A stretch of 58,140 bases of DNA, taken from the IMG/VR virus record IMGVR_UViG_3300009103_000036, positions 1 to 58,140 of that record; one strand, 5' to 3'. The notes below the pieces were generated by a model. The model was not told where the DNA came from. It searched no databases and worked only from the letters and a program-made list of their open reading frames with translations. Below are positions 1 through 58,140 of this stretch, in pieces; positions within the stretch are counted from its first letter, which is position 1, and each line of letters opens with the position of its first letter. The stretch comes from a virus. The position numbers were made by a program, and so were the translations under genes.

Positions 1-2315
1 GTGATCGCCATCTGTGCCCTTCCCTCAGCAAGTGCCTTCATTGTTGCAGACGATGTTGCCATTGAGGCGGCTGTTGCGCCCATTGAAGCAGTAACATACC
101 TTTGAATAACTGAAGCAATTAAAAGGCGCACCATTCCTGCAAGCATTCCCTGTAAAATTGGAATTCCAAAGAAATAGATGGCCAGCTTACCCCAATGCTC
201 TTTAAGCAGCTCGACAATCTTTGCAGAAATTTTCTCCCAAAGGGCACCCATCAGATTCATAAACGCATCTGCCATTGGAACCAAACCATCCATCAAGCCT
301 TGCTGCATTCTAGCAAGCCCCTCAGCAAATGGGCCTGCGCCCTCTGGAATTCCAATCTGAGTATCTCCTCGAAGCGCCCCTGCCATTGCGTTAAAGAATC
401 CCGCAAACATCTTTCCGATATTCTCTAAGGCAGATGCTATGATAAAACTCAGAGCGTTAAAAAACTTTCCAAGGCCATCTTTAAACTTACTTGCTGTGGA
501 TGGGCCAAAGAAATCAGTGAATGCCTTTTTAAGATTTTCAATTAAGACGGGAATCGCACGCTCAGGATCTGTGGAAAGCATCTTGAAGAAATCTCCAAAA
601 ACCCCCTCGATCTGTTTAAAGAGTGCCCGAGCCTTGGTGGGATTAAAGATCTCACCTAGCGCCTCAGCCATCTCTTTTACACCTGGAAAATAGTCAATGA
701 AGAGCTTGCCCACACGCTCACCTGACAGATAAAGCTCATTCATGGTTTTATCAATATCCAAGAAGGTGCTACTCATTGCCTTAACAGCACCCAACCTAAA
801 ACCCTTCATAAAGGTGGCCATGGCGCCCTGGCCGTCGACTAGTGTCTCAACAACCTTCTCCATCATCTTGGCCATTCGATCCATAGAATTGACCATTTTC
901 TCTTGTGGACTGAGCATCTTCTTGGTGGCATTTTTAATCTGATCCATGGTTTTTCCACGATTCTTCATAGAAAAGGCTAGTCGAGCTTCTTCAGCAGAGA
1001 GACCTGTATTTGCTGAGAGATGTCGAAGCTCAGCTGTGGTCATAGTATCAGCAGATTTCCCTGCAGCAAAGAAAGCTCTTCGAAGCTCTTCTAATGCCAT
1101 GATCGGGTCCTTATTAGCTGCCTTCATCATCTTCATAGCATCAATACTAACACCAAAAGCCTGTCCTAGCTTAGCAGCTGATGTGGCTGCATCCTCAAAG
1201 TTTAGATATTTATCAACAATTCCGCCTAACGATTTCACTTCAAGACCCAAAGATCGCAATCTTGCCACCGCCTCAGATGCCATCTTGGCTGTGATATTTC
1301 CGAAGTGACTTACATCGTTAACCATCTCGGCCATTCCCTTGGCGACCAGCTTAGCAGCGATGCCGATGCTATCCTCAATCTGGAGTGCGTAGGCCATAAA
1401 CTCATCGCCCACCTGTTTAAAGGTCTTTCCGGTGGCCAGGGTGATGTTAGCCAGCCCCTTCTGTTGTTCATAGGTCACACCAAAAGCCTTGTTTAGAAGA
1501 AACGAGGTATTGGCAACCTGTCGCATATTCTGGCCTGATAGATTTAGAGCGTCAACAAACTGCCCCAACCCCTGGGTCATCTCAAGTAATGCATTCTGTA
1601 GATCTGCAGACATGAACGCGAATAGATTCGCACCAGTCTCCCCTGCCATATCCTGCATTCCCTTCATCATCTGTGTGGCTGCAGCACCAGTGGCCCTTCC
1701 CAGATCACCTAATTCACCTCGCAATTTCTCTGTGGCTTGCATGATGGGCAGCAGGGCGTTAAACCACTCGTTTGCGGTCTTAATTAAACCGTTTAAAAAA
1801 TCAAGAGGAAATTTAACAATTGCTATTGCAAGATCAGTGATTGATGATATCACCTTTTTAACAAACTGGCCAAAAAGTTGAAGAGGTGCAAGAACCATCT
1901 TAAAACCCTTTGCGAATCCTGAGAGAAATCCTGTCCAAAAAGCAGCTTGCTTTGGTTTTTTATCAGACCAGGATTTAATAGAGTGTTTAACAAGCTCACT
2001 CATTGACTTTACCTGACCCAGCTTCTTGCTTAAAGCGGGAAGATTATTCGCCATCTTTTTGGTGCTATTTTGTCCTTCCTCTCCTGCTTTTTTTGCACTT
2101 TCAGTAACACCCTCAAAAGCATCGGCAAGCTTATTAACCTTTTCAACAGTGGAATCATAATCACAGTCCATCGCCTTGCACAACTCAATTTGCAAGGCTA
2201 ACTGCCTAGAAATTTTCTTCGTCCTATTCTGCAGAATCTGATTACCTGCAGCAAGAGACTTATTTAAGGCTTGACTGACCTTTAATTGGCCCGCAATATC
2301 ATCCTTAGAAGCCAT
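1..2315 (-). CDS. Tail tape measure protein (partial, 3' end missing)
   Basis: The reading frame is open from an ATG at 2315 to the left edge, giving about 771 residues, so the C-terminus is missing. The N-terminus (MASKDDIAGQLK) is followed by a basic, Gln/Asn-rich helical stretch. Long Ala/Met/Gly-rich helices with hydrophobic blocks follow, for example the region beginning GFLSGFAKGF and the last 60 residues. This is the texture of tape measure proteins, which set tail length and pass into the host membrane on ejection. Position fits: it lies directly downstream of tail chaperone-like genes and the tail tube. An AGGTGG Shine-Dalgarno precedes the ATG, and a GATATTTA element lies 31 bases upstream. 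It shows no obvious sequence match to T4 gp29, so the call rests on composition, length and context. Another large tail-interior protein is the alternative. Confidence 0.72.
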   Translation of the reverse strand, partial: MASKDDIAGQLKVSQALNKSLAAGNQILQNRTKKISRQLALQIELCKAMDCDYDSTVEKVNKLADAFEGVTESAKKAGEEGQNSTKKMANNLPALSKKLGQVKSMSELVKHSIKSWSDKKPKQAAFWTGFLSGFAKGFKMVLAPLQLFGQFVKKVISSITDLAIAIVKFPLDFLNGLIKTANEWFNALLPIMQATEKLRGELGDLGRATGAAATQMMKGMQDMAGETGANLFAFMSADLQNALLEMTQGLGQFVDALNLSGQNMRQVANTSFLLNKAFGVTYEQQKGLANITLATGKTFKQVGDEFMAYALQIEDSIGIAAKLVAKGMAEMVNDVSHFGNITAKMASEAVARLRSLGLEVKSLGGIVDKYLNFEDAATSAAKLGQAFGVSIDAMKMMKAANKDPIMALEELRRAFFAAGKSADTMTTAELRHLSANTGLSAEEARLAFSMKNRGKTMDQIKNATKKMLSPQEKMVNSMDRMAKMMEKVVETLVDGQGAMATFMKGFRLGAVKAMSSTFLDIDKTMNELYLSGERVGKLFIDYFPGVKEMAEALGEIFNPTKARALFKQIEGVFGDFFKMLSTDPERAIPVLIENLKKAFTDFFGPSTASKFKDGLGKFFNALSFIIASALENIGKMFAGFFNAMAGALRGDTQIGIPEGAGPFAEGLARMQQGLMDGLVPMADAFMNLMGALWEKISAKIVELLKEHWGKLAIYFFGIPILQGMLAGMVRLLIASVIQRYVTASMGATAASMATSSATMKALAEGRAQMAI

Positions 2316-2345
2316 CTAAACCCACCTGATGCGTTAACTGTATAG

Positions 2346-2354
2346 TTAAATATC
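2346..2354 (-). promoter_or_regulatory. Candidate late promoter element GATATTTAA before the tape measure gene
   Basis: The minus strand reads GATATTTAA 31 bases upstream of the tape measure ATG, in the 71-base gap after the 90-residue ORF. The same octamer recurs before several other structural genes (at 2677, 11305, 14514, 19054 and 19073). No conserved -35 box is visible, as in T4 late promoters, but the sequence is not the T4 late consensus TATAAATA. Promoter function is inferred. Confidence 0.4.
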
Positions 2355-2386
2355 ACACAGTTAAAAAGCACCCAGCCTTTTAATAT

Positions 2387-2659
2387 CTAGAAAGGCCAGT
2401 CAATACCTAGCTTTGCCTCAAATTCTTGTGCAAGGCGATTCTTATTTTTATGCATCTTCATCACGGAGCCCAAAGACGCTCCAGTTCTATTCAGCTCATC
2501 ATAAAACTGCTTAGTTGCTATCAGAACATCTTTAAGTGAAGAAACCTTTTCTCCTGACCCGGTAATCTTTACACCAGACTCTAGACCCATGATAGTCGCA
2601 GCAATTGCTGATAACAATTTTTCTTCTAGGTTTCCCACTGTATCGATATCTTGCTCCAT
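2387..2659 (-). CDS. Small protein between tail chaperone and tape measure (unknown)
   Basis: This is a 90-residue protein starting MEQDIDTVGN and ending in IDWPF. I do not recognise the family. It is mostly helical and soluble, with no Cys, no signal peptide and no membrane segment. The start is well supported: AGGAG sits seven bases before the ATG, and a GATATTTA element lies 18 bases upstream, so it may be expressed independently of gp26. Its place between the gp26/chaperone pair and the tape measure gene suggests a tail assembly factor, for example a second chaperone for the tape measure. That role is inferred from position only. Confidence 0.7.
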   Translation of the reverse strand: MEQDIDTVGNLEEKLLSAIAATIMGLESGVKITGSGEKVSSLKDVLIATKQFYDELNRTGASLGSVMKMHKNKNRLAQEFEAKLGIDWPF

Positions 2660-2676
2660 GATGCGCTCCTATAAGA

Positions 2677-2685
2677 TTAAATATC
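2677..2685 (-). promoter_or_regulatory. Candidate late promoter element GATATTTAA
   Basis: GATATTTAA on the minus strand lies between the stop of the chaperone ORF and the AGGAG site of the 90-residue ORF. It is identical over nine bases to the copy before the tape measure gene. Function is inferred from recurrence. Confidence 0.4.
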
Positions 2686-2690
2686 TCTCT

Positions 2691-2954
2691 TTAGGTAAAC
2701 CTTCTAAGCTTAGAGGGAACATTTGCTCGTGCCCTTCCCTGTAACGACCTCACATCAGGAGTGTTGTGGTGCGCTGCCCTAGAGGCACCGTCACCCTTCT
2801 CATTAGACTTTTGTATTTCTTGCCCAATCCTATTAATGAACCAAATACGATACGTGATGGGTATATTGTACACCTCTGAGTAGCTGAACCCACCGTAATA
2901 TGTCAATAAAAAGATGTGTTCAAGTATTGTTTCACGATACTCAGATGTCAGGCC
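2691..2954 (-). CDS. Tail assembly chaperone extension, probably made by frameshift from gp26 (gp51-like)
   Basis: An 87-codon frame begins at the slippery T7 run near the end of gp26 and ends at 2691. It contains no ATG. The only possible start, a TTG at 2906, has no Shine-Dalgarno. The residues upstream of that TTG (SEYRETILEHIFLL) run smoothly into YYGGFSYSEVYNIPITYRIW and FINRI. From memory this resembles the short chaperones next to tape measure genes: an aromatic YYGxF segment, a V/I-x-N-x-P turn, then an R-x-W/F-F-I-x-R helix. I therefore read it as the C-terminal half of a gp26 fusion, reached by a +1 (or -2) shift, as in the lambda G/GT arrangement. The tail half is basic and Ser/Ala-rich. 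Role (known for G/GT, inferred here): holding the tape measure before tube polymerisation. Confidence 0.68.
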   Translation of the reverse strand, partial: GLTSEYRETILEHIFLLTYYGGFSYSEVYNIPITYRIWFINRIGQEIQKSNEKGDGASRAAHHNTPDVRSLQGRARANVPSKLRRFT

Positions 2955-3789
2955 AAAAAAACGAGGCCCCTAAGGGCATCGACATGTGAGTCGCCTCCCC
3001 GCAAGCTGCGCAGTCAAACCAGGCCTTCATATCTACACCTGGTTCATTATCGTCTATGAACTTACGCAATGCTCTAGAGTCACGAGCAGGCATGTTCCTC
3101 ACGAAGGAAGCGATCTTATTACGATCGGTAACACCGTTAATATCAACAATGCTATAAAGAAGCTTGGAAGTTACCAAATTATCGCTTTGGTTCCCTAGCT
3201 TTCGGCGTCGCTCAGATTGAGTATTAATCTCTTCCTCATCGGCGCCTGTCAAAAATCTAAAGTTAACAACCTTTTTAGTAAAAGGAAGTGTAAAAGAAAA
3301 TAAATTCTTACCTGACTCAGCTGGAGGAATTGTCAAACGACTAATTGGAAGGTCTGAAAGATTGAATTCAAACTTTGTCTTTGTTGCACAGGAAGGACAT
3401 TCGACTTCTGTTGTATAATCGCTGCCATATCCGGTAATTCTTAATGCAACCATTACAGCATTTCGATCTCCAGATAACATTTCTTTGACATTGACTGATT
3501 TATCTGTTAGGCAAGATTCGATTAACTTGGTAATTACTGTTCCCTTTTTAATCAAGGCTCTCGATGTCAGAATATCCTCTTCTCTTGCAGTCATTGGACG
3601 AATATCCAGGGTCTCTTTAGCGTAAAGTGGACTGTCAGGGGGATATACAGAACCCAAAGAAGGAAGTGGGACTGATTCTGTTGGAATATCTAAACCAAAG
3701 TCATCCTTCATTACATTTCTAGGCTGAGCAGCACCGGGTAAACCGGGCCCTCCTCCAAATATATCATTTTCTGTTCTTTTCTTAGCCAA
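2941..3789 (-). CDS. 26: gp26-like tail/baseplate assembly protein with four-Cys zinc site
   Basis: This is about 282 residues from a TTG at 3789 that has GAGGAG seven bases upstream. A GTG at 3804 would add five residues but lies over that ribosome site. It resembles the T4 gp26 family (T4 base plate family). The N-terminal third is Gly/Pro-rich and variable. A helical core (LDIRPMTAREEDILTSRAL) is followed by C131-P-S-C134 within VECPSCATKTKF. The C-terminal FDCAACGE (C260, C263) completes a likely zinc-binding set just before the end. T4 gp26 was assigned to the baseplate hub, but its position before the tape measure and its overlap with the slippery run suggest it may be the G-like half of a tail chaperone. 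The two roles cannot be separated from sequence alone. Confidence 0.8.
   Translation of the reverse strand: MAKKRTENDIFGGGPGLPGAAQPRNVMKDDFGLDIPTESVPLPSLGSVYPPDSPLYAKETLDIRPMTAREEDILTSRALIKKGTVITKLIESCLTDKSVNVKEMLSGDRNAVMVALRITGYGSDYTTEVECPSCATKTKFEFNLSDLPISRLTIPPAESGKNLFSFTLPFTKKVVNFRFLTGADEEEINTQSERRRKLGNQSDNLVTSKLLYSIVDINGVTDRNKIASFVRNMPARDSRALRKFIDDNEPGVDMKAWFDCAACGEATHMSMPLGASFFWPDI
2955..2961 (-). promoter_or_regulatory. Putative slippery sequence for programmed frameshift (U7 run)
   Basis: The minus strand reads TCG TTT TTT TGG in the gp26 frame, a run of seven T that ends 11 bases before the gp26 TGA. Skipping one T, or slipping back two, enters the chaperone frame (TTT TTT GGC CTG ACA). 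A -1 slip meets TGA within three codons, so it would not help. The chaperone frame is closed by a TAG just upstream of the run and is open from there on, so the overlap of the two frames is centred on the run. Confidence 0.55.
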
Positions 3790-3839
3790 TTTTAAACTCC
3801 TCACACATTATTTGTCAGCTCTTATTAGACTGTGTATTA

Positions 3840-4235
3840 TTATACTCTACTAAAGATCAAGCTTTGTAAAACTCTGTCTTGATCTTGCTCAATCTTATTT
3901 TCGATACAATCAATGCAAAAGGTTGATCCATCAATATCATCTTTTTCGTGTTGCGCAATGACTGATTTAATCATTGCGTTAATTGTCTCTCGATCAGTCA
4001 GTCCATACGGATTTATGTCATAACATACCTCAGTAATTGTATTCTTTAACATATCGATAGAATCATGGACAGCTCTTAAATTTCCTCTTTTTCCGCATCC
4101 AATGCATTGAAATCCCGACTCTAAGAGTTTAGGAACTTCCCATTGTAAATATAAGAGGTCTTTTTCAAGGATTTCTTTTAAAACTTTATCTATGATCTCA
4201 GTAGAGATCGGCTTCCTTCGCTTCCAAATCGACAT
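3840..4235 (-). CDS. Small four-cysteine (zinc-ribbon-like) protein, unknown
   Basis: A 131-residue protein starting MSIWKRRKPI. Two CxxC pairs, C44/C47 (CIGC) and C107/C110 (CIDC), flank about 60 mostly helical residues, which suggests a single zinc site holding a helical domain. It carries a basic N-terminus, no membrane segment and no known catalytic motif. It sits between tail tube and gp26, with about 50 bases before gp26. A GATAAATA element on the minus strand lies 26 bases upstream of the start, close to the T4 late promoter consensus. I do not recognise the family. A structural or assembly role is suggested only by context. Confidence 0.72.
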   Translation of the reverse strand: MSIWKRRKPISTEIIDKVLKEILEKDLLYLQWEVPKLLESGFQCIGCGKRGNLRAVHDSIDMLKNTITEVCYDINPYGLTDRETINAMIKSVIAQHEKDDIDGSTFCIDCIENKIEQDQDRVLQSLIFSRV

Positions 4236-4260
4236 GCATCATTCCGAGTCGTGATATTAT

Positions 4261-4268
4261 TATTTATC
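4261..4268 (-). promoter_or_regulatory. Candidate T4-like late promoter GATAAATA
   Basis: The minus strand reads GATAAATA, one mismatch from the T4 late consensus TATAAATA, 26 bases upstream of the four-cysteine ORF and just downstream of the tail tube terminator. That is where a new transcription start would be expected. Promoter function is inferred. Confidence 0.4.
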
Positions 4269-4288
4269 CCTTAGCGAAAAATTAAGAT

Positions 4289-4316
4289 AAAAAAAAGCCC
4301 CTCTATGAAAGAGGGA
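4289..4316 (-). terminator. Rho-independent terminator after tail tube gene
   Basis: On the minus strand a CCCTCT/AGAGGG-type 6-bp stem with a five-base loop is followed by a run of eight T. It begins 31 bases after the tail tube stop. This would end the transcript from the tube (and possibly the sheaths) and keep the abundant tube message separate from the four-cysteine and gp26 genes. Confidence 0.8.
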
Positions 4317-4346
4317 CTTAATTCTTTTATTACTATGTCTAAAATT

Positions 4347-4835
4347 TTAGTACTGAAGAACAGCGTTGTCAAAGCGAAGTGTGAGAGAAATCTCAACCAT
4401 GTCGCTTCCATCGTAAGTCAGGTCATTAAAGTTTGCTTCGGTAATGAATGCTCCCTTAACATCCCAAAGCTCAACAACCGTTCCAACAGGATCAAGCAAC
4501 TTGATCTGAACATCTCGCTTATAGAAATCAGCATAACCAGCACGTCCTGACACAGATTCAAAGTGGGTACGTACCCATTCCATCACCTGTTGGGCGCCTG
4601 ATGGGGCGATTGGATCGTGCAGAGTCACTGACATCGTTCCGAATGTTGTCTTACCCGCAACATAACGGTGATGGTTGATCCACGGAATCGTGATCTCCTC
4701 AGTTGTGAATGTCGGACGTGCTGCCGTCTTCATTAAAAATGCGTCAACCCCCTCAATCATTAAGATCCACCGAAATTTTCTTTTCGGCTCAAACTTATTA
4801 GGGAGCATGTCGGTAACAGAGAGTGTTTCAGCCAT
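4347..4835 (-). CDS. 19: Tail tube protein (gp19 family)
   Basis: A 162-residue protein, almost the length of T4 gp19 (163). The N-terminal half (FEPKRKFRWILMIEGVDAFL) and the segment TEEITIPWINHHRYVAGKTTF match the tube fold, as does the later block VMEWVRTHFESVSGRAGYADFYKRD. The family forms stacked hexameric rings that make the inner DNA conduit. It lies immediately downstream of the two sheath genes, as in T4 (18 then 19), and is followed by a strong terminator, fitting a high-copy product. An AGGAG-like site precedes the ATG. Identification is confident. Confidence 0.95.
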   Translation of the reverse strand: MAETLSVTDMLPNKFEPKRKFRWILMIEGVDAFLMKTAARPTFTTEEITIPWINHHRYVAGKTTFGTMSVTLHDPIAPSGAQQVMEWVRTHFESVSGRAGYADFYKRDVQIKLLDPVGTVVELWDVKGAFITEANFNDLTYDGSDMVEISLTLRFDNAVLQY

Positions 4836-4906
4836 TTTTGGATTCTCCTAAATTATCTCGTCTTTTTTAATTATCTACCAGTTATAGAATCTACTGGACG
4901 GAAATC

Positions 4907-7900
4907 TTAAATTTCCGCTCCAGCATTTGTTACCACGAAGTCAAGCGAGATAAACTCGATGGTCCGGGTAGGTTGCAAGAAGATCTTTCCTCTCACAGTG
5001 TTATTTTCAACGTCAGCCTGTGTGGTTGTTGTTGAATCAATTACGACCTTGAATCTCTGCAGACCACTCTGATCTTGAACTCTCTGCAGAATTGGTTGAA
5101 CTAAACCGCTGAACTTAGAAAGTGTTGATTCACGATTTGGCTCGAATAGAATCTGATTTGACACAAGACGAACTTGACGTCTAATCTCAATCAATAGTCT
5201 TCTCACATTTACCCTGTCAAGAGAGCTCTGCGCTGCAAGTAGGGTCTTTTGACCCCAAACCACAACACCATCGCTTCCTGGAAAAGCTGTTAGAGGATTG
5301 ATATCAGCCTCGTAGAGAGTGTCCAGATTGTTTCTGGATAGATTCACCGATGCTTCTAAGGTAGATGCCAAGGCACCTCTTGTGAAGCCCGCAGGAGCAA
5401 ACCAGGGATGCGCAACCGAGTCATTTAAAGAAAACGCCCCAAGAACTGCCACAGAAGGTGGACATCTCACGTTACTTCCCAAGAAGGGATCTGGAATTGT
5501 CACGTCTGGGAAGTATGCGGAAGCGAAAGAAGTATCTAAGCCTCGATCCTTCAGCCTGTTCGCTGTATAATTTACACCAATCTTTTGATCTGCTGACGAT
5601 GTTACGACGTTATTCGCTGTATCCCTCTCTTCAATATCCATGATGTATAATGCATCAAATCGATCTTCAACCATATTGATAGCATAGTCAGTTACAGACT
5701 CATGTCGAATTCCAGGAATTGCCAAGAGCTTAATGTCAGCATCTGACTTGTCTTCAAGAATGTCAAGGGCCTTTCTATATGCCGCAACTGTGGGACCGCT
5801 AGTCTCACCTTGACCAGATTCACCCATCTCTCGAATTGCAGCAGAGTCAAGCATCCTTGACTTAGCCTTGTTAAAGATGTTAACACCATCAAAGCCTCCC
5901 TGCAAGAAGAAGGAGAACTTAGCGTACTTGCGAACCGTAAGATCACCGAAGTCCTTATCAACGGAAAGTGCTCGAGTCTTATTCGATTCATTTGGAGTGA
6001 TTCCTCCACCTCTTGCGTAAGAAGCAGTCAACCATTCCTTGGGATCGGCAATTCCATCTGATCCAGTTCTTACCTTAATGTTCTCAAGGGTGAACATGTT
6101 ATTGTTAAATCTATCTGCATCCAGAATTCCCTTGGTCGCTGAATCTGCAACTCCTGGATTATCCCCTACCCAAGCATTCTGCCATGAGGTGTGGAAATCT
6201 GGAAAATATTTCGAATGTCCTAGAATTGAATTATCAAAGACCACAGACTTGTTAGGTTCATTAACATCAGTCTGACGCATGAACTGTACACCCCAATAAA
6301 AAGATGAATTTACCACCTCTTTGGGATCTTCTCCAGTCTTGATGTGCAACCTCATCGGAACGGGCGGTTGAACTGCTCGTGTAAGAACATCCTTGTGATG
6401 ATAACTTCCTGAAGCTGTTAGTGTTGTTAAAGCACTTGTTCCAGAGGTTACCAGGTGTCGAACTCCTCGGAATCCAACGGGAAGCGCTGTCTCAGCAATC
6501 TCTCCATCATCAACTAGGTCTGACATCTCAACACGAATGTATTGTGATTTATTAGGGTGAATTCCGTCAACTACAATCTTCTGGGATCCAATCGCATGCT
6601 CAAAGTCAAAGTAAGTATTCACATCACCGATCATTCTAGCAATATAACGCTCTGACGAAGGATCAAGTGACAGACCTCGATATTGCTCTAATATTATCTT
6701 TTCACTATCAGAATCATAAAGGTCTCTAACTAAGAGGTCAAATCTTCCATAATCCGATGAATCAGAGGTAGACTTGGCAACGTTTGCAACGGAGATCTTA
6801 AACTTATCATTGGCATATGCACCGTCTGAGAGCGCGTGCACCCTAAATAGATTCTTTGCATTCCCACCAAATCTCTGAGAAATTACCCAAGGAGATCTTG
6901 CGTGCCCGTATCTCGTCTCAAAGTTCTCAAAGTTTGGAACGTCAGCTGCACCCTCATTTCTTGGCTTTGAACCTGTTGTGAGGAATGCAAGATCAGCAAA
7001 TTGTGCTCGCTCGCCAGCTGTAGCGACATAACGCTGCATAACGCCTAGACGTGTGAACCCTCCCGTTCCTGAGAGTATAACCGTTCCTGTAACAACGGCC
7101 ATCGCTGGATGGATATCATAGTTGGCGTAAAGATAATGTCCTGCCTCTTCAATCTTGAGAGGATCAGTGTTGAACACATTTGCATAATGATTAGCTGCGT
7201 CAACATCAAAAGAAGCTGTAATAACATTGGGATATTGACCTGTATTGACATGTCCGTTAATCAGCATTACAAATTCTTGCTTTGCATTGGCAATATTAAC
7301 TGACCCTGTTATATGGCCTCTAGGTCCTGCTGTTGTTGCTGCAACTCCCGCCTTGGGCATCTGTGACAGACCAACATTATGCCCAGAAAGCATCAAGGTC
7401 ACCTCATCAGGCGCCATCAAGACCCCTCTAATGATTGGATGAGCTCTCGAGTATATTCCCTGATGTTTTGCCTTCTGTGCTGATGTTCCGTTATTGTCCT
7501 GTCCAGCTGTTGCGATACCTGCGTCGGTAAAGACTGTCGATCCAGCTGACTGTGACATAAAGCAGCCTAAGAAGTACGTTCTACCACCAATAGCCGATGA
7601 AAGGGTATAAGGGTTCGCAGCCAACTTTCCGTTTGCTTGAACCTGCTCAGAACCTACAACAAATCCTGCATAGGTCACCTTACCGGTATTGTTTCCCGAT
7701 GTTGTCTTTTTCTTTCCATCGCCCGCGCCAAGAACGCGCATATAAACAACGGATTGAGCATTTCTTAACCACTCAACAACGGCTAATGGTCCAAACTTTT
7801 CACCATCTGTCTCACCAAATTTAGCTACAAAATCAGCTAATCTAGCCATCTCAACAGGTACAAATGCTGGGCCGCGAAGTGCGGTCCCAATAATACCCGC

Positions 7901-7990
7901 AGGGGTGCCAGAGGGAGAAATCCCCGTGGGTCCCGAGAGATCAATTTCTCTAGCGCTAACGCCAGCACTTTTGAATGTTAATTCAGGCAT
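4907..7990 (-). CDS. 18: Tail sheath protein, paralog A (gp18 family)
   Basis: 1027 residues, against 659 for T4 gp18. The N-terminus has the sheath hallmarks SAGVSAREIDLSG, SGTPAGIIGTALRGPAFVPV and FGPLAVVEWL. The C-terminal domain is also typical: PWFAPAGFTRGAL, LDRVNVRRLLIEIRRQV and a terminal TRTIEFISLDFVV strand. The extra length is in the middle, where protrusion domains of sheaths vary. It is clearly paralogous to the upstream gene 8027-11254 along its length, including motifs such as SDGAYANDKFKISVANV and FFLQGGFDGVNIF. Sheath subunits assemble around the tube and contract to drive it through the envelope. GGAG precedes the ATG. Only 36 bases separate it from paralog B, so the two are probably co-expressed. 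Confidence 0.95.
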   Translation of the reverse strand: MPELTFKSAGVSAREIDLSGPTGISPSGTPAGIIGTALRGPAFVPVEMARLADFVAKFGETDGEKFGPLAVVEWLRNAQSVVYMRVLGAGDGKKKTTSGNNTGKVTYAGFVVGSEQVQANGKLAANPYTLSSAIGGRTYFLGCFMSQSAGSTVFTDAGIATAGQDNNGTSAQKAKHQGIYSRAHPIIRGVLMAPDEVTLMLSGHNVGLSQMPKAGVAATTAGPRGHITGSVNIANAKQEFVMLINGHVNTGQYPNVITASFDVDAANHYANVFNTDPLKIEEAGHYLYANYDIHPAMAVVTGTVILSGTGGFTRLGVMQRYVATAGERAQFADLAFLTTGSKPRNEGAADVPNFENFETRYGHARSPWVISQRFGGNAKNLFRVHALSDGAYANDKFKISVANVAKSTSDSSDYGRFDLLVRDLYDSDSEKIILEQYRGLSLDPSSERYIARMIGDVNTYFDFEHAIGSQKIVVDGIHPNKSQYIRVEMSDLVDDGEIAETALPVGFRGVRHLVTSGTSALTTLTASGSYHHKDVLTRAVQPPVPMRLHIKTGEDPKEVVNSSFYWGVQFMRQTDVNEPNKSVVFDNSILGHSKYFPDFHTSWQNAWVGDNPGVADSATKGILDADRFNNNMFTLENIKVRTGSDGIADPKEWLTASYARGGGITPNESNKTRALSVDKDFGDLTVRKYAKFSFFLQGGFDGVNIFNKAKSRMLDSAAIREMGESGQGETSGPTVAAYRKALDILEDKSDADIKLLAIPGIRHESVTDYAINMVEDRFDALYIMDIEERDTANNVVTSSADQKIGVNYTANRLKDRGLDTSFASAYFPDVTIPDPFLGSNVRCPPSVAVLGAFSLNDSVAHPWFAPAGFTRGALASTLEASVNLSRNNLDTLYEADINPLTAFPGSDGVVVWGQKTLLAAQSSLDRVNVRRLLIEIRRQVRLVSNQILFEPNRESTLSKFSGLVQPILQRVQDQSGLQRFKVVIDSTTTTQADVENNTVRGKIFLQPTRTIEFISLDFVVTNAGAEI

Positions 7991-8026
7991 CAGTTATTTC
8001 TCCTAAATCTCCTAGATACATATTCA

Positions 8027-11000
8027 TCACACAAAGCTTGCACCCGTTCTATCAATTATAAAGTCGATTGCAATAAATTCAATTGTTCTGGTCGGAACCA
8101 CCACAATTCGTCCGTTCATCTTAAGCGCATCAACATCCTCAGCTGTATTATTTGTATCATCACAGATCACCTGGAATTTTTCAATTCCTGCCTGTGCCTG
8201 AACTAGAGCAAGGAGTGGTGCAACTTGACCTACAAATGCTGCTCGTGTTGCTGAAGTATTTTGTTCAAAGACGAATCTCTTTGCAACATTGATCACTAGG
8301 CGTTTAAGCTCTAGCATTAATCTCCGAACATTGACGCGATCCAATGCGGACTGAGTCTGTTGAAGCGTTTTTTGACCAAAAATCACATATCCGCTTCGGG
8401 GGAACGTTGCGATTGGATTCATTCTTGCATCGTATAGGGTATCTCTATCGTCTGTGTTCAATCGAACATCGACGTTGGATACCATCTCTAGAGCACCTCG
8501 ATTAAATCCTGCAGGCGCAAACCACGGATATGAAACTTTGTCATTAAACGCAAGCGCTGCAATCGCCGGAATAGACGGCGGAACTTTGACCTTCTTATTG
8601 TTGATAGGATCATCAATCCAAACATCAGGGAAGTACGTTGAGACATAATTGTTATCAATGGCGCGAGCCGCGAATTCCTCTGAAGTCTTTCTCACATTGG
8701 GTTTCGTCTTGTCATTGTCATAAAGACGGTTTCCATCCTCGTCATATTCAACTGGATCCATGACAAGAATTGACATGCCATTTTCTCTAACATTCTCTGC
8801 TGCATAATCAGTCACAAAAGTTGCTCGAATGCCAGGAATAGCAAGAATATTAACATTGACCATCATTTCATCTGTCATGATCTCAGATGCCTTTCTATAA
8901 GATGCTACTGAGTTATTCTGTTTTCCTGAACCTGCAACGTGAACTGCAGTTCCTGCTGTTCCAATTAATCCTGGTGACTTAGTTGCAGAAGCTGCTCCAC
9001 CATTTAAATCACTGGACGTAGCTTGATCGTTCATGTAGATATCATTCTTATCAAGCATGTTCACACCGTCAAATCCACCGTAGAAAAATGTACTGAACTT
9101 AGCATACTTGCTAAATCTATTAAAATAGACAGAAGACGTCGCTGCAACCAGAGTTGCCAAAGTCATTCTATTTCCCAGAACACCATCAGTTACTGTATAA
9201 TCTGTGGTGTTTGGTTCCGCATTTCTCACATATGCTGAATCTATCATATGTTCTTTAGCTGTTCCAGTAATATTGCTATTAATTGCAGCATCTACAGTCG
9301 TGGCAATCCTATTGGGTAACGCTACTCTTGCTAATGTAAATTTATTATTGTTAAACGCATCCATCGCAGAACCGGTCACAAGAGTATCAAGCTTTTCAAT
9401 ACCATTGAACTGAGCAAATGTCTTAATCAGAGGATTTGGGAGTGAGCCTGCGTTTGGATTTAATGCGGCCAATGAAACAGATCCTGTCTTTGGCATCCTC
9501 TCAAACTTCACACCCCAAAAAAATCTAGAATCAACCATTTCAGTTGAAGCAGACTTTCCTGAAAAGGAAGAATCATCTGCGGTATCTGGCATCGTTCCCT
9601 TAGTTACCTTAAATCTGAAAGGAACTGGAGGAACAATTGATCCTGTCAATGTTAGCAATCTAGCTTGAGACGCAGCAGTCGGGCTGTGTCCTCCCAAGCG
9701 ATTTGGCCCTGTCGATACCCACTTGTAGTCTGCGTGTACCCAGGCTGCTTTTGCTGTACCGTCTGTAAGCTTATCATTAGTCTTTAAAACGGGAATTCCT
9801 CTAAATCCAAAGGGCAGAGCGTCAGAAGGCACCTGCTTCTTATAAACGTCGTTGTTCATCACGACCCGCACATAATTTGATAAGTTTGGATACTTTCCAC
9901 TAACAACGACACGTCGATCATCCTCATCCTCTGCATCAAAGTTAAAGTATGCCTTATAATCACCAATCGCCTTGGCAATAAAACGATCACTATCAGGATT
10001 AAGATTTAAATCTTGATACTGCTCTAATGCCTGCATATCCGTGTCTGTATCATCAAATTTTCTAATTAAAACATTGAACTTGCCATATGGGTCAGCTTCA
10101 TTAGTTGATTTTCTAACATTATCAATCGATACCTTATATTGTGTATTCCCATAGGCGCCATCAGATAGTGTCTCAAAGTAAAATAAATCATTCTCAGCAT
10201 TGCCAAAAGGTTGTGAGATAAAATACGGTGTCCTCGGAGTGGTAAATCTTGTGTCAAATCTACCAAATGCATTTCTATGAATTCTTAATGTAGAATCTGA
10301 CTCCTTTGTCTTTTCAGAATAGTTAGCTGATCCTGATAACAAGCCCACTGTGCCTACAGCATCTGCTAAAACACCTGCCAGTTCATTCTCAACAGGATAA
10401 TCTGCAAAAAGATAGTGTTCTTCATCAATAAACTTCGTAGGATCTGTATTCAAAATTCTAGAAATATAATCATCATCATCAGGATTTAAGGACGCTGTTA
10501 AAACACGAACGCCTGCAACTGAATCGGTCGTAGCAAACCCTGAGCCCGAAGAGGAAGAGATTACTAACTTAAACTTTTCTTTTAAGTTTCTTGGGGCGGG
10601 AGATGCTCCACCGCCACCGATAACTGCAAGATCATCAACAGCTGTAGAAACCCAACCAGCTGCCTGAGCGGGTGTATCCTGATTCCAGTTTAGGATCCTC
10701 ATTGCAGTCCCACTAGGAACCATAATCACAGCACGTATAAGATTAATTGTGTCACCTGACGTCCAGTTTCCTGTACCAAAACTATCGTTATCAGTGAACA
10801 TCGGATTAGCAACAGCCTCTGAAGCTGAAAGGACATGTCTGGCAACAAGGAATTGAACGCCGCCAGAGTGTCGACCTCCTTCAAGTGCACCCATCGACGT
10901 GTCAGCCTTGCTTAAAACTCGAAAGCCTGCATTCTTGACTGTCCCCATGTTAATGGTGTTAGTCATGTCTGTGTCTGTATCATTTGCACCTGCACCAAGA

Positions 11001-11254
11001 ACACGACAATACGTCAGTGATTTCTTATGCTTTAGAAATTCACGAACCGCATAGGGTCCAAATCTATTTGCATCAAGACTACCAAATCTGGTCTTGAAAT
11101 CCTCAAAAGTTCCCACAGTTACAGGAACAAAGGCTGGGCCTTTTTCTGCTGTTCCAATTATACCCGCCGGCGTTCCGGTCGGCCCTTCAACCTGTGGCGC
11201 TAAATCAATCTCTCGTTCGAAAAAGCCAGGTGAGCGAAAAACTTGTTCTGCCAT
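8027..11254 (-). CDS. 18: Tail sheath protein, paralog B (gp18 family)
   Basis: 1075 residues. It shares the sheath signature with its neighbour: SPGFFEREIDLAP, TGTPAGIIGTAEKGPAFVPV, FGPYAVREFL, then PWFAPAGFNRGALE, LDRVNVRRLMLELKRLV and a terminal TRTIEFIAIDFII strand. Both copies keep complete N- and C-terminal domains, so neither looks like a decaying duplicate. The middle region differs more, with indels and a longer insertion around residues 540-800. AAGGAG lies upstream of the ATG and a GATATTTATAATG element about 51 bases upstream. Either copy could be the main sheath. One may form a special section such as the tail ends, or the two may alternate. Confidence 0.95.
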   Translation of the reverse strand: MAEQVFRSPGFFEREIDLAPQVEGPTGTPAGIIGTAEKGPAFVPVTVGTFEDFKTRFGSLDANRFGPYAVREFLKHKKSLTYCRVLGAGANDTDTDMTNTINMGTVKNAGFRVLSKADTSMGALEGGRHSGGVQFLVARHVLSASEAVANPMFTDNDSFGTGNWTSGDTINLIRAVIMVPSGTAMRILNWNQDTPAQAAGWVSTAVDDLAVIGGGGASPAPRNLKEKFKLVISSSSGSGFATTDSVAGVRVLTASLNPDDDDYISRILNTDPTKFIDEEHYLFADYPVENELAGVLADAVGTVGLLSGSANYSEKTKESDSTLRIHRNAFGRFDTRFTTPRTPYFISQPFGNAENDLFYFETLSDGAYGNTQYKVSIDNVRKSTNEADPYGKFNVLIRKFDDTDTDMQALEQYQDLNLNPDSDRFIAKAIGDYKAYFNFDAEDEDDRRVVVSGKYPNLSNYVRVVMNNDVYKKQVPSDALPFGFRGIPVLKTNDKLTDGTAKAAWVHADYKWVSTGPNRLGGHSPTAASQARLLTLTGSIVPPVPFRFKVTKGTMPDTADDSSFSGKSASTEMVDSRFFWGVKFERMPKTGSVSLAALNPNAGSLPNPLIKTFAQFNGIEKLDTLVTGSAMDAFNNNKFTLARVALPNRIATTVDAAINSNITGTAKEHMIDSAYVRNAEPNTTDYTVTDGVLGNRMTLATLVAATSSVYFNRFSKYAKFSTFFYGGFDGVNMLDKNDIYMNDQATSSDLNGGAASATKSPGLIGTAGTAVHVAGSGKQNNSVASYRKASEIMTDEMMVNVNILAIPGIRATFVTDYAAENVRENGMSILVMDPVEYDEDGNRLYDNDKTKPNVRKTSEEFAARAIDNNYVSTYFPDVWIDDPINNKKVKVPPSIPAIAALAFNDKVSYPWFAPAGFNRGALEMVSNVDVRLNTDDRDTLYDARMNPIATFPRSGYVIFGQKTLQQTQSALDRVNVRRLMLELKRLVINVAKRFVFEQNTSATRAAFVGQVAPLLALVQAQAGIEKFQVICDDTNNTAEDVDALKMNGRIVVVPTRTIEFIAIDFIIDRTGASFV

Positions 11255-11304
11255 TGGTTAAACACTCCTTACAATATGCCCGTAATAGACTAAATTATCA
11301 CATT

Positions 11305-11313
11305 ATAAATATC
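11305..11313 (-). promoter_or_regulatory. Candidate promoter GATATTTAT(AATG) before the sheath genes
   Basis: Minus strand GATATTTATAATG, about 51 bases before the sheath B start, in the 97-base gap after gp15. It combines the recurrent GATATTTA octamer with a TATAAT-like sequence. It would drive both sheaths and the tube up to the terminator at 4289. Confidence 0.42.
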
Positions 11314-11351
11314 AAGAAGAAACCCAAAATACTAGTAGTTTAAGAAGAACG

Positions 11352-12617
11352 TTATTCATCATCTATGTCAAACCCGTTAAATGGATCATCAGAAAGGACA
11401 GAGGGTGTCGTATTTGACAATACTGTCTCTCCTTTTCTTTGGTTTCTGCTTTTAACTCTCAAATATTTTGAAGACTTGCCTCCGAAAGGATCTTTTACAA
11501 CAGCCCTAGTCATAATATCCGATCGGCCTCTCATTTGAATTGGATTTCCATTTTTGTCTAATAACGTTACGTCGCTTAGAGTAAACTTATCTGGATCTCC
11601 AGTACCCACAGGAGACATTGAAGGTGCCCTTAAAATCTCATTATTTAACTCAGAAATCTCAAATCGAAATATCGGGGCTGATAGATAATATCTAAACGGA
11701 TTTGGGACCCCTTCGGACTGATTGGCAATGAGATATCCATTTGCAGTTAAGTTAAATGTGTACCTTACAATTCTTTCTTGATCAGTAAAATCATCAAAAT
11801 TATTACCTGGATTAAAATCATCACCAATATACGCAACAAACCAGTAACCCTTATCCGACTCCACACGAAACTGATTTCCCGGAGCTTGATAAGCCAACAT
11901 AAAATATTCCATCATCCTATTCATATGTTGGGTATACTGCGTCCAAAATGTAACCTCATAAGAAGCAGTATAAAATCTAGGAAAAGGAATGGTGATTATC
12001 TCAAAAATATTATTGCCTAAAGTGTTATTCAAGACAGTGCCAGCTGCTTTATGATCACTATAATCAACATTCCGCCGAGAGGTTTGTCTTCCGGCTTTAG
12101 CCTCCTTATCTTCTCCCTCAAAATTATTTTCGCTATTCACATTTGATTGATTTTCTAATGCAAGCTTATTTACTAATTTTTGATAGCGACGATCCTTTTT
12201 TGAAAGTCGTCTTTTAATTACAATGTCACCAGTATCTTGTCCTAAACCATGACCAGCACCAAATGCTTGTGAAATACCCGTCCTACGAATAGAAACTAAA
12301 GGCAAGATTAAAGCGTTATTTTTATCTCTTAAGGGTTTTCTTCTCTTAACAAGCGCAAATCTTTCACCCGTTGCAAAGATCACTGGAACTTTTTCCACTT
12401 GATTATTTTGTTCAACTGTTATTTCAAGATCTTTGTCAAAAAGATTGAAGATCGCCCTGTCTAAATCTTCAATATTGCACTCAGGAATAAAAAAATCATC
12501 AGGAACATTTTGTCCCTCATAACCTGTGGGCAAGCGTTTGCTCTCACCTGTTAGATCTCTATTTTCAAACTCTTGGTTTGGTGAAGGTCGTGATTTGTGT
12601 CCATATCCTGTCGACAT
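11352..12617 (-). CDS. 15: Tail sheath stabiliser / tail terminator (gp15 family)
   Basis: 421 residues, longer than T4 gp15 (272). The family match lies in two parts. The first is an N-terminal block, FDKDLEITVEQ then VPVIFATGERFALVKRRKPL and ILPLVSIRRTGI. The second is a core with FPRFYTASYEVTFWTQYTQH, MMEYFMLAY, GYWFVAYI and RIVRYTFNLTANGYLIAN. Between them (about residues 145-195) lies a charged insertion not seen in T4. The family forms the hexameric ring that caps the tail tube and sheath and joins the neck. The C-terminal 100 residues are low-complexity and may contact the sheath. Its place between sheath and gp14 copies the T4 connector cluster. Confidence 0.85.
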   Translation of the reverse strand: MSTGYGHKSRPSPNQEFENRDLTGESKRLPTGYEGQNVPDDFFIPECNIEDLDRAIFNLFDKDLEITVEQNNQVEKVPVIFATGERFALVKRRKPLRDKNNALILPLVSIRRTGISQAFGAGHGLGQDTGDIVIKRRLSKKDRRYQKLVNKLALENQSNVNSENNFEGEDKEAKAGRQTSRRNVDYSDHKAAGTVLNNTLGNNIFEIITIPFPRFYTASYEVTFWTQYTQHMNRMMEYFMLAYQAPGNQFRVESDKGYWFVAYIGDDFNPGNNFDDFTDQERIVRYTFNLTANGYLIANQSEGVPNPFRYYLSAPIFRFEISELNNEILRAPSMSPVGTGDPDKFTLSDVTLLDKNGNPIQMRGRSDIMTRAVVKDPFGGKSSKYLRVKSRNQRKGETVLSNTTPSVLSDDPFNGFDIDDE

Positions 12618-12628
12618 AATAAAAATTC

Positions 12629-13288
12629 CTATGACTCATCATAAAATGAGCTGCTTGGTCCTGGTGACCTCTTCGACACCTCTGCTGGGCCAGAAATTGG
12701 CTTTTCAAGAACACCTTTTTTCTGAAGCGATCTTACATCGCCCGTGGGTCCTTGGTCATTTGTTGCCAATCCTCGCTGCTGAACAAACTTGTCCTGAATT
12801 GCATCTCCATCTGTTTCTGCCTCAGAAGACGGACCTAGAACCTTCTGAACGATTTGACCCTTTCTTGCCTGCTTACCAGTTATCTTTACACCCGTCTTAT
12901 ATTCAACTAGACCATAAATATTGCTCATAATTAACGCAGAAGTAATTTCAAAAAATAATGACCCAAAGCTAAAATAATCACCCTCAACAACATTAATACC
13001 CTTGTCTAGTAAATCTCGGCTGCTTAAATACGCTTCAATGCTATAGTATTCTTCACTTCCAAAGGCATTGGTTCTAACCTCCTCAGGTGTCCAGTTTACA
13101 ATCGCATCAATTTCAATTGGAGTTTCAAAGATCTTTTCAGGAGCTTCTTCATAAACATCGTGAACGTCAGTTTTTAAAACATTGATAGAATAATAAAAGA
13201 CCTTTTGACCAATTACATCTTTGATTACTTCCTTGGCAATATCATTGATAAAATCAACTTCTCTGGGTGTAATAAATAGTCTTGCCAT
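12629..13288 (-). CDS. 14: Neck protein (gp14 family)
   Basis: 219 residues (T4 gp14: 256). The opening segment FYYSINVLKTDVHDVYEEAPEKIFETPIEI has the T4 gp14 pattern of a beta strand followed by a vendor-type acidic loop. The middle GDYFSFGSLFFEITSALIMS then YGLVEYKTGVKITGKQARKGQ is the most diagnostic block. The C-terminus (from about residue 150) is Gly/Pro/Ser-rich and probably flexible. gp14 joins gp13 on the portal vertex to complete the head and receive the tail. It sits five bases downstream of gp13, so the two are likely co-translated, and 11 bases before the gp15 start. Confidence 0.85.
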   Translation of the reverse strand: MARLFITPREVDFINDIAKEVIKDVIGQKVFYYSINVLKTDVHDVYEEAPEKIFETPIEIDAIVNWTPEEVRTNAFGSEEYYSIEAYLSSRDLLDKGINVVEGDYFSFGSLFFEITSALIMSNIYGLVEYKTGVKITGKQARKGQIVQKVLGPSSEAETDGDAIQDKFVQQRGLATNDQGPTGDVRSLQKKGVLEKPISGPAEVSKRSPGPSSSFYDES

Positions 13289-13293
13289 TTAGC

Positions 13294-14469
13294 TTACCCC
13301 ATCATAATCGGTTTCGTCATCGGTATCATCCGTAACTGACGTTGAACTGCCTCAGCTCTTTCTGCATCCTGAATAACAATTTTATCATATGTCATTGAAT
13401 CTAACATTTCTTTTAGCTCATCCACCATTCTTGTTTGATCTTCTCTCCCCTGAGAAACTAGATCTCCACCGTTTAGCGTCAAATCTGATCCTGGAATTGG
13501 AACTGTGCTAAACTTGGATCGAATCAGGCCTAACAATTCTTTGCATAGCGCAAGTGTAAATTGCCGTACCCATTGATGAGACATGCTGTTTACCTTAGAA
13601 TACTGCAATTCTCCAAATGGAACATTAGAAAGATTTGAAACCCCATAAATTGTATCATCTTGATAAGAAGGTGACAAAGGATCTGGTGCATATTGCACTC
13701 TCATAAAAAGCTTTTTAGGATCCTCCTTTGTGGGTGTTGGAAAGATTCTAATCTTAGTTCCTTCTATGCGATATGAGATATTAGACCTTCTAACCCTTTG
13801 AGAGACATCAAGTTGACCTGCACGAAGGATATCTTCATAAACAGGAAGGACATAAAAAATTGTCTCGGGAGTAAATGATTCAAACGAAAACTCATTATTT
13901 AGATAATTGACTGCTGACGTGGTATCAAAAAATCGATAAGCCGCTGATGGATTAAAGTGAAAAACATCTCTTATCTTTAATTTTGTTTTCTTTCCTGTGT
14001 GCGCATTTTCTCCAGTATCAAAAATTACATTTCCGTCAGCATCTTTTAAATCAGTGTAGATATCATAATCCTGACGATCTTTTTCAAGTTGTATCGATCC
14101 AGAGATCATATTGTAAGAGCCCCCGACACCAGCATCCATGGCATACGGCTCAGCAAATCTTGCCAAGAACTCTAATGTTTCCCTGGGATGCTTTTGTTCT
14201 GACCCTGAAAGCAAGCTTCCTGTGGGCATTCCCAAAAAGTTATTTAATTGTGACTTTGTTTGATACTGATTTACTAAATTTCCATATTCTAAAAATGATT
14301 CCTCAAAGCAAGCCCAAATTTGCTTTTTAGTAAGTTCTACACTTAAAATATCATCGCCCAATTTTCTCTTTACAAAAGTAACTACCTTGTCAGCATGCTT
14401 TTGAAATAAGCTGTCTGAATCAAAAAAACCAAAAGGTGTTGGGCCGGTGGTGTTGTTAAAATTTGCCAT
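13294..14469 (-). CDS. 13: Neck protein (gp13 family)
   Basis: 391 residues from the ATG at 14469. An upstream in-frame start at 14511 would add 14 residues but would lie three bases from the candidate promoter, so the internal ATG is preferred. Motifs fit T4 gp13 (309 residues): FVKRKLGDDILSVELTKKQI and WACFEESFLEYG at the N-terminus, then near the end HQWVRQFTLALCKELLGLIR, a hydrophobic PIPGSDLTLNGGDLV turn and a terminal helix with EMLDSM. gp13 and gp14 form the neck that closes the filled head. The extra length lies in the central beta region. The Shine-Dalgarno is weak (GGAA about ten bases away). Confidence 0.85.
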   Translation of the reverse strand: MANFNNTTGPTPFGFFDSDSLFQKHADKVVTFVKRKLGDDILSVELTKKQIWACFEESFLEYGNLVNQYQTKSQLNNFLGMPTGSLLSGSEQKHPRETLEFLARFAEPYAMDAGVGGSYNMISGSIQLEKDRQDYDIYTDLKDADGNVIFDTGENAHTGKKTKLKIRDVFHFNPSAAYRFFDTTSAVNYLNNEFSFESFTPETIFYVLPVYEDILRAGQLDVSQRVRRSNISYRIEGTKIRIFPTPTKEDPKKLFMRVQYAPDPLSPSYQDDTIYGVSNLSNVPFGELQYSKVNSMSHQWVRQFTLALCKELLGLIRSKFSTVPIPGSDLTLNGGDLVSQGREDQTRMVDELKEMLDSMTYDKIVIQDAERAEAVQRQLRMIPMTKPIMMG

Positions 14470-14624
14470 TATGAGGATTCCACAAAAGAAGCTAGAGGCG
14501 CTTGATCGCATACTTAAATATCAAGCGAAAATTTACTTTGCAAATTGTGTCAACTAATCTTAGGGGTTCATTGTGATCATTTAATCAAGGTTGACAATAC
14601 GAGAATCTTATTAAAAAAACATGT
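14470..14624 (-). promoter_or_regulatory. Longest non-coding gap: gp13 leader with GATATTTAAG element and inverted repeat
   Basis: At 155 bases this is the longest gap in the window. It contains GATATTTAAG (14514-14522), 45 bases before gp13. An exact 8-base inverted repeat (CGCTTGAT at 14499-14506 and ATCAAGCG at 14520-14527, 13-base spacer) overlaps that element. On the minus strand TTGCAA lies 17 bases before TATTTA, which also fits a host-type -35/-10 pair. No ORF of note is present. Likely the gp13 promoter; operator function of the repeat is speculative. Confidence 0.4.
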
Positions 14625-14834
14625 TTATTGCAAATAATTGTGATCTATCACTAAAAAATCTGTGGTATCAATTTGTAATATTCCATATTCAGTTAAAACA
14701 AACCACGCGGGTTCTAAAAGAATAGCATCATCTAGCTTTACTTTATTTTGTGTTGGCGCAATTAAAATACCGTATACACACTTTGGTGTCCCTACTATCA
14801 CACGAATTAAGTCACCTGGCGCAGGACAACTCAC
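14625..14834 (-). CDS. Small beta-rich protein, possibly SH3-like (unknown)
   Basis: 69 residues from a GTG at 14834. It starts MSCPAPGDLIRVIVG and continues as short beta strands separated by Gly/Pro turns (YGILIAP, AWFVLTEYGILQI, FLVIDHNYL), as in small SH3-like barrels. No Shine-Dalgarno is visible before the GTG and no other start is available in frame, so the start is uncertain. It lies 28 bases after the stop of the 89-residue ORF, with which it may be co-transcribed. I do not recognise the family. Confidence 0.6.
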   Translation of the reverse strand: MSCPAPGDLIRVIVGTPKCVYGILIAPTQNKVKLDDAILLEPAWFVLTEYGILQIDTTDFLVIDHNYLQ

Positions 14835-14862
14835 GCAAGTAAATATATTAGATCAAAGTTGA

Positions 14863-15132
14863 CTAATCAATATCAATTCGTTTAAAACGAATTGTCACTC
14901 GATCTCCATTGAAATCATCATATTCCATTTTATCGTCAAAATCATCATCTGTAGTAATTAGATAACGCTCATCCAACAATAGCTTGTTTTTTAATTTGAC
15001 GTTATTTGTTTTTCGATCTCTCTCATAGACTTTGACATTCTTTTTAAAAGATCCATCTTCTTGACGGACAAAAAGAACCGATGTCTCCTCAACTAAATCA
15101 GGTCCTACTTTATCAATTTTTTTAGTAGCCAT
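14863..15132 (-). CDS. Small charged protein upstream of neck genes (unknown)
   Basis: 89 residues starting MATKKIDKVGPDL, rich in Lys and Asp, with alternating strands (VLFVRQEDGSFKKNVKVYER, VTIRFKRIDID). No Cys, membrane segment or catalytic motif. It is downstream of the major capsid gene, beyond a strong terminator, so it needs its own promoter or readthrough. I do not recognise it. Coding status is supported by composition, a clean gap on both sides and its position in a tightly packed operon. Confidence 0.65.
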   Translation of the reverse strand: MATKKIDKVGPDLVEETSVLFVRQEDGSFKKNVKVYERDRKTNNVKLKNKLLLDERYLITTDDDFDDKMEYDDFNGDRVTIRFKRIDID

Positions 15133-15182
15133 AAATAATCATCTAAAAACAGACCATCTATTTTATCAGGTAAGAAAAAAAG

Positions 15183-15215
15183 TTAAATAAAAAGGGCACC
15201 CTCGAAAGGGTGCCC
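15183..15215 (-). terminator. Strong rho-independent terminator after major capsid gene
   Basis: A perfect 8-bp stem GGGCACCC/GGGTGCCC with a six-base loop is followed on the minus strand by TTTTTATTT. It lies about 25 bases after the gp23 stop. It is GC-rich and the clearest terminator in the window. The stem extends by an A:T pair on each side, so weak activity in the other direction is possible. Confidence 0.9.
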
Positions 15216-15239
15216 TTAATTTTAATGAGACTCAATCAA

Positions 15240-17165
15240 TTAAATGATGTTGAGATCCATGACTGTGACCGTTCCGTAGAAGTCGGCACGAACCATCTTC
15301 TTGCCGTACCGAGTCATCACGCCCTTACGGGGTGTGAAGTCTTCGGGAGCGAAGATGGTCGGAGTGACGATGAGAGGCACATAAGGTGCGTACACGTAAC
15401 CCGTCTCAAGATAGCTTCCGCCCTTATAACCGACGAGGATCTTGTTCCGTGGGAAGTAAGGATCCTTGTAGACCGTAAAGCGGTTGCTTAGAGAACCAAT
15501 CTTCTCTGCACCCAGTGTAAAGGGTGAGCCAACCTGTCCGTTTCCATCGAGGCTGTAAGAGGGCTTGTAGAGCACTGATGACTCAAGAATGGTAGCAACA
15601 TCAGGTGAGACCACACAGAAGTTCGCAGAACCTCTCAGAGTCTTACGATGAATGGTATTTGCCACATCGATGATTGTCTCGGTCAGCGTCTCATACCACT
15701 CTCGAACAGTTCCTGTAAACGCAGGACCTGCAGCAAGACTATCAGAAAGCTTAACCTCAGCTCCGTTCTCCTTGTTGACGAACTTACCGGGAGCGCGTGA
15801 CCAGTAAAGGTTAGCACCCTTTGCCTCGGTGAGAAGGTCATTGAGAACTTCGCGATCGATTTCAAGCGCGATCTGCTCAGAAAGAATCTGAGTAAGCTCA
15901 ACCTCAGCATCCATGCTGTGATAAGCATTTAGATCCTGTGCGAGCTCAGGTGACCAGCGAGCACGAAGCTTACGAGTTACCGCGGTCACCGCAATAGACT
16001 CGATCTTGATGTCAATCTCAGGGATGATCGGTGAAGCATCGCCCGTTGAGAAATCCGACTCAAAGGAAGGAATTGTCAAGGTTGATCCATCATTAGAATC
16101 AACATCAAGTGATGCACCAACTGCCCAAGAAGCTGTTAGATCAAGAGCTGCCGTAGTAGACCCTGGAATTGCCTTCGTATAAGCACCAGACACAACCAGA
16201 AGAAGCGCTGCATTAGTATCACTGCGTCCAACAAGAGGATCAGCAGTGAACTTGCTGCTTGCATATGTTCCAAGCTGATTTAGGCGGCGAATGTTAGCTA
16301 CATGATTACCACCCTGCATTGTCTCAGGAATCCAGTTGAGGCCAGACTTACCTGCACACCAAAGAGTAAACTCCTTAATGTTGGTCAGATCAATATCACT
16401 TCCCACCTGATTCAGGTTAAGAATTAGGAACTGATAGGTTCCTGTGCTATCGAAAGACCCATTTTCGCAGTCTTCTTCAATCAGTGTGGTCAGCTGAGGA
16501 TCAAACTGAAGAAGGCGACCGTCAGTACCTGTAGCGTGACAGTTTGAGCCTCCCTGTAGGGTTGCATTTCCTGCGAAAGCACCTGATGCAAGCAAGCAAA
16601 CTTCATTACTTGTTGAGGTTGCGTGAACCTTGGAATAACCAGCACCAACAAGGTCATACATTCCACCTGCAGCCAGAGATCCTGAGCGGACGCCCTTACC
16701 TGCTGGGTTGTTGTAAATTGATTGACCTGGGGTGTAGGTCTGACTATCTACGCCACCAGCTGCACCCGATGAGAGTGTGGTGTCGCCACCTACGCGTGTA
16801 CCATATGTATAGTCAAGATAAAAGAGCAGGCCCGAAGGCAGGCTCATGGGCTGGATAGAAACCAGCTCGTTTGCCACCAATCCGCCGAATACACGACGAA
16901 CGATTGGGAAGGCGATATTTGTGAAACCTCGAATGTCACCAGAATTAGTCAATCCACCAGCACCAGTTGACAGAGAGTTATACTCACGAAGAAGCTGTGA
17001 CGCCTGGTTTTCAAGCAGGCGAGACATGTTCTCGCGATATGTGCCATCTAATCCACGAAGGAGGCCTGTTCTGGCCCACTTCTCAACTAGACGACCTGAC
17101 TCTGAGCCGATATGCCGCTGACGGATGTCCTCGGTGAGTTGTTCAAGGGTGAACTTCTTACTCAT
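15240..17165 (-). CDS. 23: Major capsid protein (gp23 family)
   Basis: 641 residues (T4 gp23: 521). The N-terminus has the typical propeptide: a helical, polar stretch to about residue 61, then a Gly/Ser turn and GDIRGFTNIAFPIVRRVF and MSLPSGLLFYLDYTYGTR, the family's most conserved block. The C-terminal half has ARWSPELAQDLNAYHSMDAEVELTQILS, EIDREVLNDLL, then YKDPYFPRNKILVGYKGG and YAPYVPLIVTPTIF. T4-type prohead protease cuts after I/L-x-E; candidates here are LLE52 and LRE61, the latter near the T4 position (E65). The extra length is mainly an insertion at residues 140-380. AAGGAG precedes the ATG. It sits 21 bases downstream of the core scaffold gene, as in T4 (22-23). Confidence 0.97.
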   Translation of the reverse strand: MSKKFTLEQLTEDIRQRHIGSESGRLVEKWARTGLLRGLDGTYRENMSRLLENQASQLLREYNSLSTGAGGLTNSGDIRGFTNIAFPIVRRVFGGLVANELVSIQPMSLPSGLLFYLDYTYGTRVGGDTTLSSGAAGGVDSQTYTPGQSIYNNPAGKGVRSGSLAAGGMYDLVGAGYSKVHATSTSNEVCLLASGAFAGNATLQGGSNCHATGTDGRLLQFDPQLTTLIEEDCENGSFDSTGTYQFLILNLNQVGSDIDLTNIKEFTLWCAGKSGLNWIPETMQGGNHVANIRRLNQLGTYASSKFTADPLVGRSDTNAALLLVVSGAYTKAIPGSTTAALDLTASWAVGASLDVDSNDGSTLTIPSFESDFSTGDASPIIPEIDIKIESIAVTAVTRKLRARWSPELAQDLNAYHSMDAEVELTQILSEQIALEIDREVLNDLLTEAKGANLYWSRAPGKFVNKENGAEVKLSDSLAAGPAFTGTVREWYETLTETIIDVANTIHRKTLRGSANFCVVSPDVATILESSVLYKPSYSLDGNGQVGSPFTLGAEKIGSLSNRFTVYKDPYFPRNKILVGYKGGSYLETGYVYAPYVPLIVTPTIFAPEDFTPRKGVMTRYGKKMVRADFYGTVTVMDLNII

Positions 17166-17186
17166 TTCCGAATTCTCCTTATTATA

Positions 17187-19025
17187 TTATTCGTTAATAC
17201 CTGCAAGTAGTGCCCATCGGTCAACTTCAGGACTACGATTATCAGACGAAGCTGACTTTGTAGGTCTTGAAGATGAGCCCACAGCCCTTCTTACAGATGA
17301 TTCTGAAAGTGAAGACTTCTTGCCTCTAATCGACTCAGTGAGCGTCTTATAAAGCAATTTGACTTCACGTAAGCTCTTAGCATTATCAAGGGCTTCCACC
17401 ATGCTTCTAAGCTGGGTGTTAGTGATGTCCTTGTTTTGAAGGAGCTTGTTGGCATAAAGCAGCTTAGCATTGAACAGATTCATCTCTGACAACTGTGAGC
17501 GAAGAGCAGAAACTGCCTTCTTAAACTCTGCTAACTGATTGTTAAGGGCTCGATTCTTGCGAGACCTATCGCGTAAATTCTTACGCAGCTGACGATTCTC
17601 AGCATAAACATTTAAATCCTTGTCACTCATATCAGCAAAGGGTTCCTTTCCACTCTTACCGCCGCCGAAAGAGGAGGCACCCTTTACTGCATCGCCTACT
17701 GAATTTGTATCAGAAGGCTTCTCTCGTGAAACATTTTTCGCACCGCCAAAAGAGCCAGCTGCTGAAGAAGGGTCACCAATAGTATCCCATCCAGTATCAC
17801 CCTCAGCAAGTCTTCTCATTCTAATTAGCTCTCTACGAAGCATTCCCTCGTCAATTTCAATGATCTCATCATCGTCAGACATCTGAGTCTCTTCAACTGG
17901 GTCGACGGCATCTCCGCCTTCTCCACCCTCGTCGTCAGTATCTTCGAGATCACCAAGATCTTCATCACCAAGATCTTCCTCAGCACCCAGTGCGTCTGGA
18001 TCAATTCCTAGCGCAACGATGAGATTGTCAACAGCATCGACAACTTCAGGATCAGCTCCTGGATCGTCCTCATCTAAATCAACATCAACATCAGCAAGAT
18101 CGTCATCTGCGGCATCATCTACAGCTTCAGCCGCAGGATCCACATCAGCGTCATCTTCCTCATACATTTCTGAGGCCATATCATAGCCTCCCTCAAAGAG
18201 CTCATCAATATTAAGCTCATAGAGAATCTCTTTATTTCGGCGGTTGGACATTTCTTTCATCTCCTCAAAAACGTGTAATAATCCTTGCTTAAGCAGCGCA
18301 ACCTTTGAAGAATCTTTACCTTCTATACATATTAGCTCACTGCGTAAAGTTTTTAACTCCGTGACCAATTTATTCCAAATTTCATTGACCCTGATCTTTT
18401 CATGGTCACTTGCTTCATCTAAAATGCTATCGACTTTAGAAACTGTTAAGACTTGGGAGCTAAGCTTAGAAATTCTTTCATGCAGCTCACCAATAGTCAT
18501 TTTTTTCTTTCTAGCAGATTTTACAGATTTTGTAAAATCCTTCTCTTGAAGTAACGCAGCTAACATCTTTAATGTCTCACCTGTTACTTCAATCTCATCA
18601 GCCTCGTCTACATCGCTTAATATGTCACCTGCTGGTTGATCTTCAGCGGCAGGTTCGTCACCAACAAGTTCTGTGGGTGCGTCTAAACTGGCTGCGGGAG
18701 CATCTCCGCCTACACGACGAGGAGGTTCGGGTTCTGTAGTAGCCCCAGGATCTGTACTACTCATCGAAGCAAGATCAGCAGCCAGCTGATCAAGATCTAA
18801 AACATCTTCAGAAGATACTTCATGACCTGATGCAGTGGGTACCTCTAATTCTGATAAAAAATCATCATTAGGGTTTAAGCTGTCGTCCCCGGATAGCTCA
18901 CTCTCAATTAAATTTCTAATCTTTGGCGTCATTGCCTCGATGATGGCCTTTTTGGCATTTTGTTCTGCCATCTCTCTTAGCTGGGTAGCTTCCGCTAAAG
19001 CATCATCATATAATGTTCTTGACAT
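17187..19025 (-). CDS. 22: Prohead core scaffold (gp22-like)
   Basis: 612 residues, much longer than T4 gp22 (269). It begins MSRTLYDDALAEATQLREMA followed by KIRNLIESEL. Charged, mostly helical segments follow, with two very acidic low-complexity regions (about residues 50-135 and 290-400, rich in D and E). A C-terminal coiled coil runs around residues 500-560, and the end is SPEVDRWALLAGINE. High charge, coiled coil and position immediately upstream of gp23 match the T4 core scaffold, which is digested by gp21 on maturation. Sequence identity to gp22 is low, so the call relies on position and texture. Two GATATTTA elements lie 29 and 48 bases before its ATG. Confidence 0.75.
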   Translation of the reverse strand: MSRTLYDDALAEATQLREMAEQNAKKAIIEAMTPKIRNLIESELSGDDSLNPNDDFLSELEVPTASGHEVSSEDVLDLDQLAADLASMSSTDPGATTEPEPPRRVGGDAPAASLDAPTELVGDEPAAEDQPAGDILSDVDEADEIEVTGETLKMLAALLQEKDFTKSVKSARKKKMTIGELHERISKLSSQVLTVSKVDSILDEASDHEKIRVNEIWNKLVTELKTLRSELICIEGKDSSKVALLKQGLLHVFEEMKEMSNRRNKEILYELNIDELFEGGYDMASEMYEEDDADVDPAAEAVDDAADDDLADVDVDLDEDDPGADPEVVDAVDNLIVALGIDPDALGAEEDLGDEDLGDLEDTDDEGGEGGDAVDPVEETQMSDDDEIIEIDEGMLRRELIRMRRLAEGDTGWDTIGDPSSAAGSFGGAKNVSREKPSDTNSVGDAVKGASSFGGGKSGKEPFADMSDKDLNVYAENRQLRKNLRDRSRKNRALNNQLAEFKKAVSALRSQLSEMNLFNAKLLYANKLLQNKDITNTQLRSMVEALDNAKSLREVKLLYKTLTESIRGKKSSLSESSVRRAVGSSSRPTKSASSDNRSPEVDRWALLAGINE

Positions 19026-19053
19026 GTGTATGAATTCCTATAAAAGCCTACAG

Positions 19054-19062
19054 TTAAATATC
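19054..19062 (-). promoter_or_regulatory. Candidate late promoter element GATATTTAA (proximal) before the core scaffold gene
   Basis: The minus strand reads GATATTTAACTGTAGG, 29 bases before the scaffold ATG. It is the same nine bases as the copies before the tape measure gene and the 90-residue ORF. Together with the copy at 19073 it forms the only doubled element I found, in front of the scaffold-capsid pair. Confidence 0.42.
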
Positions 19063-19072
19063 CGTTACAGTG

Positions 19073-19081
19073 CTAAATATC
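19073..19081 (-). promoter_or_regulatory. Candidate late promoter element GATATTTAG (distal) before the core scaffold gene
   Basis: A second copy, GATATTTAGC, lies 19 bases upstream of the proximal element (start to start), so about two helical turns apart. It follows the bS21 stop directly. Function inferred from recurrence. Confidence 0.38.
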
Positions 19082-19099
19082 TAAAAGATATTTTTTACC

Positions 19100-19381
19100 T
19101 TACCAGGGCTGCTTCCTTTTTTTATCCTTTAACGCCTTGCGACGTTCTCGCTCTAATCTTCTTCTTGCTCTCTCTGATTTTTCCCGTCTTTTTTGAGATT
19201 TACTTTTATAAAATCTCTTTTCCTTAAACTCCTCAATAATTCTTTCTTTTTTAACAAGCCTATTAAATTTTTTAATCATCGCTTCGGGAGAAAGATTTCT
19301 TGATTTTCCTTTTCTTCGCCTTCCCCTGCGGTCATTTCTATCTGGTTCAGCCTTAACTATAACATGTGCGCATTTAGACAC
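19100..19381 (-). CDS. rpsU: Ribosomal protein bS21 homolog
   Basis: 93 residues from a GTG at 19381. The GTG overlaps the upstream stop (GTGTCTAA) and has GGAG seven bases before it. An ATG at 19408 exists but lies inside the upstream gene without a better ribosome site. The short N-terminal strand (HVIVKAEPD) is followed by the bS21 core at residues 31-75: SPEAMIKKFNRLVKKERIIE, then EFKEKRFYKSKSQKRREKSE and RARRR, with the family's K/R-R-F/Y-Y and S-x-K-R-R patterns. A basic insert (RRGRRRKGKSR) between strand and core is unusual. bS21 sits near the 16S 3' end and helps initiation. A phage copy may replace the host one to favour phage messages (inferred). It is coupled to the capsid operon, so expression is probably late. 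Confidence 0.85.
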   Translation of the reverse strand: MSKCAHVIVKAEPDRNDRRGRRRKGKSRNLSPEAMIKKFNRLVKKERIIEEFKEKRFYKSKSQKRREKSERARRRLERERRKALKDKKRKQPW

Positions 19382-19964
19382 TGTCAAACTCCACAGGATC
19401 GTCTTCATCTAAAAAGTCTTCTTGATCCTCTAGAAGTTCTTCTTCGCTAAAGATATCAAGTAAATCAAACTTGATATCTTCACCCTCCTCATCATAATAT
19501 CTTGGTGGCGCAGACGCGTATCCTTTCTTAGAGCCTGAGCCTCCCTTGAGCCCTGGTCGAGTTCGATAAACAATGGGGGACATTCCTCCAGCTGAAGCCC
19601 CTTTTCCTGCATTTTTGTATAATCCCGGTAGCGGAGAAATTCCCGGAGCCATTCTAGATTCACCTACACGTGAATTAAAATTTCCAGAACTTGCAAATGA
19701 ACCATAATCAGCAGATTTTACTCGAAGAGGATCGCTAGTTCGATATCGTAAATTTACCTTCTTGATAAACTGATAGATATCGTCATCAATAATATCGTCA
19801 TCGTCGGTGTCGTCATGCTCATCTTCGTCAACATAGGGATAAGCCACTTGAGCCTGATAATTTCTCAATCCCGCGGGTGAATTACCAGGTGTACTGCCAT
19901 ATCCATGGCCTACCCTTGCATCAGGTCGATAGAACTCTAAAAGTTTTAAGATTAAATCCTTCAC
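19374..19964 (-). CDS. Head-module low-complexity acidic protein (unknown)
   Basis: 196 residues starting MKDLILKLLEFYRPDARVG. A short N-terminal amphipathic helix is followed by Gly/Ser/Tyr-rich loops and acidic clusters (about residues 44-63 and 160-190: DEDEHDDTDDDD, EEELLEDQEDFLDEDD). It looks intrinsically disordered, with no domain I recognise. Its stop codon overlaps the bS21 start, so bS21 translation is probably coupled to it. Nine bases separate it from the next ORF upstream. A role in the prohead core or as a minor head component is suggested by position. Confidence 0.7.
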   Translation of the reverse strand: MKDLILKLLEFYRPDARVGHGYGSTPGNSPAGLRNYQAQVAYPYVDEDEHDDTDDDDIIDDDIYQFIKKVNLRYRTSDPLRVKSADYGSFASSGNFNSRVGESRMAPGISPLPGLYKNAGKGASAGGMSPIVYRTRPGLKGGSGSKKGYASAPPRYYDEEGEDIKFDLLDIFSEEELLEDQEDFLDEDDPVEFDSV

Positions 19965-19972
19965 CTTTCACC

Positions 19973-20488
19973 TTAACTTGTCCGTCCTAATAGGTATTCA
20001 CCAATTTTTGCCTGTGACTGTTGTTTAGATGAATTATTGGGATCAAGTAGATGTCCTTCTCCTGTGCCAAATTCTGTCCCAGGATCAGGTGCAACAGGGC
20101 CTTCAGGTAATTTAGCAGGATCAAGATTAACAGATCCTACTATTCGACCGGGGGCAGCAAGTGTAGGTGTGTGAGGACTACTCAAAGTATGATAACCATC
20201 AGGATCACTAACTTCTTCCATTATGGGAGGTGCTGTCTCAGAAGAAACAGGGCCGTTTGGTCCTGCACCATAATCTCGATCAAATAAGCTTAAGCCGTAA
20301 CCATCAGCCACAGATCCATCAAGAAGCATCTGATTTCCGTATGTATTCAAAGTCTCAGCTGCAAGCTCAGGATCCTGATTAAGGACTGGCGATGCAGGAA
20401 ATGATTGCAACAATCGATCAACAGATGTCTGCCTTAAATTTCCATCTTCTGGTAAGGGTTTGGTTGTAATCTGATTCTGTGAAGGCAT
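19973..20488 (-). CDS. Head-module protein, tandem paralog 1 (unknown)
   Basis: 171 residues beginning MPSQNQITTKPLPEDGNLRQ. It is Pro/Gly/Ser/Asp-rich and likely disordered. It shares a layout with the next ORF upstream: both begin MPSxxQ, have an R-D-Y-x-x-A/G-P segment in the middle, and contain LPEGPVAPDPGTEFGTGEG near the C-terminus (the neighbour has MPEGPTPADPGTEFGSGVG). The paralogs are 17 bases apart. I do not recognise the family. The arrangement suggests a recent or maintained tandem duplication of an assembly or capsid-associated peptide. Confidence 0.7.
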   Translation of the reverse strand: MPSQNQITTKPLPEDGNLRQTSVDRLLQSFPASPVLNQDPELAAETLNTYGNQMLLDGSVADGYGLSLFDRDYGAGPNGPVSSETAPPIMEEVSDPDGYHTLSSPHTPTLAAPGRIVGSVNLDPAKLPEGPVAPDPGTEFGTGEGHLLDPNNSSKQQSQAKIGEYLLGRTS

Positions 20489-20505
20489 TGGTTGTTACCT
20501 AAAAA

Positions 20506-20979
20506 TCAACTTGTTCCGGGTGCCTTGCCGCTCATTAGGCTCCCAATTGTGTGTGAAGCATGTTGTGCCGAAGTTGTGGACGGCTCATTTGCAGAACCAA
20601 CCCCTGAGCCAAACTCAGTTCCAGGATCTGCTGGTGTTGGTCCTTCAGGCATATCGGCAGCATTCATGCTGCCTTCCCCTGGCGATGCAAGACCGGGTGT
20701 CCATGGTGTAGAGGGTAATCCTCCTGAACCTGTCTCAACGTCAGCAATTGTTGGTGCGTCAGCATAGTCTCGACTCAACTCACCAAAAGTATGTCCACCA
20801 TCATTTACTAACTCGCTTAACAACTCTGAATCACCCATTTCTGTGATTATATCATTTGTTAGCTCACCAGCGTGAATTGGAGAGGTAGGATACGCAGACT
20901 GTAAGTCAGCTGTGGAAGAACTTCCCATTGAACGTTCTGTAGTTACCGGCTCTACTGTTGTTTGCTTATGTGATGGCAT
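20506..20979 (-). CDS. Head-module protein, tandem paralog 2 (unknown)
   Basis: 157 residues beginning MPSHKQTTVEPVTTERSMGS. Same plan as its neighbour: disordered Ser/Thr/Gly/Pro composition, a short helical N-terminal third (ADLQSAYPTSP), LSRDYADAPTIADVETGSGG in the middle, MPEGPTPADPGTEFGSGVG, then a short C-terminal helix (HASHTIGSLMSG, against QAKIGEYLLGR in the other copy). The last helix may be the functional end, for example a capsid- or core-binding segment. Function unknown. Confidence 0.7.
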   Translation of the reverse strand: MPSHKQTTVEPVTTERSMGSSSTADLQSAYPTSPIHAGELTNDIITEMGDSELLSELVNDGGHTFGELSRDYADAPTIADVETGSGGLPSTPWTPGLASPGEGSMNAADMPEGPTPADPGTEFGSGVGSANEPSTTSAQHASHTIGSLMSGKAPGTS

Positions 20980-20991
20980 TTTTTAAATCTC

Positions 20992-21393
20992 CTATAGATT
21001 CTTAAGTATTCTCTTCCGAAGATTTACCTTCTTCTCTTTTATCTCATCAAGTGCCTTGCTAAGCTGCCCTTCCTTTATCTTGAGGGACTTCATCCAGTCT
21101 AGGTCTTTTTCTAATGTTCCTGCAAGATCATCAGCGTCAACTTCCTTAGGCTCGCCCGCTAGACTTTTTTGCTTTGCTTCTTCAATTCGCCTCTTTTCAG
21201 AAAGAACAATTTGTCTTAATTTTCCCGGCGTCATCTTGCTAACCTTCTTGCGTTTAGTTCTTCGCTCTTCTTCTAAGCGCTTCTTCTCCTCAAGAATAAT
21301 TTTCTTCAATGTTTTAGATGTTATCTTATTAGAACTTCGTCTTCTCTGTCGCTGTTTCTTCACTTGACTTTCCTCCACAAAAGTAGAATACAA
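20992..21393 (-). CDS. Basic coiled-coil protein with repeated helix motif (unknown)
   Basis: 133 residues, very Lys/Arg/Glu-rich. Two related helices appear: KITSKTLKKIILEEKKRLEE and KMTPGKLRQIVLSEKRRIEE, each of the pattern T-x-x-x-L-[KR]-x-I-[IV]-x-E-[KE]-[KR]-[RL]-[IL]-x-E. A shorter charged coil follows (LDWMKSLKIKEGQLSKALDE). The downstream-strand neighbour begins with the same type of helix (LTRTDLKEIVKECLIEILDE). A scaffold- or core-binding helix is the simplest reading. No other domain is visible. Start at 21393 is the first available; an internal start cannot be excluded. Confidence 0.65.
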   Translation of the reverse strand: MYSTFVEESQVKKQRQRRRSSNKITSKTLKKIILEEKKRLEEERRTKRKKVSKMTPGKLRQIVLSEKRRIEEAKQKSLAGEPKEVDADDLAGTLEKDLDWMKSLKIKEGQLSKALDEIKEKKVNLRKRILKNL

Positions 21394-21453
21394 AAATAAT
21401 TATTCTTTTATGGAAACATTTTCAAATCAATATTAAATTATCGATCTTTTTCT

Positions 21454-21978
21454 TTAAATAATTTTCTTAGAAGCATCGATAGGCGACGCAAAAGCTAGGT
21501 CAGCCCATTTTCCCGCATTTCCAAATAACCCTGAAATATCATCAGTATCTGCTATGGTTCTTGCAGCATGATCTAACCCTTGCTTTTGTTGCATCGCTGT
21601 GGCTACCATTGGCGACGCACCCTCAGACGACAGCTGTTCCTGCAAAGTCGTCCTCGCTGTATCTTTAAACAACTCTGCCATGATAGGATCATCTGTTAAT
21701 GCACTTGTCACATTATTAACAGCGGTATCAAACTGTTCATTTACTTGACGACTATTTCGTGACTTTTGCGTACCATAAGAAATTGAGTCAAGAGAAGGAT
21801 GAGCATTTTTGATTCGTGATCGCTTTCTTTGAGAATTTTTTCTCGATGAACCCTCATTAACAGCGTATCTCATCGCCTGAGGTTCACTGGGTACAGAACC
21901 TCGAATTCCTTCATCAAGAATCTCGATTAAGCACTCCTTAACAATTTCTTTAAGATCAGTTCTCGTCAATTTTGCCAT
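21454..21978 (-). CDS. Head-module protein with N-terminal targeting-type helix (unknown)
   Basis: 174 residues starting MAKLTRTDLKEIVKECLIEI then LDEGIRG. The first 25 residues form an amphipathic helix of the T-x-x-[DE/K]-L-[KR]-x-[IL]-V/I-x-E type also seen twice in the neighbouring basic protein. The middle is basic and Ser-rich (SSRKNSQRKRSRIKN) and the C-terminal half (VTSALTDDPIMAELFKD) is helical. It lies 14 bases after the stop of the 134-residue ORF and may be packaged or act in the prohead core. If gp21 cleaves head proteins here, ILDE/G near residue 22 would fit the I/L-x-E rule. Not recognised as a known family. Confidence 0.68.
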   Translation of the reverse strand: MAKLTRTDLKEIVKECLIEILDEGIRGSVPSEPQAMRYAVNEGSSRKNSQRKRSRIKNAHPSLDSISYGTQKSRNSRQVNEQFDTAVNNVTSALTDDPIMAELFKDTARTTLQEQLSSEGASPMVATAMQQKQGLDHAARTIADTDDISGLFGNAGKWADLAFASPIDASKKII

Positions 21979-21992
21979 TTTTCAGCCTATTT

Positions 21993-22397
21993 TTATCCCA
22001 CGCCCTTGAAGTTGCTAGAGCCAGTCAAAACTGGGAATTGATCTGTATAGATTCCCGTTAATCCTGCAATAATGCTAAAGCCACAATTTACTGATCCCGC
22101 ACGTCGGAACCACATCTCTTTACATCTCAGCTCTAATCGATCAGTTGTTTGATTACCTGAAAGCACAAGATAATTTGCTGTAACAGATGCATCAACACCG
22201 TGTTTAGTAAAACCTACTCTCATCGGGCTTGTTGAAAGATTGTGAATAACAACCCAACGTGTCACCCGTGGAAATTTATGACAAACTGCCGTTGCAGTTA
22301 CCTCATTTCCTAACGAAGAAGTTACATAAGGCACACCTGCCAATTGATACGAGGCTACGTCATTTGCGCCTGCTGATCTTACATGTTTAAGCGCCAT
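21993..22397 (-). CDS. Beta-rich putative virion protein (unknown, decoration-like)
   Basis: 134 residues starting MALKHVRSAGANDVASYQLA. It is beta-rich with Gly/Thr/Val strands (RWVVIHNLSTSPMRVGFT, FSIIAGLTGIYTDQFPVL) and a patch with Cys residues, and lacks charged low-complexity stretches. It overlaps the end of gp21 by 11 bases and has GGAGG before its ATG. The texture is that of a small capsid decoration or fibre-attachment protein, but I can name no family. Its position in the head module supports a head role. Confidence 0.65.
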   Translation of the reverse strand: MALKHVRSAGANDVASYQLAGVPYVTSSLGNEVTATAVCHKFPRVTRWVVIHNLSTSPMRVGFTKHGVDASVTANYLVLSGNQTTDRLELRCKEMWFRRAGSVNCGFSIIAGLTGIYTDQFPVLTGSSNFKGVG

Positions 22398-23028
22398 CGC
22401 TGTCTTCCTCCCACCTCAAAATATCATTAAAAATTCTATCAAGGCGATCTGTCTTGTTAAAGTATTGATCTAAATCTGTCTTATCCACAAGAATTTCCCT
22501 TCCTTCGCGTCCCTCTCTCATTACAAACGCCCCGGGTGTTGAAGGCTCTGAAACAAAGTCCCAGCAGATCAGTTGAAAATCATCCTGAACAACCTGGTAC
22601 TCTCCGTCTCTCTTTGTTGATCCTACGCCTCGCGATGAAATTCCTAACTTGACATTTGACTCAACTAAGCTCTGCAATAATTTTCCACAGGGAGTGTCAA
22701 GAAGCTCAACAGTTCCGTGAACAACGTTCCCTTCAAGATAAGCTTCCCTAATAATATGAGATACATTCTTTAGCTCAACAACAGATGATTCTGGGTGATC
22801 ACACTCACCTAGCGCTCGATTTTCTCGAATAAACTTCTGATAATTAGTAACTTCTCTTTCAAGAATTGGAAGAGGGTATACACGACCGTTCTGATTGACG
22901 GTTTCTGCTTTTTGTAAGACTCCCTTGAGAATGACCTTTCCCCCGTTCTTTTCACGAGATTCCTTGATCATGTCAGCATTATAGTCAAATTGAGCAAACT
23001 CAGTTAATAAATGAAGCTTTTCACTCAT
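22387..23028 (-). CDS. 21: Prohead core protein and protease (gp21 family)
   Basis: 213 residues (T4 gp21: 212). The herpesvirus-type maturation protease motifs are present: GECDHPES with H78 as the likely catalytic His, and LGISSRGVGS with the nucleophile Ser at 131 or 132. Preceding blocks (ILKGVLQKAETVNQNGRVYP and LPILEREV) also fit the family. It cleaves head proteins after I/L-x-E and then self-destroys. The start is supported by GGAGGCAGAAAAATG. Its ATG overlaps the stop of the 281-residue ORF by four bases, and its end overlaps the beta-rich ORF, so the three are translationally linked. The C-terminal 50 residues are charged, as expected for the core-binding tail. Confidence 0.93.
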   Translation of the reverse strand: MSEKLHLLTEFAQFDYNADMIKESREKNGGKVILKGVLQKAETVNQNGRVYPLPILEREVTNYQKFIRENRALGECDHPESSVVELKNVSHIIREAYLEGNVVHGTVELLDTPCGKLLQSLVESNVKLGISSRGVGSTKRDGEYQVVQDDFQLICWDFVSEPSTPGAFVMREGREGREILVDKTDLDQYFNKTDRLDRIFNDILRWEEDSDGA

Positions 23029-23870
23029 TTTTCTGCCTCCAGTTCATTTTTAAGTTGAGACAAAACTAAAAATCTTTTAATTGTCGACTCATCAATAACC
23101 TCAAGTGTCTCCTTTGAGATTCTATTTTTAACATCATCAATCTTTTCAATTAAAGTTTGATTATCACAATCATCTGCATACCCTCTCAGGCTAAGCAGTG
23201 TATTTGCCTTTAAGGCCTCTAATCTTTCACGAAGAATCCCGCTTTTATCTTCACCGCTAAAAACAAAGTGTTGCACAATTTCCTTTTGATCGGTGCTAAG
23301 AGAATGGTTAAACTTCTTATTTAATTTTTCCATCATTATTTTTATGACTAGGTCATCTACTTGAGGTTGCCCATCTTCAAAAAGATTTACCTTTTCCTTG
23401 TCAGTTATCAGCCACTTAGAAATCTTATCCTCATAGTCGGCAACCCGTCGTAAATCAGCATTCATTCCAGATCTCCAGTCATTTAAAAGAGTCTGAATAG
23501 TTGCATAAATTCGATATTCACTAATTCTATGTTGGTAAAATTCTGAATCATTTACCTGATAATTGATATCACGAATTAGCGCAGACTTTTCCTTGTCAAG
23601 CTTCTTAATGTTGCAAGATCTTGCAGCTTGCTTAGCCTCAGATAAAATTGAAGATGCAACCCCAGAAGAGCTAACAGTCGCTCTGGCAAGCGCGCTAAAC
23701 AATCGAAATTCTTTATATAGTTCTGTATCTGGTTGAAAGTGCTTCTTAAGAATCTTTATAGCTGCTTTGCTTCGCTTTTTATCATTTTCAACTAAACACT
23801 TTGAAATATGACAAACTAAAAGCTCATAGATCACACCGACATTTCTCTTTTTGTTGTGTGTTTTAGGCAT
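23025..23870 (-). CDS. Helical protein in the gp67/gp68 position (unknown)
   Basis: 281 residues, basic and almost all helical: MPKTHNKKRNVGVIYELLVC opens, and charged amphipathic helices continue to the C-terminus (FLVLSQLKNELEAEK). There are no catalytic motifs, no zinc pattern and no membrane segment. It overlaps the portal gene by eight bases and gp21 by four, so it is locked into the 20-21 cluster. T4 encodes prohead core proteins gp67 and gp68 at the same place, so a core role is plausible by synteny. I see no clear sequence similarity to either. Shine-Dalgarno GAGG upstream. Confidence 0.75.
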   Translation of the reverse strand: MPKTHNKKRNVGVIYELLVCHISKCLVENDKKRSKAAIKILKKHFQPDTELYKEFRLFSALARATVSSSGVASSILSEAKQAARSCNIKKLDKEKSALIRDINYQVNDSEFYQHRISEYRIYATIQTLLNDWRSGMNADLRRVADYEDKISKWLITDKEKVNLFEDGQPQVDDLVIKIMMEKLNKKFNHSLSTDQKEIVQHFVFSGEDKSGILRERLEALKANTLLSLRGYADDCDNQTLIEKIDDVKNRISKETLEVIDESTIKRFLVLSQLKNELEAEK

Positions 23871-25917
23871 CCTTATCTTCCTCTAGATCACCAGTAAAAA
23901 GCTCGGTCTCTGTTAAAATATTAGTGTCTGTATTACCTATCTTATTTCCAAGGTTTTTTAGGATTGACTGCATCTCAGAGTCCATCTTAACAGTCTGGCG
24001 AATCTTGTCATCCCAAAGCTCAGATAAAACATCTGTCTTATTCGAATTTGGTTTTACCCCGTCGTCGAGCTTTCCAGCATTCCACAGCTCTTTGTCTGGG
24101 GAATTTCTAGAGAACCTTTTCATTCCAGTGGGATCAAACATCGCACCTTGTTTATCCTTAAAGGGATTTGACATATCTGCTAAATCAGGCATGTGAGTGA
24201 TACTTCTTTTCATTCCTTTTCGGGCTTTCTTTTGGCCAGATACTTTTTCTGAAGGTTTTATCAATTCTAGATCTATCATAAACTCTTCTTCATCTTCTTC
24301 AGATTCTCCCTCATCGTTATCATCATTGTCGGCAATTATTCCTTGTTTAGACGGATTTTTAATGTGTGCTGCAAATAGCCCACCTTCTTCCTCCCCTCCT
24401 GCTTCTTCTTCACCGCCAGCCTCACCGCCAGCCTCACCGCCAGCTTCTTCACCGCCACCGAATAGTCCGCCCTCTTCTTCAGCACCAAACTCTCCTTCAG
24501 CACCTTCCTCTTCAGCTGCTGGCAATTTAACTGCCTCAACCTTGAGGTCATTTTCCTTGTCCATTAGACGACCAAGATCAAGATCTTCAATCTCCTTGTC
24601 AGTAAACTTCATAATATTCTTTCGAAGCCAAGCCCGATCAACAAGACCCTCAGGCGCTCCCCCTGCAATCTCAAATTTGCTTCGAATTAATTCTAACTTT
24701 TGCTGCTGAGCAATTGTGCTTGGATTTGAAAGCCTTAGTTCAAAATCAATAAGATCATCTCCACGATATCCACTAACGTATAGGTGAACAACAGCTAGTT
24801 TATTTAACTCAGAGATTACAGTTCTTTGAATCTTTGCAATCGTTCTTGAAAATCGAATATCTTCTTGCGCCAATGTTGCCTTAGATGAAAGCATTTCATC
24901 ATAGCCCAAATAAGCCTTTGGAACCTTCAGGGCAGCAAAAAGCTTTTTCTGAATATATTCCACATCATCTACATCGCCAGTATTGGTGCCTCCAGCAAGT
25001 GTATCAATTCTTGTTCCTGACTCTCCGCCTCTAACGGGAAGAAAATAATCCTCATCAACACTTAGCGGATTATAGCGAAGATCAACGCGCCCAGTTGTTT
25101 TATCAACAACCTGACTTCTCTTTAAAATTGTCTGGACCTGCTCCATATAATTTCCAACCTCTTCAGAGGGCACATTTCCTACATCAATATAAAATACCCT
25201 TCTCTCTGGAGATCGAATCACCCTATAAACTAGCATAGCATCTTCAATAAGAATTAACTGTCTCCAAATTCTTCTAGCTGCCTCTAAAATAGAAGATCCA
25301 TACGGTAAAAATGCATCATTTCCCAAAAGTCTAATATGGGTCATTTGCCAATTTTCAAGGACTTGATTTCCCTGTGTTACCCATCGATAACGAACTGCCA
25401 TGGGATCTTCTGGATCAAATCCTTCTTCTCTCTCAACTTCGTTAACTGGAATGGGATAAACATTTATCACACCCACATCAGGATCAACATCATTAAACAA
25501 AAAGAAGTCGCCATATTTACAAAGGCTTCTGACCCAAGAAGTTAAATTGAATTCAACATTTAAAATATCATAAAACATCTCGTCTAAAAGAGACTGAATC
25601 TTAGGATTTTCTGAATGAATATGGAGAACCTTTCCTTCCTCATCAGCAGAAACTGTCTCTTCAGAATAAATGTCCAAAGCGCTAGAAATCTCAGGAGTGT
25701 ATTCCATCTCGCTAAAGTCAGAATATCTTGCCATTCTGTCATATGAACCATATGCAGACATTGCATGGCTGTATACACCACTCTGAGCCCGCTTAAACAC
25801 GTCAAAAGCAGTACTCTTAGACTTAGTCTTGTAAGGCTTTACCTTCCTGTTTATTATTGGGCCGCTTCTAAAAAGCTGTGTTAATTTCTTAAAAAGTTTT
25901 TCGTCGTTATTAGCCAT
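23863..25917 (-). CDS. 20: Portal vertex protein (gp20 family)
   Basis: 684 residues (T4 gp20: 524). Family blocks are clear: YGSYDRMARYSDFSEMEYTP and EISSALDIYSEETVS, NLTSWVRSLCKYGDFF, RRIWRQLILIEDAMLVYRV, FLPVRGGESGTRIDTLAGG and KALKVPKAYLGYDE-type sequence around residues 325-345. The dodecameric portal is the DNA gate and nucleates head assembly. The extra length is a C-terminal insertion at 468-545: an E/G/A low-complexity run (EEGGLFGGGEEAGGEAGGEA then GGEEE) with GGLF at both ends, followed by an acidic stretch. A CATAAATA element lies 30 bases before the start and AAGGGAT just before the ATG. Confidence 0.95.
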   Translation of the reverse strand: MANNDEKLFKKLTQLFRSGPIINRKVKPYKTKSKSTAFDVFKRAQSGVYSHAMSAYGSYDRMARYSDFSEMEYTPEISSALDIYSEETVSADEEGKVLHIHSENPKIQSLLDEMFYDILNVEFNLTSWVRSLCKYGDFFLFNDVDPDVGVINVYPIPVNEVEREEGFDPEDPMAVRYRWVTQGNQVLENWQMTHIRLLGNDAFLPYGSSILEAARRIWRQLILIEDAMLVYRVIRSPERRVFYIDVGNVPSEEVGNYMEQVQTILKRSQVVDKTTGRVDLRYNPLSVDEDYFLPVRGGESGTRIDTLAGGTNTGDVDDVEYIQKKLFAALKVPKAYLGYDEMLSSKATLAQEDIRFSRTIAKIQRTVISELNKLAVVHLYVSGYRGDDLIDFELRLSNPSTIAQQQKLELIRSKFEIAGGAPEGLVDRAWLRKNIMKFTDKEIEDLDLGRLMDKENDLKVEAVKLPAAEEEGAEGEFGAEEEGGLFGGGEEAGGEAGGEAGGEEEAGGEEEGGLFAAHIKNPSKQGIIADNDDNDEGESEEDEEEFMIDLELIKPSEKVSGQKKARKGMKRSITHMPDLADMSNPFKDKQGAMFDPTGMKRFSRNSPDKELWNAGKLDDGVKPNSNKTDVLSELWDDKIRQTVKMDSEMQSILKNLGNKIGNTDTNILTETELFTGDLEEDKDA

Positions 25918-25946
25918 GATCCCTTCACATCTGTATTAAACGTCTG

Positions 25947-25954
25947 TATTTATG
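25947..25954 (-). promoter_or_regulatory. Candidate T4-like late promoter CATAAATA before portal
   Basis: The minus strand reads CATAAATA in the gap between terminase and portal, 30 bases before the portal ATG. It differs from the T4 late consensus TATAAATA only at the first base. It could start the head transcript. Promoter activity is inferred. Confidence 0.42.
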
Positions 25955-25956
25955 GG

Positions 25957-27570
25957 TTACAACAGCCACTTAAAATCGGCTGGTATCTTTTTTGAATCCC
26001 TTCTTTTATCTACTTCTTTGTCAAACATATCTTCCGAGGCTATAATGGGCACAAAAGGATTCAAATTGTCAGTTATGTGACCCGTCATATTTTTATCATC
26101 ATATTGGCTTCGAGTAAAACTCATTGCCTTTAACATTTCAGCGTTAATTTTCATAGCATCTTTATTATACTCGGGAGATGTATCATAAAGCCACATTCCA
26201 ATTGCCAAGCTAATCACCAAATCATCATTATAACCTTTCATCGCTTGAGGCTTATTCCCTTTCCAAATAAAGGTTTTTAGCTCATCATACGTCCGAGAAG
26301 AATAAATCTTGACCATTTTGTTTCTTAAAACTTCTTCAAGTTTTGTCAAAATTTGTGTTCTTGATTTTCGCTGTGTATCAAATCCTGCCTTTTCTGTGTC
26401 ATGTTCAGGAATGAAGCCACCCAAATAAACACCTTTTCTCTGTCGATAATAAAGCCTGGGATACTTTAACTCTTTTAATTTTAGTATCGTTGCATATCCA
26501 AAAGAATTATTTTCAGGAATCATTACGGCATTATTATATTTTAATCCCCATTCATTTAAAAGATCACCAAATCTATCGGGCGGTATTTTCCCCTTATACT
26601 CAGCTACAATTTCAGCAGTATTGGTATCAATAATATGAAATGTAGAAAAGTCTTTTCCATCTCCTCTCGCAACATCAGCTGAAATAATGTACTGATGTTC
26701 AGTTAATGATGTTTCCCAAATCCACACATTTCTCTCTGGGCCCTCTCTAAATTTTGGTGACTTAATTAAATTGTTGACCCAGGCAATATCTTGATTAGAT
26801 AAAAAGGTGTCACCAGATGTGGCAAAATCGCACATCAGCTCTTGTGCAATCTGCCTTGGAGACATATTTTTTGTCTCTTTCTCAAACCACGATTCATCTC
26901 TCTCTGGATGAACAGACCATGGCAAGTTAATTGCATTAAACTCGTTTTGACCTTGTTCTGCATCTGTATAAAGTTTGTGATACTGTCCACCAACACCGTT
27001 TGGTGTAGATAAAATTACAGCTCGACCACCTGTGGACAGTGTGGGATATAGGCCCATCCAAAGCTCATCAAAGTTACGAACGAATGCAGCCTCATCAACA
27101 ATCAAAAGAGACAGAGCTTCTGAGCGTCCGGCATCATCAGAAGTAGGAATTGCTTTTATTGTTGAGCCATGATCAAATTCAATCATCTGCTTGTTGTTGG
27201 CCACCACATTTGGTAGAACTAACCACTTTGGAAGATTCTTAATTAAAACCTTAACCTTTTTAATAAAATTTTGTGCAACAGCAAGCTTTGTTGCAATGAT
27301 AAGAACATTTTTATCTCTTTGATATAATACCAACCAAGTTGCATACGCAGCTGTTAGTGTTGACATTCCCAGCTGTCGTGCCTTTACAACAACATTAAAC
27401 CTATTATCTAAAAAATCTTGGACACAGTCATTTTGAAAATCGTAGGTATTAAACGGAATAAGACCTCTAGTGGGATGCTGAATCTTAACATATTTGTTAA
27501 AGAAGTACTGCGGATTCTTTCCGCACTTAATAATCTCTTCTACCTGTCGCTTTTTCGACAAAGATGACAT
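25957..27570 (-). CDS. 17: Terminase large subunit (gp17 family)
   Basis: 537 residues from the ATG at 27570, one base after the previous stop. A longer frame to 27660 would run over that gene. The ATPase uses a deviant P-loop, VVKARQLGMST (61-71), with the Lys before the loop (K63), as in many phage terminases. Walker B is LLIVDEAAF (155-163), and the coupling motif is ILSTPN (186-191). The C-terminal RNase-H-like nuclease has ISADVARGDGKDFSTFHIID as its first acidic motif and GYNDDLVISLAIG near the end. It cuts and packages DNA into the prohead through the portal. GGAAG lies before the start. It precedes the portal gene by about 40 bases. Confidence 0.95.
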   Translation of the reverse strand: MSSLSKKRQVEEIIKCGKNPQYFFNKYVKIQHPTRGLIPFNTYDFQNDCVQDFLDNRFNVVVKARQLGMSTLTAAYATWLVLYQRDKNVLIIATKLAVAQNFIKKVKVLIKNLPKWLVLPNVVANNKQMIEFDHGSTIKAIPTSDDAGRSEALSLLIVDEAAFVRNFDELWMGLYPTLSTGGRAVILSTPNGVGGQYHKLYTDAEQGQNEFNAINLPWSVHPERDESWFEKETKNMSPRQIAQELMCDFATSGDTFLSNQDIAWVNNLIKSPKFREGPERNVWIWETSLTEHQYIISADVARGDGKDFSTFHIIDTNTAEIVAEYKGKIPPDRFGDLLNEWGLKYNNAVMIPENNSFGYATILKLKELKYPRLYYRQRKGVYLGGFIPEHDTEKAGFDTQRKSRTQILTKLEEVLRNKMVKIYSSRTYDELKTFIWKGNKPQAMKGYNDDLVISLAIGMWLYDTSPEYNKDAMKINAEMLKAMSFTRSQYDDKNMTGHITDNLNPFVPIIASEDMFDKEVDKRRDSKKIPADFKWLL

Positions 27571-27571
27571 T

Positions 27572-27964
27572 TCAAGAAACTTCCAAAATTGACTTTCGAC
27601 GATAATACGCTGTTTTTCTCGGATTGTGTGGAGATGTATTAATAATCTCAATACTATCATTAGTGCTTAACTCTTTAACCTTTAAAGAACGACCAGCATT
27701 TTCTTTAAACTTAGACTTCATTCTCTTAATAGCATCTTTAGTCACTTGAACAGATTCATTTTCAAATGCAGCTTTTTGTTCTCTTAAGCCAAATTCTGAT
27801 GCAAAAGTCACAACACACGTATAGTCAACTGTCACTCGATTTTCTCCAACCAGTCTGCACTTAACGATATGCGTTGGTGATCTATTAGTTGCATTTGTAG
27901 TAGATCTTCCCCACGTATCATCAAATATTTGTCCCAAAACATTGGTTTCTTGAATTGATAGCAT
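27572..27964 (-). CDS. Conserved-looking small protein upstream of terminase (unknown)
   Basis: 130 residues. It begins MLSIQETNVLGQIFDDTWGR, continues as strands (HIVKCRLVGENRVTVDYTCV) and a basic helix (QVTKDAIKRMKSKFKENAGR), and ends with NPRKTAYYRRKSIL. It is adjacent to and just ahead of gp17, where T4 encodes gp16 (small terminase). It lacks the long coiled coil of gp16, so I do not call it gp16. The strand-helix layout and the packing with terminase suggest a DNA- or head-linked role. No motif with known catalysis. Confidence 0.7.
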   Translation of the reverse strand: MLSIQETNVLGQIFDDTWGRSTTNATNRSPTHIVKCRLVGENRVTVDYTCVVTFASEFGLREQKAAFENESVQVTKDAIKRMKSKFKENAGRSLKVKELSTNDSIEIINTSPHNPRKTAYYRRKSILEVS

Positions 27965-28006
27965 TATATCTCTCTCCCAATAAGCACTTATAATTATGTT
28001 CTAAAC

Positions 28007-28309
28007 TCAAAACGTTATGTTTAACGGTCGCTTTAATCTCTTAGAAATCTCTATAGAAATCTCATCTTTTGATGGTCGCCACCTTTCTTCTATCCATTTT
28101 ATCCTATTCGATTCTGCCCACTTTAAAGCACACTTAAAACAACATTGATATTTTTGATAGTGGTGAGTATCACTAAAGCTAGACATTAAAAATTTACAGA
28201 CTGGACAAAAAATTGGAACGCTAGGGCGCAACGAACAAGGCGCTATAATATCAAATCCCCTAGAGGACCGCTTAGTTTTTCGATCTCTGCTTAACTGTTT
28301 CCAGGTCAT
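28007..28309 (-). CDS. Small zinc-finger-like protein (unknown)
   Basis: 100 residues. Two CxxC pairs, C35-P-V-C38 and C57-F-K-C60, are 18 residues apart and embedded in a Phe/Tyr/His-rich stretch, fitting a single zinc-ribbon. A helix rich in Trp and Arg follows (WAESNRIKWIEERWRPSKDE). The N-terminus is basic. It may bind nucleic acid or protein. I do not recognise the family, but the pattern is typical of small zinc-binding proteins in T4-like phages. A gap of 42 bases precedes the terminase-side ORF. Confidence 0.68.
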   Translation of the reverse strand: MTWKQLSRDRKTKRSSRGFDIIAPCSLRPSVPIFCPVCKFLMSSFSDTHHYQKYQCCFKCALKWAESNRIKWIEERWRPSKDEISIEISKRLKRPLNITF

Positions 28310-28337
28310 ATTAAAATTATAAATAAAATGACGTATA

Positions 28338-28368
28338 AAATAAAACAGGACCCACGATGTGGGTCCTG
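28338..28368 (-). terminator. Rho-independent terminator after the 28400 gene
   Basis: A perfect 10-bp stem (CAGGACCCAC/GTGGGTCCTG, three-base loop) is followed on the minus strand by TTTTATTTTAT. It begins about 30 bases after the stop of the 162-residue gene. This isolates that gene from the zinc-finger and terminase genes downstream. Confidence 0.88.
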
Positions 28369-28399
28369 CTATAAAATAAAAATTAACAGATTTTAAATC

Positions 28400-28888
28400 T
28401 TAGGTTCCTGCGTAAGTCATGGTTCCTGAACAGTTTAAGACAAGCCAATTGAACCCATCAGAGACCATGTGTACCGAAGTGTTAGCAACGGCCGGAAAGG
28501 TCAATTTTGAACCCTGGTCAACTGATGATAAGCCTGCTGCAGAGTATACCGGCCCTGAAATCACCTGATGTCCATTTGCCTCCTGAGAACCAGTTAGGAT
28601 GAAAGCGTGCGCTGAAACATTTCTAAAGGTTAATGCACCACCTCCCATTGCACTTGCCTTTGGAAGTGTTACAGTAAAAGCTGCACCACCTGAAAGTGGA
28701 TAGAATCCTGAATGGTTGATCTTTGTTGCGCTTGAACAAGACACAGCTGTAAGCGCCACGTGCATCTTATTTACTGTACCCGAAACAGTTAATGTGCTAC
28801 GAATCGTTACATCACTGCTCTTAATTTCTACACCCGACCCCTTCTTTTGGGTCAAGCCTTTAGCATCTGACATTGTTACCTTTGGCAT
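28400..28888 (-). CDS. Small beta-rich virion-type protein, candidate high-copy decoration protein
   Basis: 162 residues starting MPKVTMSDAKGLTQKKGSG. After a short leader it is almost all Ser/Thr/Gly/Ala-rich beta strands (EIKSSDVTIRSTLTVSGTVN, FTVTLPKASAMGGGALTFRN) with a C-terminal NWLVLNCSGTMTYAGT. This is the composition of capsid decoration or fibre proteins. It is monocistronic, flanked by a structured leader and a strong terminator, as are the two most abundant virion genes here (tube and capsid). That context suggests high-level expression. It is not similar to T4 Soc or Hoc in any way I can see. Function is inferred. Confidence 0.7.
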   Translation of the reverse strand: MPKVTMSDAKGLTQKKGSGVEIKSSDVTIRSTLTVSGTVNKMHVALTAVSCSSATKINHSGFYPLSGGAAFTVTLPKASAMGGGALTFRNVSAHAFILTGSQEANGHQVISGPVYSAAGLSSVDQGSKLTFPAVANTSVHMVSDGFNWLVLNCSGTMTYAGT

Positions 28889-28972
28889 AATCTTAGTCTC
28901 CCTTTGTCCGCATGGTTCCGAACCGCTGGCGGGGTCAGCTGATTAAAGGGTTCGGGCCTACCACTATATATC
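28889..28972 (-). promoter_or_regulatory. Structured 5' leader with candidate promoter and RBS-pairing element
   Basis: The minus strand begins with GATATATAG, close to the recurrent GATATTTA element. A GC-rich hairpin follows: CCGAACC (28955-28949) pairs with GGTTCGG (28924-28918), with GCTG/CAGC inside its loop. CCCTTT (28950-28945), partly inside the left arm, is complementary to AAAGGG (28905-28900), which is the ribosome binding site of the 28400 gene. A pseudoknot or a switch between the two pairings is therefore possible. Found by eye; no folding was calculated. Confidence 0.4.
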
Positions 28973-29002
28973 AAAATCTTTTATTTAAAGCCTTTAAAAA
29001 AG

Positions 29003-32000
29003 CTAGCTTTTGACGTGAGAGTCCTTGCCTCTGCGATTGATATCAATGACATTATCAACCACATCTTTAACAGCATCTACGTGAGAAATAATTAAAATAT
29101 TTTTAAACCATCGCTTTAGTGATTCTAACAGTCGATTACATGCTTCAACATTCATCTCATCAAGCGTTCCAAAGCCCTCATCAATAACTAGCATATTAGT
29201 CTTGGGCAGTGAAGAAATATTAATCAAAGCAACTCTAATCGCTAGGGAAGAAAGCATCTTCTCCATTCCAGACGCAAGCTCTATTACTCTCCTTGAATCA
29301 CCGTAATTAATATAGATATCCATCGCATTAGAGTTTGCATCAGCTTCAAGCTCAACAGTAAAACCAACAGTATTTTGTAGAATCTTTGAAATCTCAGCAT
29401 TGATAACTGGAAGCTGTGTCATGATAATCTGTAAAGGTATTCCTTTTTTAGAAACAGCCTGCAAAAATAAATTATAAACCTTCCACTTCGTCTTAAGCTC
29501 TAAAAATTTATTCTTTTCCTGTCTAGTCATCTTTAGATCACTTTCAAGTTTTCCAACTGTCTGTGCAGTAGAAATTCTTTGTGCATCCAACTCATTAATC
29601 TCACTGTTCAATAAGATCATTTCATTCTTAATCATCTGAACATTGTCATCAATATTTTCGCTAGTAACTCTTGCCTGCATGTCTCTTAAACCAGCTTTTG
29701 CATCTACGGTTTGGCTCTTTAAAGTCGTCAATCTTGATTGAAGGTTATGTTGATGCAGTCCCTCTTCTGACAAAAGAATTCTCTGATCAGACTCTTTTTT
29801 TAAGATATCATCATATCTTCGAACCTTTTCTCCTAGCTTTTCTTTTTGAAGATTTTCTATTGCTCTCTGCGCCGCGCCTGTCTCATCTAGCAGCTTTAAT
29901 ACGGACTCTTTTTGATCAGATACTAAACCCTTGTTCTCATGCGAATCTTTAATAAATCGACATGTTGGAAATGAATCACCACAAGGAATTCCCTCTAACT
30001 TTTTAATTGATCGTTCTTGATTTTTAAGAAGCGCTAGCTCTCTCTCATAATCTGATCTTATCTTAATTAAAAATTTCTCAAGACTCTGTTGTGATTGAAT
30101 CTTTTCTCGAAGCTCTTCAATGGGAAATTGGGACTTGAATATTTCAATTTTTTTAATCTTATCCCCAATCTCATCTAATTTTTTCTTTGACTTCTTAATT
30201 GACTTATTAGTTTCTTTAACATTTTCAACAAGATTTTCTAATGTTTCTCGTTGTCGAATAACGTCATCAGGTGTAATCACATCATCATTAGTGTGCTTGG
30301 CAATCTCTAGCTGTAAATTGTGATAGTGAAGGCGCTTTTGATTAATGTCACGCTCGTACTTTTTAATCTCATCCCTTTTCTCAGCTGTTTTATTTTTTAA
30401 ATCAAAAATAATTACATCCCACTCTCTATCAGGAACATTTGACATCTGGGCTTTAATCGCTGCTGATTCATCCTTGGCAAGTTGAGACATTTTTTCAAAT
30501 ACATTTAGATCTAAAAACTTTGTTAAAATTAGCTTTCTAGAAGTCGCACGTTCTTTTATAAACGTGTTCATTTCTCCTTGTGAGGCAAGCGAAGTCATTA
30601 AAAAATCTTCAGACGTTCCAATCTTTCTTCTAACAACTTTTTCTGTCTCTCTTCTTTGCTCTTCAGTAAGATCTCTAATGATCTCACCATTCTCGTTGAT
30701 TTGAAAAAAGTTTAAGTGAGTTGTGGCATTAACCTGGCCTCGACGATTTTCGTGTTTTACCGATTGCCTTTCAAGCCGATAATTTTTTCCATTGATCATT
30801 AAATCAACTGCGGCCTTGCAATGACCTTTTCTTGTGTTAATAATGTGAAGATTTTTAATCGGACCCCTATCTGTAGTATTGTAAAGACAATACATTATAG
30901 TTCCAACAATAGAAGATTTTCCGCATCTATTTGGCCCAAATATTCCAGTAATTCCTCTTAGTGTATTAAAATCAATTTGATTATTTTTTCCAAAAGCAAA
31001 CGTATTGTCAAATGATACATTCTTAATAGTCCACTTAGTATTTCTAGAAATATCATCAGACTTTGAGGTTTGAGACAAATATAATCTAATTAACTCTTCT
31101 AGCTTAGTCCATTCCTCGTCACTCAAACTAGCATTCTCATAATAGCTTTTAAAAAGACTTACATGAGTATTAAAATCTCTTAAATCTTCATTGAATGCAC
31201 CTGTTCGATCAACTTTGATTTTTCCCGCATCAAGATCATCATCAATTTTATAAACAATCTCAGATGCATTTTTTATGTGTTTTAATTCAGAGTGAAGATG
31301 AATAATATCAGATTGAGGAATTGCTGTATTTGATCTGACTCTAAATCTTGAACCATCAGGTATTTTATTGGCTGTAGATATTGTCTTCTTAACAGTTCCT
31401 TTCCAATCTATAGTAACAAACGGCTTGTAGTGAGGAATCTGATGAAACTCTACATTAAAGTTATCTTTTCCTCGAATGTCCCAGCAGAGAAATCCTTTTC
31501 CGGGTGATTCTCCATAATTTTGTTGTATTGAAGAACCACAGTAAGCAATCGTTTTATCTTCATTTAAAAATTGACAAGTATGAATATCACCCAAGAGAGC
31601 AAAATCAAACTTATCAAAAAAATCAACTGTTGCCTCTCCTTCAATTGACCAGTCAGAATCTGTTTTTGAACCTAAGACACCTCCGTGAAACAGCGCAATA
31701 TTCACTTCATTGTCAACTGGAAGAACAGACTCCCAACCTAACTCATCAAAACAAGAAAAAACACACCAATTAATTCCAGGAATCCCTGTCGGATAGGTTC
31801 CTGACTGTTTATAGAGGTGTAACCGATCATTATTGAGAGCGGTAATAATTGGGCTTATTGCATCTTGTCTGTGCTTATTTAAAATGAGTCCATCATGATT
31901 TCCAAGAATAATATGAGTTGGGGCAATTTCAGCTAAACCTGTAAACCACCAGTTGAGAATATCAATTAACTCAGGTGAAATTCCCTGAGTTTTAGAATGC

Positions 32001-32152
32001 ACAATATCCCCACCGATATAAATCAAATCGGGTCTTAGTCGTCTTGCTATCTCAAAGAATTCAGTAAATGATTCTTTGTACTCATCGTGGCGTGTTAAGC
32101 CCCTAAAATGAATGTCAGCAAGGTGTAAAATCCTAGCGCTTTTTTTGATCAT
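29003..32152 (-). CDS. Mre11-Rad50 (gp47-gp46) fusion: nuclease plus SMC-type ATPase in one chain
   Basis: 1049 residues. The first ~340 carry all Mre11/SbcD phosphoesterase motifs: DIH (13-15), GGDIVH (47-52), GNHD (84-87), FHGG (155-158) and GDIH (188-191). The rest is Rad50/SbcC: Walker A GPNRCGKSS (406-414), Q-loop SLASQGEM, a long coiled coil, a zinc-hook-like turn with C724 and C731, signature LASGMEKM (959-966), Walker B MLVIDEGFGTLDE (987-999) and an ISH switch (1022-1024). The hook is C-x6-C rather than the usual CxxC. In T4 and in bacteria the two halves are separate genes (47 and 46; sbcD and sbcC). The complex resects DNA ends for recombination-dependent replication. No stop or internal start interrupts the joint at about residues 340-370. 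Confidence 0.93.
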   Translation of the reverse strand: MIKKSARILHLADIHFRGLTRHDEYKESFTEFFEIARRLRPDLIYIGGDIVHSKTQGISPELIDILNWWFTGLAEIAPTHIILGNHDGLILNKHRQDAISPIITALNNDRLHLYKQSGTYPTGIPGINWCVFSCFDELGWESVLPVDNEVNIALFHGGVLGSKTDSDWSIEGEATVDFFDKFDFALLGDIHTCQFLNEDKTIAYCGSSIQQNYGESPGKGFLCWDIRGKDNFNVEFHQIPHYKPFVTIDWKGTVKKTISTANKIPDGSRFRVRSNTAIPQSDIIHLHSELKHIKNASEIVYKIDDDLDAGKIKVDRTGAFNEDLRDFNTHVSLFKSYYENASLSDEEWTKLEELIRLYLSQTSKSDDISRNTKWTIKNVSFDNTFAFGKNNQIDFNTLRGITGIFGPNRCGKSSIVGTIMYCLYNTTDRGPIKNLHIINTRKGHCKAAVDLMINGKNYRLERQSVKHENRRGQVNATTHLNFFQINENGEIIRDLTEEQRRETEKVVRRKIGTSEDFLMTSLASQGEMNTFIKERATSRKLILTKFLDLNVFEKMSQLAKDESAAIKAQMSNVPDREWDVIIFDLKNKTAEKRDEIKKYERDINQKRLHYHNLQLEIAKHTNDDVITPDDVIRQRETLENLVENVKETNKSIKKSKKKLDEIGDKIKKIEIFKSQFPIEELREKIQSQQSLEKFLIKIRSDYERELALLKNQERSIKKLEGIPCGDSFPTCRFIKDSHENKGLVSDQKESVLKLLDETGAAQRAIENLQKEKLGEKVRRYDDILKKESDQRILLSEEGLHQHNLQSRLTTLKSQTVDAKAGLRDMQARVTSENIDDNVQMIKNEMILLNSEINELDAQRISTAQTVGKLESDLKMTRQEKNKFLELKTKWKVYNLFLQAVSKKGIPLQIIMTQLPVINAEISKILQNTVGFTVELEADANSNAMDIYINYGDSRRVIELASGMEKMLSSLAIRVALINISSLPKTNMLVIDEGFGTLDEMNVEACNRLLESLKRWFKNILIISHVDAVKDVVDNVIDINRRGKDSHVKS

Positions 32153-32200
32153 TCAAATAAAATTACCCAGCGTCAGTAATTATGTTCAAGTTATTAATTA

Positions 32201-33100
32201 TCATTTTATTATTACCTCAATATTGTTAGCTTTTGGACCTTCTCGATTCATCCTGACAACAATAATCGACTCAAGCATCAGCTCAGATAAAATTCGCACA
32301 GACCTAAAAGGCTTGTCAGATCGATATTTTACCCAGGTCAGCCAGGGTTTCCTTGTATTTTTAAAAATATCTGGCATTGAAACAGTTGCAACAGCTCTTT
32401 TTCCCTTTTTAATTTGTGATTTTATTTTTCTTTCAAATGCCTTGTCATCAATTTTTAACCTTCCCACCTCGGTCATTTTTCCATTTCTATGTTGAAAGCA
32501 CTTAAATGCTATTCTATTTTCTCCTGTCAGCTGGTAATACTGACTAATAATCACATCTTGATGATCATTTGCACCCTGGGGATAGAAAATTAACCAGCTT
32601 CCAAAATTTTCTCTTGACTTAAATCCAGAATCTTTTAGATAAAGAGAGTTCTTTGGCTTTAAAATAATGGGAAAGCTTATTTCATTTTGGCCCTTAGAAA
32701 AATCAAAACTTTTAATAACTTCTATATTTTTAGCCCTTCCGTGCATCTCTAAAATTATCTTATTTCTATCAGTCCACGGACTGTCTCGAAGATCATTTCC
32801 GTCTAATCTCAAAATATCATAAATGTGATATTGATATAAATCCTCTGTGTTCTTTAATACACCAATAACAATAGAATTATTTTTTAAAACATGATTTAAA
32901 GACTCGTTAATGTGATCACAATGTCTTAAGAGTTCATTTCCTAAGCGTGAAAACATTTTTGTATTATTATCTTCTTTTATCGCAATTCCACAAATTCCAG
33001 GTATTTTTTCCTGGTAAATTAAATCTTTTGGATTGTGACTTAAAAAAACGTCTTCTAAAGTACCTAGACGCTTAGCTCTCATAAATGAGACACGACTCAT
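32201..33100 (-). CDS. ATP-dependent DNA ligase-like protein with altered motifs
   Basis: 299 residues. The N-terminal part resembles a nucleotidyltransferase domain. YQEKIPG (K32) sits where KxDG is expected, but D is P. FSRLGNELL (51-59) matches motif Ia. IVIG (77-80) stands where a vlDGE motif is normal, and the acidic residue is missing. YHIYDILRLDGNDL (91-104) is a good motif IIIa. The C-terminal third, with VGRLKID and WVKYRSDKPFRSVRIL, resembles an OB-fold domain ending in an R-x-D-K segment. Without the motif III Glu it may be inactive or use another chemistry. Location between Mre11-Rad50 and primase fits DNA joining. I am moderately sure of the fold and unsure of activity. Confidence 0.6.
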   Translation of the reverse strand: MSRVSFMRAKRLGTLEDVFLSHNPKDLIYQEKIPGICGIAIKEDNNTKMFSRLGNELLRHCDHINESLNHVLKNNSIVIGVLKNTEDLYQYHIYDILRLDGNDLRDSPWTDRNKIILEMHGRAKNIEVIKSFDFSKGQNEISFPIILKPKNSLYLKDSGFKSRENFGSWLIFYPQGANDHQDVIISQYYQLTGENRIAFKCFQHRNGKMTEVGRLKIDDKAFERKIKSQIKKGKRAVATVSMPDIFKNTRKPWLTWVKYRSDKPFRSVRILSELMLESIIVVRMNREGPKANNIEVIIK

Positions 33101-33119
33101 TCTTTGCTACCCCAATAGC

Positions 33120-34094
33120 TTAAATTATAGTTCCAGTATTTATCGAATCGATTAAATGGTAGATTCGATCTGTTGCCTTCCATGCGATGGCTTGATCACG
33201 CTTTTTTAAAAAATCAGATTTAGACATTTCCCCCACGTCAGAAAACCTGCCCAAGTCTAAAATTCTTGATTCAACTCCGTAACTGCGAAGTAGTTTGGCA
33301 TATTTTTGTGTTTTATCCTTCATGTCAGAATCTAATGCAAGTAAAACAGGAGTTTGATTGCCAATAATTTCTTTAAAAATCAGGGTCTTTTCTGAAAGCT
33401 GCGACCCTAAAATACATGTAGCATTATCATTACATTTAGTTAAATCAAAAGGTCCTTCAACTAAAGTTATCTCTTTACTCCAATCAACATTGATTTCATT
33501 AAAAATAATATCAGCGCTTTTAACCCTTGCATTAATATACTTTCTATTGACATCAGAGTCAATTGATCTTGCAGTAAAATAATTAAGCCTTCCATGCTTA
33601 TTAAAAGAAGGAATAATGACACGCCTTCGATATCTACCGCTTTTACACGTTCCAAGCTTAAAATACCACATATCTCTATCAGTTAATCCTCTAGATTTGA
33701 TATACCGAATACAGTCTCTAACATCAGGATCCTGATGTCTCATACCTGCCAAAAAGACAAAATCCTTTGGAAGGTGAATCTCAGTATCAACTTCAGCCAT
33801 CTCATTAGTTTCACTAAAATATTTTCCAATCTTTTTTGATTTAAATTTCTTTTCATATTCGCCAATAGACGATGGAAAATATTTTTTAAGTATAGGAAAA
33901 AGAGATTTTGACTTAAAGCCGCATACCCAACAATGACACTGATCTGTCTTTGCATTTATTGACAGTTTTTTCTTTTGGTCGCTTCCTCCCGAACAAGCAG
34001 GACAGTTAACAGCAACATTAATTCCATCACGAGAAATAATGCAGGTTCCAAATGTTTTTTGGATAAAATTTATTTTTTCACGCAGCGTATACAT
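33120..34094 (-). CDS. 61: DNA primase, DnaG type (gp61-like)
   Basis: 324 residues (T4 gp61: 342). N-terminal zinc ribbon: CPAC (C31, C34) and CHCWVCG (C55, C58). Toprim motifs: LVEGPFD (E213, D217) and LALDSD (252-257, D255 and D257). The region between them (KSRGLTDRDMWYFKLGTCKS, VIIPSFNKHGRLNYFTARS) is the usual DnaG RNA-polymerase fold. It makes RNA primers for lagging-strand synthesis with the phage helicase, which is not in this window. It lies 11 bases after the RuvC-like stop and 19 bases before the ligase-like start, so the cassette is one operon. Confidence 0.88.
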   Translation of the reverse strand: MYTLREKINFIQKTFGTCIISRDGINVAVNCPACSGGSDQKKKLSINAKTDQCHCWVCGFKSKSLFPILKKYFPSSIGEYEKKFKSKKIGKYFSETNEMAEVDTEIHLPKDFVFLAGMRHQDPDVRDCIRYIKSRGLTDRDMWYFKLGTCKSGRYRRRVIIPSFNKHGRLNYFTARSIDSDVNRKYINARVKSADIIFNEINVDWSKEITLVEGPFDLTKCNDNATCILGSQLSEKTLIFKEIIGNQTPVLLALDSDMKDKTQKYAKLLRSYGVESRILDLGRFSDVGEMSKSDFLKKRDQAIAWKATDRIYHLIDSINTGTII

Positions 34095-34105
34095 TAAAGC
34101 AAAAG

Positions 34106-34657
34106 CTAACTCATTAATATTCCTGCTCTGGCAATTACAAAAGCATCAGCCATATCATAACAAGCAGGATTTAAAATTGTCTGTCCTTTTCTTGGACCTG
34201 ACTTTAATATTTTAACGGGCCACTGATGGTCTGTATTAGAAATCTCTTCAGAAACCCAACTTAAAACCTGTTCTTTAGTTGAATCATCAGATTTTCTATC
34301 GATCTTTAAACCAACAGACCTTCTAGCAGCATTTACATTTAGCATCTGGGGTTTGATATCAGTCGCCTGATAAGCAACATAAGATACTATTCCGTTAAAT
34401 CTGGCTAGCGTTGACAAAGTTTTTGCAGAAGAAAAACCCGTTCTAAAAGACTGAAGATTTTCCTCAATAAAAATACTATGTATGTCATGTTTGACATAAA
34501 GTTCAGAGATAACATTAGAGACCTCCTGAGCCTTGCTGAATAGATCCCGAAGCTTATCCAACCGTATATATCCTATGTCAATTAGACTACCCTCAGAGTT
34601 TAACACAGACCATCCCGTACATGATGTTGATACGTCAAGTCCAAGAATTAGTGACAT
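34106..34657 (-). CDS. RuvC-like Holliday junction resolvase
   Basis: 183 residues, with the RuvC fold's acidic residues in place: LGLDVSTSCTGWSV (D8), FIEENLQ (E65/E66) and near the end CYDMADAFVIARAG (D168, D171). The first strand and the final helix are the strongest matches. It would cut branched DNA before packaging or during recombination. T4 uses a different fold for this job (gp49, endonuclease VII), so this gene may be its functional substitute. Its ATG overlaps the stop of the upstream structural gene (TAATG), giving translational coupling to a virion gene. Confidence 0.85.
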   Translation of the reverse strand: MSLILGLDVSTSCTGWSVLNSEGSLIDIGYIRLDKLRDLFSKAQEVSNVISELYVKHDIHSIFIEENLQSFRTGFSSAKTLSTLARFNGIVSYVAYQATDIKPQMLNVNAARRSVGLKIDRKSDDSTKEQVLSWVSEEISNTDHQWPVKILKSGPRKGQTILNPACYDMADAFVIARAGILMS

Positions 34658-37497
34658 TAAAAATCAATCTTTGTCTTAAAAAGATATTTATCAGAAGCTC
34701 TTTTTAAAATTGGCTGTGCTAATGATGTTCTTGCTATAATATTAAAGTTATCGTCGTGAAAGTTAATTCCAGTAATGTAAACAAACTCACTATCAGAATC
34801 ATTTGCGTCTAATGTGGCTGAAACAATCTGATATGCTGGGTTTGAAGAAGAATTTATCATTCCCTTCGGACAAGGAACGTTAACAGTCATGACATGAATA
34901 TCTTGCTCGCCTTGAAAGCTGATCTCAAACTGATCTTTTCCAAATCTTGGGAGATGAGGTGTTTTAAGTAATACAACCCCTTCACTGTAAAAGACGTTTC
35001 CAATATTATTCCATTTTGCCTGTTCAGATAAGGTATCAGCCCGATAAATCATTCCTCCCCCATCATCTTTTAAGATAATCGAAACATGCCCATTGGATCC
35101 TGTCACGGCTGGATCTTTTATCGTCAAGGTCCCAGGCTTAATTCTCTTTCCGTAATACATGTTAGAGATGTCAAAAAATGTAATCTCATTTGATGAGTTG
35201 TCACCAGTTCTCTGAAAGACAGATAACACATCTCCCGATGCCACACCTGGAGATTCGGGAGATCCTCCCATCACTGATCCAGCAAGAGAACCCGAGTCTT
35301 GAGTGATTGACTTTCTAAACGAACCTGTCGGAATTAGGTCATTCAACGTAATAAAGCTAAGATCCAGTGCACCATTATCTGTGACAAACTTAGACATCAT
35401 TGAACCTGTTGTGGGAATTAGGGTCTTAGTTCCTGATATTAACAAATCAAAGTTTGGAGAGAACTTTCCGTTGTCACAGGGTAAAAGAAGTAAGTTTCTC
35501 GCTCGAACAGAACCTGAAGCGTAGAGATACTCATTTGTCTCTAAGTTCTCACTGGTCGTGTAGGTGATCATCGAAGCTGTTAACTGATATAATCTTGGAT
35601 ACTCTTTTGTCACAAAATCTCGAAGGAAATTTTCTGTATTAATCAGATGACCACCTGTTCCAAACGATAGTGACACATTGAATGGATCGTCTGTAGTGGA
35701 TGTGGTTGTCTGAAAGGGAGAGATTGGCACCTCTCTTGATCTACTCTCCTTCACAAAGAAAGGCGGCAGGTAAAAGAGCATTCCCTTAGTGTCATCAGGA
35801 CCCTCAACTGAGGAAGATAACACCTGGTCATCTGTTCGATAGTGATCAAAGATCTTCAACTCATGTAGTTCAGCATTTAAAGGATGATTAATCAAACTAT
35901 CTACTGCTCCACCCCCACTGTCTGTCGGATCAGATGTTGCTGTTCCTATTGAAGAGAGTCCCTCGTTTCCCGCAACAGTTGTATTAAAAAACTGCTCAAT
36001 AAGATTGCTGCCTGCATTAAAACCATCATAATAATTTCCAATAAATAGCGCTTGGGGATCTGCAATCCTTGGCGAATCTGACGAATAATTTGGTTGCGCG
36101 ATTGTCGTCAGTGGTAAAATAAATGTTCCCCTCTCAACACCGTCAATCATAAATGATCCAGTTCCTTGATTAATCTGACTTGACCCCCATCTTATCGCAA
36201 CATGATGCCAGTGATTCCTCTTTAGGGCATTATCATCAGATAAGAAAACATAGTTGTAAGGTGCTGACCCTGTCTCATGAGATCGATAGCGCTTAGTTCC
36301 TGTATTAATGTTCGACGTATAGGCAATTTGTGAAGGAGGTAGATCAGCACTATGAGTTACCTGTAAGATCAGTCTAAAACCATCAGGGCGGCCGTTAATA
36401 TCAACACTGCTTCCCGTGGTTAGAGAAATAGCGTATGTGGATGAAAGATGAAAGATTCCGCCGGGCCGATAAGACTTTCCTGCCGCCTCAGTGGTGTATC
36501 TAGGGTTGATAAAAAAGTCAAATGTAAATGATCCAGTGGGTGTGTAAGATCCCACTCCGGTGCTTCCAGTATAGGCATTAGGATAGATCAGCGCTGAAGA
36601 GGTTGGAATCAGGGTTCCAGTAAAAAAGTTAAGGGAATTATAGTTTGTGTAGCCATAATCCATTCCAGAGTAGACAGATCGATAATACGGCATCATCACC
36701 TTACGAACTGAGCTTTTAATTCCTGAACTCCTAGTATAAGTGAATGACGGTTCAAATCGTATAATCTCTAACTTCTTCTCCTTCTTAGCTGAAACAGACT
36801 GACTGTGTACCATTCGGATGTAGTCATTCATTGGACCGATAAAGCTACCAATATCTGATCCCCCACCAAAATGTTCTGTTGCCACGAGACCGGCGTCTGT
36901 AATTGTGGTAACAGAATTAAAACCAGATGACTGTGAAATGAATGTATTACCCAGGGCACCGGGTCGCTGTTGCGTCAGTGTGACAAGATAACCGTTTCCA
37001 TCAATCTCAGCATCAATCTCAACGTTTGATGCTCTTAAAGCTGTCACAAAAGCTGTCGCAGCTTGGGCCGCAGAACCTCCAGCTGCGACAACCGGAATAC
37101 TCCCATCTCGATAGCTACTGTCGGTATCCCACTCAAAACTGCCCGTGATAGAAATTCCGTCATCATCGGGCGTGGAATAAATTGTCACGCCCTCTTGATC
37201 GGGAACAGAGCCACCAAAAGAAATTTTTACTGTACCAGGGGTAGCCTTGAGGGCTGCTGATCTAGCCGATAGACGATATATTTCCAGATCCTGATCATTA
37301 GCGACTGAATCCTGAAAAGCACCTAGAGGTCTCGGTTCTTTCTCAATTTTGCTCCTTCGAGCAAAGAGCGGGACAGATCCGGTGACACCTGCAACCATGA
37401 CAAGCGACTCATTTGAAGCTGATGTGAACGTCCGCTTAGGATACGTGACGATCGTGAACTGCTCAAAGTGATCTTTTCCTAGTTTGATAAACGCCAT
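34657..37497 (-). CDS. Large tail/baseplate structural protein with LamG-like domain
   Basis: 946 residues, beginning MAFIKLGKDHFEQFTIVTYP. Residues ~95-215 resemble a module I know from phage virion proteins, with an AAxAAxAFxxAL helix and a Q-x-x-P-G-x-x-G-N-T turn ending in HFGGGSD. A LamG/concanavalin-like domain follows (about 320-560), with FTFDFFINPRY, HWHHVAIRWG, SFMIDG and LHELKIFDHYR. The C-terminus ends VYITGINFHDDNFNIIARTS and ...FKTKIDF, a module shared with the next gene upstream. Likely a tail or baseplate component that binds surface carbohydrate, by domain content. It is a virion gene directly ahead of the DNA cassette. Confidence 0.72.
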   Translation of the reverse strand: MAFIKLGKDHFEQFTIVTYPKRTFTSASNESLVMVAGVTGSVPLFARRSKIEKEPRPLGAFQDSVANDQDLEIYRLSARSAALKATPGTVKISFGGSVPDQEGVTIYSTPDDDGISITGSFEWDTDSSYRDGSIPVVAAGGSAAQAATAFVTALRASNVEIDAEIDGNGYLVTLTQQRPGALGNTFISQSSGFNSVTTITDAGLVATEHFGGGSDIGSFIGPMNDYIRMVHSQSVSAKKEKKLEIIRFEPSFTYTRSSGIKSSVRKVMMPYYRSVYSGMDYGYTNYNSLNFFTGTLIPTSSALIYPNAYTGSTGVGSYTPTGSFTFDFFINPRYTTEAAGKSYRPGGIFHLSSTYAISLTTGSSVDINGRPDGFRLILQVTHSADLPPSQIAYTSNINTGTKRYRSHETGSAPYNYVFLSDDNALKRNHWHHVAIRWGSSQINQGTGSFMIDGVERGTFILPLTTIAQPNYSSDSPRIADPQALFIGNYYDGFNAGSNLIEQFFNTTVAGNEGLSSIGTATSDPTDSGGGAVDSLINHPLNAELHELKIFDHYRTDDQVLSSSVEGPDDTKGMLFYLPPFFVKESRSREVPISPFQTTTSTTDDPFNVSLSFGTGGHLINTENFLRDFVTKEYPRLYQLTASMITYTTSENLETNEYLYASGSVRARNLLLLPCDNGKFSPNFDLLISGTKTLIPTTGSMMSKFVTDNGALDLSFITLNDLIPTGSFRKSITQDSGSLAGSVMGGSPESPGVASGDVLSVFQRTGDNSSNEITFFDISNMYYGKRIKPGTLTIKDPAVTGSNGHVSIILKDDGGGMIYRADTLSEQAKWNNIGNVFYSEGVVLLKTPHLPRFGKDQFEISFQGEQDIHVMTVNVPCPKGMINSSSNPAYQIVSATLDANDSDSEFVYITGINFHDDNFNIIARTSLAQPILKRASDKYLFKTKIDF

Positions 37498-37561
37498 TAC
37501 ACCCTGTATTCCTTGTTAACATTAAAGCGCATTCTTAAGTATGTGAAAGCGCAAGAAGGAA

Positions 37562-38800
37562 TTAGAAATCAAGACGAACGCGGACCGTTAGATCTTTCTC
37601 ATCGTTCTTCTCCACAGGCCTTGAAAGCTTTGCGACAGCCAAGAGGTTGTTATTAGCATCATATAGACCCACAGTGGTTACAAATGTAAACGTTCGCTGG
37701 ATCTCTTCCTGCCCATCATCAACAACAACAATTCGATCATTTACATCTGTAAATGTTGGATTAGTCGAATAATTGAACTCATCTGCAGTTGCTCGACAAA
37801 AGACTAGAGTTGAATTAATATTTGTATTATTCTGAAAGGTCATTGCTGTTAATGATCCCGATCCAAACCTAGTAGAAGAGATATGATCTAAGATATTGTC
37901 CATCGATGCCGACACAACAAAATCAGGAATAAACTTAGCCTTAGAGTTTGATCGATACGGTGCAGCGTCTTCGGCGCCCACAACAGTCTTACCCTTTGCA
38001 GTTCCTGCAAACGTAGTGTTATCCAGTGCATCAATTACTCCTGAAACATGCTGTGATGCAGAAAGAATTTTATTTAGATCAAAGACACACATACCCCTGT
38101 CATAGAAGATCAGGCCTACATTTCTTGAGGTGTTGGAAGAGTCAACAATATTTCCAACGCCGCCTCCCTTGGCCACTTCTTTAGCACCAGCTGCACCAAT
38201 ATCTGTATAAACTGCAGAACCTGATTCTGAAGTTTGATTTAAATTATAGCCTGGGCTCGTTGCGCCCTCTGTTGCCTTAGTTCCAGACTGATAGAACTTC
38301 ATCGCAAACGTCTCTCGTTTCATAGAGTCTCGATGAAACAGTCGTTTAAAAGAGAGAAAAAGACCTGCCCCGATTAAATCAGTAGAAGTAGATGAATTAA
38401 AGGGAGCAGCGAATTGAGCTGCAGCGTCACCTAATAAAATCTGTGCATACTGCTTGTAGATGTTCACCTTCTCTCTCATCATCAACGTTTGGGATGGGAA
38501 AAGTAGCTTTCCAGCTGCATCTTCCCCTGTAGACGCCGATAATACCCAAGAGCTAGAATGATAAAAACCAAATGTTAAATCAAAAATTGGGTTTGCAGTC
38601 TGGAGTGAGAAGTCCTGATCATAAACTGTGTGAAATAGAGATGAAGTTACACCTGGTCCCACACCGCCTGTTACAAAGACTTGATATTTCTTTCGTGTAG
38701 TTGATCCAGAAATATCCTCCTGGATCACATCAACTAACTGACTTAAAAAAGACCGTGTGGTCTTAATATCAGCTGCTGAAAGTTCTTTAAATGTAGCCAT
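37562..38800 (-). CDS. Tail/baseplate structural protein (unknown)
   Basis: 412 residues, starting MATFKELSAADIKTTRSFLS and then QLVDVIQEDI. It is Gly/Ser/Thr-rich and beta-rich in the middle. Its C-terminus (TFVTTVGLYDANNNLLAVAK then LSRPV and VRVRLDF) matches the C-terminal module of the adjacent 946-residue protein in pattern: strand, short turn with D-x-N-N, LLAxAxLxRP, then a last strand ending DF. It is probably a component of the same tail structure. No enzymatic motif is visible. A direct repeat AAAGCGC lies in the 64-base gap downstream. Confidence 0.7.
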   Translation of the reverse strand: MATFKELSAADIKTTRSFLSQLVDVIQEDISGSTTRKKYQVFVTGGVGPGVTSSLFHTVYDQDFSLQTANPIFDLTFGFYHSSSWVLSASTGEDAAGKLLFPSQTLMMREKVNIYKQYAQILLGDAAAQFAAPFNSSTSTDLIGAGLFLSFKRLFHRDSMKRETFAMKFYQSGTKATEGATSPGYNLNQTSESGSAVYTDIGAAGAKEVAKGGGVGNIVDSSNTSRNVGLIFYDRGMCVFDLNKILSASQHVSGVIDALDNTTFAGTAKGKTVVGAEDAAPYRSNSKAKFIPDFVVSASMDNILDHISSTRFGSGSLTAMTFQNNTNINSTLVFCRATADEFNYSTNPTFTDVNDRIVVVDDGQEEIQRTFTFVTTVGLYDANNNLLAVAKLSRPVEKNDEKDLTVRVRLDF

Positions 38801-38825
38801 CTAACTTATCTTCCTCATAATTCGA

Positions 38826-39527
38826 TTATTGTGTAATCTGTATCTCAAATTCCTTGACAGCACCTGACTGAATTCCGGACACTCTCACATACGTTCGAAT
38901 TAGGTTTTTATTTGACGCAGTTCCGTAAGTTGTAAAATGACTGTCACTAAGTGATTTGATCTGAATTGTCATGGTTAGCTTAGATCCTCCCGCAGAGGTT
39001 GCCTCACCACTTTTCACTAGAAGATATGACGCAGTATTATTTGAGTCAATATCATCTGGAGAGCTGCCTTGAATCTGTAAAAATAAGCTGTTTAATTTTA
39101 CAACAAAAGCTTGATCTCTTAATTCTACGTCAATCGAATCTTCATTTTGAATCTCTTGCGTAAGTGTTATAGTTCTGGATGTGTTAGCATTTCTACCCAT
39201 CGAGACAATATTTCCCTCAACACCGTCACCAGATAATGAAATCTTTGGAAGCCGGATAAGATAAGGATTTGACAGACTGGTCATTAGATATTTTTGTGCC
39301 TGATTTCCATTTGTCAACGCCTCTAAAACAGGTGTGTTTTTCTCAAGCTTCTCTTTTCCAACTGTTCTACCATATTGGGATATGATTCCATAGTCAATTT
39401 CCTCATCAGAAAATGAAAATTTTACAACAGAGAAGGATCCATCGTTCCTGGCAAGAAACTGTCGTCCAGTGTCAGTTAAGACAGCATCTAATATGATGTT
39501 GTTTGTGCTGTGATCAAGAAATCCCAT
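38826..39527 (-). CDS. Tail/fibre attachment-type protein, paralog of the 310-residue protein
   Basis: 233 residues. The N-terminal 50 (GFLDHSTNNIILDAVLTDTG then RQFLARNDGSFSVVKFSFSD) has the L-T-x-x-G-R-x-x-x-A pattern with a following beta strand and D/E pair. The same plan starts the protein at 47553-48485 (LDKKTRILDTIVTPEGRRQI). The rest is beta-rich with Ser/Thr runs. This N-terminal block is common at the base of phage tail fibres or baseplate adaptors (inference). A TATAAT sequence lies 25 bases before the ATG (39552-39557 on the minus strand), with TTTACT 18 bases upstream of it. Confidence 0.7.
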   Translation of the reverse strand: MGFLDHSTNNIILDAVLTDTGRQFLARNDGSFSVVKFSFSDEEIDYGIISQYGRTVGKEKLEKNTPVLEALTNGNQAQKYLMTSLSNPYLIRLPKISLSGDGVEGNIVSMGRNANTSRTITLTQEIQNEDSIDVELRDQAFVVKLNSLFLQIQGSSPDDIDSNNTASYLLVKSGEATSAGGSKLTMTIQIKSLSDSHFTTYGTASNKNLIRTYVRVSGIQSGAVKEFEIQITQ

Positions 39528-39551
39528 CTTTTTAATCTCCTTCAGCTATAA

Positions 39552-39580
39552 TTATATCTTCCGTTCATTTAAACAGTAAA
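39552..39580 (-). promoter_or_regulatory. Candidate host-type promoter before the 233-residue structural gene
   Basis: In the 98-base gap the minus strand has TATAAT (39557-39552), 25 bases before the ATG, and TTTACT 18 bases upstream of it. The -10 box is perfect and the -35 is partial. This gap is among the larger ones in the right half, so a promoter here is plausible. Confidence 0.35.
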
Positions 39581-39625
39581 TTAAAATCTTAATATCAGTC
39601 AGTGTCTATTTTATCCATTCTAGAA

Positions 39626-41470
39626 TTATCTTCTCTTATTAGGCTGTGATGATCGCTTTTGTTTCTCAGAACCTGTTTTAGCTTCTGATCTTAGGTCTTC
39701 TATAAAAATATCAATCTTTTGACTTTTTTGGTGATCAACATTTAAAATTTGAAGTTGATATTTTCCTTTATTTTTGTCGTCAGTTGTTGCAATTAGGCCC
39801 AAATCTTCTCCTGCAGAGTTAATTAGACTTAAATATTCTGGATCAAAAATAATTCTCACTCGATCATGGTTAGAATCCCTGACAGTGTCAACAAACAAAT
39901 CTGACTCTAGATAAATATTAGGATATGCTTTCGGTGCACCTGATGTTGAAATAACCTCTTTGATAATTTCATTTTTAAAATGGTCAAATGTTACCTGAAT
40001 TTGCATTGAATAATTAGAGCTATAGTTTCTAGCATCTAAAGCACAAACAGAGTAAATTGCTGTATCAAACTTTGTAAATGAACTATCATAACATAATAGA
40101 ATTGGTTGCCGTGATCGTTGTACTAGGCCCCTTGGGACAGGTTCTGTATAGGGTAAACGAACCAAACTATCATCAAAGTCATACATTTTTAATAGTTCAA
40201 AACTTTTTCCAATGTGTTCTCGTTTAAAAACCTGAAACTTTTTAATATCTCGCTGTCTGTTTGGAGGAAAATTCCACATTACCATTGGCATTTGTTTTTT
40301 ATAATCCCATCGAATATCAATATCAACTGGAGGCGGCGGAGGTCGTGTTTCAATACATTTAACAACAGCTCTGGCACCAGGGCGAGAAGAAACCAACAAT
40401 GTAGAAGCAATTATCTCATCTGTTTCTTCAGAAATTGCTTGAATTTCGCATTGTGCAACAGCTCGAATCTGATAGATATAAGTTGCACCATACTTCACAT
40501 TAGTGTCTACATAATTTGATGCCATCTGATTTTCAATTACGATTGGTGGTAAAGTTACAACTGATCCGTCTTCTAAGACTTCAGTTTTATCAATCAAATA
40601 GCCAATAATTTTCGTTGATGAATCAAATTCATCTGCGTCAAATAGCCGCTGTCTAATTGGATTAATAGTTATCTCAAACTCATCTTCATTTAAATGAGTT
40701 GCACTTGATCTAGCTAAAACTTCTTGTTGAATCTTAGCTGCATCATTGACTAACAATTCAAATTCATCTGAAAAAATACTTGATGCATCATCAGCAGCAG
40801 ATTGAATAATTCGATGAATAAATTTATTATTTATTTGAGCACCAATCATCATCGATCGAACAGACTGAAAACTATCATTATTAATAATTTCTCGTGTTTC
40901 TTCATCAATCGCTTCAATCCCTTTTTCTGCATTGTTCAACAGGCTTGTTAAAAGCTCACCATCAACCAGGCGAGTTGTAGCTCGATTTCCTAGTTTACTT
41001 TTCTCTGTTGCTGTCGTGTTAGAATTCGCCTGAATAGATTCTTCAAAAAGATCTGAAATTTTCTGATCAACATCTGTATCTTGTAAAGAAATTCCTGAAA
41101 ATTTTCCATTACTAAATCCCAATTCAGTCTGTACGCTATTTAGATGATCAGCAATCATCATTTCAGGAAGTTTTTTGCCCTGCTTTGAATCAGCTCGAAA
41201 TTCATTTCTAGACTTTACGTTTGTCGAGACAATGACAGGAGAAAAACTAAGTTGTATATATCTCGGAAGTCTTTGTCGCTCATTAAGGGTTAGCTTGTCT
41301 GATTTGCCTTTCTTCGAACTCTTAGACGTTAAACGACTATTTCTAGTATCTGCATTTGGATTAATAGATTCATCTGCCATAAAAAAATTATAAACAAATT
41401 TTGCACTGATATTTTTAGGTTCAGGTATGTCGATAAAAGTAATTAATTCGCTAGGAAAAGAAACAGTCAT
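39626..41470 (-). CDS. Structural protein with fibronectin-III-like region (unknown)
   Basis: 614 residues. An N-terminal part with charged helices (from MTVSFPSELITFIDIPEPKN to about residue 280) is followed by beta strands with FN3-like features: YVDTNVKYGATYIYQIRAVA, then after a Pro run (PPPPP) DIRWDYKKQMPMVMWNFPPN and KKFQVFKREH. A basic, Ser-rich C-terminus ends PNKRR. The four-base ATGA overlap with the 1206-residue gene upstream means coupled translation. It shares overall design with the 818-residue protein further up, so the two are probably related tail parts. No enzymatic motif. Confidence 0.65.
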   Translation of the reverse strand: MTVSFPSELITFIDIPEPKNISAKFVYNFFMADESINPNADTRNSRLTSKSSKKGKSDKLTLNERQRLPRYIQLSFSPVIVSTNVKSRNEFRADSKQGKKLPEMMIADHLNSVQTELGFSNGKFSGISLQDTDVDQKISDLFEESIQANSNTTATEKSKLGNRATTRLVDGELLTSLLNNAEKGIEAIDEETREIINNDSFQSVRSMMIGAQINNKFIHRIIQSAADDASSIFSDEFELLVNDAAKIQQEVLARSSATHLNEDEFEITINPIRQRLFDADEFDSSTKIIGYLIDKTEVLEDGSVVTLPPIVIENQMASNYVDTNVKYGATYIYQIRAVAQCEIQAISEETDEIIASTLLVSSRPGARAVVKCIETRPPPPPVDIDIRWDYKKQMPMVMWNFPPNRQRDIKKFQVFKREHIGKSFELLKMYDFDDSLVRLPYTEPVPRGLVQRSRQPILLCYDSSFTKFDTAIYSVCALDARNYSSNYSMQIQVTFDHFKNEIIKEVISTSGAPKAYPNIYLESDLFVDTVRDSNHDRVRIIFDPEYLSLINSAGEDLGLIATTDDKNKGKYQLQILNVDHQKSQKIDIFIEDLRSEAKTGSEKQKRSSQPNKRR

Positions 41471-44400
41471 GATGTAACTGACTCCAAAGCGATAAAATAC
41501 TCATACATGCTAGTATAACCCTCAGCAGCATCTCTAGATTTCATCTTCAAGACATTAATTCCCTCAGCATTTTTTATCGTTTCTGTTCTTGACTGGAACA
41601 TATTGCGGTAAAGGGCATTTCTACCTCCCGCAGTTTTAATAGTTAAAGGTACATCTATTTCAAAATCATCAGGATCAATTGGAACACAAAACACTCGATC
41701 AAAAAGATTGGGACTCAGAGTTAAGCCTGAATATTTTTTAGCATTAATAATTGGGGCCGACGCTGCTGTTTTAACGATATTTCTCTGTGCAACAAACTCT
41801 CTCAACTCTTCCTCGGTTGTTATGGTCTGTTTTTTTATAAGCGAACCTATAACTGACGAGATAACAGTATTTCCACTGCTACCTTTGGAATAAATGTTAG
41901 CATTCACATCAAAATTTTGCTCATCTAGATCAATGCCAGAAAGCAATCCCACATAAAGCTTTAAGAGATCACTTGTTATATGATTTCTAATTAAGTTTAA
42001 ACGATCAACATTGTTAAGAGATTCATATTCCTCTATGGAGGAAATTGTTTCTCCAGTATACTCTCCAACTAATCCAGAAGAATTATAATCATATAAAATT
42101 GCGCGACTAGACAATATATCTGTAAAAGTATCATCTTCTTCAAGTTTATCATATGAACCATCTGACATGAAAAGTGATGAATCAAATAAAAATTCTATCG
42201 GTTTGAAAACAATGTCGTCGTATTCAATATCACGCTTATAGACCTTTATCTTAAACCAATCAGTACTTTTTTGATTTTCAATTGTCTTTCCACGCCCTTC
42301 ATAATATGCAAACTCATTTAAGTAGTCAATCATTGTGGCCGGAATTCCAATTCCCAATATTCCCATATTGCTTGCAGGAGTGCTTCTATAAGACGCCTCC
42401 CTCAACATGATATCTAAGGCACTTTTTTTATTTGGAGAAATTGTTGCACGAACTGGAGCGTATAAATCACCAATTTTTGAGTATCTATCCATTGAAAAGT
42501 AAGAAGAAGCAAGCTGTTGCGGGCTTAACATCTCAAGAGCCATTTTTCCCTGCTTTGTACCTTGAAAAAATTCTATCAAACTTTTTCGAACAGGATCTGC
42601 GCTGCCCGGCTTTAAAAAGCTGTCAAGAGACTCTAGTGTATCATAATTTACCTTGGAAAGGCCTGACAAAATTGAAACTGATTTCATAATAAATTCATCT
42701 TCATCAGAAAGTCTTCCTCTTATGTCGATCATATCCTCCTTATAAGCGATAAACGTTGACTTTTCAAGAGGGTTTTCAATATTAGATTCATAACTTGTCA
42801 CATCAGAATCACTAAAATTTGAAGACATACCCATTAATGAATAATAACCTGGACGATTAATGCTAGGGTCATATTTTAAAATGTATGGAGAGCCTGAGAT
42901 AGTAGTGTCTCTTCCGTCCCATTGGCACTTAAAAAGATTGGCAACCAAAGTCGATGCTGTTAAACAAAATAGATAGGTAAATATACCCTTGTCAAATGAT
43001 CCAAATCTTGAAATAGATCTTCCATTTGCTTGTGTTGTAAAAATTTCACCGCCCATATAAGATGCAGAAGTAGAAAAATTAGAAATCATATCAAACAATG
43101 TTTTAAATAACATCACAACATCACCTTCACCGTCTTGCAACGCCTCTTTCACTTCGCTTCGTGTAAAATACTTAACCTTTAAGGCGTCTCCAGAAATAGC
43201 ACCTGACTCTATAGCTCCCAGTCTTCCCAATATTTTAACTGATGAATCATTTGGATCTTCAGCAGGCTCCGATGATGATGTTGCAGAAGAACCAAACAAT
43301 GGTGCTTTTGTAAGAGATGAAGTGGTCGGTTTTGATAATCCTGTAGCCCCCATTGGAGACATTACAGAAGATAAAACAGGAGAAACTGTGGGTGAAGAAG
43401 AACTGCTTTCATCTGTGTCAAGACCCATTGCTTCAGCCATTGCTTCAAGGGCTTCTTCCGCGCTAGAAGGTGGTTCTTCTTCTTCAGGTTCTTCTGCTTC
43501 TGCAACCCTTTCAGCAACCTCAGAAGTGATGTACGTATAAAGTTGATGAAGCAAATTAAAATCATTTGCAGCTGATCCCAATAAGGCTACAGCCATTAAT
43601 GCACGATCTTCTGGTTCATCTTGAATTGCTTTTTCAAGATATGGTAAAAGATACGAAATTAAATTATCTAAAAGCTCATCACCCTTGAAGGTAAAGTCAA
43701 CATCGCTTCCTTCTTCCGCACCTGCCCTCATCATAATAGACACTAAGTCAGATATATTGTTAAAGTCTTTATAGAAGCTCGTTGAAAATGATCGATATTT
43801 TTCAATGCTTAGTTTAGGATTTAATCGTGCAATTGAATCAGCAAAATAACGAGAACCCGGAGTAAATACCTGTGAACCTTGATTTATTGTAATGCTTTCA
43901 AAGGGTAAAATGGAATACTTAGCTGTTGATACTTTCAATGAAGAGCTTAATCCTTGAGATCGAGAAGTTCTCGATAAAATTGATTCAGGATTGCCAAATA
44001 ATCCCTCGAAAGCCTGGTAACCCGTAGCGGTTCTAGTATAATCTAAAATGGCCCTTCTAACATCATCACTTGCAGATGCAGCTGAATATCTCATCTCTTT
44101 AGAAAGAATTGACATTATAAAGACTACCTTGTCAAAATCTTTTTTTGGCATTCTTTTCAAAAGTTTTCTTAGATTTCCGGATTTCTCTGGATTTGCCCTC
44201 TGTGAGGTAAAATCTGCCGGCCTTAATGTTGTTGACCCGCCTCGTCTTGATATTTTTGATAATTTTAAAGCTGAGATATCATTTTCTCTACCCGCTGTGC
44301 TTTCCTGAAAAAGCATGGGAGAAAATGATGACATTGTTGTTTTAAGATCATAAATTATTTGAGAAATTACTTTAGTGTTAGAAAAACTTTCAAAGCCCTC

Positions 44401-45087
44401 TTCAGAAAAGCCCATATCATTTACAACAAAATCTTTCATTGACAAAATTGGATCAGAAGATTCATTGTCATCTTCTTCTATCTCTAAAAAAAAGCTTTTT
44501 GAAAGATTCTCCAAAATACTATTGGCCTCTGAAATGATTTGATCATTATCTTTGATATCTAATGCCGTCTTTACCTCAGATATTTTGTCATATAAGCTGC
44601 TTAAAAAATTAATTCTTAAATCAACTAACGAAAATTCACGAGCATACCCTTCTTCTAACTTTGTTAAGTCTGAATTTCCGGAATTACTTTTTATGGCATT
44701 TTTCGCAATTTCAGAAGATAGCTGTCTTGATAAAAATTGTATATCTAACATACTTGCAGGGGTCAGTTTTGTCTCTCCGTTATTTTCATAACATGGAAGA
44801 AAATTAAACTGTAATAAAATTTCAGGTTTTGTTCTGCTAATTCCATTTGTAGATAAATTTTTATTTAAAAGATCATCAATCTTAAGGTTCTTTTTCTTTC
44901 CTTGGACTGAGGCTTTTCCTTTTCCTTTTTTACTAGATGACTTAGTAAGAACAGCTCCCTTACCTGATACTTCTGATTTTTTTCCTCCCCTTCCTAAAAT
45001 GTCAGTAGAAGTTATCTTTTTTCTTTTCTTAAGAAATTTTCCTTTTGGCTTGCTAGTTAATCCTTTTCCTAGACTCCGAATACCCAT
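41467..45087 (-). CDS. Very large structural protein with basic N-terminus and Ser/Pro linker (unknown)
   Basis: 1206 residues. The first ~75 are strongly basic and low-complexity (KGKFLKKRKKITSTDILGRG, KGKGKASVQGKKKN), unlike its neighbours. A helical region follows to about residue 530, then a Ser/Glu/Ala/Pro linker (SSAEEALEAMAEAMGLDTDE, SSSSSPTVSPVLSSVMSPMG), then a second folded half. The C-terminus ends with EGYTSMYEYFIALESVTS. I recognise no family. AGGTGA precedes the ATG. Its position between two FN3-like structural genes indicates a tail or baseplate component. The basic tail could contact DNA or acidic protein. Confidence 0.65.
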   Translation of the reverse strand: MGIRSLGKGLTSKPKGKFLKKRKKITSTDILGRGGKKSEVSGKGAVLTKSSSKKGKGKASVQGKKKNLKIDDLLNKNLSTNGISRTKPEILLQFNFLPCYENNGETKLTPASMLDIQFLSRQLSSEIAKNAIKSNSGNSDLTKLEEGYAREFSLVDLRINFLSSLYDKISEVKTALDIKDNDQIISEANSILENLSKSFFLEIEEDDNESSDPILSMKDFVVNDMGFSEEGFESFSNTKVISQIIYDLKTTMSSFSPMLFQESTAGRENDISALKLSKISRRGGSTTLRPADFTSQRANPEKSGNLRKLLKRMPKKDFDKVVFIMSILSKEMRYSAASASDDVRRAILDYTRTATGYQAFEGLFGNPESILSRTSRSQGLSSSLKVSTAKYSILPFESITINQGSQVFTPGSRYFADSIARLNPKLSIEKYRSFSTSFYKDFNNISDLVSIMMRAGAEEGSDVDFTFKGDELLDNLISYLLPYLEKAIQDEPEDRALMAVALLGSAANDFNLLHQLYTYITSEVAERVAEAEEPEEEEPPSSAEEALEAMAEAMGLDTDESSSSSPTVSPVLSSVMSPMGATGLSKPTTSSLTKAPLFGSSATSSSEPAEDPNDSSVKILGRLGAIESGAISGDALKVKYFTRSEVKEALQDGEGDVVMLFKTLFDMISNFSTSASYMGGEIFTTQANGRSISRFGSFDKGIFTYLFCLTASTLVANLFKCQWDGRDTTISGSPYILKYDPSINRPGYYSLMGMSSNFSDSDVTSYESNIENPLEKSTFIAYKEDMIDIRGRLSDEDEFIMKSVSILSGLSKVNYDTLESLDSFLKPGSADPVRKSLIEFFQGTKQGKMALEMLSPQQLASSYFSMDRYSKIGDLYAPVRATISPNKKSALDIMLREASYRSTPASNMGILGIGIPATMIDYLNEFAYYEGRGKTIENQKSTDWFKIKVYKRDIEYDDIVFKPIEFLFDSSLFMSDGSYDKLEEDDTFTDILSSRAILYDYNSSGLVGEYTGETISSIEEYESLNNVDRLNLIRNHITSDLLKLYVGLLSGIDLDEQNFDVNANIYSKGSSGNTVISSVIGSLIKKQTITTEEELREFVAQRNIVKTAASAPIINAKKYSGLTLSPNLFDRVFCVPIDPDDFEIDVPLTIKTAGGRNALYRNMFQSRTETIKNAEGINVLKMKSRDAAEGYTSMYEYFIALESVTS

Positions 45088-45096
45088 CTAAATCAC

Positions 45097-47553
45097 CTAA
45101 TCCTTGATAATCTTAATTGAACCTGCCATTACTAATGACCCAAGACTATAATCTAAATATACTGGTAAAATACTGTAAGATACTACCCCTGGCATTCGAG
45201 TCATTACAGAATCAACATAGTCAAATTTTCCTAAAAATTCCGAAGGATGGACAACACCGATCGGAACTGACTCATTTAATTTTGATCCAATAATTATAAA
45301 ATGATCAATCTTTGACTTGTCACCGTCGATTGACCATGTAATTAAATTCTCATGACTGTTTAAAGCAGTTACATTTGCTGTTGATATTCCCGGTAAAACA
45401 GCTGTTAGATCAACATCAACGTTAACGAAGCTTCCTGTCTCACCCTCAAGAAAAACACTACTTTTCTTTAATTTTCTAGAATTAGCTGTCCTTAGTGTTC
45501 CGTGATAAAGATTGTGATTTCCATCAAATTTTGATGAATCAAAATTATACTCAAAATTAGATCTTGGATCTGACCTTACAGAGGAGTAAGATTCAAAAAT
45601 CTGTGAGGCCTTTAGCTTATAAGCTCTTATTGTATATCGATACCTATTGCCTGCTTGTAAGGGTAACATCCTTGATTGTATCGACATTTTTCTATCAGAA
45701 AAAACACCGCTGCCCATCTCAAGAGAAAATGCCTCTTCAATTCCTTCAGTTAAATTAGCTCTTTGTATCATAAAAACTATAATATCAGCAGCTTTTTCCT
45801 TGAACTCTGACATTGATGTCTCATCAGAAAATAAATTATCTATATTGTCCTTTTTTAAAGCATCCAATAATAAGCTTGTATCAGATGTTTTTCCACCACC
45901 GTCTATGGTAAAGGTAACATTAGGATTTTTTCCTCGAGTTAAACGAAAGTTTTGAATTTCAATTCCCACTTCTGTGGTAATCGGAACATACTTTTGAACT
46001 GATCTTCCTGAGCCTGTAGTTGTTTTTCCATCAAGATAATAAAGGATCGCAGAGTATTCATAAATCTCATCTCTTTTAACGTCTGTGTCAATCTGAACAA
46101 TCATTCTTCCCCGGGAATTCTTGATCGTCCCGACAGGAGGAATTAGATTGTTGATATTTAATTTAGAAAATGATCGCTCTTTTCTTGTTAGATTTTTTCG
46201 TTGAATTCCTATAAATTTTACCTCTTCTGACGCCTTATTTACAGTAATCTCAATTCCCTGATCGATAATTTTTGTTGAAACCACACAAAACTTATTTCTT
46301 CTATCAGCCTCGCTTAAAAATTTTAATGACTTGTTGTAAGCTACAGTCATTCCGGGAGCAGATCCTACAGCTGATTTTGCACCCACTGAAAGAACGCGAT
46401 ATATCATTGGCCCTGTATTGGCTACGTTATCAACATAAATTACCGGACCATCTCGATTAAAACAGTTTATCTCATCGACTAGCTGAAATTTACAATTAAT
46501 TAAAGCCTTTGTTGATTCAACTTCTTTTCGAAAAATTCTTATTTTTTTACCAGTCGGATCGTTCTGTTTAATCTGAATAATGTTTTTCTCAGGCATTGTT
46601 CCTATCACAGATACATTCGGGGCAATTCTGGGCATATGAAAGACTCTAACAGAATTGACATGATCAATAACACGCTCTATTCTTTGAACGACGCCACCTT
46701 CTATGTCTAACACATCAAATACTACACGAAACTTTCGTAATTTTTCCAATTTTTCTGAAGAAATTGAACAAGTCTTTTTTATAGATAACTTTCTTTTAAT
46801 TCTCTCTTCAAGAACTGGAATCAAATCATTATTATCGCTATCATCGGCGGAAATATTTTTTCTGACTTTAAGAATTCCCTTCTGAAGAATTTTTACCAAC
46901 TTTTCTTCAGAATTGTCATCAATTCTATCAAAAAAACCCTGAAGAAGATCATTCTCATCAAAATTTGGTCTTTCAAGCACTGATTCTGCAGGATCAGAAA
47001 GATTATCATAAATTAAACTAATTGCAGCCGACTGACGAGAATTACTTGCAACAGTATTAAAATTCTTAGTTTGCTTAGTCATTGAAGTCATTATTGTATT
47101 AGAATATTTGTTGCTTCTTAAGAATGACTTTCTGCTTTGAAGAACGATCTTTTTCTCTAATGGGAGTAAATCAATGGCGTCCTTTTCTCGACCCACTTTA
47201 ATTAAACGAACAATTTCATTGTTAAATTTAGCGCTAGCATCTGATACAGTTGACGTTAAAAGCTCAGTCTTTTTACTTCTAATTCCATCTTTTAACTTAG
47301 CATTTGCAAGAAGTAGTGACTGAATTACAGACTCTGAGTCGGTCTTTTTAGATCCAAAAATAGAATTAATTTTCTTTCCACTATTTTTATAAATTGAAAT
47401 TCTTATCTTAATAGCGTCAGACTGAATTGCAGCGATCTGATCAACCTCATATAAAAACTCATATTCATAACCTCCATCTGACAATTGTCGAATAATCTTT
47501 TGATAATTTTTAGGAAGATTAATTACTTTTTTTTGTTTAAAAATTACACGCAT
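45097..47553 (-). CDS. Structural protein with fibronectin-III-like region (unknown)
   Basis: 818 residues. N-terminal helices (to about residue 270) are followed by beta strands and repeated FN3-like units, for example VVFDVLDIEGGVVQRIERVI, VIYVDNVANTGPMIYRVLSV, GAKSAVGS, YTIRAYKLKASQIF and VTALNSHENLITWSIDGDKS. The architecture resembles the 614-residue protein downstream on the strand, with helices first and FN3-like domains after. The stop codon overlaps the start of the 310-residue gene's transcript neighbour (TGATG), so the two are coupled. It stops with TAG. It is probably a long tail-fibre or baseplate arm protein, inferred from FN3-like content. Confidence 0.65.
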   Translation of the reverse strand: MRVIFKQKKVINLPKNYQKIIRQLSDGGYEYEFLYEVDQIAAIQSDAIKIRISIYKNSGKKINSIFGSKKTDSESVIQSLLLANAKLKDGIRSKKTELLTSTVSDASAKFNNEIVRLIKVGREKDAIDLLPLEKKIVLQSRKSFLRSNKYSNTIMTSMTKQTKNFNTVASNSRQSAAISLIYDNLSDPAESVLERPNFDENDLLQGFFDRIDDNSEEKLVKILQKGILKVRKNISADDSDNNDLIPVLEERIKRKLSIKKTCSISSEKLEKLRKFRVVFDVLDIEGGVVQRIERVIDHVNSVRVFHMPRIAPNVSVIGTMPEKNIIQIKQNDPTGKKIRIFRKEVESTKALINCKFQLVDEINCFNRDGPVIYVDNVANTGPMIYRVLSVGAKSAVGSAPGMTVAYNKSLKFLSEADRRNKFCVVSTKIIDQGIEITVNKASEEVKFIGIQRKNLTRKERSFSKLNINNLIPPVGTIKNSRGRMIVQIDTDVKRDEIYEYSAILYYLDGKTTTGSGRSVQKYVPITTEVGIEIQNFRLTRGKNPNVTFTIDGGGKTSDTSLLLDALKKDNIDNLFSDETSMSEFKEKAADIIVFMIQRANLTEGIEEAFSLEMGSGVFSDRKMSIQSRMLPLQAGNRYRYTIRAYKLKASQIFESYSSVRSDPRSNFEYNFDSSKFDGNHNLYHGTLRTANSRKLKKSSVFLEGETGSFVNVDVDLTAVLPGISTANVTALNSHENLITWSIDGDKSKIDHFIIIGSKLNESVPIGVVHPSEFLGKFDYVDSVMTRMPGVVSYSILPVYLDYSLGSLVMAGSIKIIKD

Positions 47554-48485
47554 CAGTCAAACACCAAGATAAATAAATTAACAAATGTATATAATCCCTT
47601 GCCGTCGGGAAGGACTTTTCCCACAAAGAAGTAATGTTGATTTGGCCTGACTGGGCTTTCCGTGGTAAATTCTCCAAAGTCAATCACATCTAACTTTACC
47701 ATATTGGTTTTTTGAATCTCAAAAAATTGACAAATAATATTATTGTCTCTAGAAGACTCAATAAATCTTACTGTTTCTCCTTGTTTACCCGATATTTCTC
47801 TTTGAATCTGTGCAAGAGATAAAATTGAATCCTGCGACAGTCTAGGATAATTTCCTAATTTCAAATTATTAGCCGTCGGAGGCAGATAGGAAAATTGATC
47901 AACATGGGAGAGACGTTTATCCTGAAATAAGCTCTCCACATCATCAATAGAAATGGTCTGAATCTGACCAGAAGGAATTGGAAAATTATCAGTTAACTTA
48001 AAAACCACCTCGTTGTGACTCAGCTCGAAATCATTATGTTCTAATAAAGGGTCAGTAGTTCCAATAATATTCTGCTGGTCAAAGTTATTGAGAGAAGATG
48101 CTAGAAGATTATCAGCTAACTTAAAAAATTCCTTCTCATCAGTAATTGCTGCAAGATAATCCGGGTTTTTTCCAGGTTTCGACGCCTTTGCTCCTGAGAG
48201 AATCTTTCCTCCTCTCAGCTCCATGTCTGATCCCTGAAACGCCTTCATAAATCCGGAGTCATCAGACTCAAAGGTAATCTGATCTTGAGGCATTCCTGCA
48301 GCTTCGAAGTAAATTCGGTTACTAGCGTCATCTGATCCGCTGAGCACGTCCTTGGCATAGAAGGTCTGATCATCAGTAAAGCTAATAAACTGAATTCGAA
48401 GGTCACCTGAGGCAATCTGGCGTCGACCCTCGGGGGTAACGATTGTATCCAAAATTCTCGTCTTTTTATCTAGAATGCCTGACAT
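47553..48485 (-). CDS. Tail/fibre attachment-type protein, paralog of the 233-residue protein
   Basis: 310 residues. The N-terminus (SGILDKKTRILDTIVTPEGR then RQIASGDLRIQFISFTDDQT) has the same plan as the protein at 38826-39527. A Phe/Tyr- and Asp-rich beta region follows (DDASNRIYFEAAGMPQDQIT, FYAKDVLSGS), then a helix-rich middle and strands at the C-terminus (YFFVGKVLPDGKGLYTFVNL). It lies 20 bases downstream of the tail fibre gene, which fits an adaptor or base-plate attachment role. No known enzyme motif. Confidence 0.7.
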   Translation of the reverse strand: MSGILDKKTRILDTIVTPEGRRQIASGDLRIQFISFTDDQTFYAKDVLSGSDDASNRIYFEAAGMPQDQITFESDDSGFMKAFQGSDMELRGGKILSGAKASKPGKNPDYLAAITDEKEFFKLADNLLASSLNNFDQQNIIGTTDPLLEHNDFELSHNEVVFKLTDNFPIPSGQIQTISIDDVESLFQDKRLSHVDQFSYLPPTANNLKLGNYPRLSQDSILSLAQIQREISGKQGETVRFIESSRDNNIICQFFEIQKTNMVKLDVIDFGEFTTESPVRPNQHYFFVGKVLPDGKGLYTFVNLFILVFD

Positions 48486-48505
48486 TTAAAAACTCACAAT
48501 ACTAA

Positions 48506-50476
48506 CTATTTGATTCCTATCGCAGCCAACACAAGATTATAATCACAATCTAAGTTTCTAGTGGATTCCCAAGCGACACCTACTGCTTTTTTATACTGAT
48601 CAAATGTGATATCATCTGAACTTATCGCAATGCAATAATTTTTTTCCTGCACGGGAATTAAATAATCCCCGTCACTTACTGGACCTTTTGTGAGAACTGG
48701 CACCTGGCCAGAGAATGAAACTATTGCTCCATTATCTCGCGAATCATCAGAATCTAAAAGATTTCCAACTAATAACGCCCTGCATGTTATAACCATCGGA
48801 GTTCCAGGGCTGTATCTATTAATTTTTCCATCTTTAACATACACCACATTCCCCTCCATCAATCCCAGATCCCACTCTTCTTTATCAGCAAATTCAAGCC
48901 ACTCTCCAAAGTCACCCCCACCAGAAACATACACAACACCAGAGCTCCACGTCCCGCTTCCTCGATAACCGCCTACCCGAACAGGCTGATTCTCACCATA
49001 AACTCTAGCACCCTCATAGTCTTTGTCGGTGTTCATGCCAACAAATGCTGAATAGGCCTGTGCGGAACCGATTGACTGGGTCGCCGCCCTAATGGAACCG
49101 ACATTGTTGCTCCCGGTGTCGTTAAATCGGATAAAAATATTGTCGTCCCCATTGTCGTGGGCGGAATCTTTAGTATAACCCAGCTGTATCCTTAAACCCC
49201 TTCCAGGGTCACTGCCGTTTTTAATCATCATCACATAATCATCAACGGAATCGTAGACATCAAACTTATAGTCTGGTGAGGTGTCACCAATTCCAACATG
49301 CTGATAAAAACCGTCAAAATACATCATTGTATTAAAAGTACTAGTGCTCTGACCTGTTCGCAAAAGGAGGTCTCCGTAACCAGTGTTGGTGTCGTTTACT
49401 CTTCCACGCAGACTGAAGATCGCCTTGGTTGCAGAGGAATCCGTCATGTACGACTCTATAACGTCTGTGGAATCATCTCCAGCCAGGGTCTCAGAAGTTG
49501 ACTCCTGATAAGTTTCAATAATTGTCTTCCCAGATGACGAAAAAGTCTGTGTATTGGTAATTCTTGCTGTAGTGGTTGCCGCTTGGACATGGAATGGTCT
49601 TGATGGACTACCAGTACCAATTCCCACATATCCCGCGGTGGTCATAACAAAGTCGTCATCAGCTGAGAGTGAAGTTCCAGCAGTGATCTTAAACTTATCT
49701 GAATCTCCATCTTCGACACCCACCGCGTATTTAGTAACGCCACTCAGCTGAAAAAGAATTCTTGGATCGCCGTCGGTCGCTGTGTTATCGATGATCAGAT
49801 CTGTGACAGAATCAGCGGAGGAGATATCTAACATACCGTCAGGTGAGCTGTCACCGATTCCAACGTATCCATTTTCATCAATTGTCATCCTTTGGGTTTG
49901 TGCGGTTTCGTCGTCGGGGTTAGTATAAAACCGTAATTGAGCTCCTTCTGCGCTTGCATAAGTCCAATCTTGTGTTGCGTTAGCAGTTATAATTGCTCCT
50001 ACAGGATGCGTCACTCCATCAGATGTTCCGCCGAACTGGATCCCGCCTAGGGTATTGCCGTCCTGGATAGCTGAATCTTTTCTAAACAGACCAATATAAG
50101 GATTAGAATCCTCTTTTAAAATTGTTAGCTCATTTTCGGGTGTTGTTGTTCTAATTCCTACACGATTGTTGGTGTCGTCAACTGTGAGGGTGTCACTATC
50201 AAATGTTATTCCTCCCCCGGCGTTAATGGTTCCTGTAACGTAAAGATTACCCGTAGTCTTTATGTCTCCTTCAACATATACCTGCTCATCAGTGATCTCG
50301 ACCTTGTTGCTTCCTGACGTGACTGTGATATTACCTCGAACGATTAAGTCTTGAGGAGCATTGCTTAAACCCACATAAAAATCATGAGGAATGATCACTC
50401 TAAGGATCTCACCTGTTCCTCGAACAGTCTCCTTAAGTGACATCATCTTTTTTAAGTCAGCATTAGAAATGGCCAT
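48506..50476 (-). CDS. Tail fibre with repeats and C-terminal Peptidase_G2-like domain
   Basis: 656 residues. A helical N-terminus leads to beta strands and four copies of a VGI-x-x-x-x-P turn: VGIRTTTPENELTI (106-119), VGIGDSSPDGMLDI (205-218), VGIGTGSPSRPFHV (284-297) and VGIGDTSPDYKFDV (394-407). The C-terminal ~150 residues (GGGDFGEWLEFADKEEWDLG, GKINRYSPGTPMVITCRALL) resemble the Peptidase_G2 intramolecular chaperone domain of tail fibres and spikes, which is usually cleaved off after trimer folding. It is probably a receptor-binding fibre. I see no clear cleavage site. The gene lies eight bases downstream of the giant LamG protein. Confidence 0.78.
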   Translation of the reverse strand: MAISNADLKKMMSLKETVRGTGEILRVIIPHDFYVGLSNAPQDLIVRGNITVTSGSNKVEITDEQVYVEGDIKTTGNLYVTGTINAGGGITFDSDTLTVDDTNNRVGIRTTTPENELTILKEDSNPYIGLFRKDSAIQDGNTLGGIQFGGTSDGVTHPVGAIITANATQDWTYASAEGAQLRFYTNPDDETAQTQRMTIDENGYVGIGDSSPDGMLDISSADSVTDLIIDNTATDGDPRILFQLSGVTKYAVGVEDGDSDKFKITAGTSLSADDDFVMTTAGYVGIGTGSPSRPFHVQAATTTARITNTQTFSSSGKTIIETYQESTSETLAGDDSTDVIESYMTDSSATKAIFSLRGRVNDTNTGYGDLLLRTGQSTSTFNTMMYFDGFYQHVGIGDTSPDYKFDVYDSVDDYVMMIKNGSDPGRGLRIQLGYTKDSAHDNGDDNIFIRFNDTGSNNVGSIRAATQSIGSAQAYSAFVGMNTDKDYEGARVYGENQPVRVGGYRGSGTWSSGVVYVSGGGDFGEWLEFADKEEWDLGLMEGNVVYVKDGKINRYSPGTPMVITCRALLVGNLLDSDDSRDNGAIVSFSGQVPVLTKGPVSDGDYLIPVQEKNYCIAISSDDITFDQYKKAVGVAWESTRNLDCDYNLVLAAIGIK

Positions 50477-50484
50477 CGTTTCCC

Positions 50485-53400
50485 CTACACCATGTCCAGA
50501 TCAGTTAAAATTAGTCGATTCATCTCAGACAGGTCAATTTCGCCTCGATTCTTTAACTCATTTTCATTATCAACGTCAAAGAAAGGCATCGATGATGTAG
50601 CATAAATATTTTGATTTGAAGACCAAGTGGTTCTGGGATCAACCTTTCGACCTAACGCATCAACAAATCTCACAGAAACTGGAGAAGGATCTCGCCCTCT
50701 TCTTCTTGGTCCTAAAAATTTTCCTGGTCCAATTTCAAATCGAGCATCTTGACGCTGCTCCAACATGTCTCTGAATTGTCCATAATGATCATGTCTGAAG
50801 ATAGCTTTTGGACTTGTCTCGATCGCATTTAATAATCCGTACTTAAATCCACGAACATGAACTAATTGTGCATTTCCAATTCTGGTGCATGATCCAGAAA
50901 CTGAAGTAAACTTTGTGACCATGCACTCTGAATACATCAAGGGCATTCCAGATGGGCCATCTCCAATCCCAAATAGTGCCATCTTCATCTCATTGACAGA
51001 GGGCAACCCTTTTCGAGAATGTTGGTTTACAACTGTCGCATCTATCGGAGACAGCATATGTCCGCGGGGAGGATCAGTAGAATCGCTGCCGGCGGATTTC
51101 CATTTATTGTCGTTGGCGTGACTGTTAAAGTGCCACCCCTTGGTGATTAAAAGATAGACAATGTTCTGCCATGTGCTCGGTTCATATCTCCCTAATCTTG
51201 TTGCATAGCGATTGCCTGAGTGAGCTGAACTATACCCCTGTTGATTGCTTGTGGAGAAAGGCTTGGGAGGAATCCTATGAGGATTCTCAGCTCTTGCAGC
51301 ATCGCTCACCTGAATCGCAACTGAGGTTATTTCTCGGCGCCTGGGGCCCGTTGTCCCTGTTAGAACGAAAAATCCCTTTGTTCTTATCCGTCTCGGAATT
51401 CCCTCATACTTTGGCTCAAAAGGAAACTCATGAGGCCACTCGGTGTGCAACCTCTTGTCATTTTGACCAAAACCATGATCCTGCAAAGATCCCGAGCCAA
51501 AAAGGAAGAAATACGTTCCGTATGCATATTTCGAGGAGCATTCCCGACTATCAAGAGTTCTCTTTCCGTTCCATTGACTGGTAAAATAATTACGTACGCT
51601 GGTCGTGGATGATGCGCTATCATTAAACCAATTGCAAGTTCCGTCTGCTTTCCTGTGCCATCTAAAAAGCTGATGACCTGACCTTTTCCAGATCTTAACC
51701 GGATCAGGAACAACAGAGTCGTAATAGATCCTCTGATTTTCAACTAGTTGCACGCCTCTTAGAAGCCCCTGCGTTCTACTGGGTTCCATTCCCAACCAGG
51801 CTCCGTTATTAGATCGATTTGATCCAGATGAAGACGCATCAGCAACTGGAATGCCGTGTGATCGACGTGAGTGACCCCACGCATGCTGAACTGGATTAAA
51901 GTTTACTCCATGCAATGCGCTTCCTTGTCTTCCACGGGTGGTGGACGTATATGTCATTCCCGAAAGCTCTTTTTCTGTCATTGATCCGGTAAAATAATTG
52001 TCGATATAAGATCCGCTATAAGCTTCCCTTGCTTCAATTTGATACTGATCAACAACAGGTTCATAGATTATCTCGTGCAAGGCGGGTGAGGTTAGATTTT
52101 GATTTAACGTGTCGTGATGCTCCTTGCCTGCACGAACTAGAGAGCCATAAAATGTCACTGAGGCATGCTCAGGAACAATTTTTAAATATGATCCAGATAG
52201 GTGTCCCCACGATGTAAACAACCCTTTAATTCCAGGTGGGTTTGCAATACCTGCATCAATTCCCAGGATTAGATCATCTTCTGGAAAGAGAAGATATGGT
52301 GAGGTTGTTGAAGCGTTATCAGAGGTGTGAAACATAAACCATGAAACGTAACCTGCGTGCTCATGATCAGACAGAATCTTTCTCTCTGTCCCAACACCAG
52401 TAGGTCTTGTAGCACGAGAATCTGCCCTATAAAGATATCTGGGCAGCATTCCCTCATGACCATCTTTTCCCCCTCCGAGATTAGCAAATTGCTTTGTACC
52501 TGCATTCCAAATAGCAGCAGACGTCGATCCATCATAACCCGCAGCGCCAGCAGAGCCAGTAAACCAAGAACCCCAAGCATGTGACCCAGAGATCGCTGAA
52601 TGAGTGGATCTGGCTTCCCTGCTGGCCAATGTTAAAACTCTATGATCGATGTAATTGTTTCTAAATCCTCGCTGTGTCCAAGAGACATAATTCATATTTC
52701 TATTGAATCTATTTTGAAGACCTCCATTCGCAGCAAGAAGTTCTGGATGAGATCCATTTAGTGAAGAGAAACTATCTGATGTGGTTCCTCCAGGCCAATA
52801 GTGTAAGACAGGGCGCACCATTCCTATCGGCTCGTCTGAGTTCCACATGTGATGAATGCCCTTTAGGCCCTCTGTTGCCACACCCGGTTCAAGCTCAAGC
52901 CTCAAGGTTCCCGTAAACTCTCCGACTAGACGATTAGTATAGGACGATGAAAGGGCAAAGTCGTGAGAAAATGCAGGTGAGTGGATAGGGTGAAAATTTG
53001 TCTCCTGATAGCGAAACGCCCCTGATGAAATTGGAATTGTTGAGTTGTAAAAGCATGCTGATCCAGAGAAAACAATAAATCTGTCACTATTTAGGGCACC
53101 GTGCATGCTATTTCTAATATCAAAACTTTTTGATCCAGAGACAGCAGGTGTGTGTGCGGGATCTCTCTCTTTTACACCCCCGGGAATATTTGGTGACCTC
53201 TGGCGATAGGCAAAAAAGACGTAATTATCCAGGTCAATTCCAGGCATCTCAATTGCTGTAAAGACGTCTTCTGACATTCCCCCAGCTCGCAATTCAGCCT
53301 CTCGAGGATATGGCCCGGGATCAAGAATTTTTCTTGCCATCACCGGAATATCAATTACAACCTTCTCCAGCAAGAAAGGTTGTCGTATGTGATTAGATAG

Positions 53401-56400
53401 CGAAAGACACTGACTTGAGGTGGCATGATACTTTGGTCCAAAAGGTGCAAAACTAGAGACTGTGGGTGACCCAATAAGATGATAACCCATGCTTTTTAAT
53501 GTTATTGCAGGTCTTTCCTCATGCATTGCCGCCCCATAAAGTCCGCCAGTTTGACCTCGTTTTAGGTCTCTAGCTGTTCCTGGAGAAGGTGTAAACTGCA
53601 TTGGATACACATTAGTCCCAGAGGTAGGACTTGTCGGCTTACAAAATCGAATGCTATAGTCATAATACGATGGATTTCCTGAACCTGGTCTGGATCTAAA
53701 ATCAGCTGCGGTTAAAAACGAAGATTTAGAAACCCAGGGTCGATTGCTTCCAATCCACTCCCACTGTTTTAGGTCAAAGTTAAAATAACAAAATCCTGTT
53801 CTTGCCCGCTCCCATCGACGGTTTGGTGCACCCGTTCTTGGGATCATATACTCAGATGTGGGTCTATCCACAACCTCAGTTCCTGCAGGCAGTGCACCAG
53901 ATAAGAAGGGGCCCCCCGAAGGAAGTCGGGTAATAAGGTGGTGTTTTCTTGCCGTAATGTCAACGGTAAATGAGGTCTTACTTGATAGTGGGCTTGAAAA
54001 ACCATCTAAGATATCTTGCTGTGTTCCAGTTAAATAAAATCCCTTTGTAAGTCCCATAACTGTGCCGTCTTTAAAGGGAGAATAATCCTCCCCCTTAGTG
54101 AAGCTAATTCGACTATCTCCTATGCCCTTAACGATAGAACCGAATGTTCTAATTGAAGATGTTGAGACCTTAGCAAGCGTTGAGTGCTCAGGTGGCAGTC
54201 CCTGTGGAAATGAGGACTCCTGATAATAGGGCGTCGCCTTGGCGTTTTTAACAATTGCAAGCACCTCGCCCTTATCTAAAACCCTATTCCAAATTGCTAC
54301 GTCATCTAACCTACCACTAAAGTGACCCGGTCCGATCCCGGTGTTGCCATTACCTGTGGCCTCCGGATTGGTTCCGTCACGACTGCCGATAAATATGTGA
54401 TTTTCTGTACTCCCAACCATAGATGAATACACACCTCGCTTGGTTCCATAAGGGCCAGTGCCGCCGGCAGATGTTCCACCGACATTGTAAGATGGCGTCC
54501 AAGACCCATATCCTAGCTTAGTGTGCCAAATTGAAGAGGCGCGGCCGTCGATCTGAACAAGCTGGGGAATTGGAGCTGTGTTGCCTTGAAATTCACCGCT
54601 GTGGAGATACTTATTCTCAGACACACGGATCCCATTCTTATAGATTCTCATCGATCTTAGCGCGGGTCCTCCCGTGCCGTCGTAGGTCACACACCAGTGG
54701 TCCCACTTAAGCGTGGATCGATCAGCTGTATCACTAGCCGAACCCGTATAGATACGGCCATATGTCCTTGGGAAATCCGGGGCCTCTGCAGAATATTCAG
54801 GTGGTAGCTCAACTGCAAGCCCAATCGATCCTGTGTTTATCTCATCAATTAGGTAAAATTGAAACTGCATTCTTGGATGATCTACAGATGTATTCCAACC
54901 ACCACCACCCACTCTTCTAAAACGACAATACCACTCACCGTGGGTATCAGTTTTCACATAGGCAGCCGGTGATGTATTTCCATCAGCCTTCATATCTCTT
55001 GTCTTGGAGATCACGTACCAGTTATCAATACGGTTTAATGAGGACGCTTCACCAAACCAATTCCAGCCATCTTCAAGCTTGGCCCAAAAAGCAATAGAAA
55101 ACGGATGATCTTTCCTGTCCCCTGAAGCATATCTTGCATGGTTTCCCTCACCGTCCTTTGTTAGGAGGGAGGCTGAGGTGAAGGAAAAAGTTCCACTTCT
55201 AAAACTTTGGGTCTCTGAGGCCCTATAAGCACACGGAAAAATGCCCTGATTACCACTAAAGGGGTGACCCCAGTCACCAATCTCCACAAATGAGTATAAC
55301 GATGATACCCCAAAGTCCCCGGGTGCATTTCTAGACCAACGTTTATTAAGGTCTTCTTCATTAACAAACTTAAGAATGTTATTAGAAACTTTAGTAAATT
55401 GAGATGATGATACAAAGAGAGGGGACCACTTGACCTTTGTGCTAGAATCACCGAGGCCCGTTGTCCAAAACTGATATTTTCCGTGTGCCTTTCCTTTATC
55501 ATGCCAAACACCTGCTGATGGTTCTTGACCTGACTTCCAGTTTCCACCTTTTGACCAATCTTTAACCAGCCATGTTTTGGGAGTAGAACTGGCGACGGTA
55601 TCAAGATGCCCTAAGTTCCAAGTAGAAATACTTCCAGAAATATTTAAAGACTCAACATTGGGTTCCTCAAATTTCCACCATCCAACAAGATTGTCAGCAC
55701 CCCTATAATTACCAAAATTTCGATTAAGCTCTCCTGGGAAAACATCATTATGTTTTCTAAAGAGAACAGTTTTTTGATCATTAAAACTAGTGGAATACTT
55801 TCCTGTTCTAGAATCACCTGTTCGAATAACTGTAGGATAAGAGCCTGTCTTAGAGTCAATAATTCTTTGCTCCACCCTGGGTGGCAGCTCTTGAAGAAAT
55901 CCTGTCTCATTAGCCTGAACACCAAAACGAGCATCATATAGGGCTCTGATCTCGTTTGCTGTCATAATCGATCCGGTTCTATTTTGCTGTGGTTTTGCCA
56001 CATACTCCTCGTGTGTGCCGTGGAGCCACATAGCAAAGTCAGCGATATATCCGAAAAAATATCTTCCTCGATTGGCATCGTTCTGACTAGGAAGATGAAC
56101 CCTGCCGTCGTTTCCAAGAACAAGCCTATTGGCGGATCGATGTGTCCTGTGAAATGAACCACCGACGGTTCTAGTTCCGGTATCATCATTTCCGTTAAGG
56201 TATAGACTCAATCCGTTCTTGATATTTGAACCATTCCAATCTGGTGCAGTTCCTACTTTTCTTCCGTGAAGATCAGGGGGTCGATATGTGACTGCTAGAT
56301 GATACCACTTACCTGCAGAAACTGACGTGGAGCTTTGAACCTTAATTTTATCATCATTGCTTCCAGAGAGAAACATGGTAAAATTAATTTGTCCGGTTGA

Positions 56401-56961
56401 CAAAACAGTGCAGTCATACTCAAATGTCCCTTTCGTCTCAGACTGTTTTCCAAATAAACGATTAGAATTGTTTCCTTGAAGCTTCTCAATAAAGAACCAC
56501 AGGGCAAATGTAAAGGGTGAATCATAAACTCCGTAAGCATTGTCAGGGGGCCCTTGATAAAGAGAAAGCTTTCTATTTTCTGGAAATCTAATAACATGGC
56601 CTTTCCATCTGGCTTCTACATCATACGGATTGTTAAAGAAAACTGACTTTACGCCTAAGCTAGGGAGAAAAGGCGTCTTATCGCTTGTCTCAATGGCCCC
56701 TGTAGCATAAGACTCGCTGATCATTCCAAACGAGGTATATACCCCATGAGAAGGGGTCATTAATAAAGTTCCTGACGCCGACTGAGTCAGTACTGGTCTT
56801 ATTCCTCGGGTTCCGGGAAAGGCAGTTAAATCAGTTGCCCGCTCATCTTCAAATCGAAGATGTAACACACAGTCCTTTGACTTATGATATCCGTATCCGC
56901 CTCGGGACGTAATAAAATCAACAGTATAATCTGGTGCCTGTGGCTTACCTTTCTTTTTCAT
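50485..56961 (-). CDS. Giant LamG-domain adhesin/tail protein
   Basis: 2158 residues, the largest gene here. Two LamG/concanavalin-like domains are visible: one at about 148-345 (FTFALWFFIEKL, GKWYHLAVTYRPP, FGYIADFAMWLHG) and one at about 618-905 (FSIAFWAKLEDG, WDHWCVTYDG, IFIGSRDG, LDDVAIWNRVLDKGE). A third possible LamG start, GWWKFEEP, is near residue 427. After residue 905 I see mainly Gly/Ser/Thr/Tyr-rich beta structure and HSPAF-type turns, without a family I can name. LamG domains bind glycans or proteins, so this may be a long surface-exposed tail fibre or a baseplate-linked adhesin. The gene is one frame without breaks. It lies one base downstream of the next gene. Confidence 0.78.
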   Translation of the reverse strand: MKKKGKPQAPDYTVDFITSRGGYGYHKSKDCVLHLRFEDERATDLTAFPGTRGIRPVLTQSASGTLLMTPSHGVYTSFGMISESYATGAIETSDKTPFLPSLGVKSVFFNNPYDVEARWKGHVIRFPENRKLSLYQGPPDNAYGVYDSPFTFALWFFIEKLQGNNSNRLFGKQSETKGTFEYDCTVLSTGQINFTMFLSGSNDDKIKVQSSTSVSAGKWYHLAVTYRPPDLHGRKVGTAPDWNGSNIKNGLSLYLNGNDDTGTRTVGGSFHRTHRSANRLVLGNDGRVHLPSQNDANRGRYFFGYIADFAMWLHGTHEEYVAKPQQNRTGSIMTANEIRALYDARFGVQANETGFLQELPPRVEQRIIDSKTGSYPTVIRTGDSRTGKYSTSFNDQKTVLFRKHNDVFPGELNRNFGNYRGADNLVGWWKFEEPNVESLNISGSISTWNLGHLDTVASSTPKTWLVKDWSKGGNWKSGQEPSAGVWHDKGKAHGKYQFWTTGLGDSSTKVKWSPLFVSSSQFTKVSNNILKFVNEEDLNKRWSRNAPGDFGVSSLYSFVEIGDWGHPFSGNQGIFPCAYRASETQSFRSGTFSFTSASLLTKDGEGNHARYASGDRKDHPFSIAFWAKLEDGWNWFGEASSLNRIDNWYVISKTRDMKADGNTSPAAYVKTDTHGEWYCRFRRVGGGGWNTSVDHPRMQFQFYLIDEINTGSIGLAVELPPEYSAEAPDFPRTYGRIYTGSASDTADRSTLKWDHWCVTYDGTGGPALRSMRIYKNGIRVSENKYLHSGEFQGNTAPIPQLVQIDGRASSIWHTKLGYGSWTPSYNVGGTSAGGTGPYGTKRGVYSSMVGSTENHIFIGSRDGTNPEATGNGNTGIGPGHFSGRLDDVAIWNRVLDKGEVLAIVKNAKATPYYQESSFPQGLPPEHSTLAKVSTSSIRTFGSIVKGIGDSRISFTKGEDYSPFKDGTVMGLTKGFYLTGTQQDILDGFSSPLSSKTSFTVDITARKHHLITRLPSGGPFLSGALPAGTEVVDRPTSEYMIPRTGAPNRRWERARTGFCYFNFDLKQWEWIGSNRPWVSKSSFLTAADFRSRPGSGNPSYYDYSIRFCKPTSPTSGTNVYPMQFTPSPGTARDLKRGQTGGLYGAAMHEERPAITLKSMGYHLIGSPTVSSFAPFGPKYHATSSQCLSLSNHIRQPFLLEKVVIDIPVMARKILDPGPYPREAELRAGGMSEDVFTAIEMPGIDLDNYVFFAYRQRSPNIPGGVKERDPAHTPAVSGSKSFDIRNSMHGALNSDRFIVFSGSACFYNSTIPISSGAFRYQETNFHPIHSPAFSHDFALSSSYTNRLVGEFTGTLRLELEPGVATEGLKGIHHMWNSDEPIGMVRPVLHYWPGGTTSDSFSSLNGSHPELLAANGGLQNRFNRNMNYVSWTQRGFRNNYIDHRVLTLASREARSTHSAISGSHAWGSWFTGSAGAAGYDGSTSAAIWNAGTKQFANLGGGKDGHEGMLPRYLYRADSRATRPTGVGTERKILSDHEHAGYVSWFMFHTSDNASTTSPYLLFPEDDLILGIDAGIANPPGIKGLFTSWGHLSGSYLKIVPEHASVTFYGSLVRAGKEHHDTLNQNLTSPALHEIIYEPVVDQYQIEAREAYSGSYIDNYFTGSMTEKELSGMTYTSTTRGRQGSALHGVNFNPVQHAWGHSRRSHGIPVADASSSGSNRSNNGAWLGMEPSRTQGLLRGVQLVENQRIYYDSVVPDPVKIWKRSGHQLFRWHRKADGTCNWFNDSASSTTSVRNYFTSQWNGKRTLDSRECSSKYAYGTYFFLFGSGSLQDHGFGQNDKRLHTEWPHEFPFEPKYEGIPRRIRTKGFFVLTGTTGPRRREITSVAIQVSDAARAENPHRIPPKPFSTSNQQGYSSAHSGNRYATRLGRYEPSTWQNIVYLLITKGWHFNSHANDNKWKSAGSDSTDPPRGHMLSPIDATVVNQHSRKGLPSVNEMKMALFGIGDGPSGMPLMYSECMVTKFTSVSGSCTRIGNAQLVHVRGFKYGLLNAIETSPKAIFRHDHYGQFRDMLEQRQDARFEIGPGKFLGPRRRGRDPSPVSVRFVDALGRKVDPRTTWSSNQNIYATSSMPFFDVDNENELKNRGEIDLSEMNRLILTDLDMV

Positions 56962-56962
56962 T

Positions 56963-58140
56963 TTATCCCTTCTTCAATCCACCAAAAGCTATAGAATCAG
57001 TCCCGAGCGTGTTGCCAAAGTATGTAAATCCTGCGCCAGCTGACTTTTGAGTTTCACTAATTAACCCCTGGTCCATCTTCAACACCTTTTCAAAGTCAGA
57101 GATATTTGATCCAGAAATAAATTTAAGGCCTGACTGTTCTGAACCTGTTGCACCAGCAAGAATATTTGTAGCATATATATTTGGTACGAAGCATGGAATT
57201 CTAGACCAATTAAAGTTAATTCGGTTGGTAGGATCGTTAAGATGAGTTGTTGCATCTCCACTCTCCCACGTGATAACAGTGTTTCCAGATGATGTTGCCG
57301 CCCCCTGTATCAATCTTACTACCGTGTCTTTTAACTTCACGGCAAAGATATCAAGATCTCTATTATTGTAAGCTCTATTAACTGACTGATAAAATTCTGC
57401 TGCACAGATCTTCTGGCCGTTGCCTCCAAAGATATTTACCCGAATATTTCCACTGGTGTAGGTATCCACTCCGTTTCCTCGATCGAACTCAAATACCTTC
57501 TTTTTTCCACGCGAATCCTCAAGACCGATCTTATCTCCGTCAGATCCGGTACCTGGCCCAAAGTGGATATCGGCGTAGGCATGTCCAAGATGAATCTCAC
57601 CTGGTCCAATCTTTCTATCGTTATTAGACCCTGAGGACACTAACGGTCTCATTCTGCTTAGAACAAGAAACTCCTTTCTAACCTGAGCATCATCATAGGG
57701 TACAATATCTAGCTGAAGGTCAGAGATCAGGCCTGGAATCGCCATCCCTCCCCAGCTTTGAGTGGTATGCATCACGCCATCTGCGCCTTCTGTTCTAGAC
57801 TTTATTCCAAGAAAGCTACCTGATGCAGAACCCGAGCCAATAAAGTAAGTTCTGTGAGCAAAAAATGTATCAGCTGCATCAACAAATGGATCAGATGTTT
57901 TTGTGGTTCCTGAGACTAAATAAGTCTGAGATATGTCTGCCACTCCTTTTAATCTCTGTCTCTCATCTCCTCCAAATAGTGAAGCTCGAACTGTATGCGC
58001 AGAAAAAGGCACCTCAAGTGAGTTCATTCCAATCGATCCTCGGATGGAAAGAGGCTCAATCACGCCATTCATGTGCATAGGATCAGTAAATGAGATATTA
58101 TTAAAAACTAAAGGATACTGCTCAATGTTATCGTTCTCAA
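56963..58140 (-). CDS. Structural protein, 5' end missing
   Basis: The frame stays open past the first in-frame ATG (58078) to the window edge, with plausible coding (ENDNIEQYPLVFNNISFTDP), so the start lies outside. At least 392 residues are visible. It is Gly/Ser/Thr-rich with repeated beta strands. A module at about residues 195-300 of the visible part, with VFEFDRGNGVDTYTSGNIRV, a helix with AAEFYQSVNRAYNN and the strand DTVVRLIQGAATSSGNTVIT, resembles the GNT-type module in the 946-residue protein. The C-terminus ends IAFGGLKKG, one base before the start of the giant LamG gene, so the two are probably co-translated. Function inferred: tail or baseplate structure. Confidence 0.72.
   Translation of the reverse strand, partial: ENDNIEQYPLVFNNISFTDPMHMNGVIEPLSIRGSIGMNSLEVPFSAHTVRASLFGGDERQRLKGVADISQTYLVSGTTKTSDPFVDAADTFFAHRTYFIGSGSASGSFLGIKSRTEGADGVMHTTQSWGGMAIPGLISDLQLDIVPYDDAQVRKEFLVLSRMRPLVSSGSNNDRKIGPGEIHLGHAYADIHFGPGTGSDGDKIGLEDSRGKKKVFEFDRGNGVDTYTSGNIRVNIFGGNGQKICAAEFYQSVNRAYNNRDLDIFAVKLKDTVVRLIQGAATSSGNTVITWESGDATTHLNDPTNRINFNWSRIPCFVPNIYATNILAGATGSEQSGLKFISGSNISDFEKVLKMDQGLISETQKSAGAGFTYFGNTLGTDSIAFGGLKKG

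Follow-up and report, generated by a model that had tools for sequence, protein, structure and literature searches.

In all likelihood, the gp26-family locus of the window, the 58,140-nt stretch of DNA comprising IMG/VR virus record IMGVR_UViG_3300009103_000036, codes for a tail assembly chaperone made as two products in the manner of lambda G/GT, with T4 gp26 as the underlying fold. In lambda, G and GT are tail assembly chaperones that arise through a −1 shift on the G-T pair ahead of the tape measure gene. In the window, as in what appear to be hundreds of relatives, a +1 shift very likely occurs at the end of gp26: the tRNA on UUU or CUU in the P site would pair anew with UUU while UGG occupies the A site. 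The proposed frameshift, which would join gp26 to a start-less extension as the first-pass annotation had suggested, draws support from its conservation across three independent collections, from a switch of selective constraint at a T run and from equivalent sites in distant gp26 relatives.

The gene, a member of the T4 gp26 family, lies on the minus strand (3789-2941), and its orientation in the first-pass annotation is corrected here accordingly. Translation probably starts at TTG 3789, which is preceded by GAGGAG, to give a G-like frame 0 product of 282 aa (2944..3789). This protein matched PF12322 (T4_baseplate) with an E-value of 6.6e-17 and a score of 62.4 bits, above the curated cut-off of 24.5 along the domain, and phrog_150 with an E-value of 6e-22. 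It contains two CxxC knuckles, CPSC and CAAC, which T4 gp26 also has and which possibly form a zinc ribbon. To our knowledge, such knuckles are not known from lambda-type G proteins.

The locus occupies the position expected of a G/GT pair, between a tail tube gene upstream (4347..4835, minus strand; phrog_4542, E 1.5e-30) and a candidate tape measure gene (3..2315, minus strand; 771 aa, running off the window). The former was assigned by its phrog_4542 match and the latter by position, size and the annotation of relatives rather than by homology. The candidate had no match in a PHROG search, and the genes at its position in immuto and LIS04 are annotated as tape measure genes. A 90-aa ORF (2387..2659, minus strand) between the extension and the tape measure candidate matched nothing in family and profile searches. 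A 131-aa ORF with CxxC pairs (3840-4235), for which no family was found, lies between the tail tube gene and gp26.

On the minus strand, the 3′ end of gp26 reads GGG GCC TCG TTT TTT TGG CCT GAC ATC TGA. The run of seven T residues (2961-2955) ends 11 bases ahead of the TGA (2943-2941), as described earlier. Within the slip site TTT TTT TGG (2953..2961), TTT is read as the P-site codon (2958-2956) and TGG as the A-site codon (2955-2953); a +1 shift would make GGC (2954-2952) the next codon. In the +1 frame, a closing TAG (2970..2972) stands 14 nt before the P-site codon and so narrows the stretch available to an independent start. From the run onward this frame is open for 87 codons without an ATG (2954-2694), and ends in TAA (whole extension 2691..2954, minus strand). 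The first-pass account of this frame thus held, including its TTG (2906) lacking a Shine-Dalgarno sequence; a further start, GTG (2873), likewise has none. The same account had placed the conserved residues upstream of the TTG. That is so for GLTSEYRETILEHIFL, but YYGGFSYSEVYNIP and RIWFINRI lie downstream, and conserved residues are therefore found on both sides.

The alignment of relatives that had been proposed as a check was performed with 83 loci, comprising 80 IMG/VR relatives, Microcystis phage Mel-JY01, Flavobacterium phage immuto and the window. All 83 carried TTY-YTT-TGG-CC at the end of gp26. Three classes of site were present: TTT TTT TGG (63 loci), TTT CTT TGG (17) and TTC TTT TGG (3). 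The motif is TTTTTTTGGCCT in the window and TTTCTTTGGCCT in the natural CTT version. Among the 70 non-redundant loci, defined as those below 90% identity, TTC TTT TGG occurred in three. In a codon-bias test on this set, the P-site Phe codon was TTT in 55 of 55 cases against a background of 58% (p 1e-13), and the Pro codon following TGG was CCT in 69 of 70 against a background of 34% (p 1e-31). The junction was also matched independently in 76 of 80 Mel-JY01 relatives, was found independently in immuto and is carried by bacterial MAG contigs. YUU UGG CCU adds a conserved +1 motif to the known recoding sites. Rare variants (L276, L292, L275 and L295) have other A-site codons (TTT TTC, TTT TAC and TTT CGG) and keep the +1 extension; UGG is therefore not essential.

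In each locus with enough sequence, the +1 frame coded for the same homologous C-terminal domain from the first codon past the slip, with the consensus GLTPxDKExxLExxFxLMYYxGFSYxExYNxPxxxRxWFIxR in the relatives. Of 50 extension sequences, 34 matched DUF6760 (PF20546) at E ≤ 0.1, the best with an E-value of 1.1e-7; the window's own extension scored 17 bits against a curated cut-off of 27. In the stretch that separates the gp26 stop from the earliest ATG available, pN/pS was 0.30 in the +1 frame versus 1.53 and 1.02 in the other frames, which indicates that the +1 frame is translated ahead of any start. Upstream of the run, constraint lay in frame 0 (pN/pS 0.31). Precisely at the run, selective constraint thus passes from frame 0 to the +1 frame.

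The first-pass annotation had left the direction of the shift at +1 or −2, having set aside −1. The latter judgement holds: the −1 frame of the window meets a stop at once (VFLA*), leaving no open −1 frame for a heptamer of the type X XXY YYZ. A Mu-like −2 shift on the T run would enter the same frame as +1, and the TTTTTTT class would permit the P-site UUU to re-pair on UUU two bases back. At TTC TTT TGG, in contrast, a −2 shift would set Phe-tRNA on CUU, with a C-A mismatch at the first position, so that re-pairing two bases back does not extend to all relatives. Every variant allows +1, because a P-site UUU or CUU can pair on UUU. At TTT CTT TGG, found in 15 of the 70 non-redundant loci, a +1 shift takes CUU to UUU, as in the prfB site, and the sites of distant relatives, NCC CGA and TTT CNN, also suit +1. 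We therefore consider a −2 shift improbable and strongly infer that the slip is +1.

Three further readings dispense with a ribosomal shift. The T-like region might be a separate gene coupled to gp26, starting at TTG 2906 or, in relatives, at an internal ATG. Most relatives do have an ATG in the +1 frame some 55-64 nt after the slip, and in cyanophage S-PM2 the annotation lists 'gp51' as a gene of its own, 57 aa long. However, this ATG is the first one, falls within the central part of the conserved domain and rarely has a Shine-Dalgarno sequence, whereas purifying selection acts in the +1 frame on the residues that precede it. In one locus, L075, not a single start codon occurs between the +1 stop and a point 120 nt beyond the slip. 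Neither would a separate start account for the fixed wobble bases of gp26, and we give this reading very little weight. Initiation at the internal ATG about 55 nt after the slip may possibly yield an extra product in many relatives. Slippage of the polymerase rather than the ribosome could likewise produce a fusion mRNA, polymerases being prone to slip on homopolymers such as T7. Against this, the extension stays in +1 at TTT CTT TGG, TTC TTT TGG, NCC CGA and TTT CNN, none of which contains a long homopolymer, and transcriptional slippage appears about as improbable as a separate gene. A sequencing error or a decayed fusion gene has a negligible probability: the same junction recurs in 83 loci, from independent assemblies and cultured phage genomes, with purifying selection in both frames, and this conservation rules out both readings.

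Under the favoured +1 mechanism, most ribosomes would stop at the gp26 TGA and release the short G-like protein. A minority would pause while Phe-tRNA holds UUU in the P site and UGG waits in the A site; a forward slip of one base, in which UUU re-pairs on the overlapping UUU, would then make GGC the next codon read. The product of the shift would be gp26 carrying an 87-aa T-like domain, helical in structure, at its C-terminus. If lambda is a guide, the tape measure protein would be coated by the short form, and the fusion would bring in tail tube subunits and so start growth of the tube. The locus resembles lambda G/GT in its predicted short and extended products from one start, in its place between tube and tape measure genes and in its small C-terminal T part. 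It differs in the direction of the shift (+1 rather than −1) and in its larger, gp26-family G part of 282 aa with CxxC knuckles, the two G parts having no demonstrated sequence match.

The first-pass annotation had also recast gp26 as a tail chaperone. Its place as one half of a pair is borne out by conservation and constraint; the tail-assembly-chaperone function of gp26 and its extension we infer from the location and architecture of the locus together with a weak match in fold. AlphaFold models were made of gp26 and the T domain separately. The T domain model was helical, most of the first 50 residues having a pLDDT of about 90. The gp26 model aligned with the HK97 tail assembly chaperone 2ob9 over 93 of 104 residues (Z 4.6, 3.8 Å), and Foldseek gave an E-value of 4.2 (prob 0.16); the match is weak and level with one other chain. 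The locus position, the helical T domain and the weak HK97 fold match all agree with a chaperone role. Counting against a pure chaperone, some groups have reported T4 gp26 as a hub component (PMC3004832). A sequence search of solved structures yielded nothing meaningful. P2 E′ had no profile match to the T domain of the window group; it matched the T profile of the BRock group, and that group alone, at 67%.

The gp26 family contains other shift sites. In SP-15, LIS04 and GXN1, the extension is in +1 at NCC CGA, and BRock-type loci have TTT C in 15 of 15 with the extension in +1; the +1 sites of Thornevirus and BRock-type phages differ from that of the window. The cyanophages carry T TTT TTC, the −1 heptamer U UUU UUC, at a fixed 9 nt before the gp26 stop in 80 of 80 loci (36/36 non-redundant, p 3e-38), and there the T domain lies in an open −1 frame. 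Eighteen of these 80 loci (11 distinct) have no start codon between the slip and the core of the domain. The jumbo phages 121Q, PA5oct and Atu_ph07 (L090, L091 and L093) end their gp26 with T TTT TTC and continue with an extension in −1; two of them additionally possess an overlapping ATG. T-domain profiles linked the window, Mel, cyanophage and SP-15 groups as well as 121Q, with scores about twofold or more above the best column-shuffled control. The BRock and window T domains matched at just 4% in a profile comparison, so that homology of the former rests on position. On this reading, the protein is unannotated or entered as separate genes in many gp26-family phages.

In T4, gp26 and gp51 are hub assembly chaperones, and gp51 is essential. 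A PF12322 search of T4 found both proteins (3803-4429 and 4480-5229 in NC_000866, our L085). An extra C-terminal domain is present in gp51 only, which extends about 45 residues beyond the PF12322 domain. This tail matched the cyanophage T profile at 91%, with a score of 33 versus at most 12 in shuffles, and gp51 spans phrog_634, the family of the 57-aa cyanophage 'gp51'. Compared directly, the gp51 C-terminus did not match the window T domain (0.08%), and the link between the two therefore runs only via the cyanophage profile. On this profile evidence, T4 gp26 would be G and gp51 would be GT, generated by gene duplication as T4's equivalents of lambda G/GT. The T4 pair shares PF12322 with the window gp26, but is encoded by two genes with divergent transcription rather than by a single gene with a shift. 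It is fairly probable that the T4 gp26 superfamily as a whole represents the G/GT tail chaperone of T4-like, cyano-, Thornevirus-, BRock-type and some jumbo myophages, in which the same logic would be served by +1 sites of three or more kinds, by a −1 heptamer and, in T4, by duplication in place of the shift.

A 2016 review called T4 an exception to G-T frameshifting (PMC5009743), and the function of gp51 has been described as unknown (PMC3004832). We found no earlier statement of gp26 as G and gp51 as GT in the literature searched, which mostly excluded subscription journals. If the assignment is true, T4 would no longer be an exception and gp51 would acquire a definite task, namely to initiate tail tube assembly on gp29, the tape measure protein. 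A duplication of the kind proposed for T4 has been described in phage 0305phi8-36, whose gp143/gp144 form a two-gene tail chaperonin, G and GT, without a frameshift (PMC2147016). The window, by contrast, would use a shift.

The site itself can be compared with known +1 sites. In bacteria, prfB contains the +1 frameshift site CUU_UGA. Others are UCC_UUU_CGU of influenza and TTT-CGC of the halovirus HF1, the latter proposed for a tail chaperone pair (PMC7230728). As proposed for the window, these sites combine a forward slip from a P-site UUU or CUU with an A-site codon that is read slowly. The window site differs in that its A-site UGG is followed by an almost invariant CCT, with neither a stop codon nor a Shine-Dalgarno stimulator. 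The HF1 site resembles the BRock-type TTT C site.

No Shine-Dalgarno-like stimulator was conserved upstream of the slip among the 70 non-redundant loci, in which the base after a conserved GG is variable. Downstream, no conserved stimulatory RNA structure was found. Folding z-scores 40-110 nt from the slip averaged about −1 to −1.7, lower than elsewhere; this additional folding is weak, and the individual structures change from locus to locus, with the near-palindrome ATGTACTACATG, which encodes MYYM, a frequent component. We therefore do not claim an RNA element, and the additional folding is probably due largely to the near-palindromic MYYM codons.

Elsewhere in the window, two adjoining ORFs of 1027 and 1075 aa (4907-7990 and 8027-11254) resemble tail sheath paralogues. 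A single 1049-aa ORF (29003-32152) combines an SbcD-like phosphoesterase part with an SbcC-like part, corresponding to the functions of T4 gp47/gp46.

Follow-up and report, generated by a model that had tools for sequence, protein, structure and literature searches.

Domain Organization of the Fusion Gene

The window, i.e. the whole stretch of 58,140 nucleotides that was analysed, carries on its minus strand an open reading frame running from position 32152 to position 29003 over 1049 codons without interruption, which according to Pfam, PHROG and structure matches encodes a fusion of Mre11 and Rad50 (SbcD and SbcC; 29003..32152). All parts of the protein are therefore read from the minus strand: residues 1-303 (31244..32152) comprise the Mre11/SbcD nuclease with its capping domain, residues 327-365 (31058..31174) a helix-loop-helix (HLH) that is the probable Rad50-binding motif of Mre11, residues 366-372 (31037..31057) a linker, and residues 373-1049 (29006..31036) the Rad50/SbcC ATPase with its coiled coil, the apex of which holds the hook C724-x6-C731 (CGDSFPTC; 29960..29983). 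Pfam Metallophos (PF00149) covers residues 7-192, AAA_23 residues 383-606 and SMC_N residues 389-1040, each above its curated cut-off, while PHROG 77, an SbcC-like subunit, matches residues 277-1047.

An AlphaFold2 monomer model, computed with 37 natural sequences (mean pLDDT 82.8, pTM 0.52), agrees with this division. Model residues 5-303 match SbcD of S. aureus (7dog; Z 23.4, rmsd 2.9, 274 aligned) and residues 1-303 match SbcD of E. coli (4lty; Z 23.3, 287 aligned), so that the N-terminal part has a calcineurin-like phosphoesterase fold with a capping domain by both Pfam and structure. Residues 374-1049 match E. coli SbcC (Z 29.6), and the alignment begins at residue 1 of SbcC, which corresponds to residue 374 of the model. 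The HLH is predicted as two helices (327-337 and 345-365) and is assigned by its position, with no separate structure match behind the label. Between the two halves of the ATPase head the model places an antiparallel coiled coil, whose helices, interrupted by short breaks, span 550-721 and 735-925 and flank an apex loop that contains C724 and C731.

Active-Site and ATPase Motifs

The nuclease motifs D13-I-H15, G48-D49-I-V-H52, G84-N-H-D87, H156-G157 and G188-D-I-H191 are followed by the ATPase motifs, namely Walker A (G406-S414), Q525, the signature S961-G962-M-E964, Walker B with D991/E992, D998 and H1024. The sequence-only reading had listed these motifs, apart from D998, as lying in order, and they were located as such in the window protein; like the hook cysteines, they vary little or not at all across the aligned family. 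Among the 96 distinct members described below, the metal ligands D13, H15, D49, N85, H86, H156, D189 and H191 are invariant where aligned, and the ABC head is complete, with invariant Walker A, Q-loop, signature, Walker B, D-loop and H-switch; the signature reads SGME, not SGGE. One metal-binding position departs from the canonical set: the equivalent of His206 of P. furiosus Mre11 (numbering taken from PMC3175470) is Asp189 in 96/96 members, and the other positions are canonical. The same change, together with a histidine for the third aspartate of GDxxD, was described for Mimivirus R555 (PMC3175470). In the alignment two D12 proteins of T5-like phages also read GDLH, with an aspartate at the position of Asp189. 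Aspartate is able to bind metal, and judged from these alignments Asp189 looks like a recurrent variant rather than a sign of inactivation, although activity or metal preference could differ from those of proteins with His206.

Conservation and Reality of the Fusion

A scan of IMG/VR yielded 47 relatives of the fusion, and a profile of Mre11 only, which is not biased toward fused genes, gave at least 595; the 80 best of these were retained. Among 134 loci with a forward match, 119, from many metagenomes, contain the full uninterrupted fusion ORF, while the remaining ones are truncated at contig ends or show one of two other kinds of break, described below. A break at the joint of Mre11 and Rad50 was seen in 0 of these 134 loci, and no relative split at the joint occurred among the best 80 of the at least 595 loci. 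The 119 loci encode 96 distinct proteins including that of the window, most of them 41-57% identical to it. The one-chain Mre11-Rad50 fusion is thus real and widely conserved, as the sequence-only reading had held for the single 1049-residue chain on the strength of the open frame.

Two ways in which the single chain could be misleading were considered. Since the source is a metagenomic virus record, the fusion might be an artefact of assembly or sequencing, in which a stop or frameshift between two adjacent ordinary genes was lost; nothing else speaks for this. The error at the joint that had been named as a possible refutation is excluded by the 119 loci in which the fusion frame is likewise open, and the isolated phages Mel-JY01 and pT24 are also fused, while the linker measures 5-7 residues in all 96 distinct members. 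Because independent homologues carry the same open fusion, this explanation is refuted, and its probability is practically nil. Secondly, an internal start near the joint could give rise to a separate Rad50, so that the ratio of the two activities would not be 1:1. In the window gene TTG codons stand in frame at residues 343 and 359, and some ATG lies within residues 335-392 in 42/96 members. However, an ATG with a Shine-Dalgarno sequence is present at residues 335-392 in 0/96 members, and any start codon with a Shine-Dalgarno sequence at the joint in only 4/96, at positions that are not conserved; for comparison, such a sequence precedes 207 of 1550 (13%) internal ATGs elsewhere and 51/96 true starts. 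A second start in the joint is therefore very improbable.

Two diverged phages show a break of a different kind. In loci L025 (1844-2873) and L050 (4580-5652) approximately 1 kb of sequence in a different frame breaks into the fusion gene directly behind the GDIH motif, and in both the first half ends up with a similar added tail (ELENYLDDGW and ELEKYLNSGW, respectively). The ORF of the insert contains CxxC pairs resembling zinc fingers, and that of L050 has a TnsA-like endonuclease N-terminal domain (E 5.8e-6). Searched against Rfam, the inserts matched neither a group I intron nor any other RNA up to E 0.5. The insert looks like a homing-endonuclease insertion, by which the gene would be split unless the insert is removed by splicing.

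A bacterial home of the fusion was also considered and rejected: only three relatives were found in GTDB, in MAGs of Halobacteriovorax, Methylococcaceae and Gemmatimonadetes, and they look like phage contigs. The relatives binned in the Halobacteriovorax and Methylococcaceae MAGs (L136 and L137) are close ones, and L136 seems to be a phage contig binned into a bacterial genome, matching virus record L033.

The Joint Between Nuclease and ATPase

The region from residue 301 to residue 372 keeps a length of 68-74 residues across the 96 aligned members. The sequence-only reading had placed the linker at about residues 340-370, a stretch that model and alignment assign mostly to the second helix of the HLH, so that the linker has to be moved to approximately residues 366-372. 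In the T. maritima complex the C-terminus of Mre11 lies ~28 Å from the N-terminus of Rad50, a distance that requires 9-12 residues when extended (PMC3175470). With 5-7 residues the linker of the fusion is slightly under this published estimate, but the gap from residue 365 to residue 373 can span up to ~30 Å when fully extended. With the HLH kept, as judged from the predicted helices at 327-365, the joint is compatible with the T. maritima arrangement. Comparison of the maximal reach of ~30 Å with the measured ~28 Å indicates that assembly within one chain (in cis) would be geometrically possible, at the tight end; a domain-swapped arrangement of two chains (in trans) is also possible.

The C-x6-C Hook

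The window protein lacks the canonical C-x2-C zinc hook and has C-x6-C instead. This spacing, which the sequence-only reading had pointed out as unusual, is kept in nearly all members of the clade: by motif search a C-x6-C apex, typically PCGDxFPxCKFI, is present in 107/116 members, and seven of the other nine are C-x6-C by eye with an extra cysteine nearby (e.g. CDCFEHLPTC, or CSCAAHAPNC in L130). The exceptions are L134 with C-x2-C and L096 with a longer insert. In the alignment C731 is invariant and C724 is present in 95/96 rows. Hooks of the C-x2-C type were found in T4, two T5-like phages, two herelleviruses, Mel-JY01, pT24, YerA41 and the phages of 735 and 484 kb, while the hook of Moorella phage MTATph1 is C-x7-C. 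Since other fused phages also have C-x2-C, the wide spacing is a trait of the clade and not of the fusion itself.

No description of such a spacing was found in a search of open-access papers by their abstracts, and the hook looks like the less familiar feature of the fusion and its most interesting point. It is conceivable, albeit doubtful, that the marine T4-like lineage runs end processing only as an obligate one-chain Mre11-Rad50 with a C-x6-C apex, where zinc may be bound in a different geometry or dimerisation may proceed otherwise, altering the tethering of DNA ends. The apex is a natural test of how far hook geometry matters, and the compact single chain of 1049 residues would lend itself to structural and single-molecule studies of Mre11-Rad50.

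Genomic Context

The window is a probable genome fragment. Its portal, prohead protease, major head protein, tail sheath and terminase find their matches among T4-type PHROGs, which marks the source as a T4-like myovirus, a large marine tailed phage. The genes around the fusion lie on the same strand and their order, primase–RuvC–fusion–terminase, is conserved: a DNA primase (33120..34094, minus strand; phrog_47) is found upstream in 110/119 loci, a RuvC-like Holliday junction resolvase (34106..34657, minus strand; phrog_159) upstream in 99/119, and the terminase large subunit (25957..27660, minus strand; phrog_2) downstream in 115/119 with a mean identity of 60%. In 15 virus records of larger relatives (123-267 kb) a search for Rad50-type AAA_23 domains gave exactly one match, the fusion, in 11; in one record a further, weak match stayed below the cut-off, and in three nothing exceeded the threshold, so that no second Rad50 over the cut-off was found in any of the 15. 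The single match in 11/15 records suggests that the fusion is the only Mre11-Rad50 that these phages carry.

Directly upstream of the resolvase lies a gene for a 946-aa protein with a laminin-G/concanavalin-like domain (34657-37497), present in 94/119 loci, an odd neighbour for replication genes and perhaps a virion or adhesion protein. The largest ORF of the window encodes 2158 aa (50485-56961). Between the fusion and the next gene a search for structured RNA gave folding no better than shuffles and no Rfam match. Flavobacterium phage immuto, close by its terminase, was considered as a relative, and the three genes beside its primase are unrelated to the fusion.

Proposed Function

Taken together, we place at approximately 0.9 the probability that a T4-like marine myovirus encodes with this gene a DNA-end-processing machine in which SbcD and SbcC are fused. 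The assembly in cis, the dimerisation, the activity and the role of this machine are what we infer, as follows. The N-terminal half would act as a metal-dependent nuclease, and the HLH, tethered by 5-7 residues beside the first strand of the Rad50 head, would most likely sit on the coiled-coil root of the same chain. Two chains would form an M2R2 head that is closed by ATP and opened by hydrolysis, whereupon the nuclease cuts, while the coiled coils of the two chains would meet at the C-x6-C apex. By analogy with gp46/gp47 of T4, the fusion is likely an obligate 1:1 unit that dimerises and acts in end resection, so that phage DNA ends would be processed for recombination-dependent replication, and perhaps host DNA would be degraded. 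That the fusion would remove subunit exchange, as the sequence-only reading proposed, is plausible.

A fused ATPase-nuclease could also have left DNA-end repair and serve as a phage weapon or as counter-defence, directed against host DNA or rival genomes. According to its annotation, gp46/gp47 of T4 also acts in host DNA degradation, and the SMC-type defence heads of JetABC and Lamassu appear among the lower-ranked Foldseek matches. The best structural matches, however, are SbcC/SbcD and Rad50, the neighbours are primase, RuvC-like resolvase and terminase, and the fusion is apparently the sole Rad50 of the relatives, all of which makes a role as a weapon unlikely.

Comparison With Known Systems

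The sequence-only reading had implied that the fusion is novel, which does not hold. Fusions of Mre11 and Rad50 were described in 2011 by Yoshida, Claverie and Ogata in Mimivirus, Bacillus phage 0305phi8-36, plasmids, bacteria and eukaryotes, and abundant marine homologues were proposed to belong to viruses, many of them probably phages (PMC3175470). The fusion as such has thus been known since then; it occurs in isolated phages, and among viral proteins the best structural matches are for the most part fusions, the top ones being long proteins of giant viruses and Tenacibaculum phages that align over most of the chain. The 2011 work could confirm this in only a few long reads, whereas approximately 100 full-length fusions in phage contexts are now available, whose linker is fixed, whose synteny is conserved and beside which no separate Rad50 was seen.

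Mimivirus R555, compared here by its published description, likewise has Mre11 first and then Rad50, keeps the HLH region with a short linker, and shares both the aspartate for His206 and GDxxH for GDxxD (PMC3175470), but it is much longer (1351 aa versus 1049 aa), and the C-x6-C hook belongs to the window protein. The fusion of Microcystis phage Mel-JY01 (WWT39521.1, 1066 aa) has the same architecture and also a primase directly upstream, yet is only ~29% identical to the window protein and has a C-x2-C hook. That of Tenacibaculum phage pT24 (YP_009876626.1, 1310 aa) has the same architecture as well, while its alignment to the window protein is limited to the nuclease (27%) and its hook is C-x2-C. 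These two proteins are annotated as "AAA domain containing protein" and "metallo-phosphoesterase".

A tree of 27 proteins sets 20 fused rows, comprising members of the clade, Mel-JY01, pT24 and the phages of 735 and 484 kb, apart from the phages with separate genes, and in it Yersinia phage YerA41 represents a second, apparently independent fusion. A single fusion event is only partly settled by this tree, in which several branches are very long. In YerA41 (L053, 4926-7963) Mre11 is fused to the front half of Rad50, while the rear ATPase half is a separate ORF of 185 aa with an overlap of four bases, a different division of the same machine.

T4 gp47/gp46 have the same two domains, the same gene order and the same probable role, but are encoded separately, with two small genes lying between their own, and differ in the CPTC hook of gp46 and in GHFH where the fusion has GDIH. 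SbcD/SbcC of E. coli share both folds, but are two proteins, and the coiled coil of SbcC is much longer. The coiled coil of the fusion, which had been called short, is short only relative to cellular Rad50 (~676 aa for the Rad50 part versus 1048 aa for the SbcC chain in solved PDB entries), and is longer than that of T4 (560 aa for gp46).
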